This document shows, in pieces, positions 1-64,000 of a stretch of DNA of 64,000 bases (within the stretch, counting starts at the first letter, position 1; each line of letters opens with the position of its first letter). A program made the translations under genes and the position numbers. Source of the DNA: Alphaproteobacteria bacterium (lineage in GTDB: Bacteria; Pseudomonadota; Alphaproteobacteria; SHNJ01); NCBI GenBank assembly GCA_004295055.1, contig SHNJ01000012.1, positions 124,001 to 188,000 of the forward strand, given 5' to 3'. The notes beneath the pieces are model-generated. The model saw only the letters and a list, made by a program, of their open reading frames with translations. It ran no database searches and had not been told where the DNA came from.

Positions 1-530
1 AACGCCTTGGCAATCGCCTGAAAATAGACTTCGGTTTTTCCCGATCCCGTAACGCCTTCCAATAAAGTCGCTGAATATCCGCGGCCTAATTTACCAACCA
101 AATCATCGGCGGCGCGTTGTTGTTCGGGTTCCAACGATATATTAGGCGGACGATAATCGTAACTTTTTGCGGTCACCGGTTTGCGAGCACGTTTTGGCAC
201 GGCAAACACCGATTTTTCCGCCATCACCATTTTTAAAATAGCACCACGCGGATTCATGGTGTATGTCGCCACCCAATCCACGAATTGCCGCATCGCATCG
301 GTCAATGGCGGCAGATCCAGGCTGTCGTTGGCAGCTTTTAATTTATGATCCGGCACATTGCCGGCGCCTTTACCCCAAACGATGCCGACCATTTCCTTTG
401 GCCCGAATGGCAGGCGCAAGTAACTGCCCGTCGCGGTGGCAATATTGGCTGGGATCTTATAGTCAAAGCAATCCTTTAAGGGTAAAGGCAGCAAGACTTG
501 AAAGACATCCTGGTTTGTGGTTAATGTCAT
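1..530 (-). CDS. priA: Primosomal protein N' (PriA helicase), N-terminal part, cut by window edge
   Basis: This is the first ~176 codons of PriA, the 3'-5' helicase that reloads the replisome at stalled forks. The start is the ATG whose complement is at 528-530. The N-terminal 3' DNA-binding domain (VLLPLPLKDCFDYKIP near the start, LRLPFGPKEMVGIVW at about 40-55) is followed by the start of the helicase domain, with the Walker A motif GVTGSGKTEVYF near residue 165. The rest lies outside the window, so zinc cysteines and later helicase motifs cannot be checked. It is divergent from the transaldolase gene, and the two share an upstream region made of a G-tract repeat. In many alphaproteobacteria priA lies beside a transaldolase/FSA gene, DUF484 and xerC, as here. 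Confidence 0.93.
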   Translation of the reverse strand, partial: MTLTTNQDVFQVLLPLPLKDCFDYKIPANIATATGSYLRLPFGPKEMVGIVWGKGAGNVPDHKLKAANDSLDLPPLTDAMRQFVDWVATYTMNPRGAILKMVMAEKSVFAVPKRARKPVTAKSYDYRPPNISLEPEQQRAADDLVGKLGRGYSATLLEGVTGSGKTEVYFQAIAKA

Positions 531-537
531 AGCATTA

Positions 538-620
538 GGGTATAGGGTTTAGGGTTTTGGGTATAGGGAAAATTATTCTCTACCACCCCTTCTAAACCGT
601 AAACCCTAACCCGCAAACCC
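538..620. repeat. Telomere-like G-tract / C-tract inverted repeat between priA and tal
   Basis: Five GGG tracts (538-540, 545-547, 552-554, 559-561, 566-568) are separated by four loops of exactly 4 nt (TATA, TTTA, TTTT, TATA). A C-tract arm with CCC runs follows at about 576-620 and is partly complementary. The G arm fits the usual G-quadruplex pattern and the two arms could instead form a hairpin. A similar element lies at 63268-63364. It occupies the shared priA/tal upstream region. Confidence 0.75.
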
Positions 621-633
621 TTTGAGGAAAAAA

Positions 634-1290
634 ATGAAATTCTTCGTCGATACCGCCGATGTGCAGGAAATTAAGGAATTGGCCGCAACCGGGCTTTTGG
701 ATGGGGTAACCACCAACCCGTCGTTAGTAGCCAAATCGGGGCGCAATTTCCTCGAAGTCATTGCCGAAATTTGCAAAATCGTCGATGGGCCGGTTTCGGC
801 CGAGGTTGCCGCAACCGATTATGACGCCATGATCAAAGAAGGGTTGAAATTATCCAAGATCGCCAAAAACGTTGCGGTCAAAGTGCCTTTGACACCGGAT
901 GGGCTGAAAGCCTGTAAAACTTTCCGCGCCAAAAATATTATGGTCAATGTGACGCTGTGTTTCTCGCCGGCGCAGGCAATTCTGGCGGCCAAGGCCGGCG
1001 CGACTTTTGTATCGCCATTTGTTGGACGCCTGGATGATATTGGCGTCGACGGCATGCAATTGATTGCCGATATCGCGCAAATATATAAGCAATATTCGGA
1101 TTTCGACACGCAGATCCTGGTGGCATCGGTGCGAAAACCGGAACATGTGGTCGAAGCGGCCAAAGTCGGCGCGCATGTAGCCACCATTCCAGCCGCAATC
1201 ATCAAGCAATTATTCCATCACCAGTTGACGGACAAAGGTCTTGCCCAGTTTGTTGCCGATTGGCAAAAAACCGGACAAAGCATTCTTTAA
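634..1290 (+). CDS. tal: Transaldolase, small type (TalC/FSA family)
   Basis: This 218-residue class I aldolase transfers dihydroxyacetone units between sugar phosphates in the non-oxidative pentose phosphate pathway. The ATG at 634 was preferred over the TTG at 622 because GAGG at 624-627 is well placed for it and the family starts MKFFVDTAD. The Schiff-base lysine is Lys83 in NVAVKVPLT. Residue 129, in SPFVGRLDD, is Phe. E. coli fructose-6-phosphate aldolase has Tyr there and transaldolases have Phe, so transaldolase activity is more likely than FSA activity. The stop codon abuts the stop of the convergent aldo/keto reductase with no space for a terminator. Confidence 0.9.
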
Positions 1291-2361
1291 TCAGGTACGA
1301 GCTAATTCGCGCCTAGGCATCACCGCAGTGTTCAAATCATAACGCATGATTTTACCGTGCGGTCCGTCGCGGTCGCGTTCTAATCCATATACCGGTCCAT
1401 TCGGCCCCTTGGCTTTGGATCGTACCGTTTGAATTTTTCCAACATCGTCCGGGCTAAGGCTGCATCGTTGGATTAGTATCGTTTCCGTCAAATGCGCCTG
1501 GTTTCGCGCGCCGACAATAACCCCTGCTACATTTGTACAACGCAGAACATAGGCGCTTGCTACCGCACTTGGACTAACATCATATTTCTTTCCAATATTT
1601 GTCAAAGTTCGCAATAATTCCTGGAACAATTCCCATCCGCCGAATTCTTCGATCATCAGATGGTATTTGGTTTGCGAACGATTTTGAAACGGAGGCTCCG
1701 GCGGCGCGGCGCCTAAATTCGATTCTTGCAAAAAGCCGCCAGCCATAGTTCCATACGCTAGCAAACGCACGCCATGATTGCGGCAAACATCACGTAATAT
1801 TTTATCCTGACCCGGACGATCATCCAGCACCGAATATTGCACCTGATTGCTGACAACCGGCACGCCAGCGCGTAACAATTCCTGCAATCTCGCGCCATCG
1901 AAATTGGTTACGCCAATATGGCGGATCTTTCCTTGCTTTTGCAATGCTGCCAGATGCTGCGCGACTTCAACATACCGATGCACGGCAAAATCCCACCAGT
2001 GAAATTGCACCAGATCCAAACTCTCTACTCCTAAACGCAGCAGAGAACGGTCGATCACGGCTTGCGTGCCGGCAAAATCAACCTTATCCAAACAATCAAG
2101 ATCCGGCACGTATTTGGTGTGAATTTGCACCTTTTTACCGCGGTTGCCGCGAATATAATCGCCGATCAATTCTTCAACACCTGTATAAATATCGCCGCAA
2201 TCAAGCGCGGTAAAACCCGCGTCGATATAGGCCCCCAGATCGCTTAGAGCCTGGCTTCGGTCCACATCGCTGTGGCCGGACGATAACTGCCAGCAACCTT
2301 TGATAATGCGCGGAATTTCATACCCTGCGGTTAATTTATATTGTGTTATAGGACTAAACAT
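1291..2361 (-). CDS. Aldo/keto reductase family oxidoreductase
   Basis: This 356-residue NAD(P)H-dependent TIM-barrel reductase has the expected catalytic set: Asp in TALDCGD, Tyr in DIYTG, Lys in HTKYV and His in VQFHWWD. The cofactor-binding C-terminal part includes GVIVGARNQAHL. The closest grouping by eye is the Tas/L-fuco-beta-pyranose dehydrogenase-like reductases; the substrate cannot be told. The C-terminal tail (about residues 315-356, arginine-rich) is longer than in most relatives. It is first of three genes on the minus strand that interrupt the usual priA/tal-DUF484-xerC neighbourhood, with only 6 bp to the next upstream gene, so the three probably share a transcript. Confidence 0.85.
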   Translation of the reverse strand: MFSPITQYKLTAGYEIPRIIKGCWQLSSGHSDVDRSQALSDLGAYIDAGFTALDCGDIYTGVEELIGDYIRGNRGKKVQIHTKYVPDLDCLDKVDFAGTQAVIDRSLLRLGVESLDLVQFHWWDFAVHRYVEVAQHLAALQKQGKIRHIGVTNFDGARLQELLRAGVPVVSNQVQYSVLDDRPGQDKILRDVCRNHGVRLLAYGTMAGGFLQESNLGAAPPEPPFQNRSQTKYHLMIEEFGGWELFQELLRTLTNIGKKYDVSPSAVASAYVLRCTNVAGVIVGARNQAHLTETILIQRCSLSPDDVGKIQTVRSKAKGPNGPVYGLERDRDGPHGKIMRYDLNTAVMPRRELART

Positions 2362-2367
2362 TAGTTT

Positions 2368-2730
2368 TTATTTTCTCCTTTTGGTTAAAGTTGTTTTGGA
2401 ATATTGAAATTTGCGCTTGCCGATGCGGGTGATTTGAAACCGTCCGCCGCAATTCGGATCTGGACAAGCGATGATATGATCCGTGCTCATCCAATCATTA
2501 TCCTGCACCTGGCGTTGCATCGCCGGCAGTAACGGCAGAATCGCTGCCAGTGAATAGATCGGAAATGTTTTCTGGCCCAGCTTTAGATTCTCGCCACTGA
2601 GCTCGAAATAGGATCCAACCGGATGATTGCATCCCATTTTTTTGCCGCGCGCGAGCGGCATGGTCGTCACCCGCAAATCGTATAATTCGAAATCATCGTT
2701 TGGTTTTTTGGCCGATTTTTTCTTAAGCAC
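2368..2730 (-). CDS. TIGR04076-like small protein
   Basis: This 120-residue protein begins with a lysine-rich tail, then shows C-x-HPVGSYFEL near residue 33, a central block with SLAAILPLLPAMQR, and ACPDPNCGGRFQITRI near 88. This order (Cys/Gly turn, VG-x-F strand, leucine-rich helix, C-P-D-P-x-x-C before a final strand) resembles the TIGR04076 family of short proteins of unknown function. Assignment is by eye only. Its start overlaps the end of the indoleamine-dioxygenase-like gene by 8 bp, which suggests coupled translation and a shared role. Confidence 0.55.
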   Translation of the reverse strand: MLKKKSAKKPNDDFELYDLRVTTMPLARGKKMGCNHPVGSYFELSGENLKLGQKTFPIYSLAAILPLLPAMQRQVQDNDWMSTDHIIACPDPNCGGRFQITRIGKRKFQYSKTTLTKRRK

Positions 2731-3881
2731 GGGGACACCTTCCTCTGAATTTGGAGATCAATTCGGTTAAACCATGAAACGGACAACGTTTTTGCGCATC
2801 GCCATGCATGGAATTGCGCGCACGCAACAAATCGACGCTTTCGCCGCCGGTGCCCAGTTTGTGCCCTTCAATCAGGCCTGGGATAAATTTCACCACCGCT
2901 TGCATATGCGTGCTGCGAAATTTCGATAAAGCCGCTTGCAAATCGGCATAATCCGCCGCCAAGGATTCCGGATCGCCCAAATCATGAATGACATCCAGCA
3001 CACAACGGCCGTTCGCGGCATCTTGCTTTACAGCAGTGCGCGTTGGTTGTTCACGCTTGGGATAAGAAATATCATGCGCCGCCAGAAATTCATTCATATG
3101 CGGCGGCAAATGCCGGCCACTAAGTAAAATATCCAAGGTTGGAATTTTGCTGGAATAAAGTCCGCTCGGCCCCGCCATTTTCACCGGGCATTCCTTGCTG
3201 GCGAAAAATACTCGGAATTGGTCGAATGCTTTTGCATCAAGATCATGAAAACGCTGCATGATCTGAACGACTTGCTGCAAATGCGGCAAGGCGGCTTTTA
3301 ACGCGGTGTTGGCGGCGGCTGGCTGATCAATGAATTGTTGCAGAGAAGCGATGGCCGAGCCAAAGACAGCTTTCGATCATTTGGTGGCCGCGATAAAAAT
3401 CGGCTTCCTGCTTGCCGATAACGCCTGTGGTAAAAGTGCGCAAATCGCCGGGCGGATTATCGATAATAATGTCCTGATACGATAAAATCGGCTGCTGGCC
3501 GGTTTCCCGCGAAGCGTCATCGATTAAAGTTTGCAATCCTGCGCCTGGAACAGTGCCGATTGCGCGCAAGCCAGCCTCCAGCATCATCAAATCCAGTCTT
3601 GCCAGATTGGTTTTGGCATGAGGAACATGAAACTGTTTTCCCGCAATCAACCCTTCGATATCGGCGGCCAATTTCTCTGTGCTATCGCCTTGCTGTCCTA
3701 AGCCGAAAGGACCGGTTTGTTGCGCGGATTTAGATTGAGCGAACCGAATGGCGGATAGGCGGTTGGGCAGTTCCTCGACCACAAAATCGCTCAAAGGCCC
3801 CAAGGGGCGGATTTTAGCGATAGGGGCCGATTTTACGGCACCGGCAAATAAACCTGTGGCATCGATGGTGGTAGTAGACAT
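2723..3881 (-). pseudogene. Indoleamine 2,3-dioxygenase-like heme dioxygenase, broken by one frameshift
   Basis: Two reading frames together encode one IDO-type protein. The N-terminal part (3881 down to about 3371) ends in ADFYRGHQMIE; the rest continues in the next frame as AVFGSAIASLQQFI. Removing one A from the minus-strand AAA (T-tract 3371-3373) joins them into 386 codons, close to the usual ~400 residues. Family marks in the C-terminal part are F/R in AFDQFRVFF (substrate pocket), SSKIPTLDILLSG, the proximal heme histidine in KFRSTHMQAVVKF and the GTGGES loop. IDO-type enzymes open the indole ring of tryptophan to N-formylkynurenine; no other kynurenine gene is seen nearby. It may be a true pseudogene or an assembly indel. 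Confidence 0.75.
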
Positions 3882-4122
3882 GATAAACCTCTTCTGCGAG
3901 AAAATTTAAAAACTTAAATTGTAAGGGGAAAAATAAGTAAAACGGTTCTGTGCGGCTTAGCGCCACCAGATTGCAGAAGAGAAATAAGAAACCGTTTTAT
4001 GTGTCATGCCATTATCCAACACCAGTTTTTAAACCCCGTCAAGCGAATTATTGACTTTACAGCGCGGTTTTTTCGCCTATGTATTAGCGGTCTTTTAATC
4101 ATTTCAATCACATACTTAATAT

Positions 4123-4824
4123 ATGGTTACGCGCAAACCCCATAGCGACAAGGTCACCGAACAGCAAGTTTTGGATTATCTGGAAAAACATCCGAACTTT
4201 TTGCTGAAACATCCGGCGTTGCTGGAATTGCTGACCCCGCCATCGCGGCATGAAGGCGGCAAGGTGATGGATTTGCAAAATTTCATGCTGCGCAAATTGC
4301 AAGCGGATAACAGCAAACTGCGCGGCGTCAACACCGATTTGATTCATAACACGCGTGAAAATATAACCGCGCAGCAGCGCGTGCATTCCGCCATCATCTC
4401 GCTATTGTCCGCCAACGGCCTTGAAGATTTATTGTATGTGATCGCATCGGACCTTGCCATGCAGCTCGATTTGGATGCGGTGATGCTGTGTTTCGAGGCG
4501 AACGATATCATGCCGACCGGAACCGCAATGCCCGGCATTCAAATTCTGGACCCGTTATATATCGACGAGGTCATGGGCACGCGGCATATATTGCTGCGCG
4601 GGGAAATCGATCCCGATCCAGCTATTTTCGGCGCGGCCGCGGCGCTGGTGCAATCGGACGCGTTAATCCGCCTATATATCAGCGATACGATTCCCGATGC
4701 GATGCTGGCGCTGGGATCGCGCAAGGTCAATGCGTTTCAGACCGCATTCGGCGGCGAATTGCTGGCGTTTCTGGGCCAAGTAGTTGAAATCTGTATCACG
4801 CAATGGATTACGGTTGGCGAATAA
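4123..4824 (+). CDS. DUF484 family protein
   Basis: This 233-residue protein belongs to DUF484 (PF04340), which often sits directly before xerC. The N-terminal helix pair carries VLDYLEKHPNFLLKHPALLELL, followed by a coiled-coil-like segment (about residues 45-75) and a GAF-like C-terminal domain. The family function is unknown; conserved linkage suggests a link with XerC or chromosome dimer resolution. No clear Shine-Dalgarno precedes the ATG. The 3' end lies just upstream of xerC. The 240 bp before it holds an inverted repeat (TAAAACGGTT at 3938 and its near complement ending at 4000). Confidence 0.85.
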   Translation: MVTRKPHSDKVTEQQVLDYLEKHPNFLLKHPALLELLTPPSRHEGGKVMDLQNFMLRKLQADNSKLRGVNTDLIHNTRENITAQQRVHSAIISLLSANGLEDLLYVIASDLAMQLDLDAVMLCFEANDIMPTGTAMPGIQILDPLYIDEVMGTRHILLRGEIDPDPAIFGAAAALVQSDALIRLYISDTIPDAMLALGSRKVNAFQTAFGGELLAFLGQVVEICITQWITVGE

Positions 4825-4870
4825 TCGCAATTCCCTAGCCACCATCCGCCAACCCCTATACACTATTTTC

Positions 4871-5809
4871 ATGTTCCCGCAATTTTGCGACACCAAATTG
4901 CAAAAGGCGATTGCCCATTGGTTCGAATGGATGCAAAGCGAACGGCGTTATTCGCCCGAAACCATCGAGCGTTATCAAAAAGACTTCGTATATTTTTTAT
5001 CGTTCCTGCAAGATCACACTGGCGGCGAATTAAATTTAAAAACCCTGTTAGGGCTAGAGGCCGCGGATTTCCGCGCTTTCATGGCTTCGCGCCATAATGC
5101 GGGAATGCAGCGCGTCAGCATCGCGCGGATCCTATCGACCATCCGCAGTTTTTATAAATTCCTGGCCAAAAAAGAATACGGGCAGAACGCGGCGATCACC
5201 GTGATCCGCTCGCCCAAATTGCCCAAAACACTGCCGCGCGCGATCGCCGGGGCGGAAGCCGAGGCGCTATTGGACGGCAGCGATATTTTATCCGACATAC
5301 CCTGGATACAAAAACGCAATATGGCGATGTTCGCGTTGATGTACGGCGCGGGAATGCGGGTTGGCGAAGTGGTCGGATTGAATCGCAACAATGCGCCGGT
5401 AAATGACACAACGGTGATTACCGGCAAAGGCAATAAACAACGCGTCGTGCCGATTTTGCCGCAAATACAAAAGGCGGTGCGGGATTATATCGATCATTGC
5501 CCCCTGCCCCTGGCCGCGAATGATCCGTTATTTATTGGCCAAAAAGGCAAACGGTTACAACGCACCAATATCGCCGGCATGGTGCGGCAATTGCGCGCCG
5601 CGATGGGATTGCCGGAACATACGACGCCACATGCCCTGCGCCACAGCTTCGACACGCATCTATTAAATGGCGGCGCCGATTTACGCAGCATTCAGGAATT
5701 GCTGGGCCACGCCAATTTATCGACCACACAAAGGTACGCCCAAGTCGAAGTCGAAAAAATGCTCGACATTCACGCGCGCGCGCATCCACGGGGGAAGAAA
5801 AGCGGGTAA
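4871..5809 (+). CDS. xerC: Tyrosine recombinase XerC
   Basis: This 312-residue site-specific recombinase resolves chromosome dimers at dif with XerD and FtsK. The N-terminal SAM-like core-binding domain (about 10-105, RYSPETIERYQKDFVYFL) precedes the catalytic domain. All active-site residues are visible: Arg in GAGMRVGEV, Lys in GKGNKQRVV, H-x-x-R in HALRHSF, His in LGHANLSTTQ and Tyr in QRYAQV. The ATG at 4871 was preferred to the longer frame from 4784, whose extra residues overlap the DUF484 gene and are unlike the family. An adjacent DUF484 gene points to XerC rather than XerD. ftsK is also in this window. Confidence 0.9.
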   Translation: MFPQFCDTKLQKAIAHWFEWMQSERRYSPETIERYQKDFVYFLSFLQDHTGGELNLKTLLGLEAADFRAFMASRHNAGMQRVSIARILSTIRSFYKFLAKKEYGQNAAITVIRSPKLPKTLPRAIAGAEAEALLDGSDILSDIPWIQKRNMAMFALMYGAGMRVGEVVGLNRNNAPVNDTTVITGKGNKQRVVPILPQIQKAVRDYIDHCPLPLAANDPLFIGQKGKRLQRTNIAGMVRQLRAAMGLPEHTTPHALRHSFDTHLLNGGADLRSIQELLGHANLSTTQRYAQVEVEKMLDIHARAHPRGKKSG

Positions 5810-5811
5810 AA

Positions 5812-5917
5812 AATTCCTCCCCTTTTGGGGGAGGTGCAAATGCACAGCATTTGCAGTAGGGGGTTAAGCCCTTAAGAACTTAACCCTCCCCTACCCCTCC
5901 CAAAGGGAGGGGAATTT
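5812..5917. repeat. C/G-rich palindromic intergenic repeat, copy A
   Basis: An element of about 106 bp begins AATTCCTCCCC and ends GGGAGGGGAATTT. A short palindrome lies at each end, with an inner inverted repeat (GGGGGTTAAG with CTTAACCCTCCCC). The copy at 9798-9907 has nearly the same ends but a different centre. It fills the space between convergent xerC and the outer-membrane protein terminator. Confidence 0.85.
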
Positions 5918-5934
5918 AATTTATGATCACAAGA

Positions 5935-5975
5935 ACAAAAAACGGCCTGCCGGGTGAGCACTCCCAACAGGCCGT
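5935..5975 (-). terminator. Rho-independent terminator of the outer-membrane protein gene
   Basis: On the minus strand the stem ACGGCCTG (5968-5975) pairs with CAGGCCGT (5942-5949), with extra pairing in the loop, and a run of six T follows. It lies about 20 bp past the stop codon of the beta-barrel gene. Confidence 0.9.
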
Positions 5976-5993
5976 TTCTTTAGTCAGAGGAAA

Positions 5994-6614
5994 TTAGAAC
6001 GAGTGATTTAACCGCACGCCGATATTATGCGTGCCATATTCCGCCTCGACGCCTTCATCCTCGGGATTTTGCGTACCGAAATAGCGGTATTCGACGCCAA
6101 TATTGGTATCGGTTGCGACCGGAACCGCAACGCCGACGATGGCTTGGTACGCCAATACCGTATCGCTGCCCTCGCTATCATAGGTAAATCCACCGACGGT
6201 AAAAGTACTGTCTTGCGAAACCCGCGCGACGCCAATGCCAGCGCCCAGATAAGGCTGCACGCCGCCCGTGTTGAAATCGTAATAACCGTTGGCCATAAAC
6301 GACCATGCCTTGGCATCGCCGTTTAAATCGATACCTTCGACATTATCGAGATCATTATGGCGATAAGCGATCTCGCCTTCAGCGCGCAGGTTATTGGTAA
6401 AGCGATAGCCCAACGCGGCCATGATGCCATAACCGCCATCGGATTCGACCGTCACGCTATCCGTGCCATCGGAAAAATCCGAATCGCGCAGTGTGACATG
6501 CGAGAGGCCGAGCGAACCGTACAAGCCTGGTTTCACCGCATTATCCGCAGCCCTCGCCACCGGTATGACCGCCAGCGTAGATAAGAGAAAGATACTTAAT
6601 AATAGACGTTTCAT
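5994..6614 (-). CDS. Outer-membrane beta-barrel protein (OmpA/Opa-like, porin-family fold)
   Basis: This 206-residue protein starts at the ATG at 6614, just after AGGGAG; the longer frame upstream has no ribosome site. Residues 1-23 (MKRLLLSIFLLSTLAVIPVA, cut after ARA) are a signal peptide. The mature part alternates short amphipathic strands with acidic turns (LYGSLGLSHVTL, GYGIMAALGYRF, VQPYLGAGIGVARV, NIGVEYRYFG) and ends NHSF, with the C-terminal Phe of outer-membrane proteins. The pattern fits the 8-stranded OMP_b-brl family (PF13505). Its promoter region contains repeated GTATATAC sites shared with the divergent XRE regulator. Confidence 0.82.
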   Translation of the reverse strand: MKRLLLSIFLLSTLAVIPVARAADNAVKPGLYGSLGLSHVTLRDSDFSDGTDSVTVESDGGYGIMAALGYRFTNNLRAEGEIAYRHNDLDNVEGIDLNGDAKAWSFMANGYYDFNTGGVQPYLGAGIGVARVSQDSTFTVGGFTYDSEGSDTVLAYQAIVGVAVPVATDTNIGVEYRYFGTQNPEDEGVEAEYGTHNIGVRLNHSF

Positions 6615-6640
6615 AATAACTCCCTTAGATGAATTGACAA

Positions 6641-6691
6641 ATATACAGAAAATGTATATACATAATTTGTATATTCCATTTTCGTATATAC
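6641..6691. promoter_or_regulatory. Cluster of GTATATAC operator-like sites between omp and XRE regulator
   Basis: Two copies of the 8-bp palindrome GTATATAC lie at 6654-6661 and 6684-6691, exactly 30 bp or about three helical turns apart. The partial copies ATATAC (6641) and TTGTATAT (6667) lie between and beside them. The region also holds a minus-strand TTGACT followed by AT-rich -10-like sequence. A neighbouring small HTH protein is the natural candidate ligand; this is inference. Confidence 0.5.
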
Positions 6692-6727
6692 AAGTCAAGC
6701 CTCACCACCGGTTGGAGCTTGATTTAA

Positions 6728-6967
6728 TTGGAATCCGTATACGACAAAGATTACCGGAAGATCGTTGACCTTCTGATCGCCGCCCGCAAAAAAGCTGGGA
6801 TTCGGCAAGTGGACCTTGCGGCCAAATTAAATAAGCCGCAACCATTCGTATCGCGCTATGAAACCTATGAACGGCGTTTGGATATAGTAGAATTTATGCA
6901 TATCTGCCGTTTAATCAAGGCGGATTATCAAGCGATTCTGTCTGCGGTGTTTGGCGGGAAGAGGTAA
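6728..6967 (+). CDS. Small XRE-family helix-turn-helix regulator
   Basis: This 79-residue protein is a single HTH_XRE domain: LLIAARKKAGIRQVDLAAKL is the first helix pair, KPQPFVSRYETYERRLD the recognition helix and following turn. No ATG occurs before the domain, so translation probably starts at the TTG at 6728, with GGAG at 6714-6717 upstream. It is divergent from the outer-membrane protein gene and convergent with fic (2 bp between stops). A role as local repressor of the beta-barrel gene or of itself is likely but not shown. Confidence 0.8.
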   Translation: MESVYDKDYRKIVDLLIAARKKAGIRQVDLAAKLNKPQPFVSRYETYERRLDIVEFMHICRLIKADYQAILSAVFGGKR

Positions 6968-6969
6968 TG

Positions 6970-8145
6970 CTAGTCGTTGGCTTTCTCGACCCCATCGTTC
7001 AGAACGTCAATATATTCCGCATACATAAAAACCCGGTTTCTTGCGCGACCGGAAATTTCCTTGACGATGCCCAGTTTCTGCAAAACCGCCAGCGCACGCA
7101 GAACGGTGGGCAAGGCCTTACCGGTAACTTGCCGTAACATGGTCGTGTTCACGATCGGATGATATTGCAGATGATTGAATATGCCAAGGACGGTGGTGGT
7201 CGATTGACCAGATGTTTCTATTCTTACGCGGTCGCGCTCAAACAAATCCAGGATGGATTTTGCGGTGGTTACCGCTTGAGTCGCCGTATGGATGATCCCT
7301 TCTAAAAAGAATTCAATCCATCCTTCCCAATCGCCGGTGGCGCGCACCGATTGCAAATGATCGTAATAGGCTTGGCGATGGGTTTTCAAATACAAACTGA
7401 GATACAATAACGGCTGCTTCAAAACGCCTTCCGCGCACAGCATAAAAGTGATCAACAAGCGCCCAAGCCGCCCGTTGCCGTCCAAAAACGGATGAATAGT
7501 TTCAAATTGCACATGGGACAGCGCCGCCTTAATCAAAATCGGCAGCTTTATTGATTTGTCATGCAGGAATTTTTCAAAAGCATCCAACGATTCCATCAAT
7601 CTATCCGGCGGCGGCGGAACGAATTGGGCGTTTCCAGGACGAGTTCCGCCAATCCAATTTTGCGAACGGCGGAATTCGCCCGGATCTTTACGGCCGCCAC
7701 GGGCATTGCTCATCAGCTTGGCATGAATTTCGCGCAACAGGCGCAGCGACAAAGGAAGTTCCTGCAACCGCTGCAATCCATAATTCATCGCCGTCACGTA
7801 ACAGGATACTTCGGTTACGTCATCGATGGGAACGCCCGCCGCTTGTTCGCTCTCGAAAAGCAACAAGTCCGACAATGACGATTGCGTGCCTTCGATTTGC
7901 GAAGATAGAACCGCTTCTTTGCGGATGTACATATATAGAAACAGCGATGGATCTGGTAAAACAACGCTGATGCTGTCTAGACGTCCCAAAGCCGTGTTGG
8001 CTTGTTCCAACAAAGCGTACAAATTTTCCATTTCTATAGGCGGAACCGGCGGCAACGAAGTCGGAAAATAGGCCGTATACGGTTCTTCCGTACCTTGGCC
8101 GCATTTAATGTATTGTCCGATCCGGGTTGATTTATTGTTCGACAT
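6970..8145 (-). CDS. Fic family protein (class II AMPylase) with C-terminal winged helix
   Basis: This 391-residue protein carries the Fic motif HPFLDGNGRLGR with catalytic His218. An N-terminal inhibitory helix SSQIEG (about 81-86; Glu85 blocks the ATP gamma-phosphate site) makes it class II. The flap region around GGTRPGNAQFVPPP (170-183) is present. The last ~100 residues resemble a winged helix (FNHLQYHPIVNTTMLRQVTG, then VLRALAVLQKLGIVKE), suggesting DNA binding. Such proteins modify hydroxyl side chains of target proteins with AMP; no toxin-antitoxin partner is encoded beside it. The 220 bp upstream is unusually rich in palindromes, consistent with autoregulation through the winged helix. 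Confidence 0.88.
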   Translation of the reverse strand: MSNNKSTRIGQYIKCGQGTEEPYTAYFPTSLPPVPPIEMENLYALLEQANTALGRLDSISVVLPDPSLFLYMYIRKEAVLSSQIEGTQSSLSDLLLFESEQAAGVPIDDVTEVSCYVTAMNYGLQRLQELPLSLRLLREIHAKLMSNARGGRKDPGEFRRSQNWIGGTRPGNAQFVPPPPDRLMESLDAFEKFLHDKSIKLPILIKAALSHVQFETIHPFLDGNGRLGRLLITFMLCAEGVLKQPLLYLSLYLKTHRQAYYDHLQSVRATGDWEGWIEFFLEGIIHTATQAVTTAKSILDLFERDRVRIETSGQSTTTVLGIFNHLQYHPIVNTTMLRQVTGKALPTVLRALAVLQKLGIVKEISGRARNRVFMYAEYIDVLNDGVEKAND

Positions 8146-8161
8146 TGTTGAACCTATTGCT

Positions 8162-8333
8162 TAACTAACAAAAATTTAGATTTTTGTTAGTTATTTTAAT
8201 ATAACTAACATTATTGAAAGTTACAAGATTATAAATAACGAAATATGCATATTTCGTTATTTAAAAAATCCAAACTAACATTTTTGAAAGCTAAATTGCC
8301 ATAACTAACAAAAATAATGTTTTTTGTAAGTTA
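8162..8333. promoter_or_regulatory. Palindrome-rich fic upstream region
   Basis: Three structures occur. TAACTAACAAAAAT at 8162-8175 has its perfect complement at 8180-8193. A perfect 32-bp palindrome spans 8232-8263, centred on ATGCAT. An imperfect palindrome starting TAACTAACAAAAAT lies at 8302-8333. ACTAACATTATTGAAAG (8204) recurs as ACTAACATTTTTGAAAG (8274), 70 bp apart. The AACTAAC core therefore occurs four times in this region, much more A+T-rich than its surroundings. Confidence 0.6.
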
Positions 8334-8367
8334 AAAAATATATTTAATATCAATGGTTTAATGATAA

Positions 8368-9792
8368 TCAAACATGCACCGCGCGGCCATCGACGGCGAG
8401 CGCGGCTTCTTTCACGGCCTCGTTCAATGTTGGGTGGGCGTGGCAGGTACGATAGATGTCTTCGGCCGATCCGCCAAATTCCATCGCCAATGTAATTTCT
8501 GCGATTAAGGTTCCGGCATCAGGGCCAATAATATGCGCGCCGAGGATTTTACCGGTGTTGCTATCTTCCAAAATTTTCACAAAACCTGTTGTGTCATCAT
8601 TCGATTTGGCGCGGGAATTCGCCGCAAATGGGAATTTTCCGGCCTTGTACGCTACGCCTGCCGATTTCAATTCTTCTTCGGTTTTGCCGACGCTGGCGAC
8701 TTCGGGCCAGGTGTAAATTACCGATGGGATCATATCGTAATTAATATGCGGGTGTTGCCCGGCCATTAATTCAACGCACACAATGCCTTCTTCCTCCGCC
8801 TTATGCGCCAACATTGGTCCGGCGATAACATCGCCAATCGCAAAAATGCCAGGCACGTTCGATTCAAAATTCTCATTCACCGCCACGCGGCCGCGTTCGT
8901 CCATTTTCACGCCGATTTTATCGAGGCCCAACCCGGCCGTATTCGCCTTGCGCCCGACCGCAACAAGCACCACATCGGCTTCGATTTCTTCGCGTGCGCC
9001 GCCAGCCGCCGGTTCCACCGTCAATGTGACGCTAGTTTTTGCCTTGCTGGATTGTTTGTTGGCGCCAGTAACCTTGGTCGCGAGACGAAAATCCATGCCC
9101 ATTTTCGTCAAAGCGCGGTGCAGATTTTTCGATACTTCCAGATCCAGCGGCCCGCCAATGCGATCCAAATATTCAATCACGGTCACTTGCGCGCCCAAAC
9201 GCCGCCATACGGTCGCCATTTCAAGACCAATAACGCCGCCGCCAATCACCGCCATGTGTTTCGGCACCGATGTCAATTCCAGCGCACCAGTGGACGATAC
9301 AATCGATTTTTCGTCGATGGCAATACCGGGCAGAGAAATCACATCCGATCCCGTTGCGATTAAAATCTTTTTGGTTTTTAAAACTTGTTTTTCACCCTTG
9401 CTGTCCACCGCAACGGTAACCTCGCCTGCGGCCGTAATCGTGCCAGTGCCAAGGAAACGGGCGATTTTATTTTTCTTGAACAGGAAATCGATCCCCTTGG
9501 TCAGATCGCCGACGATTTTATCCTTGTGCGCCATCATTTTGGCGACATCGACATCGACCTTGCCGACCGAAATGCCCTGGCCAGCGAAATGATCGCGCGC
9601 TTCTTCGAATTTGTGGGTGACGTTTAACAATGCCTTCGATGGGATACAGCCAATATTCAAACAAGTGCCGCCAAGGGTTGCACGTTTTTCAACGCAGGCA
9701 ACCTTCATCCCCAATTGCGCGGCGCGAATCGCCGCGACATATCCGCCTGGCCCGGCGCCGATGACAACTAAATCAAATGAGTTTTCAGACAT
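8368..9792 (-). CDS. lpdA: Dihydrolipoyl dehydrogenase (E3)
   Basis: This 474-residue flavoprotein reoxidises lipoyl groups of the 2-oxoglutarate dehydrogenase complex and reduces NAD+. The FAD site GAGPGGYVAAIRAAQLG is near residue 12. The redox disulfide is in GGTCLNIGCIPSK, the NAD site is GGGVIGLEM, and the His-Glu dyad of the dimer interface is in CHAHPTLNE near the C-terminus. It is the last gene of the odhA-odhB-lpd arrangement, placed after a palindromic repeat whose GGAGG is the only good ribosome binding site for its ATG. A separate pyruvate dehydrogenase E3 may exist elsewhere. Confidence 0.95.
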   Translation of the reverse strand: MSENSFDLVVIGAGPGGYVAAIRAAQLGMKVACVEKRATLGGTCLNIGCIPSKALLNVTHKFEEARDHFAGQGISVGKVDVDVAKMMAHKDKIVGDLTKGIDFLFKKNKIARFLGTGTITAAGEVTVAVDSKGEKQVLKTKKILIATGSDVISLPGIAIDEKSIVSSTGALELTSVPKHMAVIGGGVIGLEMATVWRRLGAQVTVIEYLDRIGGPLDLEVSKNLHRALTKMGMDFRLATKVTGANKQSSKAKTSVTLTVEPAAGGAREEIEADVVLVAVGRKANTAGLGLDKIGVKMDERGRVAVNENFESNVPGIFAIGDVIAGPMLAHKAEEEGIVCVELMAGQHPHINYDMIPSVIYTWPEVASVGKTEEELKSAGVAYKAGKFPFAANSRAKSNDDTTGFVKILEDSNTGKILGAHIIGPDAGTLIAEITLAMEFGGSAEDIYRTCHAHPTLNEAVKEAALAVDGRAVHV

Positions 9793-9797
9793 AAAAT

Positions 9798-9907
9798 AAT
9801 TCCTCCCCCTTTGGGGGAGGTAAGGCGGGGGTAAAGCCCTCTCTCCTTACAGTAGATTCGAAACCGAACCTAACCCTCCCCATACCCCTCCCAAAGGGAG
9901 GGGAAAT
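9798..9907. repeat. C/G-rich palindromic intergenic repeat, copy B
   Basis: An element of about 110 bp has the same ends as the copy at 5812-5917 (AATTCCTCCCC at one side, CCCCTCCCAAAGGGAGGGG at the other) but an unrelated middle part. It fills nearly the whole odhB-lpd gap. Read on the minus strand its edge gives GGGGGAGGAATTATTTT directly before the lpd ATG. Confidence 0.85.
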
Positions 9908-9910
9908 TGA

Positions 9911-11143
9911 TTACATAGCAAGCAACAGACGTTGCGGATCTTCGATGCATTCTTTTACCCGCACCAGGAACGTAACCGCTTCGCGGCCGTCGATAATGCG
10001 GTGGTCATAAGATAACGCCACATACATCATCGGGCGAATTTCCAATTTATCGCCGACGGCGATTGGGCGTTTTTGAATTTTATGCATGCCCAGAATGCCG
10101 GATTGCGGCGGGTTCAAGATTGGCGTCGACATTAACGACCCATAAATACCGCCATTGGTGATGGTGAATGTACCGCCAGTCAATTCATCAATACCGAGCT
10201 TGCCGTCTTTGGCTTTGCGGCCCAATTCGCCGATTTTTTTCTCGATCTCCGCGAACGACAACGCATCCGCGTCGCGCACCACGGGAACGACCAAGCCCTG
10301 TTCGGTGCCGACGGCAACGCCGATATCGTAATAATTTTTGTAAATGATTTCATCGCCGGCGATTTCGGCATTCACCGCTGGCAATTCTTTCAAGCCTTGA
10401 ATCGCGGCCTTGACAAACAGCGACATGAAACCAAGCTTCACGCCATGCATTTTTTCGAACGATTCTTTGTATTGTTCGCGCAAATTCATCACCGCCGTCA
10501 TGTCGATTTCATTGAATGTGGTGAGCATCGCGGCGGTATTTTGCGCCTGCTTCAAACGTTCGGCGATTTTTTGGCGCAAGCGCGACATCTTCACGCGTTC
10601 CTCTCTTGCGCCACTCGCACCAGCCGCCACACCAACCCTGGTGCTCGTGGCTTGTGCCACCGGAACCGGCGCGTTGAACACATCGGCGCGGGTAACGCGG
10701 CCGTCTTTGCCGCTGCCAGTTTGCGGCGTATTTCCAGTTTCCGCCATCGCCTTGCGCGCGGCAGGACCCGCCTTCGCCAAGGCTTCGGCGGACATGCCGG
10801 ATTTGTCAGAAGAAATTTTAATTTCTGACCCGCCCTCCGAAGCCTTGGCGGAGGAAGGTTTTGGCGCAACAGGCGCAGCGGCGGGAGCCGCGAAAACTTT
10901 GCCCGTGCCGGCGCCGATGGTGGCGATTACCGCGCCGACTTTTACATTTTGTCCGGCTTGTACGCGAATTTCGGATAACACGCCCGCGGTGGGCGCGGGA
11001 ACTTCGACCGTGACTTTATCGGTTTCTAATTCCGCAACCGGCTCGTCGGCTTTGACAGCGTCGCCAGGATTTTTCAGCCATTTTGCGATGGTGGCTTCGG
11101 AAACAGATTCGCCCAAAGATGGGACTTTGATTTCGGTGGACAT
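9911..11143 (-). CDS. odhB: 2-oxoglutarate dehydrogenase E2, dihydrolipoyl succinyltransferase
   Basis: This 410-residue core subunit transfers succinyl groups to CoA. The lipoyl domain (1-75) has the modified lysine in [10 protein letters not shown] variable Ala/Pro linker follows, then the peripheral E1/E3-binding domain ([13 protein letters not shown], about 125-155). The catalytic domain ends with the active-site motif [13 protein letters not shown] (His and Asp). Part of the linker, SSAKASEGG to [10 protein letters not shown], is encoded by a perfect-armed palindrome at 10775-10850 (separate entry). It is preceded by its own promoter-like sequence and follows orf133 by 131 bp. Confidence 0.95.
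10771..10857. repeat. Palindromic element in frame within the odhB linker
   Basis: CGCCAAGGCTTCGG (10775-10788) has its exact reverse complement at 10837-10850. A second inverted repeat, GTCAGAA/TTCTGAC, is nested at about 10805-10829. The element keeps the reading frame and lies exactly in the flexible linker before the E1/E3-binding domain. It resembles palindromic elements found inside Rickettsia genes in concept, though not by sequence that I can show. Confidence 0.7.
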
Positions 11144-11176
11144 CGGGAAATTCCTTTATAAGAAGAAGCGCCTAAA

Positions 11177-11204
11177 TATATACGTTTTTCTGGCATTTTG
11201 TCCA
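11177..11204 (-). promoter_or_regulatory. Candidate odhB promoter
   Basis: On the minus strand TGGACA (complement at 11199-11204) is followed after 16 bp by TATATA (11177-11182), about 35 bp before the odhB start. AAGGAA lies next to the ATG as ribosome site. Confidence 0.5.
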
Positions 11205-11274
11205 GCAAACAAAGGTGGTTTATCATATTTTTCAGTATGTTAGCGTGGATTGTGCGTTCTTGCGACCAGAACTA

Positions 11275-11676
11275 TCAATCTTGTCGCTGACGCAACCGTT
11301 CTATCAAAGCGGCCATTTCCCGATCCACAGGCAAAGGATGCTGATCGCCATGGCGCACTGTTTGAATATCATCGATAACTTTTAGTTTTTGTGCGCGTTT
11401 TAAAAGTTTCATTAAAAGTTCTCGTTCCCCCTCATTGTTTAATGCCACAAACCACCAATCTTGATGGGTAGACAAAGATCCTGGCGGTCCTTGTGGGCGG
11501 GATGGGGTGAATCCAACTTGTTGTAAAGTTACAAAAAGCTGCTGACGATGCGGATTTTCTTTTTCGCTAAATTCATAATTGACCATACGCCAACGAACCA
11601 CTTGCGGATAAAGCTTCGCGGCATCCGGCGGCGTGGCGCGTCTTCTTCCAGGTGCTTTTGGTGTTTTGGTGGTCAT
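11275..11676 (-). CDS. Unrecognised small basic protein between odhA and odhB (orf133)
   Basis: The 133-residue product has a Pro/Arg-rich N-terminus (KTPKAPGRRRATPP), then a mixed region with WRMVNYEFSEKENPHRQQLF and WWFVALNNEGERELLMKLLK, and a charged C-terminal helix. I recognise no family. Its ATG overlaps the odhA TGA (ATGA, 11673-11676), so it is probably translated with E1. No signal peptide or membrane segment is visible. Position suggests a link with the 2-oxoglutarate dehydrogenase complex, but nothing in the sequence proves it. Confidence 0.65.
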   Translation of the reverse strand: MTTKTPKAPGRRRATPPDAAKLYPQVVRWRMVNYEFSEKENPHRQQLFVTLQQVGFTPSRPQGPPGSLSTHQDWWFVALNNEGERELLMKLLKRAQKLKVIDDIQTVRHGDQHPLPVDREMAALIERLRQRQD

Positions 11677-14558
11677 GCGCCCAAGGCTTCTTTCACCAAC
11701 TTCGCCTGTTCTTCGTTATGGCGTTTATACGATCCGGTTGCCGGCGAGGCTGCTGCCGGGCGGCCGACATAGACTGGGCGGCCAGCCTTATGCTTGATCG
11801 CGGTCAATGTGCCTTCGATACGGCGGTCGAGGAAATTCCAAGCCCCCATATTTTCCGGTTCTTCCTGACACCAGATAATATCGGCGTTTTTGTATGGTTT
11901 CAGCACCGCTTGCAATTCCGCATCCGGATACGGGTAATATTGTTCGACCCGAATCAGCGCGACATCTTTAATGCCCTTGGCGGTACGGGCCTCTAGCAAG
12001 TCATAATAAACTTTGCCGGAACACAACACGACGCGCTTGCATTTCGCCGCGTCGATTTTTTCGGCCTCTGGAATGACTTTTTGGAACGAGGTTTTCGGCA
12101 AGAAATCATCGAGGGTCGAAACGCATAATTTATGGCGCAACAAAGATTTCGGCGTCATCAAAATCAGCGGTTTACGGAATGGCCGGTGCAATTGGCGGCG
12201 CAGCGCGTGGAAATAATTGGCTGGCGTGGTGCAATTGCCGACCACCATATTATCTTCGGCGCATAATTGCAGGAATCGTTCCGGGCGCGCGGAGCTATGT
12301 TCCGGCCCCTGGCCTTCGAATCCGTGCGGCAATAACAATACCAAACCACTCATCCGCAGCCATTTCGATTCGGCGGAGGAGATGAACTGATCGATCATCA
12401 CTTGCGCGCCGTTGACGAAATCGCCGAACTGACCTTCCCAGCACACTAGCGAGCGCGGTTCGGCCAGCGAATAACCATAATCGAATCCCATCACGCCAAA
12501 TTCGGATAATGGGCTGTCGCAGGCTTCGAATTCGGCTTGTTTATCGTTGATATGTTGCAATGGCAAATATCGTTCGGCATTTTTCTGATCGTGCAGAATG
12601 CAATGACGATGCGAAAATGTGCCGCGGCCGACATCCTGGCCGGAAATACGCACGCGATATCCCTCGGTCAACAAAGATCCGAATGCCAATGCCTCGCCGG
12701 TGGCCCAATCGAATCCTTCGCCGGATTCGAACATTTTTTTCTTGGCTTCCAATTGACGGGCGATTTTGGAATTCAAATTGAATCCTTGCGGCGTCGATGT
12801 GATCGCGTTGATCACCTGGCCCAAAACATCTTTTTTCACGCCGGTATCGACTTCATCCTTGGCGGATTTCGATGTGGAAAGGCCGCTCCACGCGCCTTCC
12901 AGCCAATCGGCCTTGTTCGGTTTGTACGATTGCGCGGCCTGATGTTCGCGTTCCATCATCGCGTTGAAATTATCGACCATCGCCTTGGATTCGCGTTCGG
13001 AAACAATTTCCTCGCGCGCCAATTGTTCGGCGTATTTCGCGCGCGTCGTCGGCATGGATGCGATTCTTTGATACATAATCGGCTGGGTGAATGCCGGTTC
13101 ATCGGTTTCATTATGACCCTGACGGCGGTAACATAACATGTCGACCACAACATCGCGTTTAAATTGCTGACGGAATTCGGCCGCCAAACCTGCAACATAA
13201 ACCACGGCTTCCGGATCGTCGCCGTTGACGTGAAAAATCGGCGCTTGCACGGTTTTCGCGACATCCGATGAATATGGCGAAGAACGGCCATAAGTTGGCG
13301 ATGTGGTGAATCCAACCTGGTTATTGATAATAAAATGAATCGTACCGCCGGTGCGATATCCCGGCAGATCCGAAAATCCAAAACATTCCGGCACGATACC
13401 CTGGCCTGCGAACGCCGCATCGCCATGCAATAACACGCCCAAAACCTGACCGCGTTCCCGGTCTTTTTTCTGGTCTTGTTTTGCGCGCACGCGGCCCAAT
13501 ACCACCGGATTCACGGCTTCTAAATGCGATGGATTAGGCGATAGGGTTAAATGCACCGACACGCCATCGAAGGTGCGGTCGCTTGAGGTGCCCAAATGAT
13601 ATTTAACGTCGCCAGATCCCTGCACTTCGTCCGGATTGGCGGAATTGCCTTGGAATTCGGATAAAATATTGACGTATGGTTTGCCTAAAACGTTGGCTAG
13701 CATATTCAAACGGCCGCGATGCGCCATGCCAAACACGATTTCTTTAACGCCCAGTTGGCCGGATTTTTTGATGATCTGCTCCATCGCCGGGATCAGCGAT
13801 TCGCCGCCTTCCAAACCAAAGCGTTTGGTGCCTGTATATTTAACCTGCAGAAATTTTTCAAAACCCTCGCCAGCGGTCAGCCGATCCAAAATCGCCCGTT
13901 TGCCAAGTACGGTAAAATCGCGGTGGCTGCGGTTCGATTCGACGCGGGATTGAATCCAGCCGCGCGCCTCGGGATCCTGCATATGCATGAATTCAATGCC
14001 GACATGGCCACAATAGGTTTGGCGCAACACATCCAGCAATTCGCGAATGGTAATGGTTTCGCGGCCATCGAACGCGCCGCCGATGAAAATCGGCCGGTCG
14101 TAATCCGATTCCGAAAAACCATAGGTACCAGGATCCAAATCCGCGTGATAGGCGGGCTGCATTAATCCCAGCGGATCAAGCTGCGCCAATAAGTGCCCAC
14201 GCACACGGTAGGCGCGAATCAACGACCGCGCTTGCATGGAATCGACAATCTGCGCCTTTAGCGCATCGGGCGTTACCACCGCAACGGCGGCATTGGTATT
14301 CGCCGAACCTTTACCAGCAGCCGGTTTAGTCACGTTACCGTCTGCCGCGCCGACGATTTTCCCAGGACGTTTGTTCCAACTTGCGCCCAGCATATCGGCG
14401 AGGGCCGATTTATCTTCATCGCCCAACGATCCAAAAAATTGCGACCACTGACTATCGACCGAATTGCGATCTTTTAAAAACTTGGCATAAAGTTCGGCGA
14501 CATATTCGCCGTTGCCGCCATATAAGAAAGAGCTGGATAAAGTTTGTTCGCGGGACAT
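11673..14558 (-). CDS. sucA: 2-oxoglutarate dehydrogenase E1
   Basis: This 961-residue thiamine-diphosphate enzyme decarboxylates 2-oxoglutarate and succinylates the E2 lipoyl group. Recognised segments are the N-terminal SSSFLYGGNGEYVAELY (E2-binding helix region), GMAHRGRLNMLANVLG, LHGDAAFAGQGIVPE (the ThDP pyrophosphate/Mg site), and LLPHGFEGQGPEHSSAR in the transketolase-like C-terminal half. Length matches the OdhA/SucA family. The start ATG at 14558 lies directly behind a hairpin whose AGGA is the only ribosome site (see terminator and promoter entries). It is followed by orf133 with a 4-bp overlap. Confidence 0.97.
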   Translation of the reverse strand: MSREQTLSSSFLYGGNGEYVAELYAKFLKDRNSVDSQWSQFFGSLGDEDKSALADMLGASWNKRPGKIVGAADGNVTKPAAGKGSANTNAAVAVVTPDALKAQIVDSMQARSLIRAYRVRGHLLAQLDPLGLMQPAYHADLDPGTYGFSESDYDRPIFIGGAFDGRETITIRELLDVLRQTYCGHVGIEFMHMQDPEARGWIQSRVESNRSHRDFTVLGKRAILDRLTAGEGFEKFLQVKYTGTKRFGLEGGESLIPAMEQIIKKSGQLGVKEIVFGMAHRGRLNMLANVLGKPYVNILSEFQGNSANPDEVQGSGDVKYHLGTSSDRTFDGVSVHLTLSPNPSHLEAVNPVVLGRVRAKQDQKKDRERGQVLGVLLHGDAAFAGQGIVPECFGFSDLPGYRTGGTIHFIINNQVGFTTSPTYGRSSPYSSDVAKTVQAPIFHVNGDDPEAVVYVAGLAAEFRQQFKRDVVVDMLCYRRQGHNETDEPAFTQPIMYQRIASMPTTRAKYAEQLAREEIVSERESKAMVDNFNAMMEREHQAAQSYKPNKADWLEGAWSGLSTSKSAKDEVDTGVKKDVLGQVINAITSTPQGFNLNSKIARQLEAKKKMFESGEGFDWATGEALAFGSLLTEGYRVRISGQDVGRGTFSHRHCILHDQKNAERYLPLQHINDKQAEFEACDSPLSEFGVMGFDYGYSLAEPRSLVCWEGQFGDFVNGAQVMIDQFISSAESKWLRMSGLVLLLPHGFEGQGPEHSSARPERFLQLCAEDNMVVGNCTTPANYFHALRRQLHRPFRKPLILMTPKSLLRHKLCVSTLDDFLPKTSFQKVIPEAEKIDAAKCKRVVLCSGKVYYDLLEARTAKGIKDVALIRVEQYYPYPDAELQAVLKPYKNADIIWCQEEPENMGAWNFLDRRIEGTLTAIKHKAGRPVYVGRPAAASPATGSYKRHNEEQAKLVKEALGA

Positions 14559-14562
14559 AAAA

Positions 14563-14590
14563 AAATCCTGAATGATTAGATTCAGGATTT
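14563..14590 (-). terminator. Rho-independent terminator of orf151, abutting the sucA start
   Basis: Perfect 11-bp arms AAATCCTGAAT/ATTCAGGATTT flank a 6-nt loop. On the minus strand seven T follow, ending at the sucA ATG. The AGGA of the distal arm is also the only Shine-Dalgarno-like sequence of sucA. Confidence 0.85.
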
Positions 14591-14616
14591 ATAGCAAATT
14601 ATGCAATTACTGTCAC
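14588..14616 (-). promoter_or_regulatory. Candidate sucA promoter overlapping the terminator
   Basis: On the minus strand GTGACA (14611-14616 complement) and TATAAA (14588-14593 complement) are exactly 17 bp apart. The predicted start at about 14580-14582 would remove most of the proximal hairpin arm from the transcript and leave the sucA ribosome site unpaired. Confidence 0.6.
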
Positions 14617-14632
14617 GATCAAGCGGCAAAAT

Positions 14633-15088
14633 TTAACGGCGACGTGGACCTTGTTGACCGCCAAGACCCAATAATTTCAATGCTTCAGGTGATGGTTGCT
14701 TCGCGGTTCCATTACTGCCACTTCCGCCCCGGCCTGTTATCTGTCTTGCTTCATTGGCATCGGGGCCGTCTGGAAAATAAGTAGAATACATTTCACACAG
14801 TAGGTGAAAATTTTTAGTAGCCATCGGCCATGTTGGCTTAGCCGACCATGAATTTAGACTTGTTAAATGTCCCCCAGAAACCCAACCTTTTTCTCTGTTT
14901 AACTGATCCGGTGTAGGAGCTTTTTGGCCTTTAGGCGGTTTAACTTTCAATGCTGCTTTACGTAATTCATCGTCACTACGCGCTTTTTGTAAAACTAAAT
15001 CAAACATTCGCTGATGCATAGCCACATCATCTAAAATTTGACCAGTATCCCGGGTTTGAGCCTGTGGCGCAACGGTTTGTGTCATCAT
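14633..15088 (-). CDS. Unrecognised protein between sucD and sucA (orf151)
   Basis: The 151-residue product has a helical charged N-terminal half (VAMHQRMFDLVLQKARSDDE, then KVKPPKGQKAPTPDQLNRE), a tryptophan-containing middle (WSAKPTWPMATKNFHLLCEM) and a Gly/Ser/Gln-rich tail ending GGQQGPRRR. No family is recognised, and there is no signal peptide or membrane span. It is flanked by its own strong promoter-like sequence (15128-15156) and a terminator (14563-14590), so it looks like an independent unit placed inside the TCA cluster. Two ATG codons are adjacent at the start. Confidence 0.7.
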   Translation of the reverse strand: MMTQTVAPQAQTRDTGQILDDVAMHQRMFDLVLQKARSDDELRKAALKVKPPKGQKAPTPDQLNREKGWVSGGHLTSLNSWSAKPTWPMATKNFHLLCEMYSTYFPDGPDANEARQITGRGGSGSNGTAKQPSPEALKLLGLGGQQGPRRR

Positions 15089-15127
15089 CTACCCACATTT
15101 ATTATTTAATATTAATATCTTACTAAG

Positions 15128-15156
15128 ATTGTATCTTAAAAGGATAGATACGTCAA
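15128..15156 (-). promoter_or_regulatory. Candidate orf151 promoter
   Basis: On the minus strand TTGACG (complement at 15151-15156) and TACAAT (15128-15133) have a 17-bp spacer, about 40 bp before orf151. It starts 10 bp beyond the sucD stop codon, next to a GC hairpin (GGCGGCTT/AAGCTGCC) that includes the stop. Confidence 0.65.
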
Positions 15157-15165
15157 GGCAGCTTT

Positions 15166-16053
15166 TTAAGCCGCCTTAACCTTTTTCATTGCCTCAAGCA
15201 TCGTTGTGCCCAGCGATGCTGGCGATTCGGAGACTAAATAACCGGCCGATTTCATGGCTTCGATTTTGTCTTCCGCTCCGCCCTTGCCGCCCGAAATGAT
15301 CGCGCCGGCATGGCCCATGCGGCGGCCCGGAGGCGCGGTGCGTCCAGCGATAAAGCCAACAATCGGCTTTTTCATTTTTTGCGATTTGACGAATTCGGCC
15401 GCGGTTTCTTCGGCGTCGCCGCCGATTTCACCGATCATGATAATGCCTTCGGTTTCAGGATCTTTGTAGAACAATTCCAGCACATCGACGAAATTAGTTC
15501 CGTTAACCGGATCGCCGCCAATACCCACACAAGTGGTTTGACCAAGACCCGCCGCGGTTGTTTGCGCGACCGCTTCGTATGTCAGGGTGCCGGAACGCGA
15601 AACGATACCGATTTTGCCGCGTTTGTGAATATGGCCAGGCATAATGCCGATTTTACATTCGCCTGGGGTGATAATTCCCGGGCAGTTCGGGCCGATCAAA
15701 CGGGATTTCGATCCGGTCAGAACGCGTTTGACCTTGATCATGTCGGTGACCGGAATGCCTTCGGTAATACAGACGATCAATTTAATTTCGGCTTCGATGG
15801 CTTCTAAAATTGCATCGGCGGCAAATGGTGGCGGAACATAAATAACAGACGCATCGGCCTTGGTGACTTTTGCGGCATCGCGCACCGTGTCAAACACCGG
15901 CAAATCCAAATGCTTGGTTCCGCCTTTGCCAGGCGTTACGCCGCCGACCATTTTAGTGCCATAGGCGATGGCTTGTTCCGAATGGAACGTGCCTTGTGCG
16001 CCAGTGAAACCCTGACAAATAACTTTGGTATCTTTGTTGACTAATACAGACAT
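15166..16053 (-). CDS. sucD: Succinyl-CoA ligase alpha subunit
   Basis: The 295-residue alpha subunit binds CoA ([14 protein letters not shown] at 17-30) and carries the phosphorylated histidine in [15 protein letters not shown] near residue 245. Together with SucC it converts succinyl-CoA to succinate with nucleotide triphosphate formation. Length and motif order match the family. It is separated from sucC by a 75-codon ORF, unlike most genomes, where the two genes are adjacent. Confidence 0.97.
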
Positions 16054-16074
16054 TTAAAATCTCCTATTAAATTC

Positions 16075-16302
16075 TTATGATTTTCTTCTTTCGCGGGAAA
16101 AATGCTCCAAGATTGCTGGCGCAATTTTGCCACGAAACCGGCGCGGAATATCGGCAACGGAGCGCAGAATCATTTCCGCTGGCGGAGTAGAAGGCATGCC
16201 GGCAAATTGCGCCCAGGAGTGATACGCGGCAGCAAACGGAGTTGCCGGAACCAAACGGCCCTTAACCTCTTGCACTACTAAACCGCCGCGACTGAACAAC
16301 AT
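16075..16302 (-). CDS. Unrecognised 75-residue protein between sucC and sucD
   Basis: This small protein (RGGLVVQEVKGRLVPATPFA, then HSWAQFAGMPSTPPAEMILR and a basic C-terminus ending SRERRKS) matches no family I know. It begins 15 bp after sucC and ends 21 bp before sucD, so it is certainly cotranscribed with them. AGAGGAAATC lies just before the ATG as ribosome site. It might be a small accessory subunit or a passenger; the spacing favours real translation. Confidence 0.6.
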   Translation of the reverse strand: MLFSRGGLVVQEVKGRLVPATPFAAAYHSWAQFAGMPSTPPAEMILRSVADIPRRFRGKIAPAILEHFSRERRKS

Positions 16303-16317
16303 GATTTCCTCTTACCG

Positions 16318-17487
16318 TTATGCCGCTTCTTTGACCGCTTTGACAATTTTCTGTGCAGCATCGCCCAAATCGTTCGCCGATACGATCGGCAAACCGGATT
16401 TGGCCAGGATCTGTTTACCCAGATCCACATTGGTGCCTTCTAATCTTACGACCAGCGGCACGTGCAGCGATACTTCTTTCGCGGCCGCGACAATACCTTC
16501 GGCGATCACATCGCAACGCATGATGCCGCCAAAGATGTTGACCAAAATGCCTTCGACATTCGGATCGGACAAAATAATTTTAAAGGCCGTGGTCACGCGT
16601 TCGCGTGTTGCGCCGCCGCCGACATCGAGGAAATTGGCAGGCTCGGAGCCATACAATTTAATGATGTCCATGGTGGCCATCGCCAAACCTGCGCCGTTGA
16701 CCATACAACCGATCGATCCGTCCATTTTCACGTAATTGAGGCTGTGCTTGCCAGCTTCCAATTCCATCGGATCTTCTTCCGATTCGTCGCGCAATTGTTC
16801 GATTTCCGGGTGACGAAACAACGCATTGTCATCGAAATTCATTTTCGCGTCGAGTGCAATCACGCCGCCTTCCTTGGTGACAACCAACGGATTGATTTCC
16901 ACGGTCGAGCAATCCAAATCCACAAAGGCGCGATACATCGCGATCATGAATTCTTGCGCCGCGTTGATTTGCTTGCCTTTCAATCCAAGGCCAAAGCAAA
17001 TTTGACGGCACTGGAAATTTTGCAATCCAACCGCCGGATCGATCACCGCTTTTAAAATTTTCTCCGGCTGATGCGCGGCGACTTCTTCGATTTCCATGCC
17101 GCCTTCGGTCGATGCCATCATGGTAATGCGCGACGTGGCGCGATCCACCAGCATGCCCAAATACAACTCGCGGTCGATGTTGCAGCCTTCTTCGATATAA
17201 ACGCGCTTGACTTCTTTACCAGCTGGGCCGGTTTGTTTGGTGACCAGAGTCATCCCTAACATTTTCTGCGCGGTTTCTTTTGCTTCCGCCACCGATTTGG
17301 TCAATTTAACGCCGCCACCCTTGCCGCGGCCACCGGCGTGAATTTGCGCCTTAACGACCCACACCGGACCGCCCAATTGCTTGGCTGCTGTTTCGGCTTC
17401 TTCGGCGGTATAGGCCACCGCACCGCGCGGAACCGATACGCCATATTGGCCTAATAATTTTTTTGCTTGATATTCATGGATGTTCAT
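16318..17487 (-). CDS. sucC: Succinyl-CoA ligase [ADP-forming] beta subunit
   Basis: The 389-residue ATP-grasp subunit starts [17 protein letters not shown]. It shows the nucleotide-binding [18 protein letters not shown] near 45-62, metal ligands in EINPLVV and [10 protein letters not shown], and [16 protein letters not shown] near 320. It pairs with SucD. The gene follows mdh by 32 bp in an mdh-sucC order common in alphaproteobacteria. Confidence 0.97.
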
Positions 17488-17519
17488 TGTGTTGTCCCTT
17501 ACTTAAAAATCTAAATTTA

Positions 17520-18512
<993 letters not shown>

Positions 18513-18700
18513 TTAAGAAGAAGAGCGAATCCTAAGCCGCAATGGTTAACAATCCATAAAGGCAGAACAGCCCCCTTGAACAGTTAATTCCTAGCATTTT
18601 AGGGGCGAAAATCCAAGCCAATCGCCATGAACGCGCAATAATTTGTGGTGGACGAATTGGTCCTACCGGTCATACCATAATTTTGTAAACAAAAAGGATA

Positions 18701-19813
18701 TCAGGCCGCGTCGGGCGCGGCATATTCGCGCGATTGCATTTCCATCAGACGCGAAATGGTGCGTTGAAATTCGAACGCATTATGCCCACCCGCCGATAAC
18801 TCCGCGACCGGCACAGCGGCGGAGCATATCAATTTGATATGATTGTCGTATAAAACGTCAATTAAGGTAATAAAGCGTTTGCCTTCATTACGATTATCGT
18901 CTTTAAATTGCGGAATGCCGGACAAAATGAGCGTATGAAAATTTTGTGCGATAGCCAGATAATCGCCAGCGCCATAAGGTTTTTCGCATAAATCGGCAAA
19001 GGTACAAAACGCAACGCCCTTCGCAGCCTTGGCGATATGCAATTTATGCCCCTTCACATCCAAATCCACGGATTCCGCCGCGTCATGATCGGTCAAGCGG
19101 GTAAAGGCCAAGGCCAACGTGCTGGCCGCCTTGGCATCCAGCGGCGCGTTGTACAAATTGATTTCGGCGATGCGTTTGGCGCGATAATCTTGTCCGCCGC
19201 CAAAATGAAATACATGCACGTGATTTTTTAAGATATCGATGAACGGTAAAAACCGGTCGCGCTGCAATCCGTTTTTATATAAATCGTCCGGCGCGACGTT
19301 GGATGTCGCTACCATTACCACGCCTTCTTCAAACAGCGCCGTAAACAAGCGCGATAGAATCATCGCATCGGCAATATCTTGGACCACGAATTCATCGAAA
19401 CATAATAACCAGGCTTCTTCAGCAAGCTCCGCCGCCAGCGGCTTTAAAGGATCGGCGAGATTGGGTTTCGATTTTCGCATAATGAATAAACGGTGGTGCA
19501 CGTCTTGCATGAATTGGTGGAAATGCACCCGTTTTTTTTGCGGCGTTGGAACCGCCATAAAAAACAAATCCATCAGCATGGATTTGCCGCGACCGACTTG
19601 CCCGTGAATATAAAGGCCTTTGGGCTGCATTACCGAACCGCCACGCCACCGCGCAACCGCGCCGGTCAATCCCGATTTTTTGCGCGGGTGATAGGCCAGC
19701 AATTGTTCATGTAAAATTTGCAATTCCTTGGCGAGGGTTTCTTGGGTTTCATCCTCGCGCAGCTTGCCGCCGCTCACCATCGCTTTGTATTTTTCATAAG
19801 GGCCGGTTTGCAT
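18701..19813 (-). CDS. zapE: Cell division protein ZapE (AFG1-like ATPase)
   Basis: This 370-residue P-loop ATPase of the AFG1/ZapE family has Walker A in YIHGQVGRGKSMLMDLFF (about 68-85), Walker B in LLCFDEFVVQDIADAMIL and a sensor arginine region in GVVMVATSNVAPDDLY. Members bind FtsZ or assist respiratory-complex turnover. In alphaproteobacteria it commonly lies upstream of mdh and near sdh, as here. The segment at 18489-18700 separates it from mdh. Confidence 0.93.
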   Translation of the reverse strand: MQTGPYEKYKAMVSGGKLREDETQETLAKELQILHEQLLAYHPRKKSGLTGAVARWRGGSVMQPKGLYIHGQVGRGKSMLMDLFFMAVPTPQKKRVHFHQFMQDVHHRLFIMRKSKPNLADPLKPLAAELAEEAWLLCFDEFVVQDIADAMILSRLFTALFEEGVVMVATSNVAPDDLYKNGLQRDRFLPFIDILKNHVHVFHFGGGQDYRAKRIAEINLYNAPLDAKAASTLALAFTRLTDHDAAESVDLDVKGHKLHIAKAAKGVAFCTFADLCEKPYGAGDYLAIAQNFHTLILSGIPQFKDDNRNEGKRFITLIDVLYDNHIKLICSAAVPVAELSAGGHNAFEFQRTISRLMEMQSREYAAPDAA

Positions 19814-20161
19814 AATATGGTCTTATCGGTCTAAATCATTGAGATCAAGCGATTTCCCCTAAACCGTACCATGATTGACGCGCATAAGTTTTTTATAAAT
19901 CGCGCCAGGGAATCCCCCGCGCCTAGAGCTGAAACAATATCCATATCTGACTGAGATATAAACTTAATCGTCTCTTTTTAGAATAAAATTTCTGTAAATT
20001 AAAATATAATTACACAATTTTAAATTTTAGACGTGTTTTCAACAATTTTTTCCGTTATTTCATAAATTTAATGTCGGTATGCAAAATTTGCATTTGACGC
20101 TATGACATATTTCTGTAACTTTCTACGGCTGTTAAGGAAATTAGTTAATAGAGAGGGAATT
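19814..20161. other. Intergenic, zapE to orf257
   Basis: About 350 bp without a gene. It becomes strongly A+T-rich after 19960. A perfect TATAAT occurs at 20005-20010 but no convincing -35 is placed 16-18 bp before it. TTGACG at 20094 could serve the plus-strand gene. No repeat or RNA gene was recognised. Confidence 0.5.
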
Positions 20162-20935
20162 ATGACTAAAACGTCTGTCATCAATAATCGCCATCGCACC
20201 AAAAATAGGTTGCAAAAGACCTATAGTGGTGCTGCGGTAGTTGCCGCCGCCATTTCATTGGGGGGAACTACAGGAGCAGTCACGGCTGCCCCACAGCCAG
20301 ATCGCGTAGTTTATGTTGCATCACATGCCAAAAAATCTAGACCTACTGAACCCGTGGCAGATACTTATTTGATGCATCAATTAGCCAGCAAGCGGAATGA
20401 TAATGGCAGATTAATCATTCGCGCACCTGACAGTGAAACTGAGATTAGAAGCAAAGAAGGATTCAATCTTGACTTATTTTTGGATGAAATTGCAAGACTT
20501 CGTTTAGACCGCAAAATTATTGAACAAACCACCCCGACCCAAAAAACTTGGCGGCAACAGAATGTGGAGGCAATGATTAATGCTATTTTTGTGGAAAGTG
20601 ATCGCTGGGGTGAAGTAAATGAAACATTGGGTAGAAATAGAGTTTATTTACCTCGACCGACACTAGCAACAGTGCAATCGGTGGAAGATTGGTTAAAAAC
20701 ACCAGTCGTACAAAGAAAAATTGCAGCTAAAATGAGAGAATTAACTAATTCTGGAAATATTATGGCCGGGCCATTGGCGCATGATTTAGCCGTAGTTGTC
20801 CGCGATGTCGCTATGGACGCGCATCCGCGTGGGAAAGATCGTAGAATTAAACCTCGGATAACCACGCATGCAAGAGAAACCGTGGAAGCAGCTCTAGTGT
20901 ATGCTGCTAGCTCCCCCAATTCCAGAAGAAGATAA
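20162..20935 (+). CDS. Unrecognised exported or membrane-anchored protein (orf257)
   Basis: The ATG at 20162 follows GAGAGGG at good distance and is preferred to the ATG-less extension upstream. The 257-residue product has a basic N-terminus, then a hydrophobic Ala/Gly segment (about 22-43, GAAVVAAAISLGGTTGAVTA) ending AAPQ, which looks like a signal peptide with a long n-region. The rest is charged and mostly helical (LDLFLDEIARLRLDRKII, VEDWLKTPVVQRKIAAKM). No family is recognised. Codon choice looks more A+T-rich than in the neighbouring metabolic genes, suggesting accessory origin. A terminator follows. Confidence 0.7.
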   Translation: MTKTSVINNRHRTKNRLQKTYSGAAVVAAAISLGGTTGAVTAAPQPDRVVYVASHAKKSRPTEPVADTYLMHQLASKRNDNGRLIIRAPDSETEIRSKEGFNLDLFLDEIARLRLDRKIIEQTTPTQKTWRQQNVEAMINAIFVESDRWGEVNETLGRNRVYLPRPTLATVQSVEDWLKTPVVQRKIAAKMRELTNSGNIMAGPLAHDLAVVVRDVAMDAHPRGKDRRIKPRITTHARETVEAALVYAASSPNSRRR

Positions 20936-20955
20936 ATAAAATATGATTGATATAG

Positions 20956-20984
20956 CCGGCGGCATAAAAACCGCCGGTTTTTTT
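20956..20984 (+). terminator. Rho-independent terminator of orf257
   Basis: CCGGCGG (20956-20962) pairs with CCGCCGG (20971-20977) across an 8-nt loop, and seven T follow. Confidence 0.92.
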
Positions 20985-21103
20985 ATTGCTGGTACAATGA
21001 TTGGGGCTAATTCCATCGTATTTTTGCGGCAATGTATTAATAAGATATTAAGGTATTTGGCCTATAGTAAAAGGGATTTAAACAACGATGCAGGAAGTAT
21101 CGA

Positions 21104-21970
21104 TTGGTCAACGCCATTGCCAGCAGACAGAATAATATCAACGCAACACGCCTAGACAGCGCATTGGCGAACGCCGCGCGCGTTACCAAACCACAAAAAA
21201 CAGACAAAGAAACCGCGCCTGCCGTCAGCAAGGCCGAGGAATTTTTAAATCAAAAAATCGCGGATATGAAACAGCATGGGTTGAATGCCAAAGGAATTAT
21301 CGGCGATTTCGACGGCGATGGCAAAGACGATGTGTTGATTATCAATGAAAAAGGCCTGTTGCAGGTTTATAGCCAGGATGAAACTGGCGAATATTCATTG
21401 ACGGAAACCAAGAATTTGAATTTTCACGGCATAACCGATATCGGCTGGGAAAAACAAAAGCAGGGCGATTTTACCAAAGCCTTGATCATCAAACGCGGCG
21501 ATATCAGTGTCCGTTTGGTGCGCCAGCCGACCGAAACATCGGAAAATCCCGTCTGGCAAGTCGATCCGAATAAATACCGCGTTATGGCCGCCGATATTAA
21601 CGGCGATAAAATCGAAGATGAAGTCATTGTCGATTTAGAAAACAATCAAGCTATCGTTACTTTGTTCGACGAACGGGGCAACGGCGACAGCAAGGTTATT
21701 TCCATCGACAAAATGCGCGATTTTCATATGGAACTGGTCGATGTCGACGGCAACGGCACGCTGGAACTAAGAATTATGGATAATCACAGCGAAACCCAAA
21801 AGAACGAGAAAAAAGGCGATACGCTGTATGAACGCAAAATGCACGAATTCGACGAAAAAGTGTATGATTTGATGGGCGACGCCGGCAATTTGCAAAGTTA
21901 TCGCCACAAAGCGATATTGTCGTACGTCAAGGCCACCGGTCCCCACGGTTCTTATTCTATCCAATTTTAG
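21104..21970 (+). CDS. FG-GAP/VCBS-like repeat protein with Asp-rich loops
   Basis: The 288-residue product probably starts at the TTG at 21104, with AGGA at 21092-21095 upstream; an in-frame stop at 21068 limits extension and no ATG occurs before residue 56. It shows three Asp-rich calcium-loop motifs spaced through the chain: DFDGDGKDDVL (about 69), DINGDKIEDEV and DVDGNGTLEL. These are typical of FG-GAP/VCBS beta-propeller blades and dockerin-like loops. No signal peptide is visible with this start, which is odd for such a protein. It converges on sdhB with 7 bp between stops. Confidence 0.65.
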   Translation: MVNAIASRQNNINATRLDSALANAARVTKPQKTDKETAPAVSKAEEFLNQKIADMKQHGLNAKGIIGDFDGDGKDDVLIINEKGLLQVYSQDETGEYSLTETKNLNFHGITDIGWEKQKQGDFTKALIIKRGDISVRLVRQPTETSENPVWQVDPNKYRVMAADINGDKIEDEVIVDLENNQAIVTLFDERGNGDSKVISIDKMRDFHMELVDVDGNGTLELRIMDNHSETQKNEKKGDTLYERKMHEFDEKVYDLMGDAGNLQSYRHKAILSYVKATGPHGSYSIQF

Positions 21971-21977
21971 TCTTAAA

Positions 21978-22760
21978 TTAAACCTTGCGTTCGACCATCA
22001 GTTTTTTGGTTTCGGCGATCGCTTCGGCCGGATTCAAACCTTTGGGACAGGTTTTGGTGCAGTTCATAATCGTATGGCACCGGTATAATTTAAACGGATC
22101 TTCCAGTTCATCCAGACGTTCACCCGTGGTTTCATCGCGCGAATCGGCGATCCAGCGGTATGATTGCAATAACGTTGCCGGGCCTAAATACCGCTCGCCA
22201 TTCCACCAATAAGACGGACACGATGTAGTACAGCAGAAACATAAAATACATTCCCACAACCCGTCCAACTTGGCGCGCTCTTCCTCGGATTGCAAACGCT
22301 CTGCCCCGGTCGTAATTTCACTATCGGCGCGCAACCATGGTTTCACCGATTTATATTGCGCAAAGGCTTGCGATAAATCCGGGACCAAATCCTTTACCAC
22401 ATTCATATGCGGCAATGGATAAATTTTAACATCGCCCTTAACCTCGTCGATGGCCTTGGTACAGGCCAGCGTATTGGTGCCGTCGATATTCATCGAACAG
22501 GAACCGCAAATCCCCTCGCGGCAGGAACGGCGGAATGTCAGGGTCGAATCGACTTCGTTTTTAATTTTAATCAGCGCATCCAAAACCATCGGGCCGCATT
22601 TATCCATATCAAGCTGGTATTCATCCAAACGCGGATTATCCGGCGTTTCCGGGTCCCAGCGATAAACTTTAAACGTGCGGGTATTTTTGGCATCTGAAGG
22701 CGCGGCGTGTTTTTTGCCGGGTTCGACTTTGGAATTTTTTGGCAAAGTGAATTCAGCCAT
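21978..22760 (-). CDS. sdhB: Succinate dehydrogenase iron-sulfur subunit
   Basis: The 260-residue subunit passes electrons from SdhA to quinone. The [2Fe-2S] ligands are in CREGICGSC and the later NTLAC, the [4Fe-4S] ligands in [12 protein letters not shown], and the [3Fe-4S] set in [14 protein letters not shown]. The N-terminus is slightly extended ([11 protein letters not shown]). It is the last gene of sdhC-sdhD-sdhA-orf75-sdhB. Confidence 0.97.
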
Positions 22761-22771
22761 TGGGATGTCCT

Positions 22772-22999
22772 TTATTTCGCGCCAAATAATTTTACGACGT
22801 TTTCTGCGGCTACGGGCTGCGCAACGATTTTACGCTCGCGCTTTGGCGCCATCATCGGCGGCGCCACATTTTCCAAATTGCCATTGACAGCCGCGGAAAT
22901 CGCATCGCTGTCCATAAAAAATTGCGATTCGATGCCCCACATGACGTGCTGGCCGATTAAATGCAATGTGACTTGTTCTTGTTTCGCGGTGTTGCTCAT
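22772..22999 (-). CDS. Unrecognised 75-residue protein between sdhA and sdhB
   Basis: The product ([20 protein letters not shown], then [20 protein letters not shown] and a Lys/Val-rich tail) is soluble-looking. It lacks the RGxxE motif of the flavinylation factor SdhE and is not an SdhAF4-like DUF1674 protein by eye. The gaps to sdhA and sdhB are 12 and 11 bp, so it is embedded in the operon. GGAGCAAGG lies just before the ATG as ribosome site. Function unknown. Confidence 0.6.
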
Positions 23000-23011
23000 T
23001 ACCTTGCTCCT

Positions 23012-24811
23012 TTAATATACCCGTTTCTTTGGCGGGATTGGTTGAATGTCGTTCGACAGCGTATTCATATGCACCGGACGATAGGCGATTTTGACCCGGT
23101 TTTTATCGTCGCACCAGGTAACGGTATGCTTCATCCAGTCTTTATCGTCGCGTTCCGGATAATCTTCGTGCGCATGCGCGCCGCGCGATTCCGGCCGTGC
23201 CTGTGCGGATGTCAGCGTGACAATAGCCTGCGCCAGCAAATTTTCCAATTCCAACGCCTCGACCAAATCGGAGTTCCAAACCAATGAACGGTCGGAAACT
23301 TTAATGTCGCGGATCGATTGAGCGATATCCTGAATTTTCACAACGCCCTCATCCAGCGATTTTGAATTACGGAACACCGCCGCGTGGCGCTGCATGGCGC
23401 GTTGCATATTTTCACGAATGACGCTGGATGATAATTTACCGTTCGCATGCCGCATTTTATCCAGGCGTGAAATGGCAAGATCAGACGCGTTGGCCGGCAA
23501 TGGCGCATGCGGCTGATTCGGACGCATGGTTTCCTTGGCGCGGATTGCGGCGGCGCGGCCGAATACCACGATATCGAGCAACGAATTGGTACCCAGGCGG
23601 TTAGCGCCATGCACCGAAACACAAGCGGCTTCGCCAATCGCCATCAATCCCGGCACGACGGCATCGGGGTTTTGCGGCGTTGGACGGACAACCTCGCCAT
23701 GATAATTGGTTGGAATTCCGCCCATATTGTAATGCACGGTCGGCAGAACCGGAATCGGCTGTTTGGTGACATCGACGCCCGCGAAAATCTTTGCGGTTTC
23801 CGAAATACCCGGCAAACGTTCATGCAATACCTTTGGATCCAGATGTTCCAAATGCAGCAAAATATGATCTTTGTGCGGACCGACGCCGCGGCCTTCGTTG
23901 ATTTCAATGGTCATGGCACGGGAAACCACATCGCGCGAAGCCAAATCTTTTGCCGACGGAGCGTACCGTTCCATAAAGCGCTCGCCTTCGGAATTGGTCA
24001 AATAACCGCCTTCGCCGCGCGCGCCCTCGGTGATCAAACAACCCGAACCGTAAATTCCGGTCGGGTGAAATTGCACGAACTCCATGTCTTGTAATGGCAA
24101 TCCGGCGCGCAACACCATCGCGTTGCCGTCGCCAGTGCAAGTGTGCGCCGAGGTGCAGCTGAAATAGGCGCGGCCATATCCCCCGGTCGCCAAAACCGTT
24201 TGATGGGCCTTGAACCGGTGAATCGTTCCGTCTTCCAGACACAACGCCACCACGCCGCGGCATTTGCCATCCGAATCCATCATCAGATCCAGCGCAAAAT
24301 ATTCGACAAAAAATTCGGCGTTATATTTTAGGCATTGTTGGTACAACGTATGCAAAATTGCATGGCCGGTACGGTCGGCGGCGGCGCAAGCGCGTTTTGC
24401 CGGCGATCCGGCGCCTTCGTTCAAAATATGTCCGCCAAACGGGCGTTGGTAAATCTTTCCTTCGGGCGTGCGGGAAAACGGCACGCCAAAATGTTCGAGT
24501 TCGATAACGGCTGGAATGGCGTTTTTGCACATATATTCGATTGCATCCTGATCGCCCAGCCAATCCGATCCCTTGATCGTATCGAAAAAATGATTGCGCC
24601 AATTGTCGCCGTCACCCATGTTGCCGAGCGCGGCGCCAACGCCGCCCTGTGCCGCGACGGTGTGCGAACGGGTCGGATAAACCTTGGTAATGCAAGCTGT
24701 TTTAAGGCCGGCCGCGGTCATCCCCATCGTGGCGCGCAAACCGGCGCCGCCCGCGCCGACAACGACGACATCGAATTCATGATCGATAATTTTGTACGAT
24801 TGCAAATTCAT
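23012..24811 (-). CDS. sdhA: Succinate dehydrogenase flavoprotein subunit
   Basis: The 599-residue subunit oxidises succinate to fumarate. [17 protein letters not shown] binds FAD, and the histidine in [12 protein letters not shown] carries the covalent flavin. Substrate-site residues appear in [11 protein letters not shown] and TEGARGEGG, with Arg in SRAMTIEI. The C-terminal domain ends PIPPKKRVY. Its position in the sdhCDAB operon supports succinate dehydrogenase over fumarate reductase. Confidence 0.97.
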
Positions 24812-24824
24812 AACGCGATTAATC

Positions 24825-25220
24825 CTAATGCATCAAAGCAATTTTAAAAACGGCATACACGGTCATGGCCATAGTCAGCCACATCAGCAATTTCAACCCA
24901 ATCAGCAATGTGTATTTGGAAAATGGGCTATGCACATAATCTTCGACCACAACTTGCATGCCAATGGCGCCGTGATAAAGGCCAATTAACATAAACAGTC
25001 CAAATAAAATCGTGTGCCATGGCTGCGCCATCCAAATGGCAATTACAGGGCCGCCAGCGCCCATCAATCCAATAAAAGCGCCAACCAGCCAAACCGTCAG
25101 CGGAATCAAGGCAATGGCGGTTAAACGCTGCATCCACCAATGATGCACGCCGTCCTTGGCCGATCCTAAACCACGGACCACCGCCAATTTCGACCGCATG
25201 CTGTTTTGGATTTGCGCCAT
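24825..25220 (-). CDS. sdhD: Succinate dehydrogenase membrane anchor subunit
   Basis: The 131-residue subunit has three hydrophobic helices (about 35-55, 60-80 and 108-128). The heme b ligand His is in [18 protein letters not shown], with the conserved Asp-Tyr pair near the quinone site. The ATG at 25220 ([20 protein letters not shown]) was chosen over 25271, because the longer frame overlaps the sdhC coding end. It follows sdhC by 7 bp. Confidence 0.9.
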
Positions 25221-25227
25221 AATGCCC

Positions 25228-25653
25228 CTATAATGTTTGCCAAGCCGACGGATTGTACAATGCATACGCAAGCAGCCAGGCCAGCGCTGTCAATAACACA
25301 CTGCCGACCATGACCATGCCGCCGGAATCATCCACTTCGTTTAATTTAAATCCCTTGCCGACATCCCAAACCAAATGGCGGATGCCATTGCATAAATGAT
25401 AGAAAATGCAAAAGGTCCAGCCGAACAGCATCAGACGGCCCAGCAGACTGCCCATAAAATGCTGTATCTGCGCAAAACATTCGGGGCTGGAGGCCAGCGC
25501 GAACAGCCATACGGTCAAAACCAAAATGCCGAAATACAGGGCGATGCCGGTAAAACGGTGCATGATCGACATAATGGCGCCAGTCAGCGGCAATTTGTAA
25601 ATTTGCAAATGCGGCGATAATGGACGCGGATAGGTTTTTGGGGCGTTGGACAT
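25228..25653 (-). CDS. sdhC: Succinate dehydrogenase cytochrome b556 subunit
   Basis: The 141-residue subunit has the N-terminal RPLSPHLQIYKLPLTGAIMS, Ser and Arg of the quinone site in SIMHRFTGIAL, and the heme ligand His in HLCNGIRHLVWDVG. Three membrane helices are visible. It is first in the sdhCDAB order. The upstream 100 bp has a minus-strand TTGACT (complement 25701-25706) that could be its -35. Confidence 0.93.
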   Translation of the reverse strand: MSNAPKTYPRPLSPHLQIYKLPLTGAIMSIMHRFTGIALYFGILVLTVWLFALASSPECFAQIQHFMGSLLGRLMLFGWTFCIFYHLCNGIRHLVWDVGKGFKLNEVDDSGGMVMVGSVLLTALAWLLAYALYNPSAWQTL

Positions 25654-25734
25654 GGATGTTAGAGAGGTTCTAAAATAGGTTTAAAGCTGTCTTTACTATA
25701 AGTCAATAAAAGCCCGATAATTTATTTCGTTTAA

Positions 25735-25754
25735 TAAAACGCTGTAGCGTTTTA
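25735..25754 (-). terminator. Palindromic hairpin between orf182 and sdhC
   Basis: TAAAACGCT (25735-25743) is exactly complementary to AGCGTTTTA (25746-25754), with a 2-nt centre. On the minus strand only four T follow, so it may be a weak or partial terminator that separates asd-orf182 from sdhCDAB, or an operator. Confidence 0.45.
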
Positions 25755-25757
25755 GAG

Positions 25758-26306
25758 TTAAAAGCAATTAGTTTCCAGCACTTTACCATTAACCAGCCAG
25801 CAAAACCGGTCAAGATTGCCGGATTTATTATATAAATAATTCGCTGTCATTACGTTCAGGCTGGCCGGCGATATAGGCAGAGTTTGCGGTAAAAACCGCT
25901 GATCAATCCACATAAAGACAACGCACTGGTTCAAATTCGGATTGTCTTCGATAAATTTTTTGCAATAAGCGCGGACCTGGCGTTTCGTTGGCGCGGGTTT
26001 TTGCAAAGATTCTGGACTTAGCCATCCAGCACTGGTTACGCCTTGCGAAATTGTCGGCGTAAAAAACGCAACTTCCGGTTTTGGTCCGGGATGGTTGCCC
26101 CAAATATAACGCCATCCGTCATACACGATCCAGACCGCCGCCAGCAACATGCATACCGCCAACAGTCCGATCAATATATCGCCGCGCCGGCTGGGGTTAC
26201 GCATCATCGGTCCGGTCGGCAATACATGCGCGCCAAACGCCATGACGATGCAAAACAAAACAAATATGCCGCCGACAGTATAAATTAAAAGGGATTCGCC
26301 GTTCAT
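25758..26306 (-). CDS. Unrecognised membrane protein (orf182)
   Basis: Two hydrophobic helices (about 8-28, LIYTVGGIFVLFCIVMAFG, and 45-63, ILIGLLAVCMLLAAVWIVY) are followed by a ~115-residue soluble region with four cysteines (YCKKFIEDNPNLNQCVVFMW and RFCWLVNGKVLETNCF). It may be periplasmic and disulfide-bonded. The start is 2 bp after the asd stop, so the two are cotranscribed. No family recognised. Confidence 0.7.
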   Translation of the reverse strand: MNGESLLIYTVGGIFVLFCIVMAFGAHVLPTGPMMRNPSRRGDILIGLLAVCMLLAAVWIVYDGWRYIWGNHPGPKPEVAFFTPTISQGVTSAGWLSPESLQKPAPTKRQVRAYCKKFIEDNPNLNQCVVFMWIDQRFLPQTLPISPASLNVMTANYLYNKSGNLDRFCWLVNGKVLETNCF

Positions 26307-26308
26307 AT

Positions 26309-27334
26309 TCAGGCAGCCTTTAGCATTTTTTGTTCAATCAAAGATTCGGCGATCTGCACCGCGTTCAGTGCCGCGCCTTTGCGCAGATTATCCGACACGC
26401 ACCAGAATGACAATCCGAATGGCACGGTTTTATCGGATCGCAGGCGGCTGATGAATACTTCGTCCTGGCCGACACATTCGATTGGAGTGATATACCCCTC
26501 GTCCTCGCGCCGGTCGACAATTTCAATTCCCGGAAATTTTTCCAGCGCGTCGCGCGCCTGCTTGACGGTAATTTGCGATTCGAATTCGACATTGATCGCT
26601 TCGGAATGGCCGACAAATACTGGCACGCGCACGCACGTCGCGACCACTTCTATTTTCGGGTCCAGAATTTTTTTGGTCTCCGCCATCATTTTCCATTCTT
26701 CCTTGGTATAGCCATCATCCATGAAAGAATCGATATGCGGGATCAAATTAAAGGCTATTTGCTTGGAAAAAATCTCGCGTTTAGCATCTTGGCTGACAAA
26801 AACATTGCGGGTTTGGTTGAACAATTCATCCATCGCTTCCTTGCCCGCGCCGCCAACCGATTGATAGGTAGCCACCACCACCCGTTTAATCCGCGCAATA
26901 TCATGCAATGGTTTCAACGCCATTACTATTTGAATAGTGGAACAATTCGGCACCGCGATAATGCGGCGCTTGGCATAACCGGCCAATGCCTGCGGATTTA
27001 CTTCCGGCACCACCAAAGGCACATCCGGTTCCATGCGGTACAAGGACGTTTTGTCGATGACAATCGCGCCCGCCGCCGTCGCGCGCGGCACGAATTCTTT
27101 GGACACGGATGACCCAGCGGCGGAAAACACAATATCGACGCCCTTGAAATCGAATTTGCTTAAGGATTCCACCCGCAGGCTTTTATCGTCGCCATAGGCC
27201 ACTTCGCGGCCAGCCGATTTTTCCGAGGCCAGCGCATGGATTTTCTTGGCCGGAAAATTCCGTTCCGCCAGAATATTCAAAACTTCGCGCCCGACATTCC
27301 CGGTCGCACCAACGACGGCAATCGTATAAGACAT
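26309..27334 (-). CDS. asd: Aspartate-semialdehyde dehydrogenase
   Basis: The 341-residue enzyme reduces aspartyl phosphate to the semialdehyde for lysine, threonine, methionine and peptidoglycan synthesis. It has the NADP site VVGATGNVGREVLNIL at the N-terminus, the catalytic Cys in VPNCSTIQIVMALKPL, and the substrate Arg/His region in RVPVFVGHSEAINVEF. dapF in this window belongs to the same lysine/DAP pathway. It follows the leu genes in the usual alphaproteobacterial order, with a small plus-strand gene between. Confidence 0.96.
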   Translation of the reverse strand: MSYTIAVVGATGNVGREVLNILAERNFPAKKIHALASEKSAGREVAYGDDKSLRVESLSKFDFKGVDIVFSAAGSSVSKEFVPRATAAGAIVIDKTSLYRMEPDVPLVVPEVNPQALAGYAKRRIIAVPNCSTIQIVMALKPLHDIARIKRVVVATYQSVGGAGKEAMDELFNQTRNVFVSQDAKREIFSKQIAFNLIPHIDSFMDDGYTKEEWKMMAETKKILDPKIEVVATCVRVPVFVGHSEAINVEFESQITVKQARDALEKFPGIEIVDRREDEGYITPIECVGQDEVFISRLRSDKTVPFGLSFWCVSDNLRKGAALNAVQIAESLIEQKMLKAA

Positions 27335-27465
27335 TCTTTACCCCTTTTCAAAGCAGGATATTGCATTATAAGCCCCATAAAATCAATATTTTAAGGATTT
27401 TGTAATAAAACTTAAATGTCTTTTTTCTACAGTGATCGCCTATTTACAGGAAAAGGAAAATATAA

Positions 27466-27699
27466 ATGGTTTCAAAATCACCAATGCAGCTTCTTCGTGA
27501 AGCGGAAACCCACTCAGCGGCAGCTGCCGAACACTCGAACACAGCTTATCGTTATGCCGCATTGGCGGTTGTTTTCAGCGCTATTGCGGTGGTTTCTTTT
27601 GCTTACAGCATGTGGTTGCAAAATACGTCACAAAAAGAGCAACCGGATCTATCGATTCGGGATATTAAATCGACTGTGGAAAATCAAAGAAGCCGTTAA
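27466..27699 (+). CDS. Small single-span membrane protein (orf77)
   Basis: The 77-residue product has an amphipathic N-terminus (MQLLREAETHSAAAAEHSNT), one membrane helix (about 29-50, YAALAVVFSAIAVVSFAYSM) and a short charged tail. A good ribosome site AGGAAAAGGAAAA precedes the ATG. It sits on the plus strand between asd and leuB and ends 2 bp from the leuB stop. No family recognised. Confidence 0.65.
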   Translation: MVSKSPMQLLREAETHSAAAAEHSNTAYRYAALAVVFSAIAVVSFAYSMWLQNTSQKEQPDLSIRDIKSTVENQRSR

Positions 27700-27701
27700 C
27701 C

Positions 27702-28778
27702 CTATCCCAGCACATTTAGAATGTGCGAGCCCATTTGCGCGGTACCGACCTTGGTCATCCCGTCTTGCATGATATCGGCGGTGCGGATGCCATTATCCAA
27801 AACCTTGGCAACCGCCGATTCCAATTGCGTGGCGAGCGCACCTTGATCGAGTGAATAACGCAACGCCATGGCAAGCGATAAAATCATCGCCAGCGGATTG
27901 GCAACACCCTTGCCGGCAATATCCGGCGCGGAGCCATGCACCGGTTCATAAAGCCCGTATTTTTTGCCATTCAATGAGGCTGACGGCAACATGCCGAGCG
28001 ATCCCGTCAGCATCGCCGCTTCGTCCGATAGAATATCGCCGAACAGATTATCGGTGACGATCACATCGAACTGTTTCGGGTTACGCACCAATTGCATCGC
28101 CGCGTTATCGGCGTACATATGCGATAATTGAACATCGGAATATTCTGCCGCATGCAGCGCGGTAACTTCTTCGCGCCACAATTTTCCGGATTCCATCACA
28201 TTGGCTTTTTCGCAAGACGTGACTTGTTTTTTGCGCGTTCTGGCCAATTCAAATGCCACGCGCGCAACGCGTTTGATTTCGGATGTCGTGTAAACTTGGG
28301 TGTTGATTCCGCGCCGTTCGCCATTGCCCAGATCCTCGATCCCGCGCGGGTTGCCGAAATACACGCCGCCGGTCAATTCGCGTACAATCAAAATATCAAG
28401 GCCGGATACGATTTCGGTTTTCAGGGATGAAGCCTGTGCCAATGCCGGAAATACGATAGCCGGACGCAGATTGGCGAATAAATCCAGCTCTTTCCGAATG
28501 CGCAGCAATCCCGCCTCTGGCCTTATATTATAATCGACCTTGTCCCATTTCGGGCCGCCGACCGCGCCAAGCAACACCGTGCCGCACGCGCGCGCCTTGG
28601 CCAATGTCGAATCGTCCAAAGGTTTACCGAATTTATCAATCGCCGTCCCGCCGATCACATCATGCTCGATTTCGACTTTTAATCCTTTGGCCATCAAATG
28701 ACGCAATACGCGTTCGGCCTGTTCCATAACCTCTTGACCAATACCGTCGCCAGGCAAAAGAAGAATTTTTTGAGTCAT
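27702..28778 (-). CDS. leuB: 3-isopropylmalate dehydrogenase
   Basis: The 358-residue NAD-dependent enzyme makes 4-methyl-2-oxopentanoate for leucine. Recognised segments are [29 protein letters not shown] (substrate arginines), [16 protein letters not shown], and the metal-binding Asp in [17 protein letters not shown]. It follows the GNAT gene by 2 bp in leuC-leuD-GNAT-leuB. Confidence 0.97.
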
Positions 28779-28780
28779 GA

Positions 28781-29287
28781 CTATTCCTTGTAATTTGAAT
28801 TCCTAACCACGCAATAATTCCACGGCCCATCCATCGCCGCGCCCATTTTGGTGTAAAATTCGCGTGCCTTTGAATTTCCATCAGATACCAGCCAACTGAC
28901 GTGACGGATATTATTATTTTGCATATAAATGGTCGCCTGGTTCCATAATTTTGTGCCAATACCTTGATCGCGCCACTCCGGTTTTACATACAGTCCGGAA
29001 ATAAAAATTGCGCGGCACAAATTATAACTGGAAAAACTGGGGTAAAACATAATAAATCCCGCAATTTCTCCGCCCGTTTCGGCGATATGGCATTCGACAT
29101 TGGCATTGCTGTGAAATAATTCGCGGCGAATGGTGGATGTAGAATTGCAATAAGCGGATGCCTCCCCGCCTTCATGCGTCACCAACGCCTTGCTCATACC
29201 GATTAATTCGGCGAGATCGCGGTCATTATCCCGCGCCGGCCGAACCAATGGCAAAGCAGCCGGTTTCACCCTTGATTCCACAGCCAC
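28781..29287 (-). CDS. GNAT family N-acetyltransferase inside the leu operon
   Basis: The 168-residue protein has the GNAT fold. Motif A with the acetyl-CoA pyrophosphate loop is [17 protein letters not shown] (about 104-120), preceded by the beta4 strand AIFISG and followed by [18 protein letters not shown] (motif B). The substrate is unknown. The gene overlaps the leuD end by 22 bp and stops 2 bp before leuB, so it is expressed with leucine synthesis. Most relatives have leuD and leuB adjacent. Confidence 0.85.
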
Positions 29288-29883
29288 GGCATCGCCTGTT
29301 TTTGTTTGGCTTCGAATGCGTCGATCGCCGATGATTTTTCCAAGGTCAATCCGATATCATCGAGGCCATTAATTAAACAATGTTTACGGAATGCATCGAC
29401 CTGGAATTTGATCGGCGCGATACCATCGCCGCTGATCGTTTGATTAGGCAAATCGACATTCAATTGATAGCCGCTTTTATTCGCCGCCAATTTCAGCAAT
29501 TGATCGATTTTGTCCTGTGGCAAAATAATCGGCAGCATAAAGTTTTTAAAGCAGTTATTGTAAAAAATATCGGCGAACGAGGATGCAATCACGCAAGTAA
29601 TGCCAAAATCCATCAACGCCCATGGCGCATGTTCGCGCGATGACCCGCATCCGAAATTTTCACCCGCGATCAGAATCTTCGCCTGATCCCAAGGCGATTC
29701 GTTCAAAACAAAACCTGATTTTTTGTTGCCTTTTTCATCGAATCTGGAATCGTAAAACAATCCCTTGGCCAATCCCTTACGCTGAATTGTGGTCAGGAAT
29801 TGTTTTGGAATGATTTGATCCGTGTCGACATTCGGCGTCGGCAGCGCGGCGGCAAGACCGGAAAGTGTTGTGAATTTTTGCAT
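29266..29883 (-). CDS. leuD: 3-isopropylmalate dehydratase small subunit
   Basis: The 205-residue swivel-domain subunit has the N-terminal [12 protein letters not shown] and [17 protein letters not shown], which contacts substrate and the iron-sulfur cluster of Leu[18 protein letters not shown] is also typical. It starts 3 bp after leuC. Confidence 0.96.
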
Positions 29884-29886
29884 GAT

Positions 29887-31302
29887 TTAGCCTTTCAGAT
29901 CATAATTACGCACATCGACGAAATGGCCTTCGATGGCTGCCGCTGCCGCCATGATCGGCGATAATAAATGCGTTCTTGCGCCGCGGCCTTGGCGGCCTTC
30001 GAAATTGCGGTTGGATGTGGAGGCGCAGCGTTTGCCACTTGGCACCTTGTCTGGGTTCATGCCCAAACACATCGAACATCCGGGTTCTCGCCATTCGAAT
30101 CCGGCGGATTTGAAAATATCGGCCAAGCCTTCTTCCTCGGCTTGTTTTTTGACCAATCCCGATCCCGGAACCACCATCGCCTGCACACCGCTGGCGACTT
30201 TTTTGTTTTTTAGGATTGCGGCTGCCGCGCGCAAATCTTCGATCCGCGCGTTGGTGCAGGAACCCAAAAACACCATATCGACTTTTAAATCTTGCATTTT
30301 TGTTCCCGGCGTCAATCCCATATATTCCAGCATTCGTTCCATCGAAACGCGCTTTTTATCGTCTTTTTCCGCGCGCGGATCCGGCACAACGCCCGTGATT
30401 GGCACAACTTCTTGCGGGGATGTGCCCCAGGTGACTTGCGGGGCAATATCCTCGGCGCGCAGTTCATGGTCGGTATCGTATTTCGCGCCCACATCCGACG
30501 GCAAGGTTTTCCAATATGCAACCGCCGCATCCCATTGATCGGGTTTTGGCGCCTTTGGACGGCCTTTCATATAAGTAAAAGTTTTTTCATCCGGCGCGAT
30601 CAAGCCAGCGCGCGCGCCGCCCTCGATCGACATATTGCACATGGTCATGCGCGCTTCCATCGACAGGTCGCGAATGGCGGAGCCTGCATATTCCATCACA
30701 TGCCCGGTGCCGCCGGCGGTGCCGATTTTACCGATGATCGCCAAAATAATATCTTTCGATGTTACGCCATATCCCAATTTGCCATCGACCGTGATGCGCA
30801 TATTTTTCGCCGGCTTTTGCCATAATGTTTGCGTAGCCAGTACATGTTCGACTTCGGATGTGCCGATGCCGAACGCCAGCGCGCCGAACGCGCCATGGGT
30901 GGATGTGTGCGAATCGCCGCAAACCAACGTGATACCGGGCTGGGTCAGACCTTGTTCGGGCCCAACCATATGCACGATGCCGTTGCGTTGGTCATGCATG
31001 TCGAAATATTCGATATGAGCGTTTTTCACATTCGCGCCCAGCGTTTCGACTTGTAATTTGGAATCGGGATCGACAATCGGCAAGGAACGGTCGGTCGTTG
31101 GAATATTATGGTCCGCCACCGCCAATACCGCACCCGTCCGGCGCACTTTGCGCCCGGCATTGCGCAATCCTTCAAAGGCTTGCGGAGAAGTAACTTCGTG
31201 AATCAATTGCCGGTCGATATAAATCAAACACGCGCCGTCGTCTTTGCGATCGACGATATGCGAGGCCCAGATTTTATCGAACAAAGTTTGCGGTTGGGTC
31301 AT
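29887..31302 (-). CDS. leuC: 3-isopropylmalate dehydratase large subunit
   Basis: The 471-residue aconitase-family subunit isomerises 2- to 3-isopropylmalate. The three [4Fe-4S] ligands are Cys in [14 protein letters not shown] and the pair in [11 protein letters not shown]. Other family marks are [18 protein letters not shown] and the C-terminal [17 protein letters not shown]. It is first in leuC-leuD-GNAT-leuB and divergent from a methyltransferase gene. Confidence 0.97.
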
Positions 31303-31368
31303 TGGGAATCCTTGGTTTAACCCTTAAATTATGCCCTAAACCATTGAGAAGTAGAACTTAAAAACAGC

Positions 31369-31397
31369 TTGTTATTTGTATCTTTATAGGATAAAAT
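31369..31397 (+). promoter_or_regulatory. Candidate promoter of the methyltransferase gene
   Basis: TTGTTA (31369-31374) and TAAAAT (31392-31397) are separated by 17 bp, 30 bp before the ATG. AGGAGC lies at the ribosome site. Confidence 0.55.
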
Positions 31398-31427
31398 TCT
31401 ACAAATTTTAATTTAACAGGAGCAGAT

Positions 31428-32264
31428 ATGTCCGGCGATCGTTATGCAACAGTGATTGATTTTACAAAATTACAAAGTGTCACAGATGGACAAATTGCCA
31501 TGTTGCGCGAAGCGGTGAATGCGCAACCGGGCATTTCAATTTTAGACGCCATGTCCGGCCCCGCTACCGCCAGCTCCTATATCGCTGAAGTTCAGCCCAA
31601 TATTCGGGTCGTCTTGTTAGATTCTTCTCCTCAGATGTTGGAAGCCGGTCGCACCAAGCTCAAGAACATGGGTGTTGTCGACATTGGGATAGATCAAGCG
31701 AACCTTGTTGATCCTGATTGGAAGCCTCCACATGCGGATTATCGATTTGATGTTGTGTTGCTGCGTTCTGCCTTACATGAAACTCCTAAAGATATGCATC
31801 CCACTACTTTGCAGCATGCGGCTGCGTTTTTAAATGACAATCCGGAAAGCCGCCTTGTAGTCTGGCAGCAAGTCATGCCAACAGATCGTCCTGAAACTTT
31901 GCGCGATATTATTGCTATGCGCGACGCCATCGGTGGGCATTCGGTTCAACGCGCCAAAAGATATTTCCCAACCTTGCCGGAATTAACAGAGTCGGTGCAA
32001 CTGGCTGGTTTATCAATTCGATCCTCACAAGTCATGGAACCACAAGTATTTCACCCGCCGATTGTTGGCGATCAAGATTTCAAGGGCCATGATCGTGCTG
32101 CCAAAGTTGCGGCGCTCAATAGCTATATCCAAGTTCGCATCCCAGAAGATCAGCGCGAAGCTTTAGGTTATGAAGAAGCCGCGATTAGCCGCGGTGGCGT
32201 TACGGAAGCTTCGATGAAAATCGCTATTCCGGTACAGCTTTTGATACTGGGTCGCCAAAAGTAA
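31428..32264 (+). CDS. Class I SAM-dependent methyltransferase
   Basis: The 278-residue protein has motif I variant ILDAMSGPATASSYIAE near 38-54, acidic motif II VVLLDSSPQMLEAG, and motif IV-like FDVVLLRSALHETP. The second glycine of the usual D-x-G-x-G loop is replaced (DAMSGPAT). The substrate is unknown. It stands alone on the plus strand between leuC and rplS with its own promoter and terminator, so it is an inserted unit in an otherwise conserved neighbourhood. Confidence 0.75.
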   Translation: MSGDRYATVIDFTKLQSVTDGQIAMLREAVNAQPGISILDAMSGPATASSYIAEVQPNIRVVLLDSSPQMLEAGRTKLKNMGVVDIGIDQANLVDPDWKPPHADYRFDVVLLRSALHETPKDMHPTTLQHAAAFLNDNPESRLVVWQQVMPTDRPETLRDIIAMRDAIGGHSVQRAKRYFPTLPELTESVQLAGLSIRSSQVMEPQVFHPPIVGDQDFKGHDRAAKVAALNSYIQVRIPEDQREALGYEEAAISRGGVTEASMKIAIPVQLLILGRQK

Positions 32265-32272
32265 TAACCAAC

Positions 32273-32300
32273 AAAAAAGCGGGGCAAAACCCCGCTTTTT
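32273..32300. terminator. Bidirectional Rho-independent terminator
   Basis: AAAAAAGCGGGG (32273-32284) pairs with CCCCGCTTTTT (32290-32300) over a 5-nt loop. A/T runs on both sides let it serve both the methyltransferase and rplS transcripts. Confidence 0.9.
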
Positions 32301-32347
32301 CTGTATCTAAACACCAATCACGATTAGGCGCTGGCGGTTTTTTTCCC

Positions 32348-32782
32348 TTACGCGCTTTGCGCTTCAGAGGACGAAGCGGCTTTGTCGGCTTGTGCCGCGT
32401 TGGCTGGCATGTCTTGTTCGACAATACCCATACGTTCTTTGATACGGGCGGATTTGCCGGTCCGGTCGCGCAGATAATATAATTTGCTGCGGCGAACTTC
32501 ACCACGGCGGGTTACTTCGACCGATGCAACGAGCGGAGAGTGGATCGGGAACAAACGTTCCACGCCTTCGCCGTACGAAATTTTACGCACGGTAAAATTC
32601 GAATTGATGCCTTTGTTGCTGCGCGCAATGCAAACGCCTTCGAACGCTTGCAAACGAACACGGTCGCCTTCGACCACTTTCACTTGCACTTTCACGGTAT
32701 CGCCTGGGGCAAATTCCGGAACTTTCTTAGCTTCGACCGATTTTGCAATCAGTCTTTTTTCGACTTGTTGTAGCTTGCTCAT
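32348..32782 (-). CDS. rplS: 50S ribosomal protein L19
   Basis: The 144-residue ribosomal protein includes [35 protein letters not shown] and [19 protein letters not shown] short Ala/Ser-rich tail (about 124-144) extends beyond the core. It is last in ffh-rpsP-rimM-trmD-rplS. Confidence 0.97.
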
Positions 32783-32818
32783 ATTTGTCTCCTTCAGTTA
32801 ATCTTATCGTTAAAATAG

Positions 32819-33547
32819 TTAAGCAGTTTTATATTGCTGCCATAAATCCGGTCGGCGTTCGCGCGTGGCGGTTTCCGCCATCTGCTTGCGCCAATCGGCA
32901 ATTTTTTGATGATGCCCGGACAACAACACATCCGGCACAGCCATCCCCTGCCAATCGGCAGGTTTGGTATAATGCGGCGCTTCTAATAAACCGCTTTCAA
33001 AACTTTCTTCCAACACGCTTTGCGCATCGCCAACCGTACCCGGCAATAACCGGATTACGGCATCCAACACCATCATCGCTGGCAACTCGCCGCCCGATAA
33101 AATGAAATCGCCCATCGAGATTTCAACCATCTGATGTTTGTCAATCGCGCGCTGATCGATACCTTCGTACCGGCCACACAGCAAAATTAAATTTTGCTCG
33201 CCTGCCAAATCTTTGGCGATAGCTTGATCGAATTTTCTACCGCGCGGGGTGAAATAAATCACCTTGGCGGTTTTATATTCGTCGCGCGCGCGCAAAGATT
33301 CAATCGCCGCATCAATCACATCCGCCTTGATCACCATGCCGGGACCGCCGCCAAATGGCGTATCGTCCACGGTACGATGTTTATCGGTTGCGAAATCGCG
33401 CAAATTGATCGATTCAATCGCCCAGATATTATCCGATGCCGCCTTGGCCGCAATCGAATGCGCCAAGGGCCCAGGAAACATTTCCGGGAATAACGATAAC
33501 ACGGCCACCTGTAATTTCGGCGCGGATTGCGGGGAAGATTTACGCAT
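32819..33547 (-). CDS. trmD: tRNA (guanine-N1)-methyltransferase
   Basis: The 242-residue SPOUT enzyme makes m1G37 in tRNA. The knotted SAM site shows LLCGRYEGIDQRAID and SMGDFILSGGELPAMMVLDA. HYTKPADWQGMAVPDVLLSGHH is the C-terminal tRNA-binding part. It overlaps the rimM stop by 8 bp. Confidence 0.97.
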   Translation of the reverse strand: MRKSSPQSAPKLQVAVLSLFPEMFPGPLAHSIAAKAASDNIWAIESINLRDFATDKHRTVDDTPFGGGPGMVIKADVIDAAIESLRARDEYKTAKVIYFTPRGRKFDQAIAKDLAGEQNLILLCGRYEGIDQRAIDKHQMVEISMGDFILSGGELPAMMVLDAVIRLLPGTVGDAQSVLEESFESGLLEAPHYTKPADWQGMAVPDVLLSGHHQKIADWRKQMAETATRERRPDLWQQYKTA

Positions 33548-34136
33548 CTTGCTCGCCCTCCTCTAATTCCACCATCACAGGAATTTCGACGATCATTTTG
33601 CCCGCATTCATATCAACCGAAATCACGAATTGATCGTGGAACGGCAAGCATAATGGTTCATCGGAATTTTCCGTTGCGATTTCCACAACGTCACCCGCAC
33701 CGTAATTATAAACGTCGATTACCTTGCCAACCATTTCGCCATTCTGCGTTTCCGCAAAAAGGCCAATCAGATCGGTGTGATAGTAACGTCCATTTTCAAG
33801 TGGCGGCAAGGCGCCCCGCGAAACATATAATTTCACGCCGCGCAAAGATTCCACCATAGTACGATCGGCAACGCCATCGATCGATACAACGACTTGTGAT
33901 CCCTTCACCTCGCCCGCTTTCAATTGGAACGTGCGGTTGGTTTTTGGATCGATCAAGGTGCCATACGAAGCAATGTCGCTCGGATTGCCAGTATAAGAAT
34001 AAATCCATACCTGTCCCCGCACGCCTTTCGGCTTGCCAATAACGCCCATCAAAATCAGATCGGCGCGCGCATCCATCGACGCTGGCGACAAGCCAGATCG
34101 TTTTGCAGATGCGTTATGGGTAGACATGGTTTGCAT
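33540..34136 (-). CDS. rimM: 16S rRNA processing protein RimM
   Basis: The 198-residue 30S maturation factor shows MGVIGKPKGVRGQVWIYSYT near the start, GVADRTMVESLRGVKLYVSR, and the PRC-barrel GRYYHTDLIGLFAETQNGE. The ATG may be 34136 or the one 9 bp downstream at 34127. An N-terminal extension of ~28 residues precedes the core. It acts with S16, encoded next to it. Confidence 0.94.
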   Translation of the reverse strand: MQTMSTHNASAKRSGLSPASMDARADLILMGVIGKPKGVRGQVWIYSYTGNPSDIASYGTLIDPKTNRTFQLKAGEVKGSQVVVSIDGVADRTMVESLRGVKLYVSRGALPPLENGRYYHTDLIGLFAETQNGEMVGKVIDVYNYGAGDVVEIATENSDEPLCLPFHDQFVISVDMNAGKMIVEIPVMVELEEGEQDA

Positions 34137-34153
34137 TCTTATCCCTTAGATCC

Positions 34154-34552
34154 TTAGGCTGCTGGCGCTTCGGCTGGAGCTGGAGCAGCTGGTGCTGGGG
34201 CAGCTTCCGCAGGGGCGGCAGCGGCATCAGCGGCAGCTTTCAAGCGTTCTTGCGCTTTTGCTTTTGGCAAAGATTTGGTTGGGGTTTCGCGATATTGACG
34301 TTTGGCGATCAAATTTGCATCGCCCAAGAATTTCGCAACGCGATCGGTTGGCTGTGCGCCAACGCCGAGCCAATATTTAATCCGGTCGGTGTTCAAATTG
34401 ATGCGTTGCGTATCGGTTTTTTGCAACATCGGATTATAGGTGCCTACTTTTTCAACAAATTGCCCATCGCGGCAACGTGTATGTTCGGCGATCACGATGT
34501 GAAAAAATGGACGTTTTTTCGCGCCATGTCTGGATAGTCTGATTTTTAGCAT
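34154..34552 (-). CDS. rpsP: 30S ribosomal protein S16
   Basis: The protein starts MLKIRLSRHGAKKRPFFHIV and keeps the core through GAQPTDRVAKFLGDANLI. At 132 residues it is longer than the E. coli protein because of a C-terminal Ala/Pro/Glu tail (about 105-132), a common alphaproteobacterial feature. Confidence 0.97.
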   Translation of the reverse strand: MLKIRLSRHGAKKRPFFHIVIAEHTRCRDGQFVEKVGTYNPMLQKTDTQRINLNTDRIKYWLGVGAQPTDRVAKFLGDANLIAKRQYRETPTKSLPKAKAQERLKAAADAAAAPAEAAPAPAAPAPAEAPAA

Positions 34553-34578
34553 TTGCTCTCCTTTATTAAATTAAACAG

Positions 34579-36054
34579 TTAAAACTTTGGTATCTTGAAT
34601 CCGGGCGGTAAGCCCAAACCCTTTGGCAGTTGCGGCAATTGGCCGCCCTGCATCAAACTTTTCGGATCGATATTGGCGATATCCGGCATGCCAGGCATTC
34701 CACCGCCACCGAACATTTGACCCAAACCGCCTTTCAGCAATCCGGCCAATCCGCCTTTTTTAATTTGCTTCATCACCTTGCTCATCTCTTCATAAGATTT
34801 CAGCAAGCGGTTGATATCTTCAACGCGTGTGCCGGATCCAGCGGCAATGCGTTTTTTGCGGGACGCTTTTAGTAAATCGGGATCGCTGCGTTCCGATGGC
34901 GTCATCGATAAAATAATCGCCTCGTTCCGTTTCAACATTTTTTCGTCAATCTTGCCGGCAACTTGGTTTTTAATTTTGCCCATACCCGGCAACATTTCCA
35001 GCATCGCGCCCATACCGCCCATATTTTGCATTTTGCGGAATTGATCCAGCATATCGGTCAAATCGAATTTGCCTTCTTGCATCCGCTGCATCATTTTTTC
35101 GGCTTTGGCTTCGTCGAACTCCTGCATCGCTTTTTCAACGAGACCAACAACGTCGCCCATGCCCAAAATGCGACCAGCGACGCGTTTGGCATCGAATTCT
35201 TGCAAGCCGTCTAATTTTTCGCCCGTTCCGATAAATTTAATCGCCCGGCCCGTTTCATGACGCATCGACAAGGCCGCACCGCCCCGTGCATCGCCGTCCA
35301 TACGGGTCAACACAATGCCGGTAATGCCAATTTGCGCATTAAATCCGCGCGCGATATTCAGCGCCTCTTGACCGGTCAAGGCATCGGCCACCAGCAAGGT
35401 TTCTTGCGGTTTTACCAAATCGCTAACCTGGCGCAATTCATCCATCAATTCCTGATCGATTTGCAAACGGCCAGCGGAATCTAAAATTAAAACATCATAT
35501 CCTTCGATGCGCGCAACCTTCATCGCACGTTCGGCGATTTGTAATGGCTTTTCGCCCGTTACAATCGGCAAGCCCCCTACCCCGACTTGGCGCGCCAGAA
35601 TTTCCAATTGCTGTTGCGCAGCGGGACGATAAATATCTAGCGATGCTAATAAAACTTTTTTGCGGCGTTTTTCATTTAAGAATTTTGCGATTTTGCCGGA
35701 TGTGGTGGTTTTACCCGAACCTTGCAAACCGGCCATCAAAATTACCGCTGGCGGGGCAACATTGATATTCAATTCCGCCGACTCGTCCTCGCCGCTCAAT
35801 AATTCCACCAGCGCATCGTGAACGATTTTAACAACTTGCTGTCCAGGAGTAATGGATTGCAAAACATCCACCCCAACCGCGCGGCTTTGCACCTTGGCAA
35901 TAAAATCTTTGACGGCTGGTAACGATACATCGGCTTCGAGCAGCGCGATGCGCACTTCGCGCATAGCGGCTTCGACGTCTTCGGCACGCAAAGCGCCGCG
36001 TCCTTTTAGCCGGTCGAAAATAGATCCGAGTTTGTCGCTTAACGCGTTAAACAT
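34579..36054 (-). CDS. ffh: Signal recognition particle protein Ffh
   Basis: The 491-residue SRP GTPase delivers nascent membrane proteins to FtsY. The start MFNALSDKLGSIFDRLKGRG at 36054 is preferred; the 10-codon extension from 36084 is unlike the family. N domain, then G1 in MAGLQGSGKTTTSGKIAKFL, DSAGRLQID, and TRMDGDARGG are visible. The methionine-rich M domain ends in a Gly/Met-rich tail (MFGGGGMPGMPDIANID). A terminator-like hairpin lies 20 bp upstream. Confidence 0.97.
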   Translation of the reverse strand: MFNALSDKLGSIFDRLKGRGALRAEDVEAAMREVRIALLEADVSLPAVKDFIAKVQSRAVGVDVLQSITPGQQVVKIVHDALVELLSGEDESAELNINVAPPAVILMAGLQGSGKTTTSGKIAKFLNEKRRKKVLLASLDIYRPAAQQQLEILARQVGVGGLPIVTGEKPLQIAERAMKVARIEGYDVLILDSAGRLQIDQELMDELRQVSDLVKPQETLLVADALTGQEALNIARGFNAQIGITGIVLTRMDGDARGGAALSMRHETGRAIKFIGTGEKLDGLQEFDAKRVAGRILGMGDVVGLVEKAMQEFDEAKAEKMMQRMQEGKFDLTDMLDQFRKMQNMGGMGAMLEMLPGMGKIKNQVAGKIDEKMLKRNEAIILSMTPSERSDPDLLKASRKKRIAAGSGTRVEDINRLLKSYEEMSKVMKQIKKGGLAGLLKGGLGQMFGGGGMPGMPDIANIDPKSLMQGGQLPQLPKGLGLPPGFKIPKF

Positions 36055-36074
36055 TACCTTGCCTTTATCACAAA

Positions 36075-36112
36075 CAAAAAACACCAGTGGACGAAACTCG
36101 TCGACTGGCGTG
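36075..36112 (-). terminator. Terminator-like hairpin in the ffh leader
   Basis: On the minus strand a long stem (CCAGT/ACTGG and GACGA/TCGTC with one internal mismatch, 36082-36112) is followed by six T (about 36075-36081). It ends about 20 bp before the ffh ATG, so ffh must be read through it. Confidence 0.65.
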
Positions 36113-36150
36113 GAAACACCTTTATTTGGTTTTCCGCTTAATTATGGGCG

Positions 36151-36179
36151 TTTTTAAAGCAAAAGCCCGGCAAAGTCAA
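36151..36179 (-). promoter_or_regulatory. Candidate ffh promoter
   Basis: On the minus strand TTGACT (complement 36174-36179) and TAAAAA (complement 36151-36156) have a 17-bp spacer. The predicted start lies upstream of the hairpin at 36075-36112. Confidence 0.4.
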
Positions 36180-36226
36180 GCCTAAGCGATGAAGCTTATT
36201 TGATGATAAAACAGATGCTTAGTATA

Positions 36227-36445
36227 TTACCTGGCTCTTAGTCCTAAAATATGACCTATGCCAAAATCACGGGCGATTTGTAAATCCAATACGCTTAATG
36301 GCGCGCCGGGAACAAGTACTCCGTTTTGATCTCCCGCAGATTCCCGATAAACATATCCAGACTTTGGCTCTCTTGCTTCTACTACAGAGGTACCGCCCAC
36401 ACCGCTAACACCTGTGTGTGCCATGTCGCATAACATATCCCGCAC
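36227..36445 (-). CDS. Unrecognised small protein, possibly with a 5' frameshift
   Basis: The open frame from a GTG gives 72 residues (SGVGGTSVVEAREPKSGYVY near the middle, DLQIARDFGIGHILGL at the end). A better start exists upstream: ATG at 36473 behind AAGAGG, which begins MSEKSK but runs out of frame at an A6 tract (T6 at 36454-36459). With five A the two join as MSEKSKTGVVRDMLCDMAHT and continue to the end, about 81 residues. Either the tract has gained a base, or slippage occurs, or the GTG is used. No family recognised. Confidence 0.45.
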   Translation of the reverse strand: MRDMLCDMAHTGVSGVGGTSVVEAREPKSGYVYRESAGDQNGVLVPGAPLSVLDLQIARDFGIGHILGLRAR

Positions 36446-36494
36446 AACGCCGGTTTTTTGATTTTTCAGACATTATTTTCCTCTTAATCTTTAT

Positions 36495-36809
36495 CTATCG
36501 ACTGTTCGTCAGTTGTTTAAAACGAGCCTCAAATAGCGCTGCGGTTCGGGTAGAGAATTGTTCCTGCAAACGAGGAGCCTCTTCGCTGCTTCGCCATCCT
36601 CTTCCGTGCTGTTTATTAAATTCCGCGCCTACTTGCTGTGCAATGCCGTTGCGCAATTTATTTAAGCCGCGCTCTACTACATCCGTAGGCTGGCCCGCCA
36701 AAGTAATTTTTTTGGGATCTTGGTGAGCGGGATAAAATCTTTTTTTGGCCGGACGCGTTGCAGTGTCAACAACGCCGTCTTCTTCTAAACTGCTTTGATA
36801 ATGTACCAT
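36495..36809 (-). CDS. Unrecognised small protein (orf104)
   Basis: The 104-residue charged, soluble-looking protein (KKRFYPAHQDPKKITLAGQP, then a helix with RTAALFEARFKQL) has AGGAG 8 bp before its ATG. It precedes the small gene at 36227-36473 on the same strand. No family recognised. Confidence 0.6.
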   Translation of the reverse strand: MVHYQSSLEEDGVVDTATRPAKKRFYPAHQDPKKITLAGQPTDVVERGLNKLRNGIAQQVGAEFNKQHGRGWRSSEEAPRLQEQFSTRTAALFEARFKQLTNSR

Positions 36810-36839
36810 CTCTCGCTCCTATATTATGTTTTTACTATG

Positions 36840-36882
36840 TGACATATTAATGAAACTTAATCGTAACAATATTAATATGTCA
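36840..36882. repeat. Perfect 12-bp inverted repeat upstream of orf104 and dapF
   Basis: TGACATATTAAT (36840-36851) has its exact reverse complement ATTAATATGTCA at 36871-36882, with a 19-nt spacer. It lies 31 bp upstream of orf104 in A+T-rich DNA between divergent genes. It could be an operator or an RNA stem. Nothing else is evident in 36883-37075. Confidence 0.5.
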
Positions 36883-37075
36883 AATATTATGATCAATTTG
36901 TAACAGTCTATATCCACAATACCACAAGGTCAACATAAAATTTTTCTATTTCGGATAAATTTCTCCATTTTCAATATATAGGTAATTTTATTACACACAA
37001 AATTCCAGTAAATTCAATAACTTGTGGCTTTATCGGATTTGCGCTAGATAAATGGTTTGAAAATAAGGATTCATA

Positions 37076-37909
37076 ATGTTGGCCGTGTTTAAAAAAATGC
37101 ATGGGCTGGGCAATGATTTTGTGGTGCTCGATAGCCGGAAAAAGCCCCTGCCCCTTACCCTTAAAACCTTGCAACAAATCGCCAACCGTAAAACCGGGAT
37201 TGGTTGCGATCAGGTCATCGTGCTGGAACCCCCGCGCGGCAAGGGCGCGGATGTGTTCATGCGCATCATCAATGCCGACGGGACCGAAGTGAACGCTTGC
37301 GGCAATGCCACGCGTTGCGTCGCCTGGGAATTGGGCGCGGAGAAAAAACAAAATCACATCACCATTCAAACTGGCGCCGGATTATTGGAATGCGAAATCG
37401 CAGGCCGCAATTTGGTCAGCGTCGATATGGGCGCGGCGAAATTGGATTGGCGCGATATTCCATTGCGCGATGCTTGCGATACCGCCGAAATTCCAATTGA
37501 TTTGCCGTGCGCGGATTTGCCGAAACCGGTTGGAGTGAATGTCGGCAATCCACATGCGGTATTTTTTATCAAAAATGTCGAATTTTTTGACGTCGCGAAA
37601 TGGGGTCCGCAAATCGAAACCCATAAAATGTTTCCGGAAAAAACCAATGTCGAATTTGTGCAGATTTTGGACAAGGGCAGGGTGCGGATGCGGGTTTGGG
37701 AACGCGGCGCTGGCATTACCGATGCTTGCGGCACGGGCGCTTGCGCAACTGTGGTTGCGGCAGTGCGTAAAAATCTAACCGACCGGAAAATCGAAGTCAT
37801 CATGGATGGCGGAAAGTTGATCGTGGAATATTTGCGCGATGGGCATGTGATGATGACAGGGCCGGTGGCGTTATCTTTTTCCGGCGAAATCGATTTGGAA
37901 GCCGCTTAA
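37076..37909 (+). CDS. dapF: Diaminopimelate epimerase
   Basis: The 277-residue enzyme converts LL- to meso-diaminopimelate for lysine and peptidoglycan. The two catalytic cysteines are in EVNACGNATRCVAW and ITDACGTGACATVVAAV. The start KKMHGLGNDFVVLDS is typical. dapF-mtaB-ftsY, divergent from ffh, is a familiar alphaproteobacterial arrangement. Confidence 0.97.
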   Translation: MLAVFKKMHGLGNDFVVLDSRKKPLPLTLKTLQQIANRKTGIGCDQVIVLEPPRGKGADVFMRIINADGTEVNACGNATRCVAWELGAEKKQNHITIQTGAGLLECEIAGRNLVSVDMGAAKLDWRDIPLRDACDTAEIPIDLPCADLPKPVGVNVGNPHAVFFIKNVEFFDVAKWGPQIETHKMFPEKTNVEFVQILDKGRVRMRVWERGAGITDACGTGACATVVAAVRKNLTDRKIEVIMDGGKLIVEYLRDGHVMMTGPVALSFSGEIDLEAA

Positions 37910-37918
37910 GGGAATGAT

Positions 37919-39163
37919 ATGAGCGATCCGCGTATTGTCACTTTTGGTTGCCGTTTAAATCACTATGAATCTGAAGTGATGCGCGAACATGCGCGCGCCG
38001 GTGGATTGCAAAATACCATTATCGTCAATACTTGCGCGGTTACCAACGAAGCTGAACGCGAAGCGCGCCAGGCAATCCGCAAATTGCGCCGCGAAAATCC
38101 AGATGCTTATATCATCGCAACCGGCTGCGCGGTGCAAACCAATTCTAGCGAATTCGCCGCCATGGCAGAAGTGAATAGGGTGCTGGGCAATGACGCGAAA
38201 ATGAAGGCGGAAAGTTTTTTGCCGGATTTGGGCGAGCGGGTGATTGTAAACGACATTATGTCGGTGCGCGAAACCGCATCGCATTTATTGGCGGGATTTC
38301 AGGATCAATCGCGCGCTTTCATCCAGGTACAAAATGGCTGCGACCATCGTTGCACATTTTGTATTATTCCATATGGCCGCGGCAATTCGCGGTCTACGCC
38401 GATTGGCGAAATCGTTACTCAAGTCCGCCAGTTGGTTACAAATGGTTACAATGAAATTGTGGTCAGCGGCGTCGATTTAACCAGTTATGGCAAGGATCTG
38501 CCAGGCGTGCCAACATTAGGCCAAATGCTGCGCCGGTTACTGGCGCTGGTGCCGGAATTGCCAAGATTACGTTTATCATCGGTCGATCCCGCCGAAATCG
38601 ATGCGGATTTATGGCAGTTGATTGAAAATGAACCGCGCCTGATGCCGCATTTGCATATCAGTTTACAAGCGGGCGACGATATGGTGTTGAAACGCATGAA
38701 ACGCCGCCATTTACGCCAAGACGTGATTGATTTCTGCACACGGGCGCGAGCAGCGCGGCCGGATATGGTGTTCGGCGCCGATGTGATTGCTGGATTCCCA
38801 ACCGAAACCGATGAGATGTTTGAAAACACCGCTCGCCTGATCGAAGAATGCGACATTATCCATATGCATGTATTTCCCTATTCCGCGCGGCGCGGCACGC
38901 CAGCCGCCAAAATGCCGCAGGTCAAGGGCGATATTCGCAAATCCCGCGCCGCCAGATTGCGCGCCATCGGCGCCGCCAATTTACAGAAATTCTTGCAAAG
39001 CCGTCATGGACAGCGCGAGCAAATTTTAATCGAACGCGGCGGAATAGGGCACACGCGCCATTTTGCCGCCGTACAATTATCCGATACTAACGATCAATCC
39101 AAAGTCGGCCAGATTATCGAACGCACCATCATTTCGGCTGACGACAAAAGGTTATATGCATAA
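37919..39163 (+). CDS. mtaB: tRNA t6A37 methylthiotransferase MtaB
   Basis: The 414-residue radical-SAM enzyme thiolates t6A37 in tRNA. The N-terminal domain has TFGCRLNHYESEVM and cysteines in VNTCAVTNEAE and ATGCAVQT (second cluster). The radical-SAM cluster is CDHRCTFCIIPYGRGNSRS. DVIAGFPTETDEMFENT is also typical. TFGCRLN marks the MtaB rather than MiaB subgroup. Its stop overlaps the ftsY start by one base. Confidence 0.92.
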   Translation: MSDPRIVTFGCRLNHYESEVMREHARAGGLQNTIIVNTCAVTNEAEREARQAIRKLRRENPDAYIIATGCAVQTNSSEFAAMAEVNRVLGNDAKMKAESFLPDLGERVIVNDIMSVRETASHLLAGFQDQSRAFIQVQNGCDHRCTFCIIPYGRGNSRSTPIGEIVTQVRQLVTNGYNEIVVSGVDLTSYGKDLPGVPTLGQMLRRLLALVPELPRLRLSSVDPAEIDADLWQLIENEPRLMPHLHISLQAGDDMVLKRMKRRHLRQDVIDFCTRARAARPDMVFGADVIAGFPTETDEMFENTARLIEECDIIHMHVFPYSARRGTPAAKMPQVKGDIRKSRAARLRAIGAANLQKFLQSRHGQREQILIERGGIGHTRHFAAVQLSDTNDQSKVGQIIERTIISADDKRLYA

Positions 39164-40158
39164 TGTTGCGATTATTCCGTAAAAAACAAGAATCTCGAAC
39201 GTCCGCGGAAACCGCGCCGGAAGCCGCCAATGATGGCACCCAGGAAACCAACTGGCTGAAACGGTTGAAACAAGGGTTACAAAAAAGCGCCGATAATTTA
39301 ACGGCGCAAATCGATAATCTTGTCAACAAACGCAAATTGGACACGCAAACAATTTCTGAATTGGAAGAAATTTTGATCGCTGGCGATATGGGCGTCAGTA
39401 TGTCGGCACAAATCGTCGCGGAGCTGGCGCAAAATAAATTCGATAAGGAAGTCGATGGCGCAGAACTGCGCCAGGAACTCGCCGCCATCATCGCTGGTAA
39501 ATTAAAACCTTATTCGCGCGTGATTGAGATTGATGCCGCAAAATCGCCATTTGTGATTTTAGTGATTGGCGTTAACGGCGCCGGTAAAACCACCACCATC
39601 GGTAAATTGACCCATCATTTAAACCGGCAGGGACATAAAATTATGCTGGCCGCGGCCGACACATTCCGGGCAGCGGCAACCGAGCAATTGGATGTTTGGT
39701 GCAAACGCACCGGCAGCGCCAGTTTTTTCTATAAACCCAATGTCAGCGATCCGGCCGCATTGGCGTACGAGGCGTTACAATCGGCGCAAGGCGCATTCGA
39801 TGTTTTAATCGTCGATACGGCAGGACGCCTGCACACGCGGACCAATTTGATGCAGGAATTGGAGAAAATTCCGCGCGTCTTGAAAAAAATCGCCGCCGAT
39901 GCGCCGCACGAAACATTTTTGGTATTGGATGCCACCACCGGCCAAAACGCGATCGCCCAAGTTGAAAACTTCCATAAATCCGTGCCACTGACCGGACTGA
40001 TTGTTACAAAACTGGATGGAACCGCGCGCGGCGGAGCGATTTTGGCGATTGCCGAGAAAACCAAAATTCCTGTGGTCGCCATTGGCGTCGGCGAGGGGAT
40101 TGACGATTTGCAGCCGTTCGATCCGATCGCATTTGCCAATAACTTGCTCGGCATTTAA
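39163..40158 (+). CDS. ftsY: Signal recognition particle receptor FtsY
   Basis: The 331-residue SRP receptor GTPase has G1 in VIGVNGAGKTTTIGKL, G3 in IVDTAGRLHTRTNLM and G4 in VTKLDGTARGGAILA. The acidic A domain is very short (about 30 residues), as in many alphaproteobacteria. It partners Ffh, encoded 3 kb away on the other strand. Confidence 0.97.
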   Translation: MLRLFRKKQESRTSAETAPEAANDGTQETNWLKRLKQGLQKSADNLTAQIDNLVNKRKLDTQTISELEEILIAGDMGVSMSAQIVAELAQNKFDKEVDGAELRQELAAIIAGKLKPYSRVIEIDAAKSPFVILVIGVNGAGKTTTIGKLTHHLNRQGHKIMLAAADTFRAAATEQLDVWCKRTGSASFFYKPNVSDPAALAYEALQSAQGAFDVLIVDTAGRLHTRTNLMQELEKIPRVLKKIAADAPHETFLVLDATTGQNAIAQVENFHKSVPLTGLIVTKLDGTARGGAILAIAEKTKIPVVAIGVGEGIDDLQPFDPIAFANNLLGI

Positions 40159-40182
40159 ATCAAATTGCCCGGAAAAGAAAAT

Positions 40183-40204
40183 GGCACCGTCGTAAAACGG
40201 CGCC
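40183..40204 (-). terminator. Terminator of orf78
   Basis: GGCACCGT (40183-40190) pairs with ACGGCGCC (40197-40204) with one G-U pair. On the minus strand ATTTTCTTTT follows, a U-rich tail. It might also slow ftsY transcription from the other side, but no T run lies there. Confidence 0.65.
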
Positions 40205-40267
40205 AAGAGAAGTGATGGAGCTAAGGAAAAATTTTATCCCACTGAAGGGAATTCCGTTGCGGCCGTC

Positions 40268-40504
40268 TTAGACCACGATATTGACGAGTGACCCCCGTTG
40301 CGATGCGCCTGCATATGCATTGCGCGCCATCTGTTTGGCCCGGTCATTTTGATCGACAACCCGGTCCAATTGCCGTTCCGGCTTGATCGCTTCCCGTGTA
40401 ACAACCGGTGCACTGCTTCTTTGTTCTTGCCGGGAAACTTCCGGTTTAAATCCTTGAGTCGCTGTGCCAACGTTTGTGTACGGGGTGTTTGAATTAATTT
40501 GCAT
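40268..40504 (-). CDS. Unrecognised small protein (orf78)
   Basis: The ATG at 40504 with AGGGGAATGAAATT upstream gives a 78-residue product: MQINSNTPYTNVGTATQGF, then a Gln/Arg-rich charged middle, ending SQRGSLVNIVV. The hydrophobic C-terminal end and the short N-terminal strand recall small cytoplasmic alphaproteobacterial proteins of unknown role. The longer frame from 40531 lacks a ribosome site. Confidence 0.55.
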   Translation of the reverse strand: MQINSNTPYTNVGTATQGFKPEVSRQEQRSSAPVVTREAIKPERQLDRVVDQNDRAKQMARNAYAGASQRGSLVNIVV

Positions 40505-40671
40505 AATTTCATTCCCCTTATTTCTATCCATTTAACCGGAAAACGGTTGAGAACTGGTTAATCTGGAAAATCGGGGGGTATTTTGAATCTTCTGTGACAT
40601 TTTAATATTTATTATTGTATTTCAATTACTTATTGATAGCGTGGGAATGCCTTGGTATGCATTTTTGGGTT

Positions 40672-40692
40672 AAAACCGCTGCCGGTTTTTTT
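40672..40692 (+). terminator. Orphan terminator-like hairpin upstream of the DUF2336 gene
   Basis: AAAACCG (40672-40678) pairs with CGGTTTT (40683-40689) across CTGC, with seven T in a row (40686-40692). It lies 100 bp before the DUF2336 ATG and no plus-strand gene ends here, so it marks a short RNA or a leader attenuator. The rest of 40505-40794 is A+T-rich with nothing else evident. Confidence 0.5.
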
Positions 40693-40794
40693 AAGTGGCG
40701 TTTAGGTTTTCTCAACCTATTCCAGGCAAACTAAATTTAGGATTTTCAATTACTTCAGATTCCTTTGGGTTATCGAAAAAGGCGTGCCTGAGCA

Positions 40795-41967
40795 ATGACA
40801 ACAACACAGAATGTTCCTGTGGACTTACTGAATCTTGTGCATTTGGCCGAAACCAAATCCGCCGAAGGCCGCAATGAATTATTCGGCCAGCTGAGCAATA
40901 TCATGATCGATGGCCAGGTTACATCGTCCGACCAGGAACGGGCGATGATGGTCGATATTTTAAATAAATTGCTGCACGAAGTTGAAATGCAGGTGCGCCA
41001 GTCTTTGTCCAGCAAACTCGCTCGCGATGCCAAGGCGCCCAAAGAATTGGTCGTCATGCTGGCCAACGATACGATCGATGTAGCGCGGCCGATATTGCTG
41101 GAAAGCGATTTATTGAATGATGACGAACTGTTGGAAATTATCAAGCACCGCACCCAAGAGCACCAAATGGCCGTCGCAATGCGCGAAAATGTATCCGAAG
41201 TCGTATCGAGCGCGCTGGTGGAAACGGGGCAAGAAGACGTTGTAACCACATTGCTGCAAAATCCGTCGGCGCAAATTTCGCAAGCTACCTTGGAATATCT
41301 TGTGGAACAATCGGAACGGGTGGATTCTTATCAAACCCCGTTATTGTCGCGCGCCGATTTGAAACCCGATTTAGCCAAGAAAATGTATGTCTGGGTGTCC
41401 GATACATTGCGCAAAAAAATCGTTGCGGATTATAAGGTCGATCCCGCCACCATCGAAGCCGCCATGCTGGAATCAGTGGGCGATGCTGTGCGCGATGAAG
41501 GCGCGGATTCCAATAAAAAGACCATGGAATTGGTCGAAGCCATCAGTAAGACCAAGGAATTGACTCCGGGTCTTTTGGCCAAAACATTGCGCGATGGCGA
41601 AATACCTTTATTTGTGGGCTTGTTCAGCAAAATGGTGGAGCTGGATATCGCCACCATGCGTAAAATAATTTTCGAGGCCGAGGGCGAAGTGATCGCGCTG
41701 GCTTGCAAGGCGATCGGTTTCGAGAATCATCAATTTTCCGATTTGTATAAATTGATCCGGATTACGCGGTCCGGATCGCGCGATGTGCGGATCAATGAAA
41801 TGTCGCATTTATTGTCGTATTACGAGCAAATGAAAAAAGTCACCGCGCAAAATATTCTGCGCAGCTGGCAGCGCGATTCCAGTTACCTTGACAACATCAA
41901 CAAGGGCGACAAGAAACAAGCCGCCGGGCAGGCGTTGCGCCTGAACAAGCCCGGCGATAAGAAATAG
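40795..41967 (+). CDS. DUF2336 domain protein
   Basis: This 390-residue all-helical protein belongs to DUF2336 (PF10098), largely confined to alphaproteobacteria. HEAT-like helix pairs are visible (VDILNKLLHEVEMQVRQSL, LVVMLANDTIDVARPILLES, RTQEHQMAVAMRENVSEVV). The C-terminus is basic (KGDKKQAAGQALRLNKPGDK). The function is not established. It lies 8 bp before a cytoplasmic histidine kinase gene, so the two probably act in the same signalling path. Confidence 0.85.
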   Translation: MTTTQNVPVDLLNLVHLAETKSAEGRNELFGQLSNIMIDGQVTSSDQERAMMVDILNKLLHEVEMQVRQSLSSKLARDAKAPKELVVMLANDTIDVARPILLESDLLNDDELLEIIKHRTQEHQMAVAMRENVSEVVSSALVETGQEDVVTTLLQNPSAQISQATLEYLVEQSERVDSYQTPLLSRADLKPDLAKKMYVWVSDTLRKKIVADYKVDPATIEAAMLESVGDAVRDEGADSNKKTMELVEAISKTKELTPGLLAKTLRDGEIPLFVGLFSKMVELDIATMRKIIFEAEGEVIALACKAIGFENHQFSDLYKLIRITRSGSRDVRINEMSHLLSYYEQMKKVTAQNILRSWQRDSSYLDNINKGDKKQAAGQALRLNKPGDKK

Positions 41968-41975
41968 CGGGGAAT

Positions 41976-43967
41976 ATGATGGCCCGCACCCCAAAGAAAA
42001 AAACGGGTAAAAAAACCGGCAAAAAACCCGCCCCAAAAATAAAATCAAAATCTATTTCCCTGCACAAAAGCAAAGTGCCGGTTAAAATCGAACTTCCAAG
42101 CCTGAACAGCATTTTGGAAGAAACGACGGAACATGCCGGGCCGGTGCGAATTGCCGACATTAGCGGCAATATTCTCTACAAAAACCGGACCTATAAGGAA
42201 GAAATAGAAGGCGGCGCACTGGAGCCGGATGCGCCTGATTTAATTGAAATTATTCAGCAATTGGAAATGCTGAATAATGCTTTGTCGTTCGATCTGCGGG
42301 TCAATCGCGAAGGTAAAGTTTATGTTTATCGAACCACACACCGCATGGTTGCTTTATCCCGCACCACTGCTCGCGGCGTCATCAGTCAATTTCTGGATGT
42401 AACGGGCGAAGAACATATTAAATCGCGCCTGCAATTGACCCAGAGCCGCCTGGATGACGTGATCAGGCTGTCGTCCGATTGGGTATGGGAAACCGACGAT
42501 CAATTGCGCCTGACGGTGACTTCGCAGCGTATTTATGAATTGCTGGGATTCCACCCCCGCGAAATTATCGGCTGCGGCTTATTTTCGCTAGGCAACGTCA
42601 ATGCGAATGAAATGGATACCGTTACCGGAAAACCGATTGCCGTGCAGCGCCTGACGCCGTTCCGCAATCTAAGTTTTTACGTCACCGACCGCGTGGGAAA
42701 AATTCATACGCTGCAATTAAGCGGCATGCCGAATTTCGATCGCCTGGATGGAAAATTTTTGGGCTATCGCGGCACCGCGCGCGATATCAGCGATGAATTG
42801 ACCGCGAAATCCCAAGCGGAATTGCTGGAACGACGTCTGGGCCACGCGATTGAAACCATGTCCGAAGGGTTTGCATTATTCGACAAAAACGGCCATCTGA
42901 TCCTGATCAACGGCATGATCCGCAACTTCTTTAACGCCACCGAACATTTACTGAAACAGGGATTGCATCACACCGAATGGCTGCAACAAGCGGTTTTACG
43001 CCACGATGTCGATACGGGCGGAATGTCCGCGCAAGATTGGATCAACACGCGCAATCGGCATTTCATACAAACAGGCGCGCCGTTTGAATTCAAACTGGCG
43101 GATGGAAGATATTTATTGGCGCGCGATTACAAAACCGAGGAAGATGGCAGGGTTAGCATTTTCACCGACATTACCGAAATCAAGCACCGCGAAAATGAAC
43201 TAACCGGCGCGCGGCTGGATGCGGAAAAAGCCAACAAGGCCAAGGGCGAGTTTTTCGCCAAAATGAGCCACGAATTGCGAACGCCATTAAATGCGATCAT
43301 CGGTTTTTCCGATATTATGAAAGAAGAACAATTAGGCGCGCTTGGCAATCCTCAATACAGAATATATGCGCAGGATATTCACGATAGTTCCAGCCACTTA
43401 TTGAACATCATCAATGATATTTTAGACGTATCCAAGGCCGAAGCCGGAAAATTGGAACTAGTGGAACAGAATGTCAGCGTTATTTCCGCGGTACAATCCA
43501 CCATGCGCATGGTATGGCAAAAAGCGGAGTCGAACAATATCACGTTGGATGCCAGCGGCATCGATCCCAATATGGTGCTGCGCGTGGACAATAAAAAACT
43601 GCGGCAGATTCTGATTAATTTATTCTCGAATGCGGTCAAATTTACCATGCCTGGGGGATCGATTACCGCCTTTACCGACATTGACCGCGCCGGGAACCCG
43701 GCGATTCATGTGCGCGATACCGGCATTGGCATGAATGAAGACGATATTCCAAAGGCATTGACCGCATTTTCGCAAGTCAATAACCGCCTGACCCAAAAAC
43801 ACGAAGGCACCGGCCTTGGATTGCCGGTATGCGTCGCGCTGGCGGAATTGCACGGCGGTAAATTGAATTTGCAAAGCGCGCCTGGCAAAGGCACGACCGT
43901 ATCGATTACCTTTCCGGCACAGCGTCTGGTGAAAATACCGGCATCTGCGCGCCCGGCGGCGGAATAA
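41976..43967 (+). CDS. Cytoplasmic PAS-domain sensor histidine kinase
   Basis: The 663-residue kinase starts with a Lys-rich tail (1-35) and has no membrane segment. PAS-like domains follow: DVIRLSSDWVWETDDQLRL (about 155) and AIETMSEGFALFDKNGHLIL (about 290); a third at 55-140 is weaker. HisKA has the phosphorylated His432 in MSHELRTPLNAIIGFSD. HATPase_c shows the N box ILINLFSNAVKFT, G1 DTGIGMNEDDI and G2 GTGLGLPVC. The motifs resemble the PleC/DivJ-type soluble kinases. No response regulator is encoded nearby. Its stop abuts the pgk stop. Confidence 0.92.
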   Translation: MMARTPKKKTGKKTGKKPAPKIKSKSISLHKSKVPVKIELPSLNSILEETTEHAGPVRIADISGNILYKNRTYKEEIEGGALEPDAPDLIEIIQQLEMLNNALSFDLRVNREGKVYVYRTTHRMVALSRTTARGVISQFLDVTGEEHIKSRLQLTQSRLDDVIRLSSDWVWETDDQLRLTVTSQRIYELLGFHPREIIGCGLFSLGNVNANEMDTVTGKPIAVQRLTPFRNLSFYVTDRVGKIHTLQLSGMPNFDRLDGKFLGYRGTARDISDELTAKSQAELLERRLGHAIETMSEGFALFDKNGHLILINGMIRNFFNATEHLLKQGLHHTEWLQQAVLRHDVDTGGMSAQDWINTRNRHFIQTGAPFEFKLADGRYLLARDYKTEEDGRVSIFTDITEIKHRENELTGARLDAEKANKAKGEFFAKMSHELRTPLNAIIGFSDIMKEEQLGALGNPQYRIYAQDIHDSSSHLLNIINDILDVSKAEAGKLELVEQNVSVISAVQSTMRMVWQKAESNNITLDASGIDPNMVLRVDNKKLRQILINLFSNAVKFTMPGGSITAFTDIDRAGNPAIHVRDTGIGMNEDDIPKALTAFSQVNNRLTQKHEGTGLGLPVCVALAELHGGKLNLQSAPGKGTTVSITFPAQRLVKIPASARPAAE

Positions 43968-45185
43968 CTATCCGGCTTTTTTCATCGGCGATTTTTTAAG
44001 CGCGGCAATGCCCGGCAATTCCTTGCCCTCCAGCCATTCCAAAAATGCGCCGCCAGCGGTGGATACATAAGACAATTTATCCATCACGCCTGCATGTTCC
44101 AGCGCCGATACGGTATCGCCGCCGCCTGCCACAGACAATAATTTTCCAGTCCCCGTCAAACGCGCGATTTCCTGCGCCACCGCGATAGTGCCGCGGTCAA
44201 ATGGCGGCGTTTCAAAAACGCCAAGCGGCCCGTTCCACAATACGGTTTTGACATGCGCCAGTTTTTGCGCAATTTTCACGACGCTGGCCGGGCCAACATC
44301 CAAAATCATTTTATCGTTTGGAATCGCATTAACGGCGGCGATATCCGCGTGTACGTGCGCTTTTAATTCGGGCGCCACCATCGCATCGGTCGGCAACAAA
44401 ATTTCTTTGCCCTGGGATTTTGCCTCAGCCAGGATTTTTTGCGCGATGCTGACCGATTCTTTATCCACCAGCGATTTTCCGACATGCAATCCCTGAGCCA
44501 CCAAGAATGTATTGGCCATCCCGCCGCCAACGGTCAAAATATCGACCTTGGACAAAAGGTTGAACAGCACATCGACTTTGGTTGAAACTTTGGCGCCACC
44601 AACAATGGCCATTGCCGGACGCAAAGTATTTTCCAAGGTTTTTTGCAAGGCTTCCAATTCCGCTTGCAACAAACGCCCAACGGCGGATGGCAATAAATGC
44701 GCCAGACCTTCCGTCGAGGCATGGGCGCGATGCGCGGCGGAAAACGCGTCATTCACATAAAAATCGCCCAGTTCCGCCAGTTGCGCGGCAAAAGAAGGAT
44801 CGTTTTTTTCCTCGCCAGCGTGGAATCGCACATTCTCGCATAACAAAATCTGTCCATTCGGAAGTTTCTGAATGGCCGCTTTTACAGGTTCGCCGACGCA
44901 ATCATCCGCAAACGCCACCGGCTTGTTGCCCAACGCGCGGCTGAGTTCCGGCAACACAACAGCCAAAGAAAATTCCGGTTTTTTATGGCCATCCGGCCGG
45001 CCCAGGTGGGTCAGCAAAATCACTTTTGCGCCGCGCGCGGATAAATCCAAAATAGTTTTGGCCGATTTTTCGATTCTGGTTGCGTCGGTTATTTTCCCAT
45101 CTTTAATCGGCACGTTATAGTCGACCCGCACCAGAACGGTTTTGCCGGCGACATTCAATTCATCGATAGTTTTATAATTGCCCAT
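43968..45185 (-). CDS. pgk: Phosphoglycerate kinase
   Basis: The 405-residue glycolytic enzyme has RVDYNVPIKDGKITDATRI (substrate Asp/Asn), LLTHLGRPDGHK, ENVRFHAGEEKND, VGGAKVSTKVDVL and the nucleotide loop SVAGGGDTVSALEHAG. All parts are present. It heads pgk-xth-FAHD only in map order; FAHD is transcribed first. Confidence 0.97.
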   Translation of the reverse strand: MGNYKTIDELNVAGKTVLVRVDYNVPIKDGKITDATRIEKSAKTILDLSARGAKVILLTHLGRPDGHKKPEFSLAVVLPELSRALGNKPVAFADDCVGEPVKAAIQKLPNGQILLCENVRFHAGEEKNDPSFAAQLAELGDFYVNDAFSAAHRAHASTEGLAHLLPSAVGRLLQAELEALQKTLENTLRPAMAIVGGAKVSTKVDVLFNLLSKVDILTVGGGMANTFLVAQGLHVGKSLVDKESVSIAQKILAEAKSQGKEILLPTDAMVAPELKAHVHADIAAVNAIPNDKMILDVGPASVVKIAQKLAHVKTVLWNGPLGVFETPPFDRGTIAVAQEIARLTGTGKLLSVAGGGDTVSALEHAGVMDKLSYVSTAGGAFLEWLEGKELPGIAALKKSPMKKAG

Positions 45186-45195
45186 GCTCTTCTCC

Positions 45196-45999
45196 CTAAA
45201 ATTTCATTTCGACGCTGACCGGAACATGATCGGATGGCTGTTGCCAATCGCGGGCGTCTTTCAATATGTGATACGATTTTAAATTATTTTTCAAGTTTGG
45301 AGATACCCAAATATGATCTAGCCTGCGGCCACGATCCGATTTGCGCCAATCCTGGTTGCGGTAACTCCACCAGGTATAAAGCTTCTGATCGGCGGGAACG
45401 AAATGCCGGACCGCATCAACCCAATCATTGGCCGCCTGCATTTTTAACAATGATTCGACCTCGATCGGGGTATGCGATACCACATCCAGCAATTGTTTAT
45501 GCGACCAAACATCCTGTTCCAGCGGCGCGATATTAAAATCACCCAGCAAAATCCGGCCGGTTTTACCGCATTTCATTTTTTTCCAGAATTTGCCGACTTC
45601 AGCGACGAAATCCAATTTATGGCCGAATTTGTCATTCACCGCGCGGTCCGGAATATCGCCGCCGGCGGGGATGTATAAATTATGGATTTCCACGCCATTG
45701 GGCAAACGTCCGGAAATGCCGCGGCAGTCCTGTTTATCGCACCAGTAAGGCGTATCGATTTTCTCCAGCGGCACTTTAGACAGCAACGCCACGCCATTAT
45801 AGGATTTCATGCCGGTAAATAATTGATGCGTATATCCGGCGTCTTTCAACGCCTGCCCGGGGAAAAATTCGTCCAGCGTTTTAGTTTCCTGTAACGCCAG
45901 CACATCCGGTTTTTGATCTTTTAGAAACTGCAGCACCAAGGGTAATCGCAGGCGAACCGAATTGATATTCCACGTGCTGACTTTTAACTTTTTCATCAA
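45196..45999 (-). CDS. xth: Exodeoxyribonuclease III family AP endonuclease
   Basis: The 267-residue EEP-fold nuclease repairs abasic sites. Metal and catalytic residues are in TWNINSVRLRLP, LQETKTLDEFF, HNLYIPAGGDIPD, ILLGDFNIAPLEQDVW, RRLDHIWVS and the final SDHVPV. Its ATG overlaps the FAHD stop (ATGA), so the two are cotranslated. Confidence 0.93.
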   Translation of the reverse strand: MMKKLKVSTWNINSVRLRLPLVLQFLKDQKPDVLALQETKTLDEFFPGQALKDAGYTHQLFTGMKSYNGVALLSKVPLEKIDTPYWCDKQDCRGISGRLPNGVEIHNLYIPAGGDIPDRAVNDKFGHKLDFVAEVGKFWKKMKCGKTGRILLGDFNIAPLEQDVWSHKQLLDVVSHTPIEVESLLKMQAANDWVDAVRHFVPADQKLYTWWSYRNQDWRKSDRGRRLDHIWVSPNLKNNLKSYHILKDARDWQQPSDHVPVSVEMKF

Positions 46000-46703
46000 A
46001 CAATCTTGGCTTTCAATTGCAGAAAACTATCCAACTTGGCCGCCAATATATCGCCTTTCTGAACGGCGTTGACGCCTTCGGGCGTGCCGGTAAAAATAAG
46101 ATCGCCGGCCTTCAATTCTATGTATTGCGATAAATGGGCGATAATTTCAGGGATATTCCAAATCATATCGGATATTTTTCCATGCTGGCGCACGATGCCA
46201 TTGACCTGCAATTCCATGCTGCAATGTTCAATTGTCGATATTTCTTTGGCCGGTATAATCGGCGATATTGGCGCGCCGTAATCGAATCCCTTGGCCATAT
46301 CCCATGGCTGGCCTTTTTCCTTGGCTAAATTCTGCAAATCGCGCCGCGTTAAATCGAGGCCGAGAGCATAGCCAAACACCGATTTTCCAGCCGCGGGCGC
46401 GGACAAATTACTGCCACCAGAGCCCAAAGCCACCACCAGTTCAATTTCATGGTGCAGATTTTTAGTCATTAAGGGATAAGGAACGGCCACTTCTTGATCG
46501 AAGCTGGCGGCCACCAGCAATGTGTCATTGGGTTTGGTAAAAAAGAACGGTTCTTCCTTGGAATCGCCTTTCCATCCCATTTCCTTGGCATGGGCGGCAT
46601 AATTGCGCCCGGCGCAAAACACGCGCCGCACCGGAAAATGGCCCGATTGGCCCAACACCGGAATTCCAACAATACCTGCGGTTGGCGGAAATATATATGG
46701 CAT
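45996..46703 (-). CDS. Fumarylacetoacetate hydrolase family protein
   Basis: The 235-residue protein has the FAH domain: CAGRNYAAHAKEMGW, FFFTKPNDTLL, metal ligand glutamates in LHHEIELVVALG, DLTRRDLQNLAKEKG and FTGTPEGVNAVQKGD at the end. Small bacterial FAHDs act as acylpyruvate hydrolases or oxaloacetate decarboxylases; the substrate cannot be settled from sequence. It is first of FAHD-xth, with pgk 10 bp further on. Confidence 0.9.
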   Translation of the reverse strand: MPYIFPPTAGIVGIPVLGQSGHFPVRRVFCAGRNYAAHAKEMGWKGDSKEEPFFFTKPNDTLLVAASFDQEVAVPYPLMTKNLHHEIELVVALGSGGSNLSAPAAGKSVFGYALGLDLTRRDLQNLAKEKGQPWDMAKGFDYGAPISPIIPAKEISTIEHCSMELQVNGIVRQHGKISDMIWNIPEIIAHLSQYIELKAGDLIFTGTPEGVNAVQKGDILAAKLDSFLQLKAKIV

Positions 46704-46743
46704 AACGCCAGATATAGCGCAGCATTGCCGTAAAATCTATGGG

Positions 46744-47379
46744 TTATTGATCGATGCGTTTATTCAACGGCCGGGGATCGTCGAATTTAAATATTTTCGG
46801 GTCGATATCCACGCCAGGTTCGGGATCTACCAGCGAAACCGTGGTCACAATATCTTGCGAATCGTGAATAACCCACCGCTTTAGCGTCAAGGGCTCGGCG
46901 TCAAATTGCAACGTCACTTGTCCGGCGCCAGGATCATCCTTGCCGATAAAAGAAACGGAAATTTCCCCGCGTTTTTTCTCAAACCCGGTCAGAATAATTT
47001 TGGGATCGTTGAATTCCACCTTGGATTTTAGGATTGGCGCCAACGGGGACGAATCGATCGAAGTATAAGTCACTTGTTCCAACTTGCCGTCGTAATAGAC
47101 CAATTTTTTACCGTCGGAAACAAGTTCGATCGGTTTGTCGCCATCATAGGTGAAACGCAATTTGCTGGGCCGCGCCAAATAGACTTTGCCTTGCGCGGAA
47201 TTGCCATTGCTTGATGCCTGCACAAACGTGGCGCGCATGGATTGAATAGAGTTCAGGTAATCTTCGATCTGATGAATATCGGCGATGTTTTGATCGTAAA
47301 TGGGATTGGCCGCCTGCACCGGCAGGGCGCAGAAAACGGATAAAAGAATAATGCTAACAAAGCGGGAAATATGGGTCAT
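46744..47379 (-). CDS. lolA: LolA-like periplasmic lipoprotein carrier
   Basis: The 211-residue protein has a signal peptide (1-23, SIILLSVFCALPVQA, cut before ANPIY). Then come IEDYLNSIQSMRATFVQASS, GKVYLARPSKLRFTYDGDKP and LVYYDGKLEQVTYTSI, the order of the LolA fold. It would carry lipoproteins from the inner to the outer membrane. It lies 40 bp upstream of FAHD. Confidence 0.85.
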   Translation of the reverse strand: MTHISRFVSIILLSVFCALPVQAANPIYDQNIADIHQIEDYLNSIQSMRATFVQASSNGNSAQGKVYLARPSKLRFTYDGDKPIELVSDGKKLVYYDGKLEQVTYTSIDSSPLAPILKSKVEFNDPKIILTGFEKKRGEISVSFIGKDDPGAGQVTLQFDAEPLTLKRWVIHDSQDIVTTVSLVDPEPGVDIDPKIFKFDDPRPLNKRIDQ

Positions 47380-47484
47380 AGTCCATATATAGTCCCGCCT
47401 TGTGGCAAAAGCGAGGCGATTCTCACACGCATAATATTGACAAGCAACGATAGGTCTCGTAGCTCTTTCTTAGAGAGGGTAATA

Positions 47485-47808
47485 ATGAAAAAAGGCCAAA
47501 AAGCGAACAAAGTTCCGCCGGAGCAGCGTGTCGGAAGCTGGCTGAACGCCACGAAACCGCAATGGAAAAACGGAGATGTTGCCGTTGTTGCCGGCGTCAA
47601 AGTATTTGGGCCTTATACTTCCGAAGCAGACGCCACGGCAGATGTCCGCATAAAAACGCCGGGCCAGGATATTTTTATTGTGGATTTGCGCAATGCGGTA
47701 CTGCCGCCTAAAAAACAATTCGAAAGGCCGCCCATCATAGCGCCTAAAAGACTCAGCGCCTTAAGCCTGAGAGAAATGATGGATGAAAGAAAAAGAACTA
47801 AATCTTAA
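47485..47808 (+). CDS. Unrecognised small basic protein (orf107)
   Basis: The ATG at 47485 behind AGAGAGGGTAATA gives 107 residues; the longer frame from 47371 overlaps lolA. The sequence is basic, with [20 protein letters not shown] and [20 protein letters not shown] in the middle and a Lys/Arg tail. No family recognised. The last 4 bp overlap the end of convergent ftsK. Confidence 0.6.
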
Positions 47809-50171
47809 CCATACATTTGTTCTTCGGATTCGATCAAAATCTCGCGTTTGCCGGTGGCATTGGCGGGGGAAACGATCCCGCGCGCTTCCATATCGTCCAT
47901 AATCCGCGCGGCACGGTTATAGCCGATCGCCAAATGACGCTGAATGAAAGATGTCGATGCCTTGCGTTCGCGCATAACAAGCTGTACCGCCTGACGGTAT
48001 AATTGATCGCCGCCATCGTCGCTGCCGTCGATGGATGCAAATCCGGCTTCTTCTTCCTCGTCCTGCGTGACCGATTCCAGATAGCTTGGCTGGCCCTGAT
48101 CGCGCAGGAATTTGGCGATCGATTCGACCTCGGCATCCGAAACATACGGTCCGTGCACGCGGGTAATGCGTCCGCCGCCGGCCATATATAACATATCCCC
48201 CTGACCCAATAATTGTTCCGCGCCAGGTTCACCCAGAATCGTGCGCGAATCGATTTTCGATGTGACTTGGAACGAAATACGGGTCGGGAAATTCGCCTTA
48301 ATCGTGCCGGTAATAACGTCGACCGACGGGCGTTGTGTCGCCATAATCAAATGAATGCCGGCCGCGCGCGCCATTTGCGCCAGGCGCTGAATCGCGAATT
48401 CAATATCTTTGCCCGCCGCCAGCATCAAATCGGCCATTTCATCGACCACCACCACAATCAGCGGCAGATGATTCAAATCCAGCGGTTGATCTTCGTATAC
48501 CGGTTTTCCGGTTTCAGGATCGAATCCGGTTTGCACCTGACGTGATAGAACCTCGCCTTTTTTGCGCGCTTCAGCCAGGCGCAAATTATATCCTTCGATA
48601 TTGCGCACGCCCAGTTTGGACATCGCCTGATAGCGGTTATTCATTTCCTTGACCGCCCATTTCAACGCCACAATCGCTTTTTTCGGATCGGTTACGACCG
48701 GCGTCAATAAATGCGGAATATCCTGATACACCGACAGTTCCAGCATCTTTGGATCGATCATGATCAATTTGCATTTGTCCGGCGGCATGCGGTACAGCAG
48801 CGACAAAATCATCGTGTTAATGGCAACCGATTTGCCCGATCCGGTCGTACCCGCGATCAATAAATGCGGCATGCGCGCCAGATCGGCGATAATCGGTTCG
48901 CCGCCGATATCCTTGCCCAGAATCAATGGCAGTTGATATTTTGGCGCATCCGCATCCGACAATTCCAATAATTCCCGCAGATAAATCGTTTCACGCGAGG
49001 CGTTTGGCAATTCAATGCCAAGCACGCTGCGCCCTGGAACCATTGCGATACGCGCCGACAGCGCGCTCATATTCCGGGCGATATCGTCAGCCAATCCGAT
49101 CACGCGCGCCGCCTTGGTGCCGGGCGCCGGTTCCATTTCATATAGTGTAACGACAGGACCTGGGCGCACCCGCACCACCTCGCCCTCGACGCCGTAATTT
49201 TGCAGGACAGATTCGAGCATGCGCGTATTGGCCTCGATCGATTCGCGCGACTGGCCGTCATTAGCCGCTTTTTTCGCGCCCAGTTTTAGCAAATCCAATG
49301 GCGGCAGTTGAAAATCGTCGGAAGATAAATCCAACTGCTGCTGACGAAATTCCTTCGGTTTGGTTTTTTTCGCGGCCTGTTCCACCAACAATGGTTTTTT
49401 CTTGCGCGGCGGCGGTTTCGGCAATTCCAGTTTTTCCGGTTTTTTCTCCGGCTCTTCTTCCGCTATTATTTCTTCGATTTCTTCTTCGCTGGATGCGAAC
49501 AACATTTTCATCTGCGCATATAGCCAAGAAGATGCCGCCGCGATTTTACGCGCGGCATAAACACTGACCGCCGCGATAATCTGTCCGTAATAAGCCCATT
49601 CTTCGGCCGACAAACCGGCGGACCATACCAACAACGCCGCGCCAACAGTGCCGTACAGGACGCCAATACCCCAAATAGCGCCAGCGCCCATAAAAGAAAA
49701 TAATGGCAGGCTTTGCGCCAATACCAATTGGCCAAGCCAGCCGCCAAGCCCGCTTGGAAACGGCCATAAGGCCGGCGTGGCTAAGGTTGCCATCGCGCCG
49801 CTGAACAATAATAAACCCACCGGCAATAAAATCGCGCGCAACCACCCGGCAATCATTTCCAATTGCGCCAATTGCCGCCAGCCCCAAACGCACAGTAAAA
49901 TCACCGGCGGCCAAATGGCGAATCCGAACGACTGCAACAAAAAATCCGACAAATAAGCGCCAAAATTTCCAAACCAATTGGCAGCATCGGTATCGCTGGC
50001 GGTATTAAACGATGGATCGGTGGAAGAATACGAAATCAGGGACAGGGCCGAGGTAACGCCAAACACCAAGCATAGCGCGCCCAAAATATACGATTCGTAC
50101 TGGTTATAAATTTCGGCGATATGGGCCATCATTTTGGCGCGCATTGATTTCTTTTTCTTTAATTTGGTCAT
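47805..50171 (-). CDS. ftsK: DNA translocase FtsK
   Basis: The 788-residue translocase pumps the terminus region at the division septum and activates Xer recombination. About four membrane helices lie in 30-190. A short Lys/Glu/Pro-rich linker follows ([20 protein letters not shown]). The motor domain has Walker A in [19 protein letters not shown] and Walker B in [13 protein letters not shown]. The C-terminal gamma winged helix ([20 protein letters not shown]) reads KOPS. xerC lies in this window. Confidence 0.96.
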
Positions 50172-50276
50172 ATCCGGAATCTTTCCTAAATCGCTTGGCC
50201 AACCCTGCCTTTGGCTTTATAGTATAGACTGGGCGCGGGGCGCGCGCCTAGATCATTTTCGCAAAAAGATATAATC

Positions 50277-51494
50277 ATGGCCGTAAGACGCAACATAAAA
50301 ACCAACCCAAGGCACAATTTTGATTGCTTGATTTTAGGCGCGGGGCCGGTTGGCGCTACGGCCGCTTTATTGTTGGCGAATCAAGGGTTTTCGATCGGAA
50401 TTATCGACCGGCAGGATCCGAAAACGGTATTAAAATCCGGTTTCGACTGGCGCACCACCGCGCTTAGTTACGGCAGCCGCGCAATTTTGGATCAAGCGGG
50501 GATATGGAAGAATCTGGCCGGAAAATCGGAACCGATTTTAGAAATTGAAGTGATCGATGGAAATGGCCCGGTGCATTTGGATTTTGGCAAAACCGAAACC
50601 CATGGCGCGGCGATGGGCCATATTGTTTTAAATCTGGATTTGCGGCGCGAATTATTCGCCGCCTTGCAAGACCACAAAAATATAGAATTATTGGCCCCTG
50701 TCGATGTGCGAGCCATGCGGCCAGATTCCGCCAAAATTGAAATTGATTTATCGGATGGCAAAAAATTATCGGCGGCATTGTTAATTGCCAGCGACGGCCG
50801 CGGATCGCGGGCACGGACAGAATGGAATATTCCAACGCGGCAATACGATTATCGCCATCATGCGGTCATCGCCAGCCTGACCCATACCAAACCGCATCAC
50901 AATGTGGCTTATGAATGTTTTTTGACCTCAGGCCCGCTGGCGTTGCTGCCGATGCAAGACATAAACGGCAAACACGCGTCCTCGCTGGTGTGGAGCGAGT
51001 CGCCGGAAAAGGCCCAAGCCTTGATGGATCTAAGCGATGAGGAGTTTTGCGGAATATTGCAGGATCGGTTCGGCGATTATTTGGGCGAATTTGCGCTGGC
51101 CTGCGACCGGCAGAAATATCCGCTAAATCTGATCGTTGCCAAAAAAGTTTACGGACAACGCATGGTGTTGATCGGCGATGCCGCGCATGGCATTCATCCG
51201 ATTGCCGGGCAAGGATTGAATTTAGGGTTCCGCGATATCGAGGATTTATCGCAATCCCTGAGCCGCGCAAAAAAATTGGGATTGGATTTGGGCGGCGATA
51301 CGGTGCTGAAAAATTACGCCCGGGGCCGCGAATTCGATGTTGCCAGCATGATTGCGGCAACCCACGCGTTAAATTGGCTGTTCGGGGTCGATCATGCCGC
51401 GATGCGCGGCATTCGCGGCATCGGATTGAAATTGGTAGATTATATCCCGCCGCTGAAACGCGCCTTTGTCAAACGCGCGATGGGGGATTTTTAA
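50277..51494 (+). CDS. UbiH/UbiF-family FAD-dependent hydroxylase
   Basis: The 405-residue flavoprotein monooxygenase has the FAD motif [20 protein letters not shown], the DG motif [11 protein letters not shown], and [20 protein letters not shown]. It is a good candidate for a ring hydroxylase of ubiquinone synthesis; which ring position it modifies is not visible. It is divergent from ftsK, and its stop overlaps that of the Trm112-like gene. Confidence 0.88.
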
Positions 51495-51685
51495 ATTTTC
51501 CGCGCTTCGTCGACCAGCATGATTGGAATACCGTCGCGAATCGGATAGGCCAGGCCAGCCTCGCGCGAAATCAATTCCTGTTTTTCGCGGTCATATTCCA
51601 ATTTTGCCTTGGTCATAGGGCACACCAGAATTTCCAGCAGCCTTGGATCGACTTCGGTTTTTTGCGGACGTTGCAATAGGGCCAT
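51491..51685 (-). CDS. Trm112 family protein
   Basis: The 64-residue protein starts at 51685 behind AAGGAG. It shows [20 protein letters not shown] and [20 protein letters not shown], the Trm112/YcaR pattern. Only the first of the zinc cysteines of eukaryotic Trm112 is present, as usual in bacterial forms. It follows the LON-domain gene by 11 bp. Confidence 0.9.
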
Positions 51686-51696
51686 CGAAAATCTCC

Positions 51697-52359
51697 TTAT
51701 TGTTTTTTGCGGCAATCTTTATCGTGCGCCGCCATACTTAATAAACACGAAATAATCTTGGCGCGTTCGGCCAGATTCGGCGCTTCCAATAATGCCTGCT
51801 GTTCCTGGCAACTGAACGGGCAAACCATGGCAAGCGTGTTCACCAGCACATAATCCGGCGCGCCTTCGATCATGTGCCAATCGGCATCCATTTTACAGCG
51901 TTTCAAATATTGCTTTAAATCCGCCAGAATCGGCGCGCGGTCGATTTTTTCATTCGGCTCATCGGTGAAATCGCGTTTATATTTTGTAAAATCCACATTG
52001 GCCTGGCGATATCCCCGGTCGGTCAAATCGTCCGACAATAAATCGAATCGCGCCACGCCATGCAGGGTTATTAAGATCCGGTTGTCGTTGGTTTCGGCAA
52101 AAGACGATATTCGCCCGGCGCATCCGGTTTTGAATAAGGCGCAGCCATCTTCCATCGATTCTTCGTCTTTGGGGCGGATCATGCCAATCAAGCGCGTTTC
52201 GGTGCGCATCGCATCCAGAATCATATTCACATAGCGCGGCTCGAAAATATTCAACGGCAATTGTCCACCAGGCAGCAATAACGCGCCCGGCAATGGGAAA
52301 ATCGGGATCTGTTTCGGCAGATCTTCGAATTTGGCCTTGAATCGTTCAAAACAAGTCAT
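51697..52359 (-). CDS. LON substrate-binding domain protein
   Basis: The 220-residue protein is a free Lon N-terminal domain (PF02190): [34 protein letters not shown] and [19 protein letters not shown]. No AAA or protease part follows. The start [11 protein letters not shown] at 52359 is preferred to the longer frame that overlaps the thioredoxin gene. It lies 5 bp after that gene, a frequent pairing in alphaproteobacteria. Confidence 0.9.
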
Positions 52360-52364
52360 GCCGT

Positions 52365-53276
52365 TCACGAAAATAAAATCGACGATAGTTTGCGCCGCGT
52401 ATCGCCGGCCAGCGGATGATCGAACCCGAGCGTGTCGAGAATTTTCACGATTTTCTGCCGGGCCGCTTCTTCGTTCCATTTGCGGTCGAATTTGATCGAT
52501 TGCAGCAAAATTTCAATTGCCGGCTCCATTTTATTCGCCGCCGCATAAGCGCAAGCCAGATCCAATCGCGCTTGCTGATCTTTTGGATTTTGTTTTACTT
52601 TTTGTTCCAACGCCGCTGTATCATTATTCGCGCCACTGGATAATTCCAAGGCGGCGATCAGAGCCATTACATCGGGCAAATGCCACAGTTTTTCCGGGAT
52701 TTTATTCAGTATGTCTTGCGCGCGCGCCGCATCGCCGCTTTTCAGAAAACATAATCCCAATCCCGCCAGCGCCAGGGTATTTTCCGCATCATTCGATAAA
52801 ATTTGTTGATACAGCATCGCCGCGCCCGCGACATTGCCGGCATCCAATTCCGTCTTCGCGGCTTTTAATGTGTCTTCGGTATTTTGTTTGCCTTCGCCGC
52901 CAAGCAAGCGATCGACAAACGCGCGCAATTCACGTTCCGGGATCGCGCCCATGAATGCATCGACCGGCTGGCCGTCTTGAAACGCGTACACCATCGGCAC
53001 GGATTGCACACCCAATTGCGCCGCGAGTTGTTTATTCTGATCGATATCGATTTTGACCAATTTCACTTTGCCGCCAAAATCGCGCACGATTTTTTCCAAT
53101 ACCGGCGTCAATTGTTTGCATGGTCCGCACCAGGTGGCCCAGAAATCGACCAGCACCAGAGCGGTCTTGCTCGCTTCCAGCACGTCTTGCACAAAAGTCG
53201 GGATCGATCCGTCTTTGATCAAGCCATTGGTTTTATTTTCTAAAGTAATTGCTTCCATAGTATTGGTCATACGCAT
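52365..53276 (-). CDS. CnoX/YbbN-like thioredoxin with TPR domain
   Basis: The 303-residue protein has a thioredoxin domain (about 15-120) with the active site ATWCGPCKQL and the cis-Pro in QSVPMVYAFQDG. TPR-like repeats follow (AGAAMLYQQILSNDAENTLA, then LDLACAYAAANKMEPAIEIL). Such chaperedoxins protect proteins from oxidative aggregation. Other start codons are the ATGs at 53270 and 53258. Confidence 0.9.
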   Translation of the reverse strand: MRMTNTMEAITLENKTNGLIKDGSIPTFVQDVLEASKTALVLVDFWATWCGPCKQLTPVLEKIVRDFGGKVKLVKIDIDQNKQLAAQLGVQSVPMVYAFQDGQPVDAFMGAIPERELRAFVDRLLGGEGKQNTEDTLKAAKTELDAGNVAGAAMLYQQILSNDAENTLALAGLGLCFLKSGDAARAQDILNKIPEKLWHLPDVMALIAALELSSGANNDTAALEQKVKQNPKDQQARLDLACAYAAANKMEPAIEILLQSIKFDRKWNEEAARQKIVKILDTLGFDHPLAGDTRRKLSSILFS

Positions 53277-53324
53277 AATTTGGTGTTTATCCCTGTAAAA
53301 ACAAGGGCAAACTAGCGCATATGC

Positions 53325-53807
53325 TTAGGCAGCACAATCGACAATCATCGGTTCGTGCCCTGTCGCACGCAGAAATTTCAATAAATCGTTCGCCGCAATA
53401 GTGGTGGTATAATCATTGCGCATCGGGTGATAGCAAACCAGATCCGCCTTTGGGATAGACTGGTCCAATACCACCTGCACCTTGGGCGGATTATCGTGCA
53501 TTACCGCAAACGGCGTTACCGACCCCGGTTTAACCCGCAAGGTCGATTCCAGCAATTCGGGCTTGCCGAACGATAGCCGGGCAGAGCCAATTTTCTTTTC
53601 CAGCCGGTTTAGATCGGCTCGAATATGAAAGGGAATGACCACCAACCACAATTTATCTTTTTTATCTTTTAAAAACAATGTCTTACAATGAAGTCCGGGG
53701 ATGCGATCATGCCATTGCAGCCCTTCTTCGACAGTAAAGAAGGCTGGGTGGTTGATTGTTTGTTGATTAATACCTAAATCTTTTAAATATTGTAATAATT
53801 CGTCCAT
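53325..53807 (-). CDS. proX: Prolyl-tRNA editing protein (ProX/PrdX, YbaK-like)
   Basis: The 160-residue protein starts MDELLQYLKDLGINQQ at 53807. HCKTLFLKDKKDKLWLVV contains the editing lysine, LRVKPGSVTPFAVMHD the GXXXP motif, and TTIAANDLLKFL the C-terminal helix. It would hydrolyse Ala-tRNA-Pro in trans. The longer frame to 53912 has a hydrophobic leader with no ribosome site and overlaps the gene at 53873. Confidence 0.87.
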   Translation of the reverse strand: MDELLQYLKDLGINQQTINHPAFFTVEEGLQWHDRIPGLHCKTLFLKDKKDKLWLVVIPFHIRADLNRLEKKIGSARLSFGKPELLESTLRVKPGSVTPFAVMHDNPPKVQVVLDQSIPKADLVCYHPMRNDYTTTIAANDLLKFLRATGHEPMIVDCAA

Positions 53808-53872
53808 TGCTATAAAACCGTATATATTAGAGAAACAAATAAGGCTGCGCCAGACAGCCCCGAGGGACCAAA

Positions 53873-54661
53873 ATGGATAACGACAGAAATGCACTACTGC
53901 GAGCAGGCACAAACCGCACCATCGCCGCCAAGGTCGATGGGCAGACAGTGACTTTACCTATAATTTTTAGCGTTGAAAAGGGACGGGACGGCGATTGGTG
54001 TTATGTAGAAAATGGGGTTTGGGACAATTTTTTTGCGCCAACCATCGCCGCATACAAAGCCACACCCCAAAATCCAATTATTGGTGAAATCCTTGATGAA
54101 TGGGAAAAATCCCATAATCCTCACGGTCCGTTGTTGGTCGATCCTGTGTTGAAAAATGTTTGGACTTATTTTCCAGTGGCTGCATTAAATCAATCCATCC
54201 ATAACCCCAGCCGGTTTATGGATGATAAAGTTTTTGTGGCGATGGCGGACTTAATGGCCAGCGCGGCGGCAAAGGCGGAACAGCGCGGGTTGGAAAAACC
54301 AGAATGCGCGCCTTTTTTAAAAATCGCCGAAACAATAGCGACACAGCGTGAAAAGCAACACCGCATCCGCGCATTGGTCGCTAGAGGAAGGCGCCGCCAA
54401 AAACTGAAAAAAATAACCATCGCCGCCGGTTTGGGAATCTTAGCGACCGCGATTATCGCCTATAATATATTGTCGGATCCATATAGAGATGCCTCCGAAG
54501 CAATAAGGGAGCCCGTCAAAAAGCCGAAGCCGCCAAAACAAAAAGAAACGCCCGTCGCAAACCCTTCAGGCACAGAACCAAAATTGAACCCCAGATCCGA
54601 TACCTTTCCCGACCCGGCAATTATTGTCGCAAGGCGGCAAACAAATAGCAGAGTTTTATAA
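53873..54661 (+). CDS. Unrecognised single-span membrane protein (orf262)
   Basis: The 262-residue product has an N-terminal cytoplasmic part with VWDNFFAPTIAAYKATPQNP near 57, a basic stretch (RIRALVARGRRRQKLKK) then one membrane helix (about 183-201, ITIAAGLGILATAIIAYNIL) and a Pro/Lys-rich tail. GAGGGACCAAA precedes the ATG. The next gene starts directly after its stop and shares a W-[DE]-[NQ]-F-F-x-P motif and overall layout, so they look like old tandem paralogs. No family recognised. Confidence 0.7.
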   Translation: MDNDRNALLRAGTNRTIAAKVDGQTVTLPIIFSVEKGRDGDWCYVENGVWDNFFAPTIAAYKATPQNPIIGEILDEWEKSHNPHGPLLVDPVLKNVWTYFPVAALNQSIHNPSRFMDDKVFVAMADLMASAAAKAEQRGLEKPECAPFLKIAETIATQREKQHRIRALVARGRRRQKLKKITIAAGLGILATAIIAYNILSDPYRDASEAIREPVKKPKPPKQKETPVANPSGTEPKLNPRSDTFPDPAIIVARRQTNSRVL

Positions 54662-55339
54662 ATGCTCATTACTGAACTAACGACAAACAAAATCCGGCCA
54701 TGCAATTCCGTATTATTTGGTCCAAATGCTGTTTTAAAGATTCCAAATCTTGCCTGTGAAAAAATGGGCGTGGACGGCCGGCAAGAAACCCTTATAGGAT
54801 TTAACGAAAAAGATTGGGAGCAATTTTTTGGGCCACTTATTACCGAAGGACTCGCAACCCAACCCGCCCCCCTGTTTCAAACACTAACGAGTCTGTTAAC
54901 GCCAAATCAACGGGTAAAAATCTCTGGGGCATTTGGAACGTTAAATAACATTATACCCGACAATAATCATGTTCGATGGATGCCGGAACGCACTTTGAGT
55001 GAATTGGCGCCCTTGTTTTATGTTATAAGTGAAAGCAAGGAAGCCTTATCCGATGCTAAATTGGCTCCATTGGCAAGGTCTATTCAACCATTGCTCTCTT
55101 CGGATAAAATATGGTGGTTTTTGGCCGCGGCCACTATTATAACGAGTGTGTTGTTGCTATGGGGCGTGGCGCGTTCCGTAAGAGCCAATGAGATACCGAA
55201 ATTTCCGCAACCATCCCATCCTGTATTTCCCGCACCCCAAGATCAAAAAAATATCAAACCCGATGCCCCAAAGCCAACACCCAGCCAATGGGCTTGCAAT
55301 TTGCGGCGCCTAACTAACAAAACCGGCAGAGCACGATAA
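54662..55339 (+). CDS. Unrecognised single-span membrane protein (orf225), relative of orf262
   Basis: The 225-residue product has DWEQFFGPLITEGLATQPAP near 58, a middle region with RWMPERTLSELAPLFYVISE, one membrane helix (about 156-172, WWFLAAATIITSVLLLWGV) and a Pro-rich tail (KFPQPSHPVFPAPQ). Its ATG follows the orf262 stop directly. The motif and topology repeat those of orf262. It ends 96 bp before tRNA-Gly. Confidence 0.7.
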   Translation: MLITELTTNKIRPCNSVLFGPNAVLKIPNLACEKMGVDGRQETLIGFNEKDWEQFFGPLITEGLATQPAPLFQTLTSLLTPNQRVKISGAFGTLNNIIPDNNHVRWMPERTLSELAPLFYVISESKEALSDAKLAPLARSIQPLLSSDKIWWFLAAATIITSVLLLWGVARSVRANEIPKFPQPSHPVFPAPQDQKNIKPDAPKPTPSQWACNLRRLTNKTGRAR

Positions 55340-55435
55340 AGATATAAAATCCAATATTTTCCGATACTTGATCTATATTCTAAAGGCTTGCCAAACAAGG
55401 GTGATTCTGGTATCCATACTGCTCTGTTTTTATAA

Positions 55436-55510
55436 GCGGGTATAGCTCAGCGGTAGAGCATCACGTTGCCAACGTGAGGGTCGAGGGTTCAAATCCCTTT
55501 GCCCGCTCCA
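55436..55510 (+). tRNA. tRNA-Gly(GCC)
   Basis: GCGGGTA (55436-55442) pairs with TGCCCGC before discriminator T and an encoded CCA (55508-55510). The D arm is AGCTCAGCGGTAGAGC and the anticodon stem TCACG/CGTGA, with loop TTGCCAA giving anticodon GCC. The T arm has GGGTTCAAATCCC. All four stems pair. Confidence 0.97.
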
Positions 55511-55619
55511 GTTTCCGGCCATTTTAATAACATATTGCCGATTTTCTTTTTGCGTTTGCAAAACGTAACTGTTGTTTAATCTTCTTTTCATCAAAAATTT
55601 TCTTATTATAAGCGCGATT

Positions 55620-55650
55620 TTGCCCCGTATTGGGCTTCGTGCTATATAAT
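55620..55650 (+). promoter_or_regulatory. Candidate gdh promoter
   Basis: TTGCCC at 55620-55625 is followed by TATATA (55643-55648, 17-bp spacer), overlapping a perfect TATAAT at 55645-55650. It lies about 30 bp before the gdh ATG; AGGA is the ribosome site. Confidence 0.45.
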
Positions 55651-55681
55651 CCATTAACCATAAGTTACAGGATCTCGTCCG

Positions 55682-58600
55682 ATGTCCAAACCCGCCCCCG
55701 CTTTAAAGCACGCCGCCATGCCCGAACAATCCCTGCGCGAAGAAATTATCAGACAAGCCGCAAGCCGGTTCAAAGGCGCCGAGGCGAAAGCATTTGCCCA
55801 ATTTTCGCCGATTTATATTTATGCCATCAATTCCGAAGATTTGAATCAAGCTCATATACCGTTATTTGCCTATGCCGTCGCGCAATTGTGGCAAACCGCG
55901 CTGGATCATAAGGGCAAAAAACAATCCGTAAGGATTGAATTGGCCAACAGCAAAAAAGATGGGCCGGAATATTCGTTAATTGAAATTGTCGGCGAAGACA
56001 TTCCATTTTTGGTCGATTCCACCACCAACGAATTGCACCGCCTGGGAATAGAGATCGAAGCCGTGGTTCACCCGACCGCCTATATCGAGCGGGACGATAA
56101 AACCATCAAGGCCGTTTATCCGCCAAAACACATTCAAAAGGTCAACCCGAAATCCGGCGGCCAACGCATGTCGTTTATTCAGTTTATTATTAAAACGCCG
56201 GCGGTGGATCTGGATATTAAAGACATAAAGGCCAACTTAACGCGGGTTTTGAACGATGTGGCCATCGCGGTTGCGGATTGGCAAAAAATGCGCAAGAAAT
56301 TGGGCGATATTATCGCCGAAATGCCGGCCGGCATTCCAAGCCCAGCGGAACGCGAAGAGGCGCGCCAGTTTTTAGAATGGCTTGACCAGGATCATTTCAC
56401 GTTTCTGGGTTATCGCGCCTATGATTACCCCAAAACGGGAAACCGTAACAAAATCAGCGTCGTCGATAATAGCGGCCTTGGCGTTATCACCGATCCCGCT
56501 TTTCGCGTATTCGGCGATTTGCGCGACAGGGATGCCGACCATCCCGAGGTAAAAGCCTTTGTATCGGAAAAATCCATTATTTCGATCAGCAAGTCCAATG
56601 CCACATCCAGCGTGCACCGTACCGTGCCGATGGATACGGTTTCCATCAAGCGGTATGACAAGGAAGGAAAAGTCGTCGGCGAACACCGGTTCGTCGGATT
56701 ATTTACATCGCTGGCTTATTCCCGTAATCCGCGCGATATCCCGTTGTTGCGGCAAAAAGTGGACAATATTTTAAAACGCACGGGATGGAGCCCGACCGGA
56801 CATAAAACCAAAATTCTGGTCGACGTATTGGTATCGTTCCCGCGCGACGAATTGATTCAGATCGACGAAGACGAATTATTTTCCATCGCCATGGGCATTG
56901 CCCGGATTCAAGAGAAAATCAGAACGGCTTTATTCGTTCGCCGCGACAAGTTGGGCCGCCATTATTCTTGCCTGATCTTCACGCCGCGCGAGAATTTTAC
57001 TTCCGGCCTGCGCGAAAAATTCGGACAAACTTTGGAAGAAAGGCTTGGCGGCAAGATCCGCAATTATTACACGATGCTTAGCGATCAGCCGTTGGCGCGG
57101 ATTCATTTCATCATAGATTGCGACAAAAACCCGCCGGAATCGGTCAATATCGGGCATATTGAAAAAGAAATGGCGGAAATGGCCCGATCCTGGTCGGATC
57201 GTTTACGCGAAGCGGTATTGGATAGATTCGGAGCGGACAAAGCGCCAGCCATACTGCGCCGCTATGCCGCCGCATTCTCGTTAAAATACCAAAACACTTA
57301 TGGCCTTAAAGACGCCATGGCCGATATTGAAAACACCGATGCGACCTTGGCATTGGCGAAAACTTCGGAAATCATCGTTCACATTTATCCAAACGGCGAT
57401 GCCGGAACGGGCGAATGCGGCGTGGCGTTGTATAAAAACGGCGCGCAATTGGTATTGTCGGAAATTCTGCCCAGCCTGGAAAATATGGGGTTCCGCGTTC
57501 TCAGCGAAACCGCCATGCCGGTGACCCCCACCATTGACGGCAAGACGGAAACCGTATGGTCGCACGATTTAACCGTCCAGCGGTTCGACCGCCAGCCTAT
57601 CGACGTCGATAAATTGCGGGACAAGTTCACGGCTGCGCTTGCCGGCGTCTATAGCGGCGAATTCGAAGACGACGGATTCAACCGTCTGATTGTCAGCAAT
57701 AACATGACCGCGAGAGAAGTGGTTATTTTCCGGTCTTACGCCAAATATTTGCGGCAAATCGGTTTTACCATTTCGCAAAATTCGATCGAACGCTGCCTGG
57801 CCAAGCACGCGGACATCACCAAGGATCTGCTGAAATTGTTCTATGCGTACTTCGATCCGAAATCCGGCGGCGATTCGTTCACGGCGGCCAAATTGCAGGC
57901 CGACATTCTGATCAAGCTCGACAAGGTAACCAATGTCGACGAAGACCGGATTATGCGCAAATTCCTGAATTTGATCTCGGCCAGCTTGCGCACCAATTTC
58001 TTTCAGACAGGCGCTGAAGGCCGGCCAAAAAATTATTTCTCGGTTAAATTATCCAGCCGCGATATTATCGATCTGCCGGAACCGAAGCCATGGTGCGAGA
58101 TTTTTGTCTGCTCGCCGCGGATGGAAGCGATTCATTTGCGCGGCGGCAAAGTGGCGCGTGGCGGCATCCGCTGGTCCGACCGCCGCGAGGATTTCCGCAC
58201 CGAGGTGCTAAGCCTTGTTAAGGCGCAAATGGTGAAAAACACCGTTATCGTGCCGGTTGGGTCCAAAGGCGGTTTCGTTTTAAAGCAGCCGCCGGAAGAT
58301 AAAAAAGCGTTATCGGCCGAAGTTACCGAATGTTATAAAACCATGATGCGCGGCATGCTGGATATCACCGACAATTTGCAAAATGGCAAGGTGATCCCGC
58401 CGCAAAACGTTGTCCGCCGCGATGCGGACGATCCGTATCTGGTTGTGGCGGCCGATAAAGGCACCGCGAAATTTTCCGATACCGCCAATTCCGTTTCCGC
58501 CGAATATGGGTTCTGGCTGGGCGATGCCTTCGCATCGGGCGGATCGGCGGGATACGATCACAAGGAACTTTCCATCACTGCGCGCGGCGGCTGGGTTTCC

Positions 58601-60535
58601 GTGATGCGCCATTTCCGCGAAATGGATGTCGATATACGCAAAACCCAATTCAGCGCCATCGGCGTTGGCGATATGGCAGGCGACGTATTCGGCAACGGCA
58701 TGCTGCAATCCGATCAAATGAAACTGTTGGCGGCGTTCAATCATGCGCATATTTTTGTCGATCCGAATCCAGATCCGGCAAAAAGTTACAAGGAACGCAA
58801 ACGGTTGTTTGAAAACCCGCAACTGAGCTGGGCGGATTACGACAGCAAAACCATTTCCAAGGGCGGCGGCGTATTTGGCCGCGATAAAAAGAAAATAACC
58901 TTGTCGACCGAAGCGCGCGCAGCGTTGCAAACCGAACAGTCCGATTTCACCCCGGCAGAATTGATTCAAACCATTTTGCGCGCACCGGCGGATTTATTAT
59001 GGCTTGGCGGCATAGGCACTTTTGTCAAGGCGTCCCATGAAAGCAATTCCGACGTCGGCGACCGCGGCAACGATAATCTGCGCATAAACGCCAAGGAGCT
59101 GCGTTGCAAAATAGTGGGGGAAGGCGCGAATTTGGGATTCACGCAATTGGGCAGAATCGAATACGCGCTTTCGGGCGGACGCAACAATACCGATGCCATC
59201 GACAATTCCGGCGGCGTCGATTGTTCCGACCATGAAGTGAATATTAAAATCCTACTGAGCCGTGTCGAACAGGACGGCCGCTTGACACGCAAGGATCGCG
59301 ATAAATTATTGAAACAAATGAGCGTCGAGGTCTGCGATCTGGTTTTGCGCGACAATTACGAGCAAACCATGGCATTGTCCTGCATGGTTTCCGAAAGCGC
59401 CGAAATGCTGGATGAATATGCGCGCCATATCCGCATTCTAGAAAAAAGCGTCAAGTTAAGCCGCACGATTGAATATTTGCCCAGCGACGAGGAAATCGCC
59501 GAACGCAGCATGGCCAAGCAAGGCCTGACCAGGCCGGAATTGGCGGTTCTGCTGGCCTATACCAAAATGGGCCTGTATGACGCGGTATTGGCCAGCACCG
59601 TGCCGGACGATCCGGCGCTGGAAACGGACTTGCGCCGTTATTTCCCCAAAGCGCTGCAAGATAAATATGCCAAGGATATCGGCAAGCATGCGCTGCGCCG
59701 CGAAATTATCGCGACGTGCCTTGTCAATTATATGGTCAACCGCGTTGGGATTCTGTTCGCGCATAACATTTCCGAAATCACCGGCAGCGATACCGCCGAA
59801 GTCATCCGCGCCTATATCGCGGTGCGGGAATTGTTCGGATTGGACGAAGTATGGAGCGAAATTTGCGCGCTGGATTACAAAACCAAGCCGGTCGTGCAAA
59901 TTCATATGATCCAGGCGCTGAACCGGTTTGTGGAACGCGCCACCATCTGGTTCCTGCGCAGCCGGAAATCCAAGCAGACTTTGGATCAGGTGTTGGCCAT
60001 TTATCAAAAACCGATTATGCAAATTCAAGCCAATTTGCGCAAAATCCTGCCAAGCCACGATTTGAAAATTTTGGATCGAAAAGCCAAGGATTATGCCGAA
60101 CAGAATGTGGTAAACGGCTTGGCGTCGCGGGTGGTATTTATCCGCATGCTGGGCGGCATTGGCGATGTGATCAATATTGCCGAGACCACCAAAAAGCCGG
60201 CCAGCGACGTAGCCGGACTTTATTTCATGATTGGCGAACGGTTTGGCCTGGATTGGATGCGCCGCGCGGCGAGCAAAATCAGCCGATCCAGCGCCTGGCA
60301 AGCAAGAGCGGTGAGCAGCTTGATCGACGATTTATTGGGTCTTCAGGCGCGCCTGACCAAAGAAGTCGTGCGCGAAGTGGGCGCCGGCGAAAAATCGTTG
60401 CAGGAATTTATCGATGACCGCGCACAGATTGTTGCGCCAATCGATGCGTTACTGGCGGAAATCCGCGCGGTCAGCAATCTCGATACCGCGATGATCACGG
60501 TGGCGATCGCAAAAATCCGGACGCTGTTGGTTTAA
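55682..60535 (+). CDS. gdh: NAD-specific glutamate dehydrogenase, large (GDH180-type)
   Basis: The 1617-residue enzyme deaminates glutamate to 2-oxoglutarate. The N-terminal ~700 residues hold ACT-like regulatory domains (ALDHKGKKQSVRIELANSKK, FLVDSTTNELHRLGIEIEAV). The catalytic core shows GGIRWSDRREDFRTEVLSL, VPVGSKGGFVLKQPP (substrate lysine), VVAADKGTAKFSDTAN and DVFGNGMLQSDQMKLLAAFN. The length matches the PF05088 family. Its product feeds the odhA/odhB/lpd pathway in this window. AGGATCTCG lies before the ATG. Confidence 0.96.
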   Translation: MSKPAPALKHAAMPEQSLREEIIRQAASRFKGAEAKAFAQFSPIYIYAINSEDLNQAHIPLFAYAVAQLWQTALDHKGKKQSVRIELANSKKDGPEYSLIEIVGEDIPFLVDSTTNELHRLGIEIEAVVHPTAYIERDDKTIKAVYPPKHIQKVNPKSGGQRMSFIQFIIKTPAVDLDIKDIKANLTRVLNDVAIAVADWQKMRKKLGDIIAEMPAGIPSPAEREEARQFLEWLDQDHFTFLGYRAYDYPKTGNRNKISVVDNSGLGVITDPAFRVFGDLRDRDADHPEVKAFVSEKSIISISKSNATSSVHRTVPMDTVSIKRYDKEGKVVGEHRFVGLFTSLAYSRNPRDIPLLRQKVDNILKRTGWSPTGHKTKILVDVLVSFPRDELIQIDEDELFSIAMGIARIQEKIRTALFVRRDKLGRHYSCLIFTPRENFTSGLREKFGQTLEERLGGKIRNYYTMLSDQPLARIHFIIDCDKNPPESVNIGHIEKEMAEMARSWSDRLREAVLDRFGADKAPAILRRYAAAFSLKYQNTYGLKDAMADIENTDATLALAKTSEIIVHIYPNGDAGTGECGVALYKNGAQLVLSEILPSLENMGFRVLSETAMPVTPTIDGKTETVWSHDLTVQRFDRQPIDVDKLRDKFTAALAGVYSGEFEDDGFNRLIVSNNMTAREVVIFRSYAKYLRQIGFTISQNSIERCLAKHADITKDLLKLFYAYFDPKSGGDSFTAAKLQADILIKLDKVTNVDEDRIMRKFLNLISASLRTNFFQTGAEGRPKNYFSVKLSSRDIIDLPEPKPWCEIFVCSPRMEAIHLRGGKVARGGIRWSDRREDFRTEVLSLVKAQMVKNTVIVPVGSKGGFVLKQPPEDKKALSAEVTECYKTMMRGMLDITDNLQNGKVIPPQNVVRRDADDPYLVVAADKGTAKFSDTANSVSAEYGFWLGDAFASGGSAGYDHKELSITARGGWVSVMRHFREMDVDIRKTQFSAIGVGDMAGDVFGNGMLQSDQMKLLAAFNHAHIFVDPNPDPAKSYKERKRLFENPQLSWADYDSKTISKGGGVFGRDKKKITLSTEARAALQTEQSDFTPAELIQTILRAPADLLWLGGIGTFVKASHESNSDVGDRGNDNLRINAKELRCKIVGEGANLGFTQLGRIEYALSGGRNNTDAIDNSGGVDCSDHEVNIKILLSRVEQDGRLTRKDRDKLLKQMSVEVCDLVLRDNYEQTMALSCMVSESAEMLDEYARHIRILEKSVKLSRTIEYLPSDEEIAERSMAKQGLTRPELAVLLAYTKMGLYDAVLASTVPDDPALETDLRRYFPKALQDKYAKDIGKHALRREIIATCLVNYMVNRVGILFAHNISEITGSDTAEVIRAYIAVRELFGLDEVWSEICALDYKTKPVVQIHMIQALNRFVERATIWFLRSRKSKQTLDQVLAIYQKPIMQIQANLRKILPSHDLKILDRKAKDYAEQNVVNGLASRVVFIRMLGGIGDVINIAETTKKPASDVAGLYFMIGERFGLDWMRRAASKISRSSAWQARAVSSLIDDLLGLQARLTKEVVREVGAGEKSLQEFIDDRAQIVAPIDALLAEIRAVSNLDTAMITVAIAKIRTLLV

Positions 60536-60542
60536 GAGCCGC

Positions 60543-62507
60543 TTATCCGCGCTTTTTGGATTTTGCGGTATCGACAGCCCCAACAGGCACTGGTTCCGCC
60601 TTTTTTAAGGCAGTGACAAAAGCTTTGTCCGCTTTAGCGCTATTGCCCAGTTTTTCGCCGTAAGCCACTATATTGGCGGAAAATCCGTTACGCAATTCAT
60701 CCGTGGTCATGCCAAGTTCCCGGCATTTCCGCAGATCGGCGGCCGTTGGCAAGGGACTGGTTTTTCTGTTTTTTATTTGCGCACCCATGATTTTGGCAAA
60801 ATTAACCCGGTCCCCGTTATGGGATGCTTCCGTGCCGGTTACGGCTTTTAATTTTTTCATTTGTGCCGTAACTACATCCCCCAAATCGGGCGCGGCATGA
60901 GAATCCGCAAAAACTATTGCCGCAAGGCTGGCCAAAGCGCGGCTATATTCGGGCGAACCGGCGGCTTTGTCCTTTAATGCGGTGTGAATAGCGGCCATGT
61001 CCGTTAACAAATCCGCAGCGACTTGGTTGGTCGGTTGCGGCAAAACGCCGGTGATATTGGCGTCCATAAGCGGACCGGACATTCCAGAAACCAATACCAA
61101 GCCAGCCCCGGTCAGAACCACACCGCTAATTATTGGACCAGATGAACCGGCTAACATCATATCGCCGTTCAATAATGTCAGGTTTGCTTGTTGGGGGAGC
61201 CCAACCACTGCTGGTTCACGTACCTCTTGTCCGCTAGGTTTTTTAGGCTCTTCTATGATCACTGGGCTTTCGGCGGCGGGTTTCTCCATTCCGATAGCAG
61301 CCATTGCCGCCGCACTTAAATTTAAAGGGATACCCGCGCGTTTGCAAATATCTGCGCAATACTCCAACATTCTTTTTGCTGTGGTGCCTCCAGCGCCATC
61401 CTGTACAATTTCGCCCAATCTTTCCGCTAGGCTTTTCATGGCTTCGTTATCTTTAACAGTGCGGGCAAAATCAAAAAGCCGGCCTATCGTATCCGCTTCT
61501 TTAAATGGATTGTCATAATTGGTTTTTCCCATTACGATCCGCCGCCGTAAATCGTGAAAAAGATCCCTGGCGTTTTGCGTATTTCTTTCCAAATCGCCGC
61601 TGGCTTCTTTCATGATTAAATGCCTGGAACCCGCCAGAACCTGGGATTGCAATTCTTCAATGCCTGCAAAAACTGCTTCCGGCAATCTACCGGTGGTTAT
61701 TCCATCAATAGCGTGCCTTGATTTAATCGCCGATTCCGTATCGCTGAGAATTTGCAGAGACAACCTTAGATCTCCGCGCGCAACGGCGGTTTCCAACAAG
61801 CGTTTGCGTACATTCTGGCATTGATTGGCGACATCGGAAATTTTTAATGCTTCATATTTTGCTAAAATACGATTAATAACCGGATAGGCGTCCGATATCT
61901 TGTAACTATCGCTGGCTTGCCGCTCGCTTGTGAAAAAACTTTCTATTTCGGCAAACGCCGCTTTTAACGATGGATCGATGACCGATGATTTTACCGTATC
62001 GTCTTTTGCGCTTGCTGCGTTACCAACAACAGTATCCGAAATTATTTTATGCAAATCCAGGCGTATGAGTGTGGTGGGAGGATTCTTGTTTCCTTGCCTT
62101 GCTATTTTATCCAAAACCTGATTGGCCGCAGGTACGATAACCTCCTTTGCGATCACAGATCGTGGAAATTCTTTAGACTTTGCAAGGTACTCCAACAGTC
62201 CGTTACTATCGTTGGATTTAGAAGCGGCGATATCCGCGACGCGTTTTATTTGCCTTTTAAGGCCGGATGGAATTTTTAATGATCCATTCGCGTCCTTCTT
62301 ATTGATATCCAATTTGCCGGTTAATAAAGTTATCGCCTGGTCCCACGCATCGGCAGTGCCCCGTCCCTCCGGCTGGCCGTTTCTAAAAACAACGGTGGTT
62401 TTTTCCAATTTCGCCAAGGGAGCCCAAATTGTGCCAAACAGCGCGTCTGATATGGCGCGCAACGGCGGCTCTATTGGAATATCCAACCCTATAAAAGGAA
62501 TTTTCAT
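60543..62507 (-). CDS. Unrecognised 654-residue protein
   Basis: The ORF has strong coding character but matches no family I know. It is mostly helical and charged (ELQSQVLAGSRHLIMKEASG, RDLFHDLRRRIVMGKTNYDN, IGRLFDFARTVKDNEAMKSL). A Pro/Glu-rich stretch follows (EEPKKPSGQEVREPAVVG, about 430), then one Gly/Ala/Val-rich hydrophobic segment (SGVVLTGAGLVLVSGMSGPL, about 467-486) and a second helical region. The C-terminus is basic. No signal peptide. It may be a structural, toxin-like or surface-associated protein; I do not assign a role. It converges on gdh with 7 bp between stops. Confidence 0.7.
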   Translation of the reverse strand: MKIPFIGLDIPIEPPLRAISDALFGTIWAPLAKLEKTTVVFRNGQPEGRGTADAWDQAITLLTGKLDINKKDANGSLKIPSGLKRQIKRVADIAASKSNDSNGLLEYLAKSKEFPRSVIAKEVIVPAANQVLDKIARQGNKNPPTTLIRLDLHKIISDTVVGNAASAKDDTVKSSVIDPSLKAAFAEIESFFTSERQASDSYKISDAYPVINRILAKYEALKISDVANQCQNVRKRLLETAVARGDLRLSLQILSDTESAIKSRHAIDGITTGRLPEAVFAGIEELQSQVLAGSRHLIMKEASGDLERNTQNARDLFHDLRRRIVMGKTNYDNPFKEADTIGRLFDFARTVKDNEAMKSLAERLGEIVQDGAGGTTAKRMLEYCADICKRAGIPLNLSAAAMAAIGMEKPAAESPVIIEEPKKPSGQEVREPAVVGLPQQANLTLLNGDMMLAGSSGPIISGVVLTGAGLVLVSGMSGPLMDANITGVLPQPTNQVAADLLTDMAAIHTALKDKAAGSPEYSRALASLAAIVFADSHAAPDLGDVVTAQMKKLKAVTGTEASHNGDRVNFAKIMGAQIKNRKTSPLPTAADLRKCRELGMTTDELRNGFSANIVAYGEKLGNSAKADKAFVTALKKAEPVPVGAVDTAKSKKRG

Positions 62508-62675
62508 AACACTTACCTCATAACCCCTAAACCATTCAGGTCTTAAAATTGATAATGAATCCCTGATGCGGCTCTATTTTGTTAATTTTTATACGGTTAC
62601 ATGAATGGCGATTAACCAGTCGCACAAGCATGTTACCTGCAAGCCTTATGATTGTATCTTTTTAGAAGACATTCG

Positions 62676-63311
62676 TCAAGCGGCCATTTTTTGATGCTTT
62701 TCCAATGTCTTAGCCACCGGCGCGTAAGATTTCCGATGGTGCGTTGTTATACCGTAACGATCCATGGCCGTCAAATGGGTTTTGGTGGCATAGCCGGAAT
62801 TATCCCCCCATCCATAATGGGGAAATTCGACCGCCAATTTTTGCATGATGCGGTCGCGCGTTACCTTGGCAATAATGGACGCCGCCGCGATGCACAAATA
62901 TTTATCATCGCCGCCCACCACCGCCTCGCCAGCAATTTTAACATCCGGCAACCGGTTGCCATCCACCAGAATTTTTTGCGGCGCCGTAGCCAGCGATTCC
63001 ACAGCGCGTTTCATTGCCAGCATCGTCGCCCATAAAATATTCAGTTGGTCAATTTCCTCGACGCTGCATTCGGCAACAGCAGAAACGCAATGCTCCGTTA
63101 GATGCGAAAATAAATAATCGCGTTTTTGGGCGGTCAATTTTTTGGAATCTTTAATTTGTTCGGCCCAGGAATATTTTTCGACACCGTTCGGCAATATCAA
63201 GGCGGCGGCAACCACCGGCCCGGCGCACGGGCCCCGCCCGGCCTCATCAACACCGGCTATATAATAAGGGGTTAGGGTATTGGGTGATGGGTTTTGAGAA
63301 ACTAGAAGCAT
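62676..63311 (-). CDS. rnhB: Ribonuclease HII
   Basis: The 211-residue enzyme removes RNA from RNA-DNA hybrids and single ribonucleotides in DNA. Catalytic acids are in YIAGVDEAGRGPCAGPVVAA (Asp, Glu) and KILVDGNRLPD; KYLCIAAASIIAKVTRDRIM and HFGW-like FPHYGWGDNSGYATK are family marks. The first ~15 codons (MLLVSQNPSPNTLTP) lie in the G-tract repeat at 63268-63364, so the N-terminus is repeat-derived. No good ribosome site precedes the ATG. Confidence 0.94.
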   Translation of the reverse strand: MLLVSQNPSPNTLTPYYIAGVDEAGRGPCAGPVVAAALILPNGVEKYSWAEQIKDSKKLTAQKRDYLFSHLTEHCVSAVAECSVEEIDQLNILWATMLAMKRAVESLATAPQKILVDGNRLPDVKIAGEAVVGGDDKYLCIAAASIIAKVTRDRIMQKLAVEFPHYGWGDNSGYATKTHLTAMDRYGITTHHRKSYAPVAKTLEKHQKMAA

Positions 63312-63364
63312 GCGCCACCATATCCGCCTCTTTTCCTAAACCCAAACCCCAAAACCCATTACCC
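63268..63364. repeat. Telomere-like G-tract / C-tract inverted repeat over the rnhB start
   Basis: G tracts at 63268-63271, 63275-63277, 63282-63284 and 63289-63291 are matched by C tracts at 63341-63343, 63347-63350, 63355-63357 and 63362-63364. GGGTGATGGGTTTTG (63282-63296) pairs with CAAAACCCATTACCC (63350-63364) with one mismatch. Both arms can form quadruplex-type G tracts on opposite strands. It resembles the element at 538-620. Confidence 0.75.
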
Positions 63365-63366
63365 GG

Positions 63367-64000
63367 CTATAATATCCCCAATTCTTTGGCGCGTTTCTGC
63401 AAATCCTGCAAATCGGCCCAGGAATCTTTTTTATAGGCGGGGGTGCGCAATAAAAATGCCGGGTGATAGGTCAATAAAGTCGGGATAGGCGCATGATTGG
63501 GCGACGGCGTAAAATCCATCCACGACCCGCGCATTTTCATGATGCCGTCCTTGACTTCGAACATCGCCTTCATCGCGGTGCCGCCCAAACAAACCAAAAT
63601 TTTTGGATTGATCAATTCAATATGCCGGCGCACGAACGGCATGCAGGCCGCCATTTCTTCGGGACTGGGCGTGCGATTGCCCGGCGGACGCCAAAATAAA
63701 ATATTGCTGATATAGGCATTGTTGCGCCGGTCCAATTGAATGGCCGCCAGCATTTTATCCAGCAATTGCCCTGCCTGGCCGACAAATGGCAAGCCCTGGC
63801 GGTCTTCTTCCGCGCCCGGCGCCTCGCCGATAAACATGATTCCGGCTTTGGGGTTGCCATCGGCAATCACCGTGTGCGCCGCGGTGTTTTTAAATGCAAT
63901 CGCATCGAATTTTTCAATTGCCGCGCGCAATTCATCGAGATTATTGGCGGACTTTGCCAGGGACTCGCCATCGTAATTGCCGGACATGGTCGGCGCGGCC
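63367..64000 (-). CDS. Uracil-DNA glycosylase, family 4-like, probably cut by window edge
   Basis: The visible ~206 residues from the ATG at 63987 carry motif GEAPGAEEDRQGLPFVG (uracil-site, about 53-69), FWRPPGNRTPSPEEMAACMP and YHPAFLLRTPAYK (HPA/HPS-type motif). Upstream the frame stays open to the window end (AAPT before Met). Alphaproteobacterial relatives usually have a Pro/Ala-rich N-terminal extension, so the real start is probably outside. The N-terminal C-x-x-C and the KC before RPPGNR that hold the [4Fe-4S] cluster in archaeal/thermophile family 4 are absent here (FDAIAFKNTA; FWRPPG). Confidence 0.85.
   Translation of the reverse strand, partial: AAPTMSGNYDGESLAKSANNLDELRAAIEKFDAIAFKNTAAHTVIADGNPKAGIMFIGEAPGAEEDRQGLPFVGQAGQLLDKMLAAIQLDRRNNAYISNILFWRPPGNRTPSPEEMAACMPFVRRHIELINPKILVCLGGTAMKAMFEVKDGIMKMRGSWMDFTPSPNHAPIPTLLTYHPAFLLRTPAYKKDSWADLQDLQKRAKELGIL

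Follow-up and report, generated by a model that had tools for sequence, protein, structure and literature searches.

A terminator-like hairpin overlapped by a predicted promoter at the start of sucA in a little-sampled alphaproteobacterium

How might a core gene of the TCA cycle be expressed when its Shine-Dalgarno (SD) sequence lies within a hairpin resembling a transcription terminator, and when an open reading frame of no recognizable ancestry stands between it and the preceding gene? The question is raised by the sucD-sucA junction of a little-sampled alphaproteobacterium, which we examined in a 64,000-nt stretch of contig SHNJ01000012.1 (positions 124,001 to 188,000; hereafter the window, whose coordinates are used throughout). 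A first-pass annotation had described here a self-contained cassette, in which an orphan ORF with its own promoter is followed by a terminator that the sucA promoter overlaps. Each of these promoters, the ORF, the hairpin and their overlaps was found again at its place on the minus strand; the regulation that they suggest is plausible, partly supported and has a known precedent.

Read directly in the direction of transcription, the junction begins with the end of sucD (15166..16053, succinate--CoA ligase alpha subunit; NCBIfam PRK05678 above cut-off), whose TAA stop codon (15168-15166) lies 9 bp upstream of the -35 hexamer of a predicted promoter for the orphan, orf151 (15128..15156; TTGACG at 15156-15151 and TACAAT at 15133-15128, 17 bp apart, 10/12 matches; start expected at ~15121). 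The 151-aa ORF itself (14633..15088, by ORF call and coding-frame score) is followed by a predicted sucA promoter (14588..14616; GTGACA at 14616-14611 and TATAAA at 14593-14588, again 17 bp apart; start expected at ~14581), by a perfect 11-bp hairpin identified in a terminator scan (14563..14590), by a run of seven T (T7, 14559..14565) and, directly 3' of that run, by the ATG of sucA at 14558 (11673..14558, 2-oxoglutarate dehydrogenase E1; NCBIfam PRK09404 above cut-off). The sucA product is 76% identical to its counterpart in G001, the only other genome of the family, and its start fits the N-terminus of that protein (SREQ...).

Bare hexamer matching recovers one promoter where 1.6 are expected, such that the hexamers alone are not significant. 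When both strands of the window are scored with a weight matrix, the predicted orf151 promoter comes 4th and that of sucA 21st among 127,930 positions; relative to composition-matched segments, P is 0.008 and 0.038, respectively. The matrix approximated the E. coli consensus and gave extra weight to an extended -10. The sucA promoter has such an extension, a TG at 14596-14595, one base upstream of the -10 (TGC-TATAAA), which the first-pass annotation had not recorded. Our search for literature on the sucCDAB operon promoters of alphaproteobacteria returned nothing useful. A dyad (AAGAT-ACA-ATCTT-AGT-AAGAT; 15117..15137, minus strand) overlaps the orf151 promoter at its -10; at up to two mismatches it has two matches in the window, both at this -10, against 0.09 expected. 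It is a possible operator, and a genome-wide search for a recurrent operator found no second occurrence of its exact form.

The hairpin downstream of the second promoter (14590-14563; arms AAATCCTGAAT and ATTCAGGATTT with loop CTAATC between) comprises 11 pairs, three of them G-C, closed by a 6-nt loop, and its proximal arm occupies 14590-14580. It shares bases with its neighbors on both sides: the stem begins with the last three A of the TATAAA and ends with the first three T of the T7. The sucA SD, AGGA (14566..14569), lies within the distal arm, and the T7 is both the prospective terminator tail and the spacer between SD and start codon. The earlier description of a perfect 11-bp stem with T7 after it was borne out, four of the seven T lying past the stem. 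With an energy of -11.4 to -11.9 kcal/mol and a z-score of about -5 to -7, the hairpin has the lowest z among 81 sucA leaders. It has 0 matches within three mismatches in shuffled windows and no second copy in a genome-wide search, and among the 15 AGGA-T5-ATG sites in the genome an 11-bp hairpin occurs only at sucA. A search of Rfam up to E = 5 placed no known RNA family at this hairpin.

In that a stem-loop is followed by a T-rich tail, albeit one partly within the stem, the structure has the form of an intrinsic (Rho-independent) terminator. It shares with such terminators a perfect stem, a short loop, a T-run and a position downstream of an ORF, but differs from them in the low G-C content of its stem, in a T-run that reaches the next start codon and in a stem that overlaps a promoter. 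Because terminators of this kind are found at gene ends elsewhere in the window (e.g., 5937-5980, 20954-20979, 32273-32301), the organism plausibly uses intrinsic termination; with three G-C pairs and four T beyond the stem, the sucA hairpin is weaker than most of them. T-rich SD spacers without such a hairpin also exist elsewhere in the genome, so that the T7 taken alone could be an ordinary spacer.

Folding predictions indicate what the hairpin would mean for translation. In the leader of a read-through transcript, the AGGA bases have a predicted unpaired probability of about zero, and the predicted pairing places AGGA (14569-14566) in a stable stem of upstream-initiated RNA. Because the orf151 stop codon lies 42 nt upstream of the hairpin, a ribosome ending translation there is unlikely to open it. 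The predicted sucA start at 14581 falls inside the span of the proximal arm, and RNAs starting at 14579-14583 cannot form the 11-bp hairpin; in these short RNAs, weak pairing is still predicted between AGGA and a GUCC in the opening codons (-3.6 to -4.4 kcal/mol). Two claims of the first-pass annotation can be weighed against these predictions. The claim that read-through RNA hides the sucA ribosome site agrees with the geometry and with the predicted folding, both of which bury AGGA, though the interpretation as a whole is only partly supported. That RNA from ~14581 leaves the site free holds insofar as loss of the proximal arm would abolish the hairpin, but is too strong, since AGGA would still be weakly paired (-3.6 kcal/mol).

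The explanation that we favor, and consider somewhat more probable than otherwise when taken as a whole, is that an orphan gene with its own promoter is followed by a terminator with an embedded sucA promoter, and that the SD is masked in read-through RNA. Transcription of orf151 would start at a sigma-70-type promoter of its own, next to the sucD stop codon, and the hairpin and T7 would end sucD/orf151 transcripts at the sucA start codon or immediately upstream of it. Transcription of sucA would proceed mainly from the extended -10 promoter overlapping the proximal arm, yielding a leader of about 23 nt that lacks this arm and can be translated. Any upstream RNA reading through would carry the whole hairpin, hold AGGA within it and be poorly translated for sucA, making masking a second barrier to read-through behind the terminator. 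SucA output would thereby be set apart from that of sucCD and orf151. Judged from sequence, sucA is probably controlled separately, in both transcription and translation, through the hairpin and the promoter that it overlaps.

Such control has been described in phage T4. For gene e (lysozyme), soc and I-TevI, RNA begun at promoters farther upstream sequesters the SD in a stem; late promoters positioned over the 5' arm produce RNAs that lack this arm and are translated (PMC3014915, PMC2988022). The likeness to our locus consists of an SD in the stem of the upstream RNA and a promoter, here predicted, over the 5' arm. The T4 cases are phage genes with late promoters, a switch in time and experimental demonstration, whereas sucA belongs to the core TCA cycle, the predicted promoters here are of the sigma-70 type, and the hairpin, known from sequence only, is also a terminator candidate. 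The control logic proposed for sucA is thus already known, being that of T4 gene e and I-TevI. In the fold-back inhibition of IS10 and IS50, likewise, external transcripts hide the transposase ribosome site, and RNA made from the element's own promoter leaves it exposed; at sucA, by contrast, there is no transposase or terminal repeat, and mobility is unsupported. A more ambitious reading, which we hold tentatively and at less than even confidence, is that a segment of about 60 bp acts as upstream terminator, sucA promoter and read-through translation lock, such that a gene of core metabolism would answer only to its own promoter. It is possible, to the same limited degree, that this segment represents the logic of T4 gene e fused with a terminator.

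Structured RNAs upstream of suc genes have been reported in other bacteria, namely the sucA motif of Burkholderiales (RF01070), sucA-II (RF01758) and sucC (RF01759), for which cis-regulation was proposed (PMC4603805, PMC2864571). The present leader resembles these in its position but differs in consisting of one simple hairpin with no covariance-model match up to E = 5. When 80 related alphaproteobacteria are compared, the tendency to form a hairpin is greater in the 42 nt preceding sucA than at the corresponding place upstream of sucB, sucC or mdh (P about 1e-7, 5e-5 and 1e-10, respectively), with a less clear difference from sucD (P = 0.02); these P values are nominal, the sequences being related. 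Eight of 59 non-redundant sucA leaders (L005, L008, L011, L013, L023, L031, L037 and L050; 60 nt upstream of sucA) show an SD-like AGGGA/GAAGG, a GC-rich hairpin and the ATG in that order and lack an SD at its normal distance. Shuffling predicts 0.36 such leaders, and the other four genes give 0/152; a looser count gives 25/81 versus 4/242. The taxa include Azospirillum, Inquilinus and MAGs with leaders resembling those of Oceanibaculum and Elstera, and several of the Azospirillum leaders are ambiguous because a GAGG immediately 3' of the stem might act as an ordinary SD. The leaders of this kind are reminiscent of T4 genes 38 and 25, whose start sites are split; the window's own sucA leader differs from them in having its SD inside the stem. 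The leader hairpins of six relatives matched no known RNA family at gathering scores. A MAFFT alignment of the relatives' leaders visibly misplaced the stems, and no covariation is claimed from it.

The closest comparison is with G001, in which the sucD-sucA gap measures 131 bp, contains no ORF and has neither the hairpin nor the promoter arrangement. Because this only family relative lacks the arrangement, conservation cannot be used as a sign of selection. In most relatives the gap is 19-316 bp. That of G001 is filled by an inverted heptamer-repeat element, (AGCGTAT)n, which has at least 50 matches per strand in that genome, in many cases arranged as inverted arrays with about 100 bp between them (at L002 1243-1267 and 1346-1363, and on many other contigs), and for which a search of the window's genome found no match. 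Orphan ORFs also occur at other junctions of these genes: one of 75 aa with a good SD between sucC and sucD (16075-16302, minus strand) and one of 133 aa overlapping the sucA stop codon between sucA and sucB (11275-11676, minus strand), the latter with a weak match to PaaX_M (Cas2-like) below cut-off. Another ORF with AT-rich codons (20102-20935, plus strand; GC3 0.34) has only a sub-threshold esterase match.

Whether orf151 is a gene at all, and if so whether it arrived as part of a mobile unit, bears on how the junction is to be read. If the frame had arisen by chance in AT-rich intergenic DNA and no protein were made from it, its lack of homologues, weak SD and poor single-sequence fold (mean pLDDT 45.5) would be accounted for. 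We regard this as decidedly improbable: Markov simulations of the gap yield an ORF of at least 151 codons in 0.035% of trials (P = 0.00035), the frame scores about 5 sd above shuffles and is the best of the six for coding, and GC1 (0.57) exceeds GC3 (0.305, against a GC3 of about 0.55 in neighboring genes). By these measures orf151 is probably a real gene. As part of the favored explanation, and with the same slight preference, we take it to be an expressed, lineage-specific orphan. The first-pass annotation's term "orphan" was borne out, no relative having turned up in any collection searched: there were no homologues in 96 relatives or in 385 genomes of the class (overlapping sets), nor in phages and plasmids, and pattern scans, which detect close relatives only, gave none in 85k species or viral contigs. 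No match came from PHROGs, NCBIfam or PADLOC, the best Pfam match (E 0.011) was below cut-off and the best PDB match (E 1.9) was not usable, such that neither family, fold nor solved structure suggested a function. Because few relatives have been sampled, orphan ORFs are expected here and are not strong evidence of a special operon. Low G+C (about 42% vs 52%), AT-rich codon usage and absence from G001 are what a mobile cassette of orf151 and its flanks would lead us to expect, but this origin is very improbable. The locus has no terminal repeats, the search for orf151 elsewhere in its own genome, intended as a check on mobility, found no second copy, the wider collections gave no homologue, and the two other orphans at suc junctions are laid out as operon genes usually are, with an SD or an overlap. 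The "self-contained cassette", understood as a mobile unit, is therefore unsupported.

The remaining alternatives accept the sequence elements and dispute their role. Under one, which we think rather unlikely, this is an ordinary gene boundary, where a plain orf151 terminator and a plain sucA promoter were packed together by compaction; the SD would have come to lie in the stem simply because terminator and start codon are directly adjacent, and masking would have no regulatory role. That gene-end terminators are usual in the window, that both promoters score well and that nothing is conserved in G001 all agree with this account, but against it speak the close packing of -10, stem and SD into some 60 bp and the standing of the hairpin as the strongest outlier among 81 sucA leaders. 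Masking may have been selected or may be a by-product of packing. Under the other, sucC-sucD-orf151-sucA are co-transcribed, the promoters are chance matches and the hairpin adjusts how sucA is translated or how the mRNA is processed. Despite the recurrence of hairpins directly upstream of sucA in the 80 related alphaproteobacteria and the known sucA RNA motifs of beta- and gammaproteobacteria, we find this improbable: with the SD buried and no ribosome arriving from the orf151 stop codon to open the stem, sucA would be poorly expressed unless a trans-acting factor intervened, the promoter scores are high, and the known motifs do not match.

If the favored explanation, with a promoter embedded in the terminator hairpin and the SD masked in read-through RNA, is true, then the promoter-in-hairpin switch of phage T4 also serves a chromosomal gene of central metabolism, and a new gene could settle in a core operon when its own terminator is paired with a replacement promoter for the gene downstream. 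More broadly, the leaders of sucA in Rhodospirillales and their kin suggest themselves as a place to seek hairpin-assisted translation starts.
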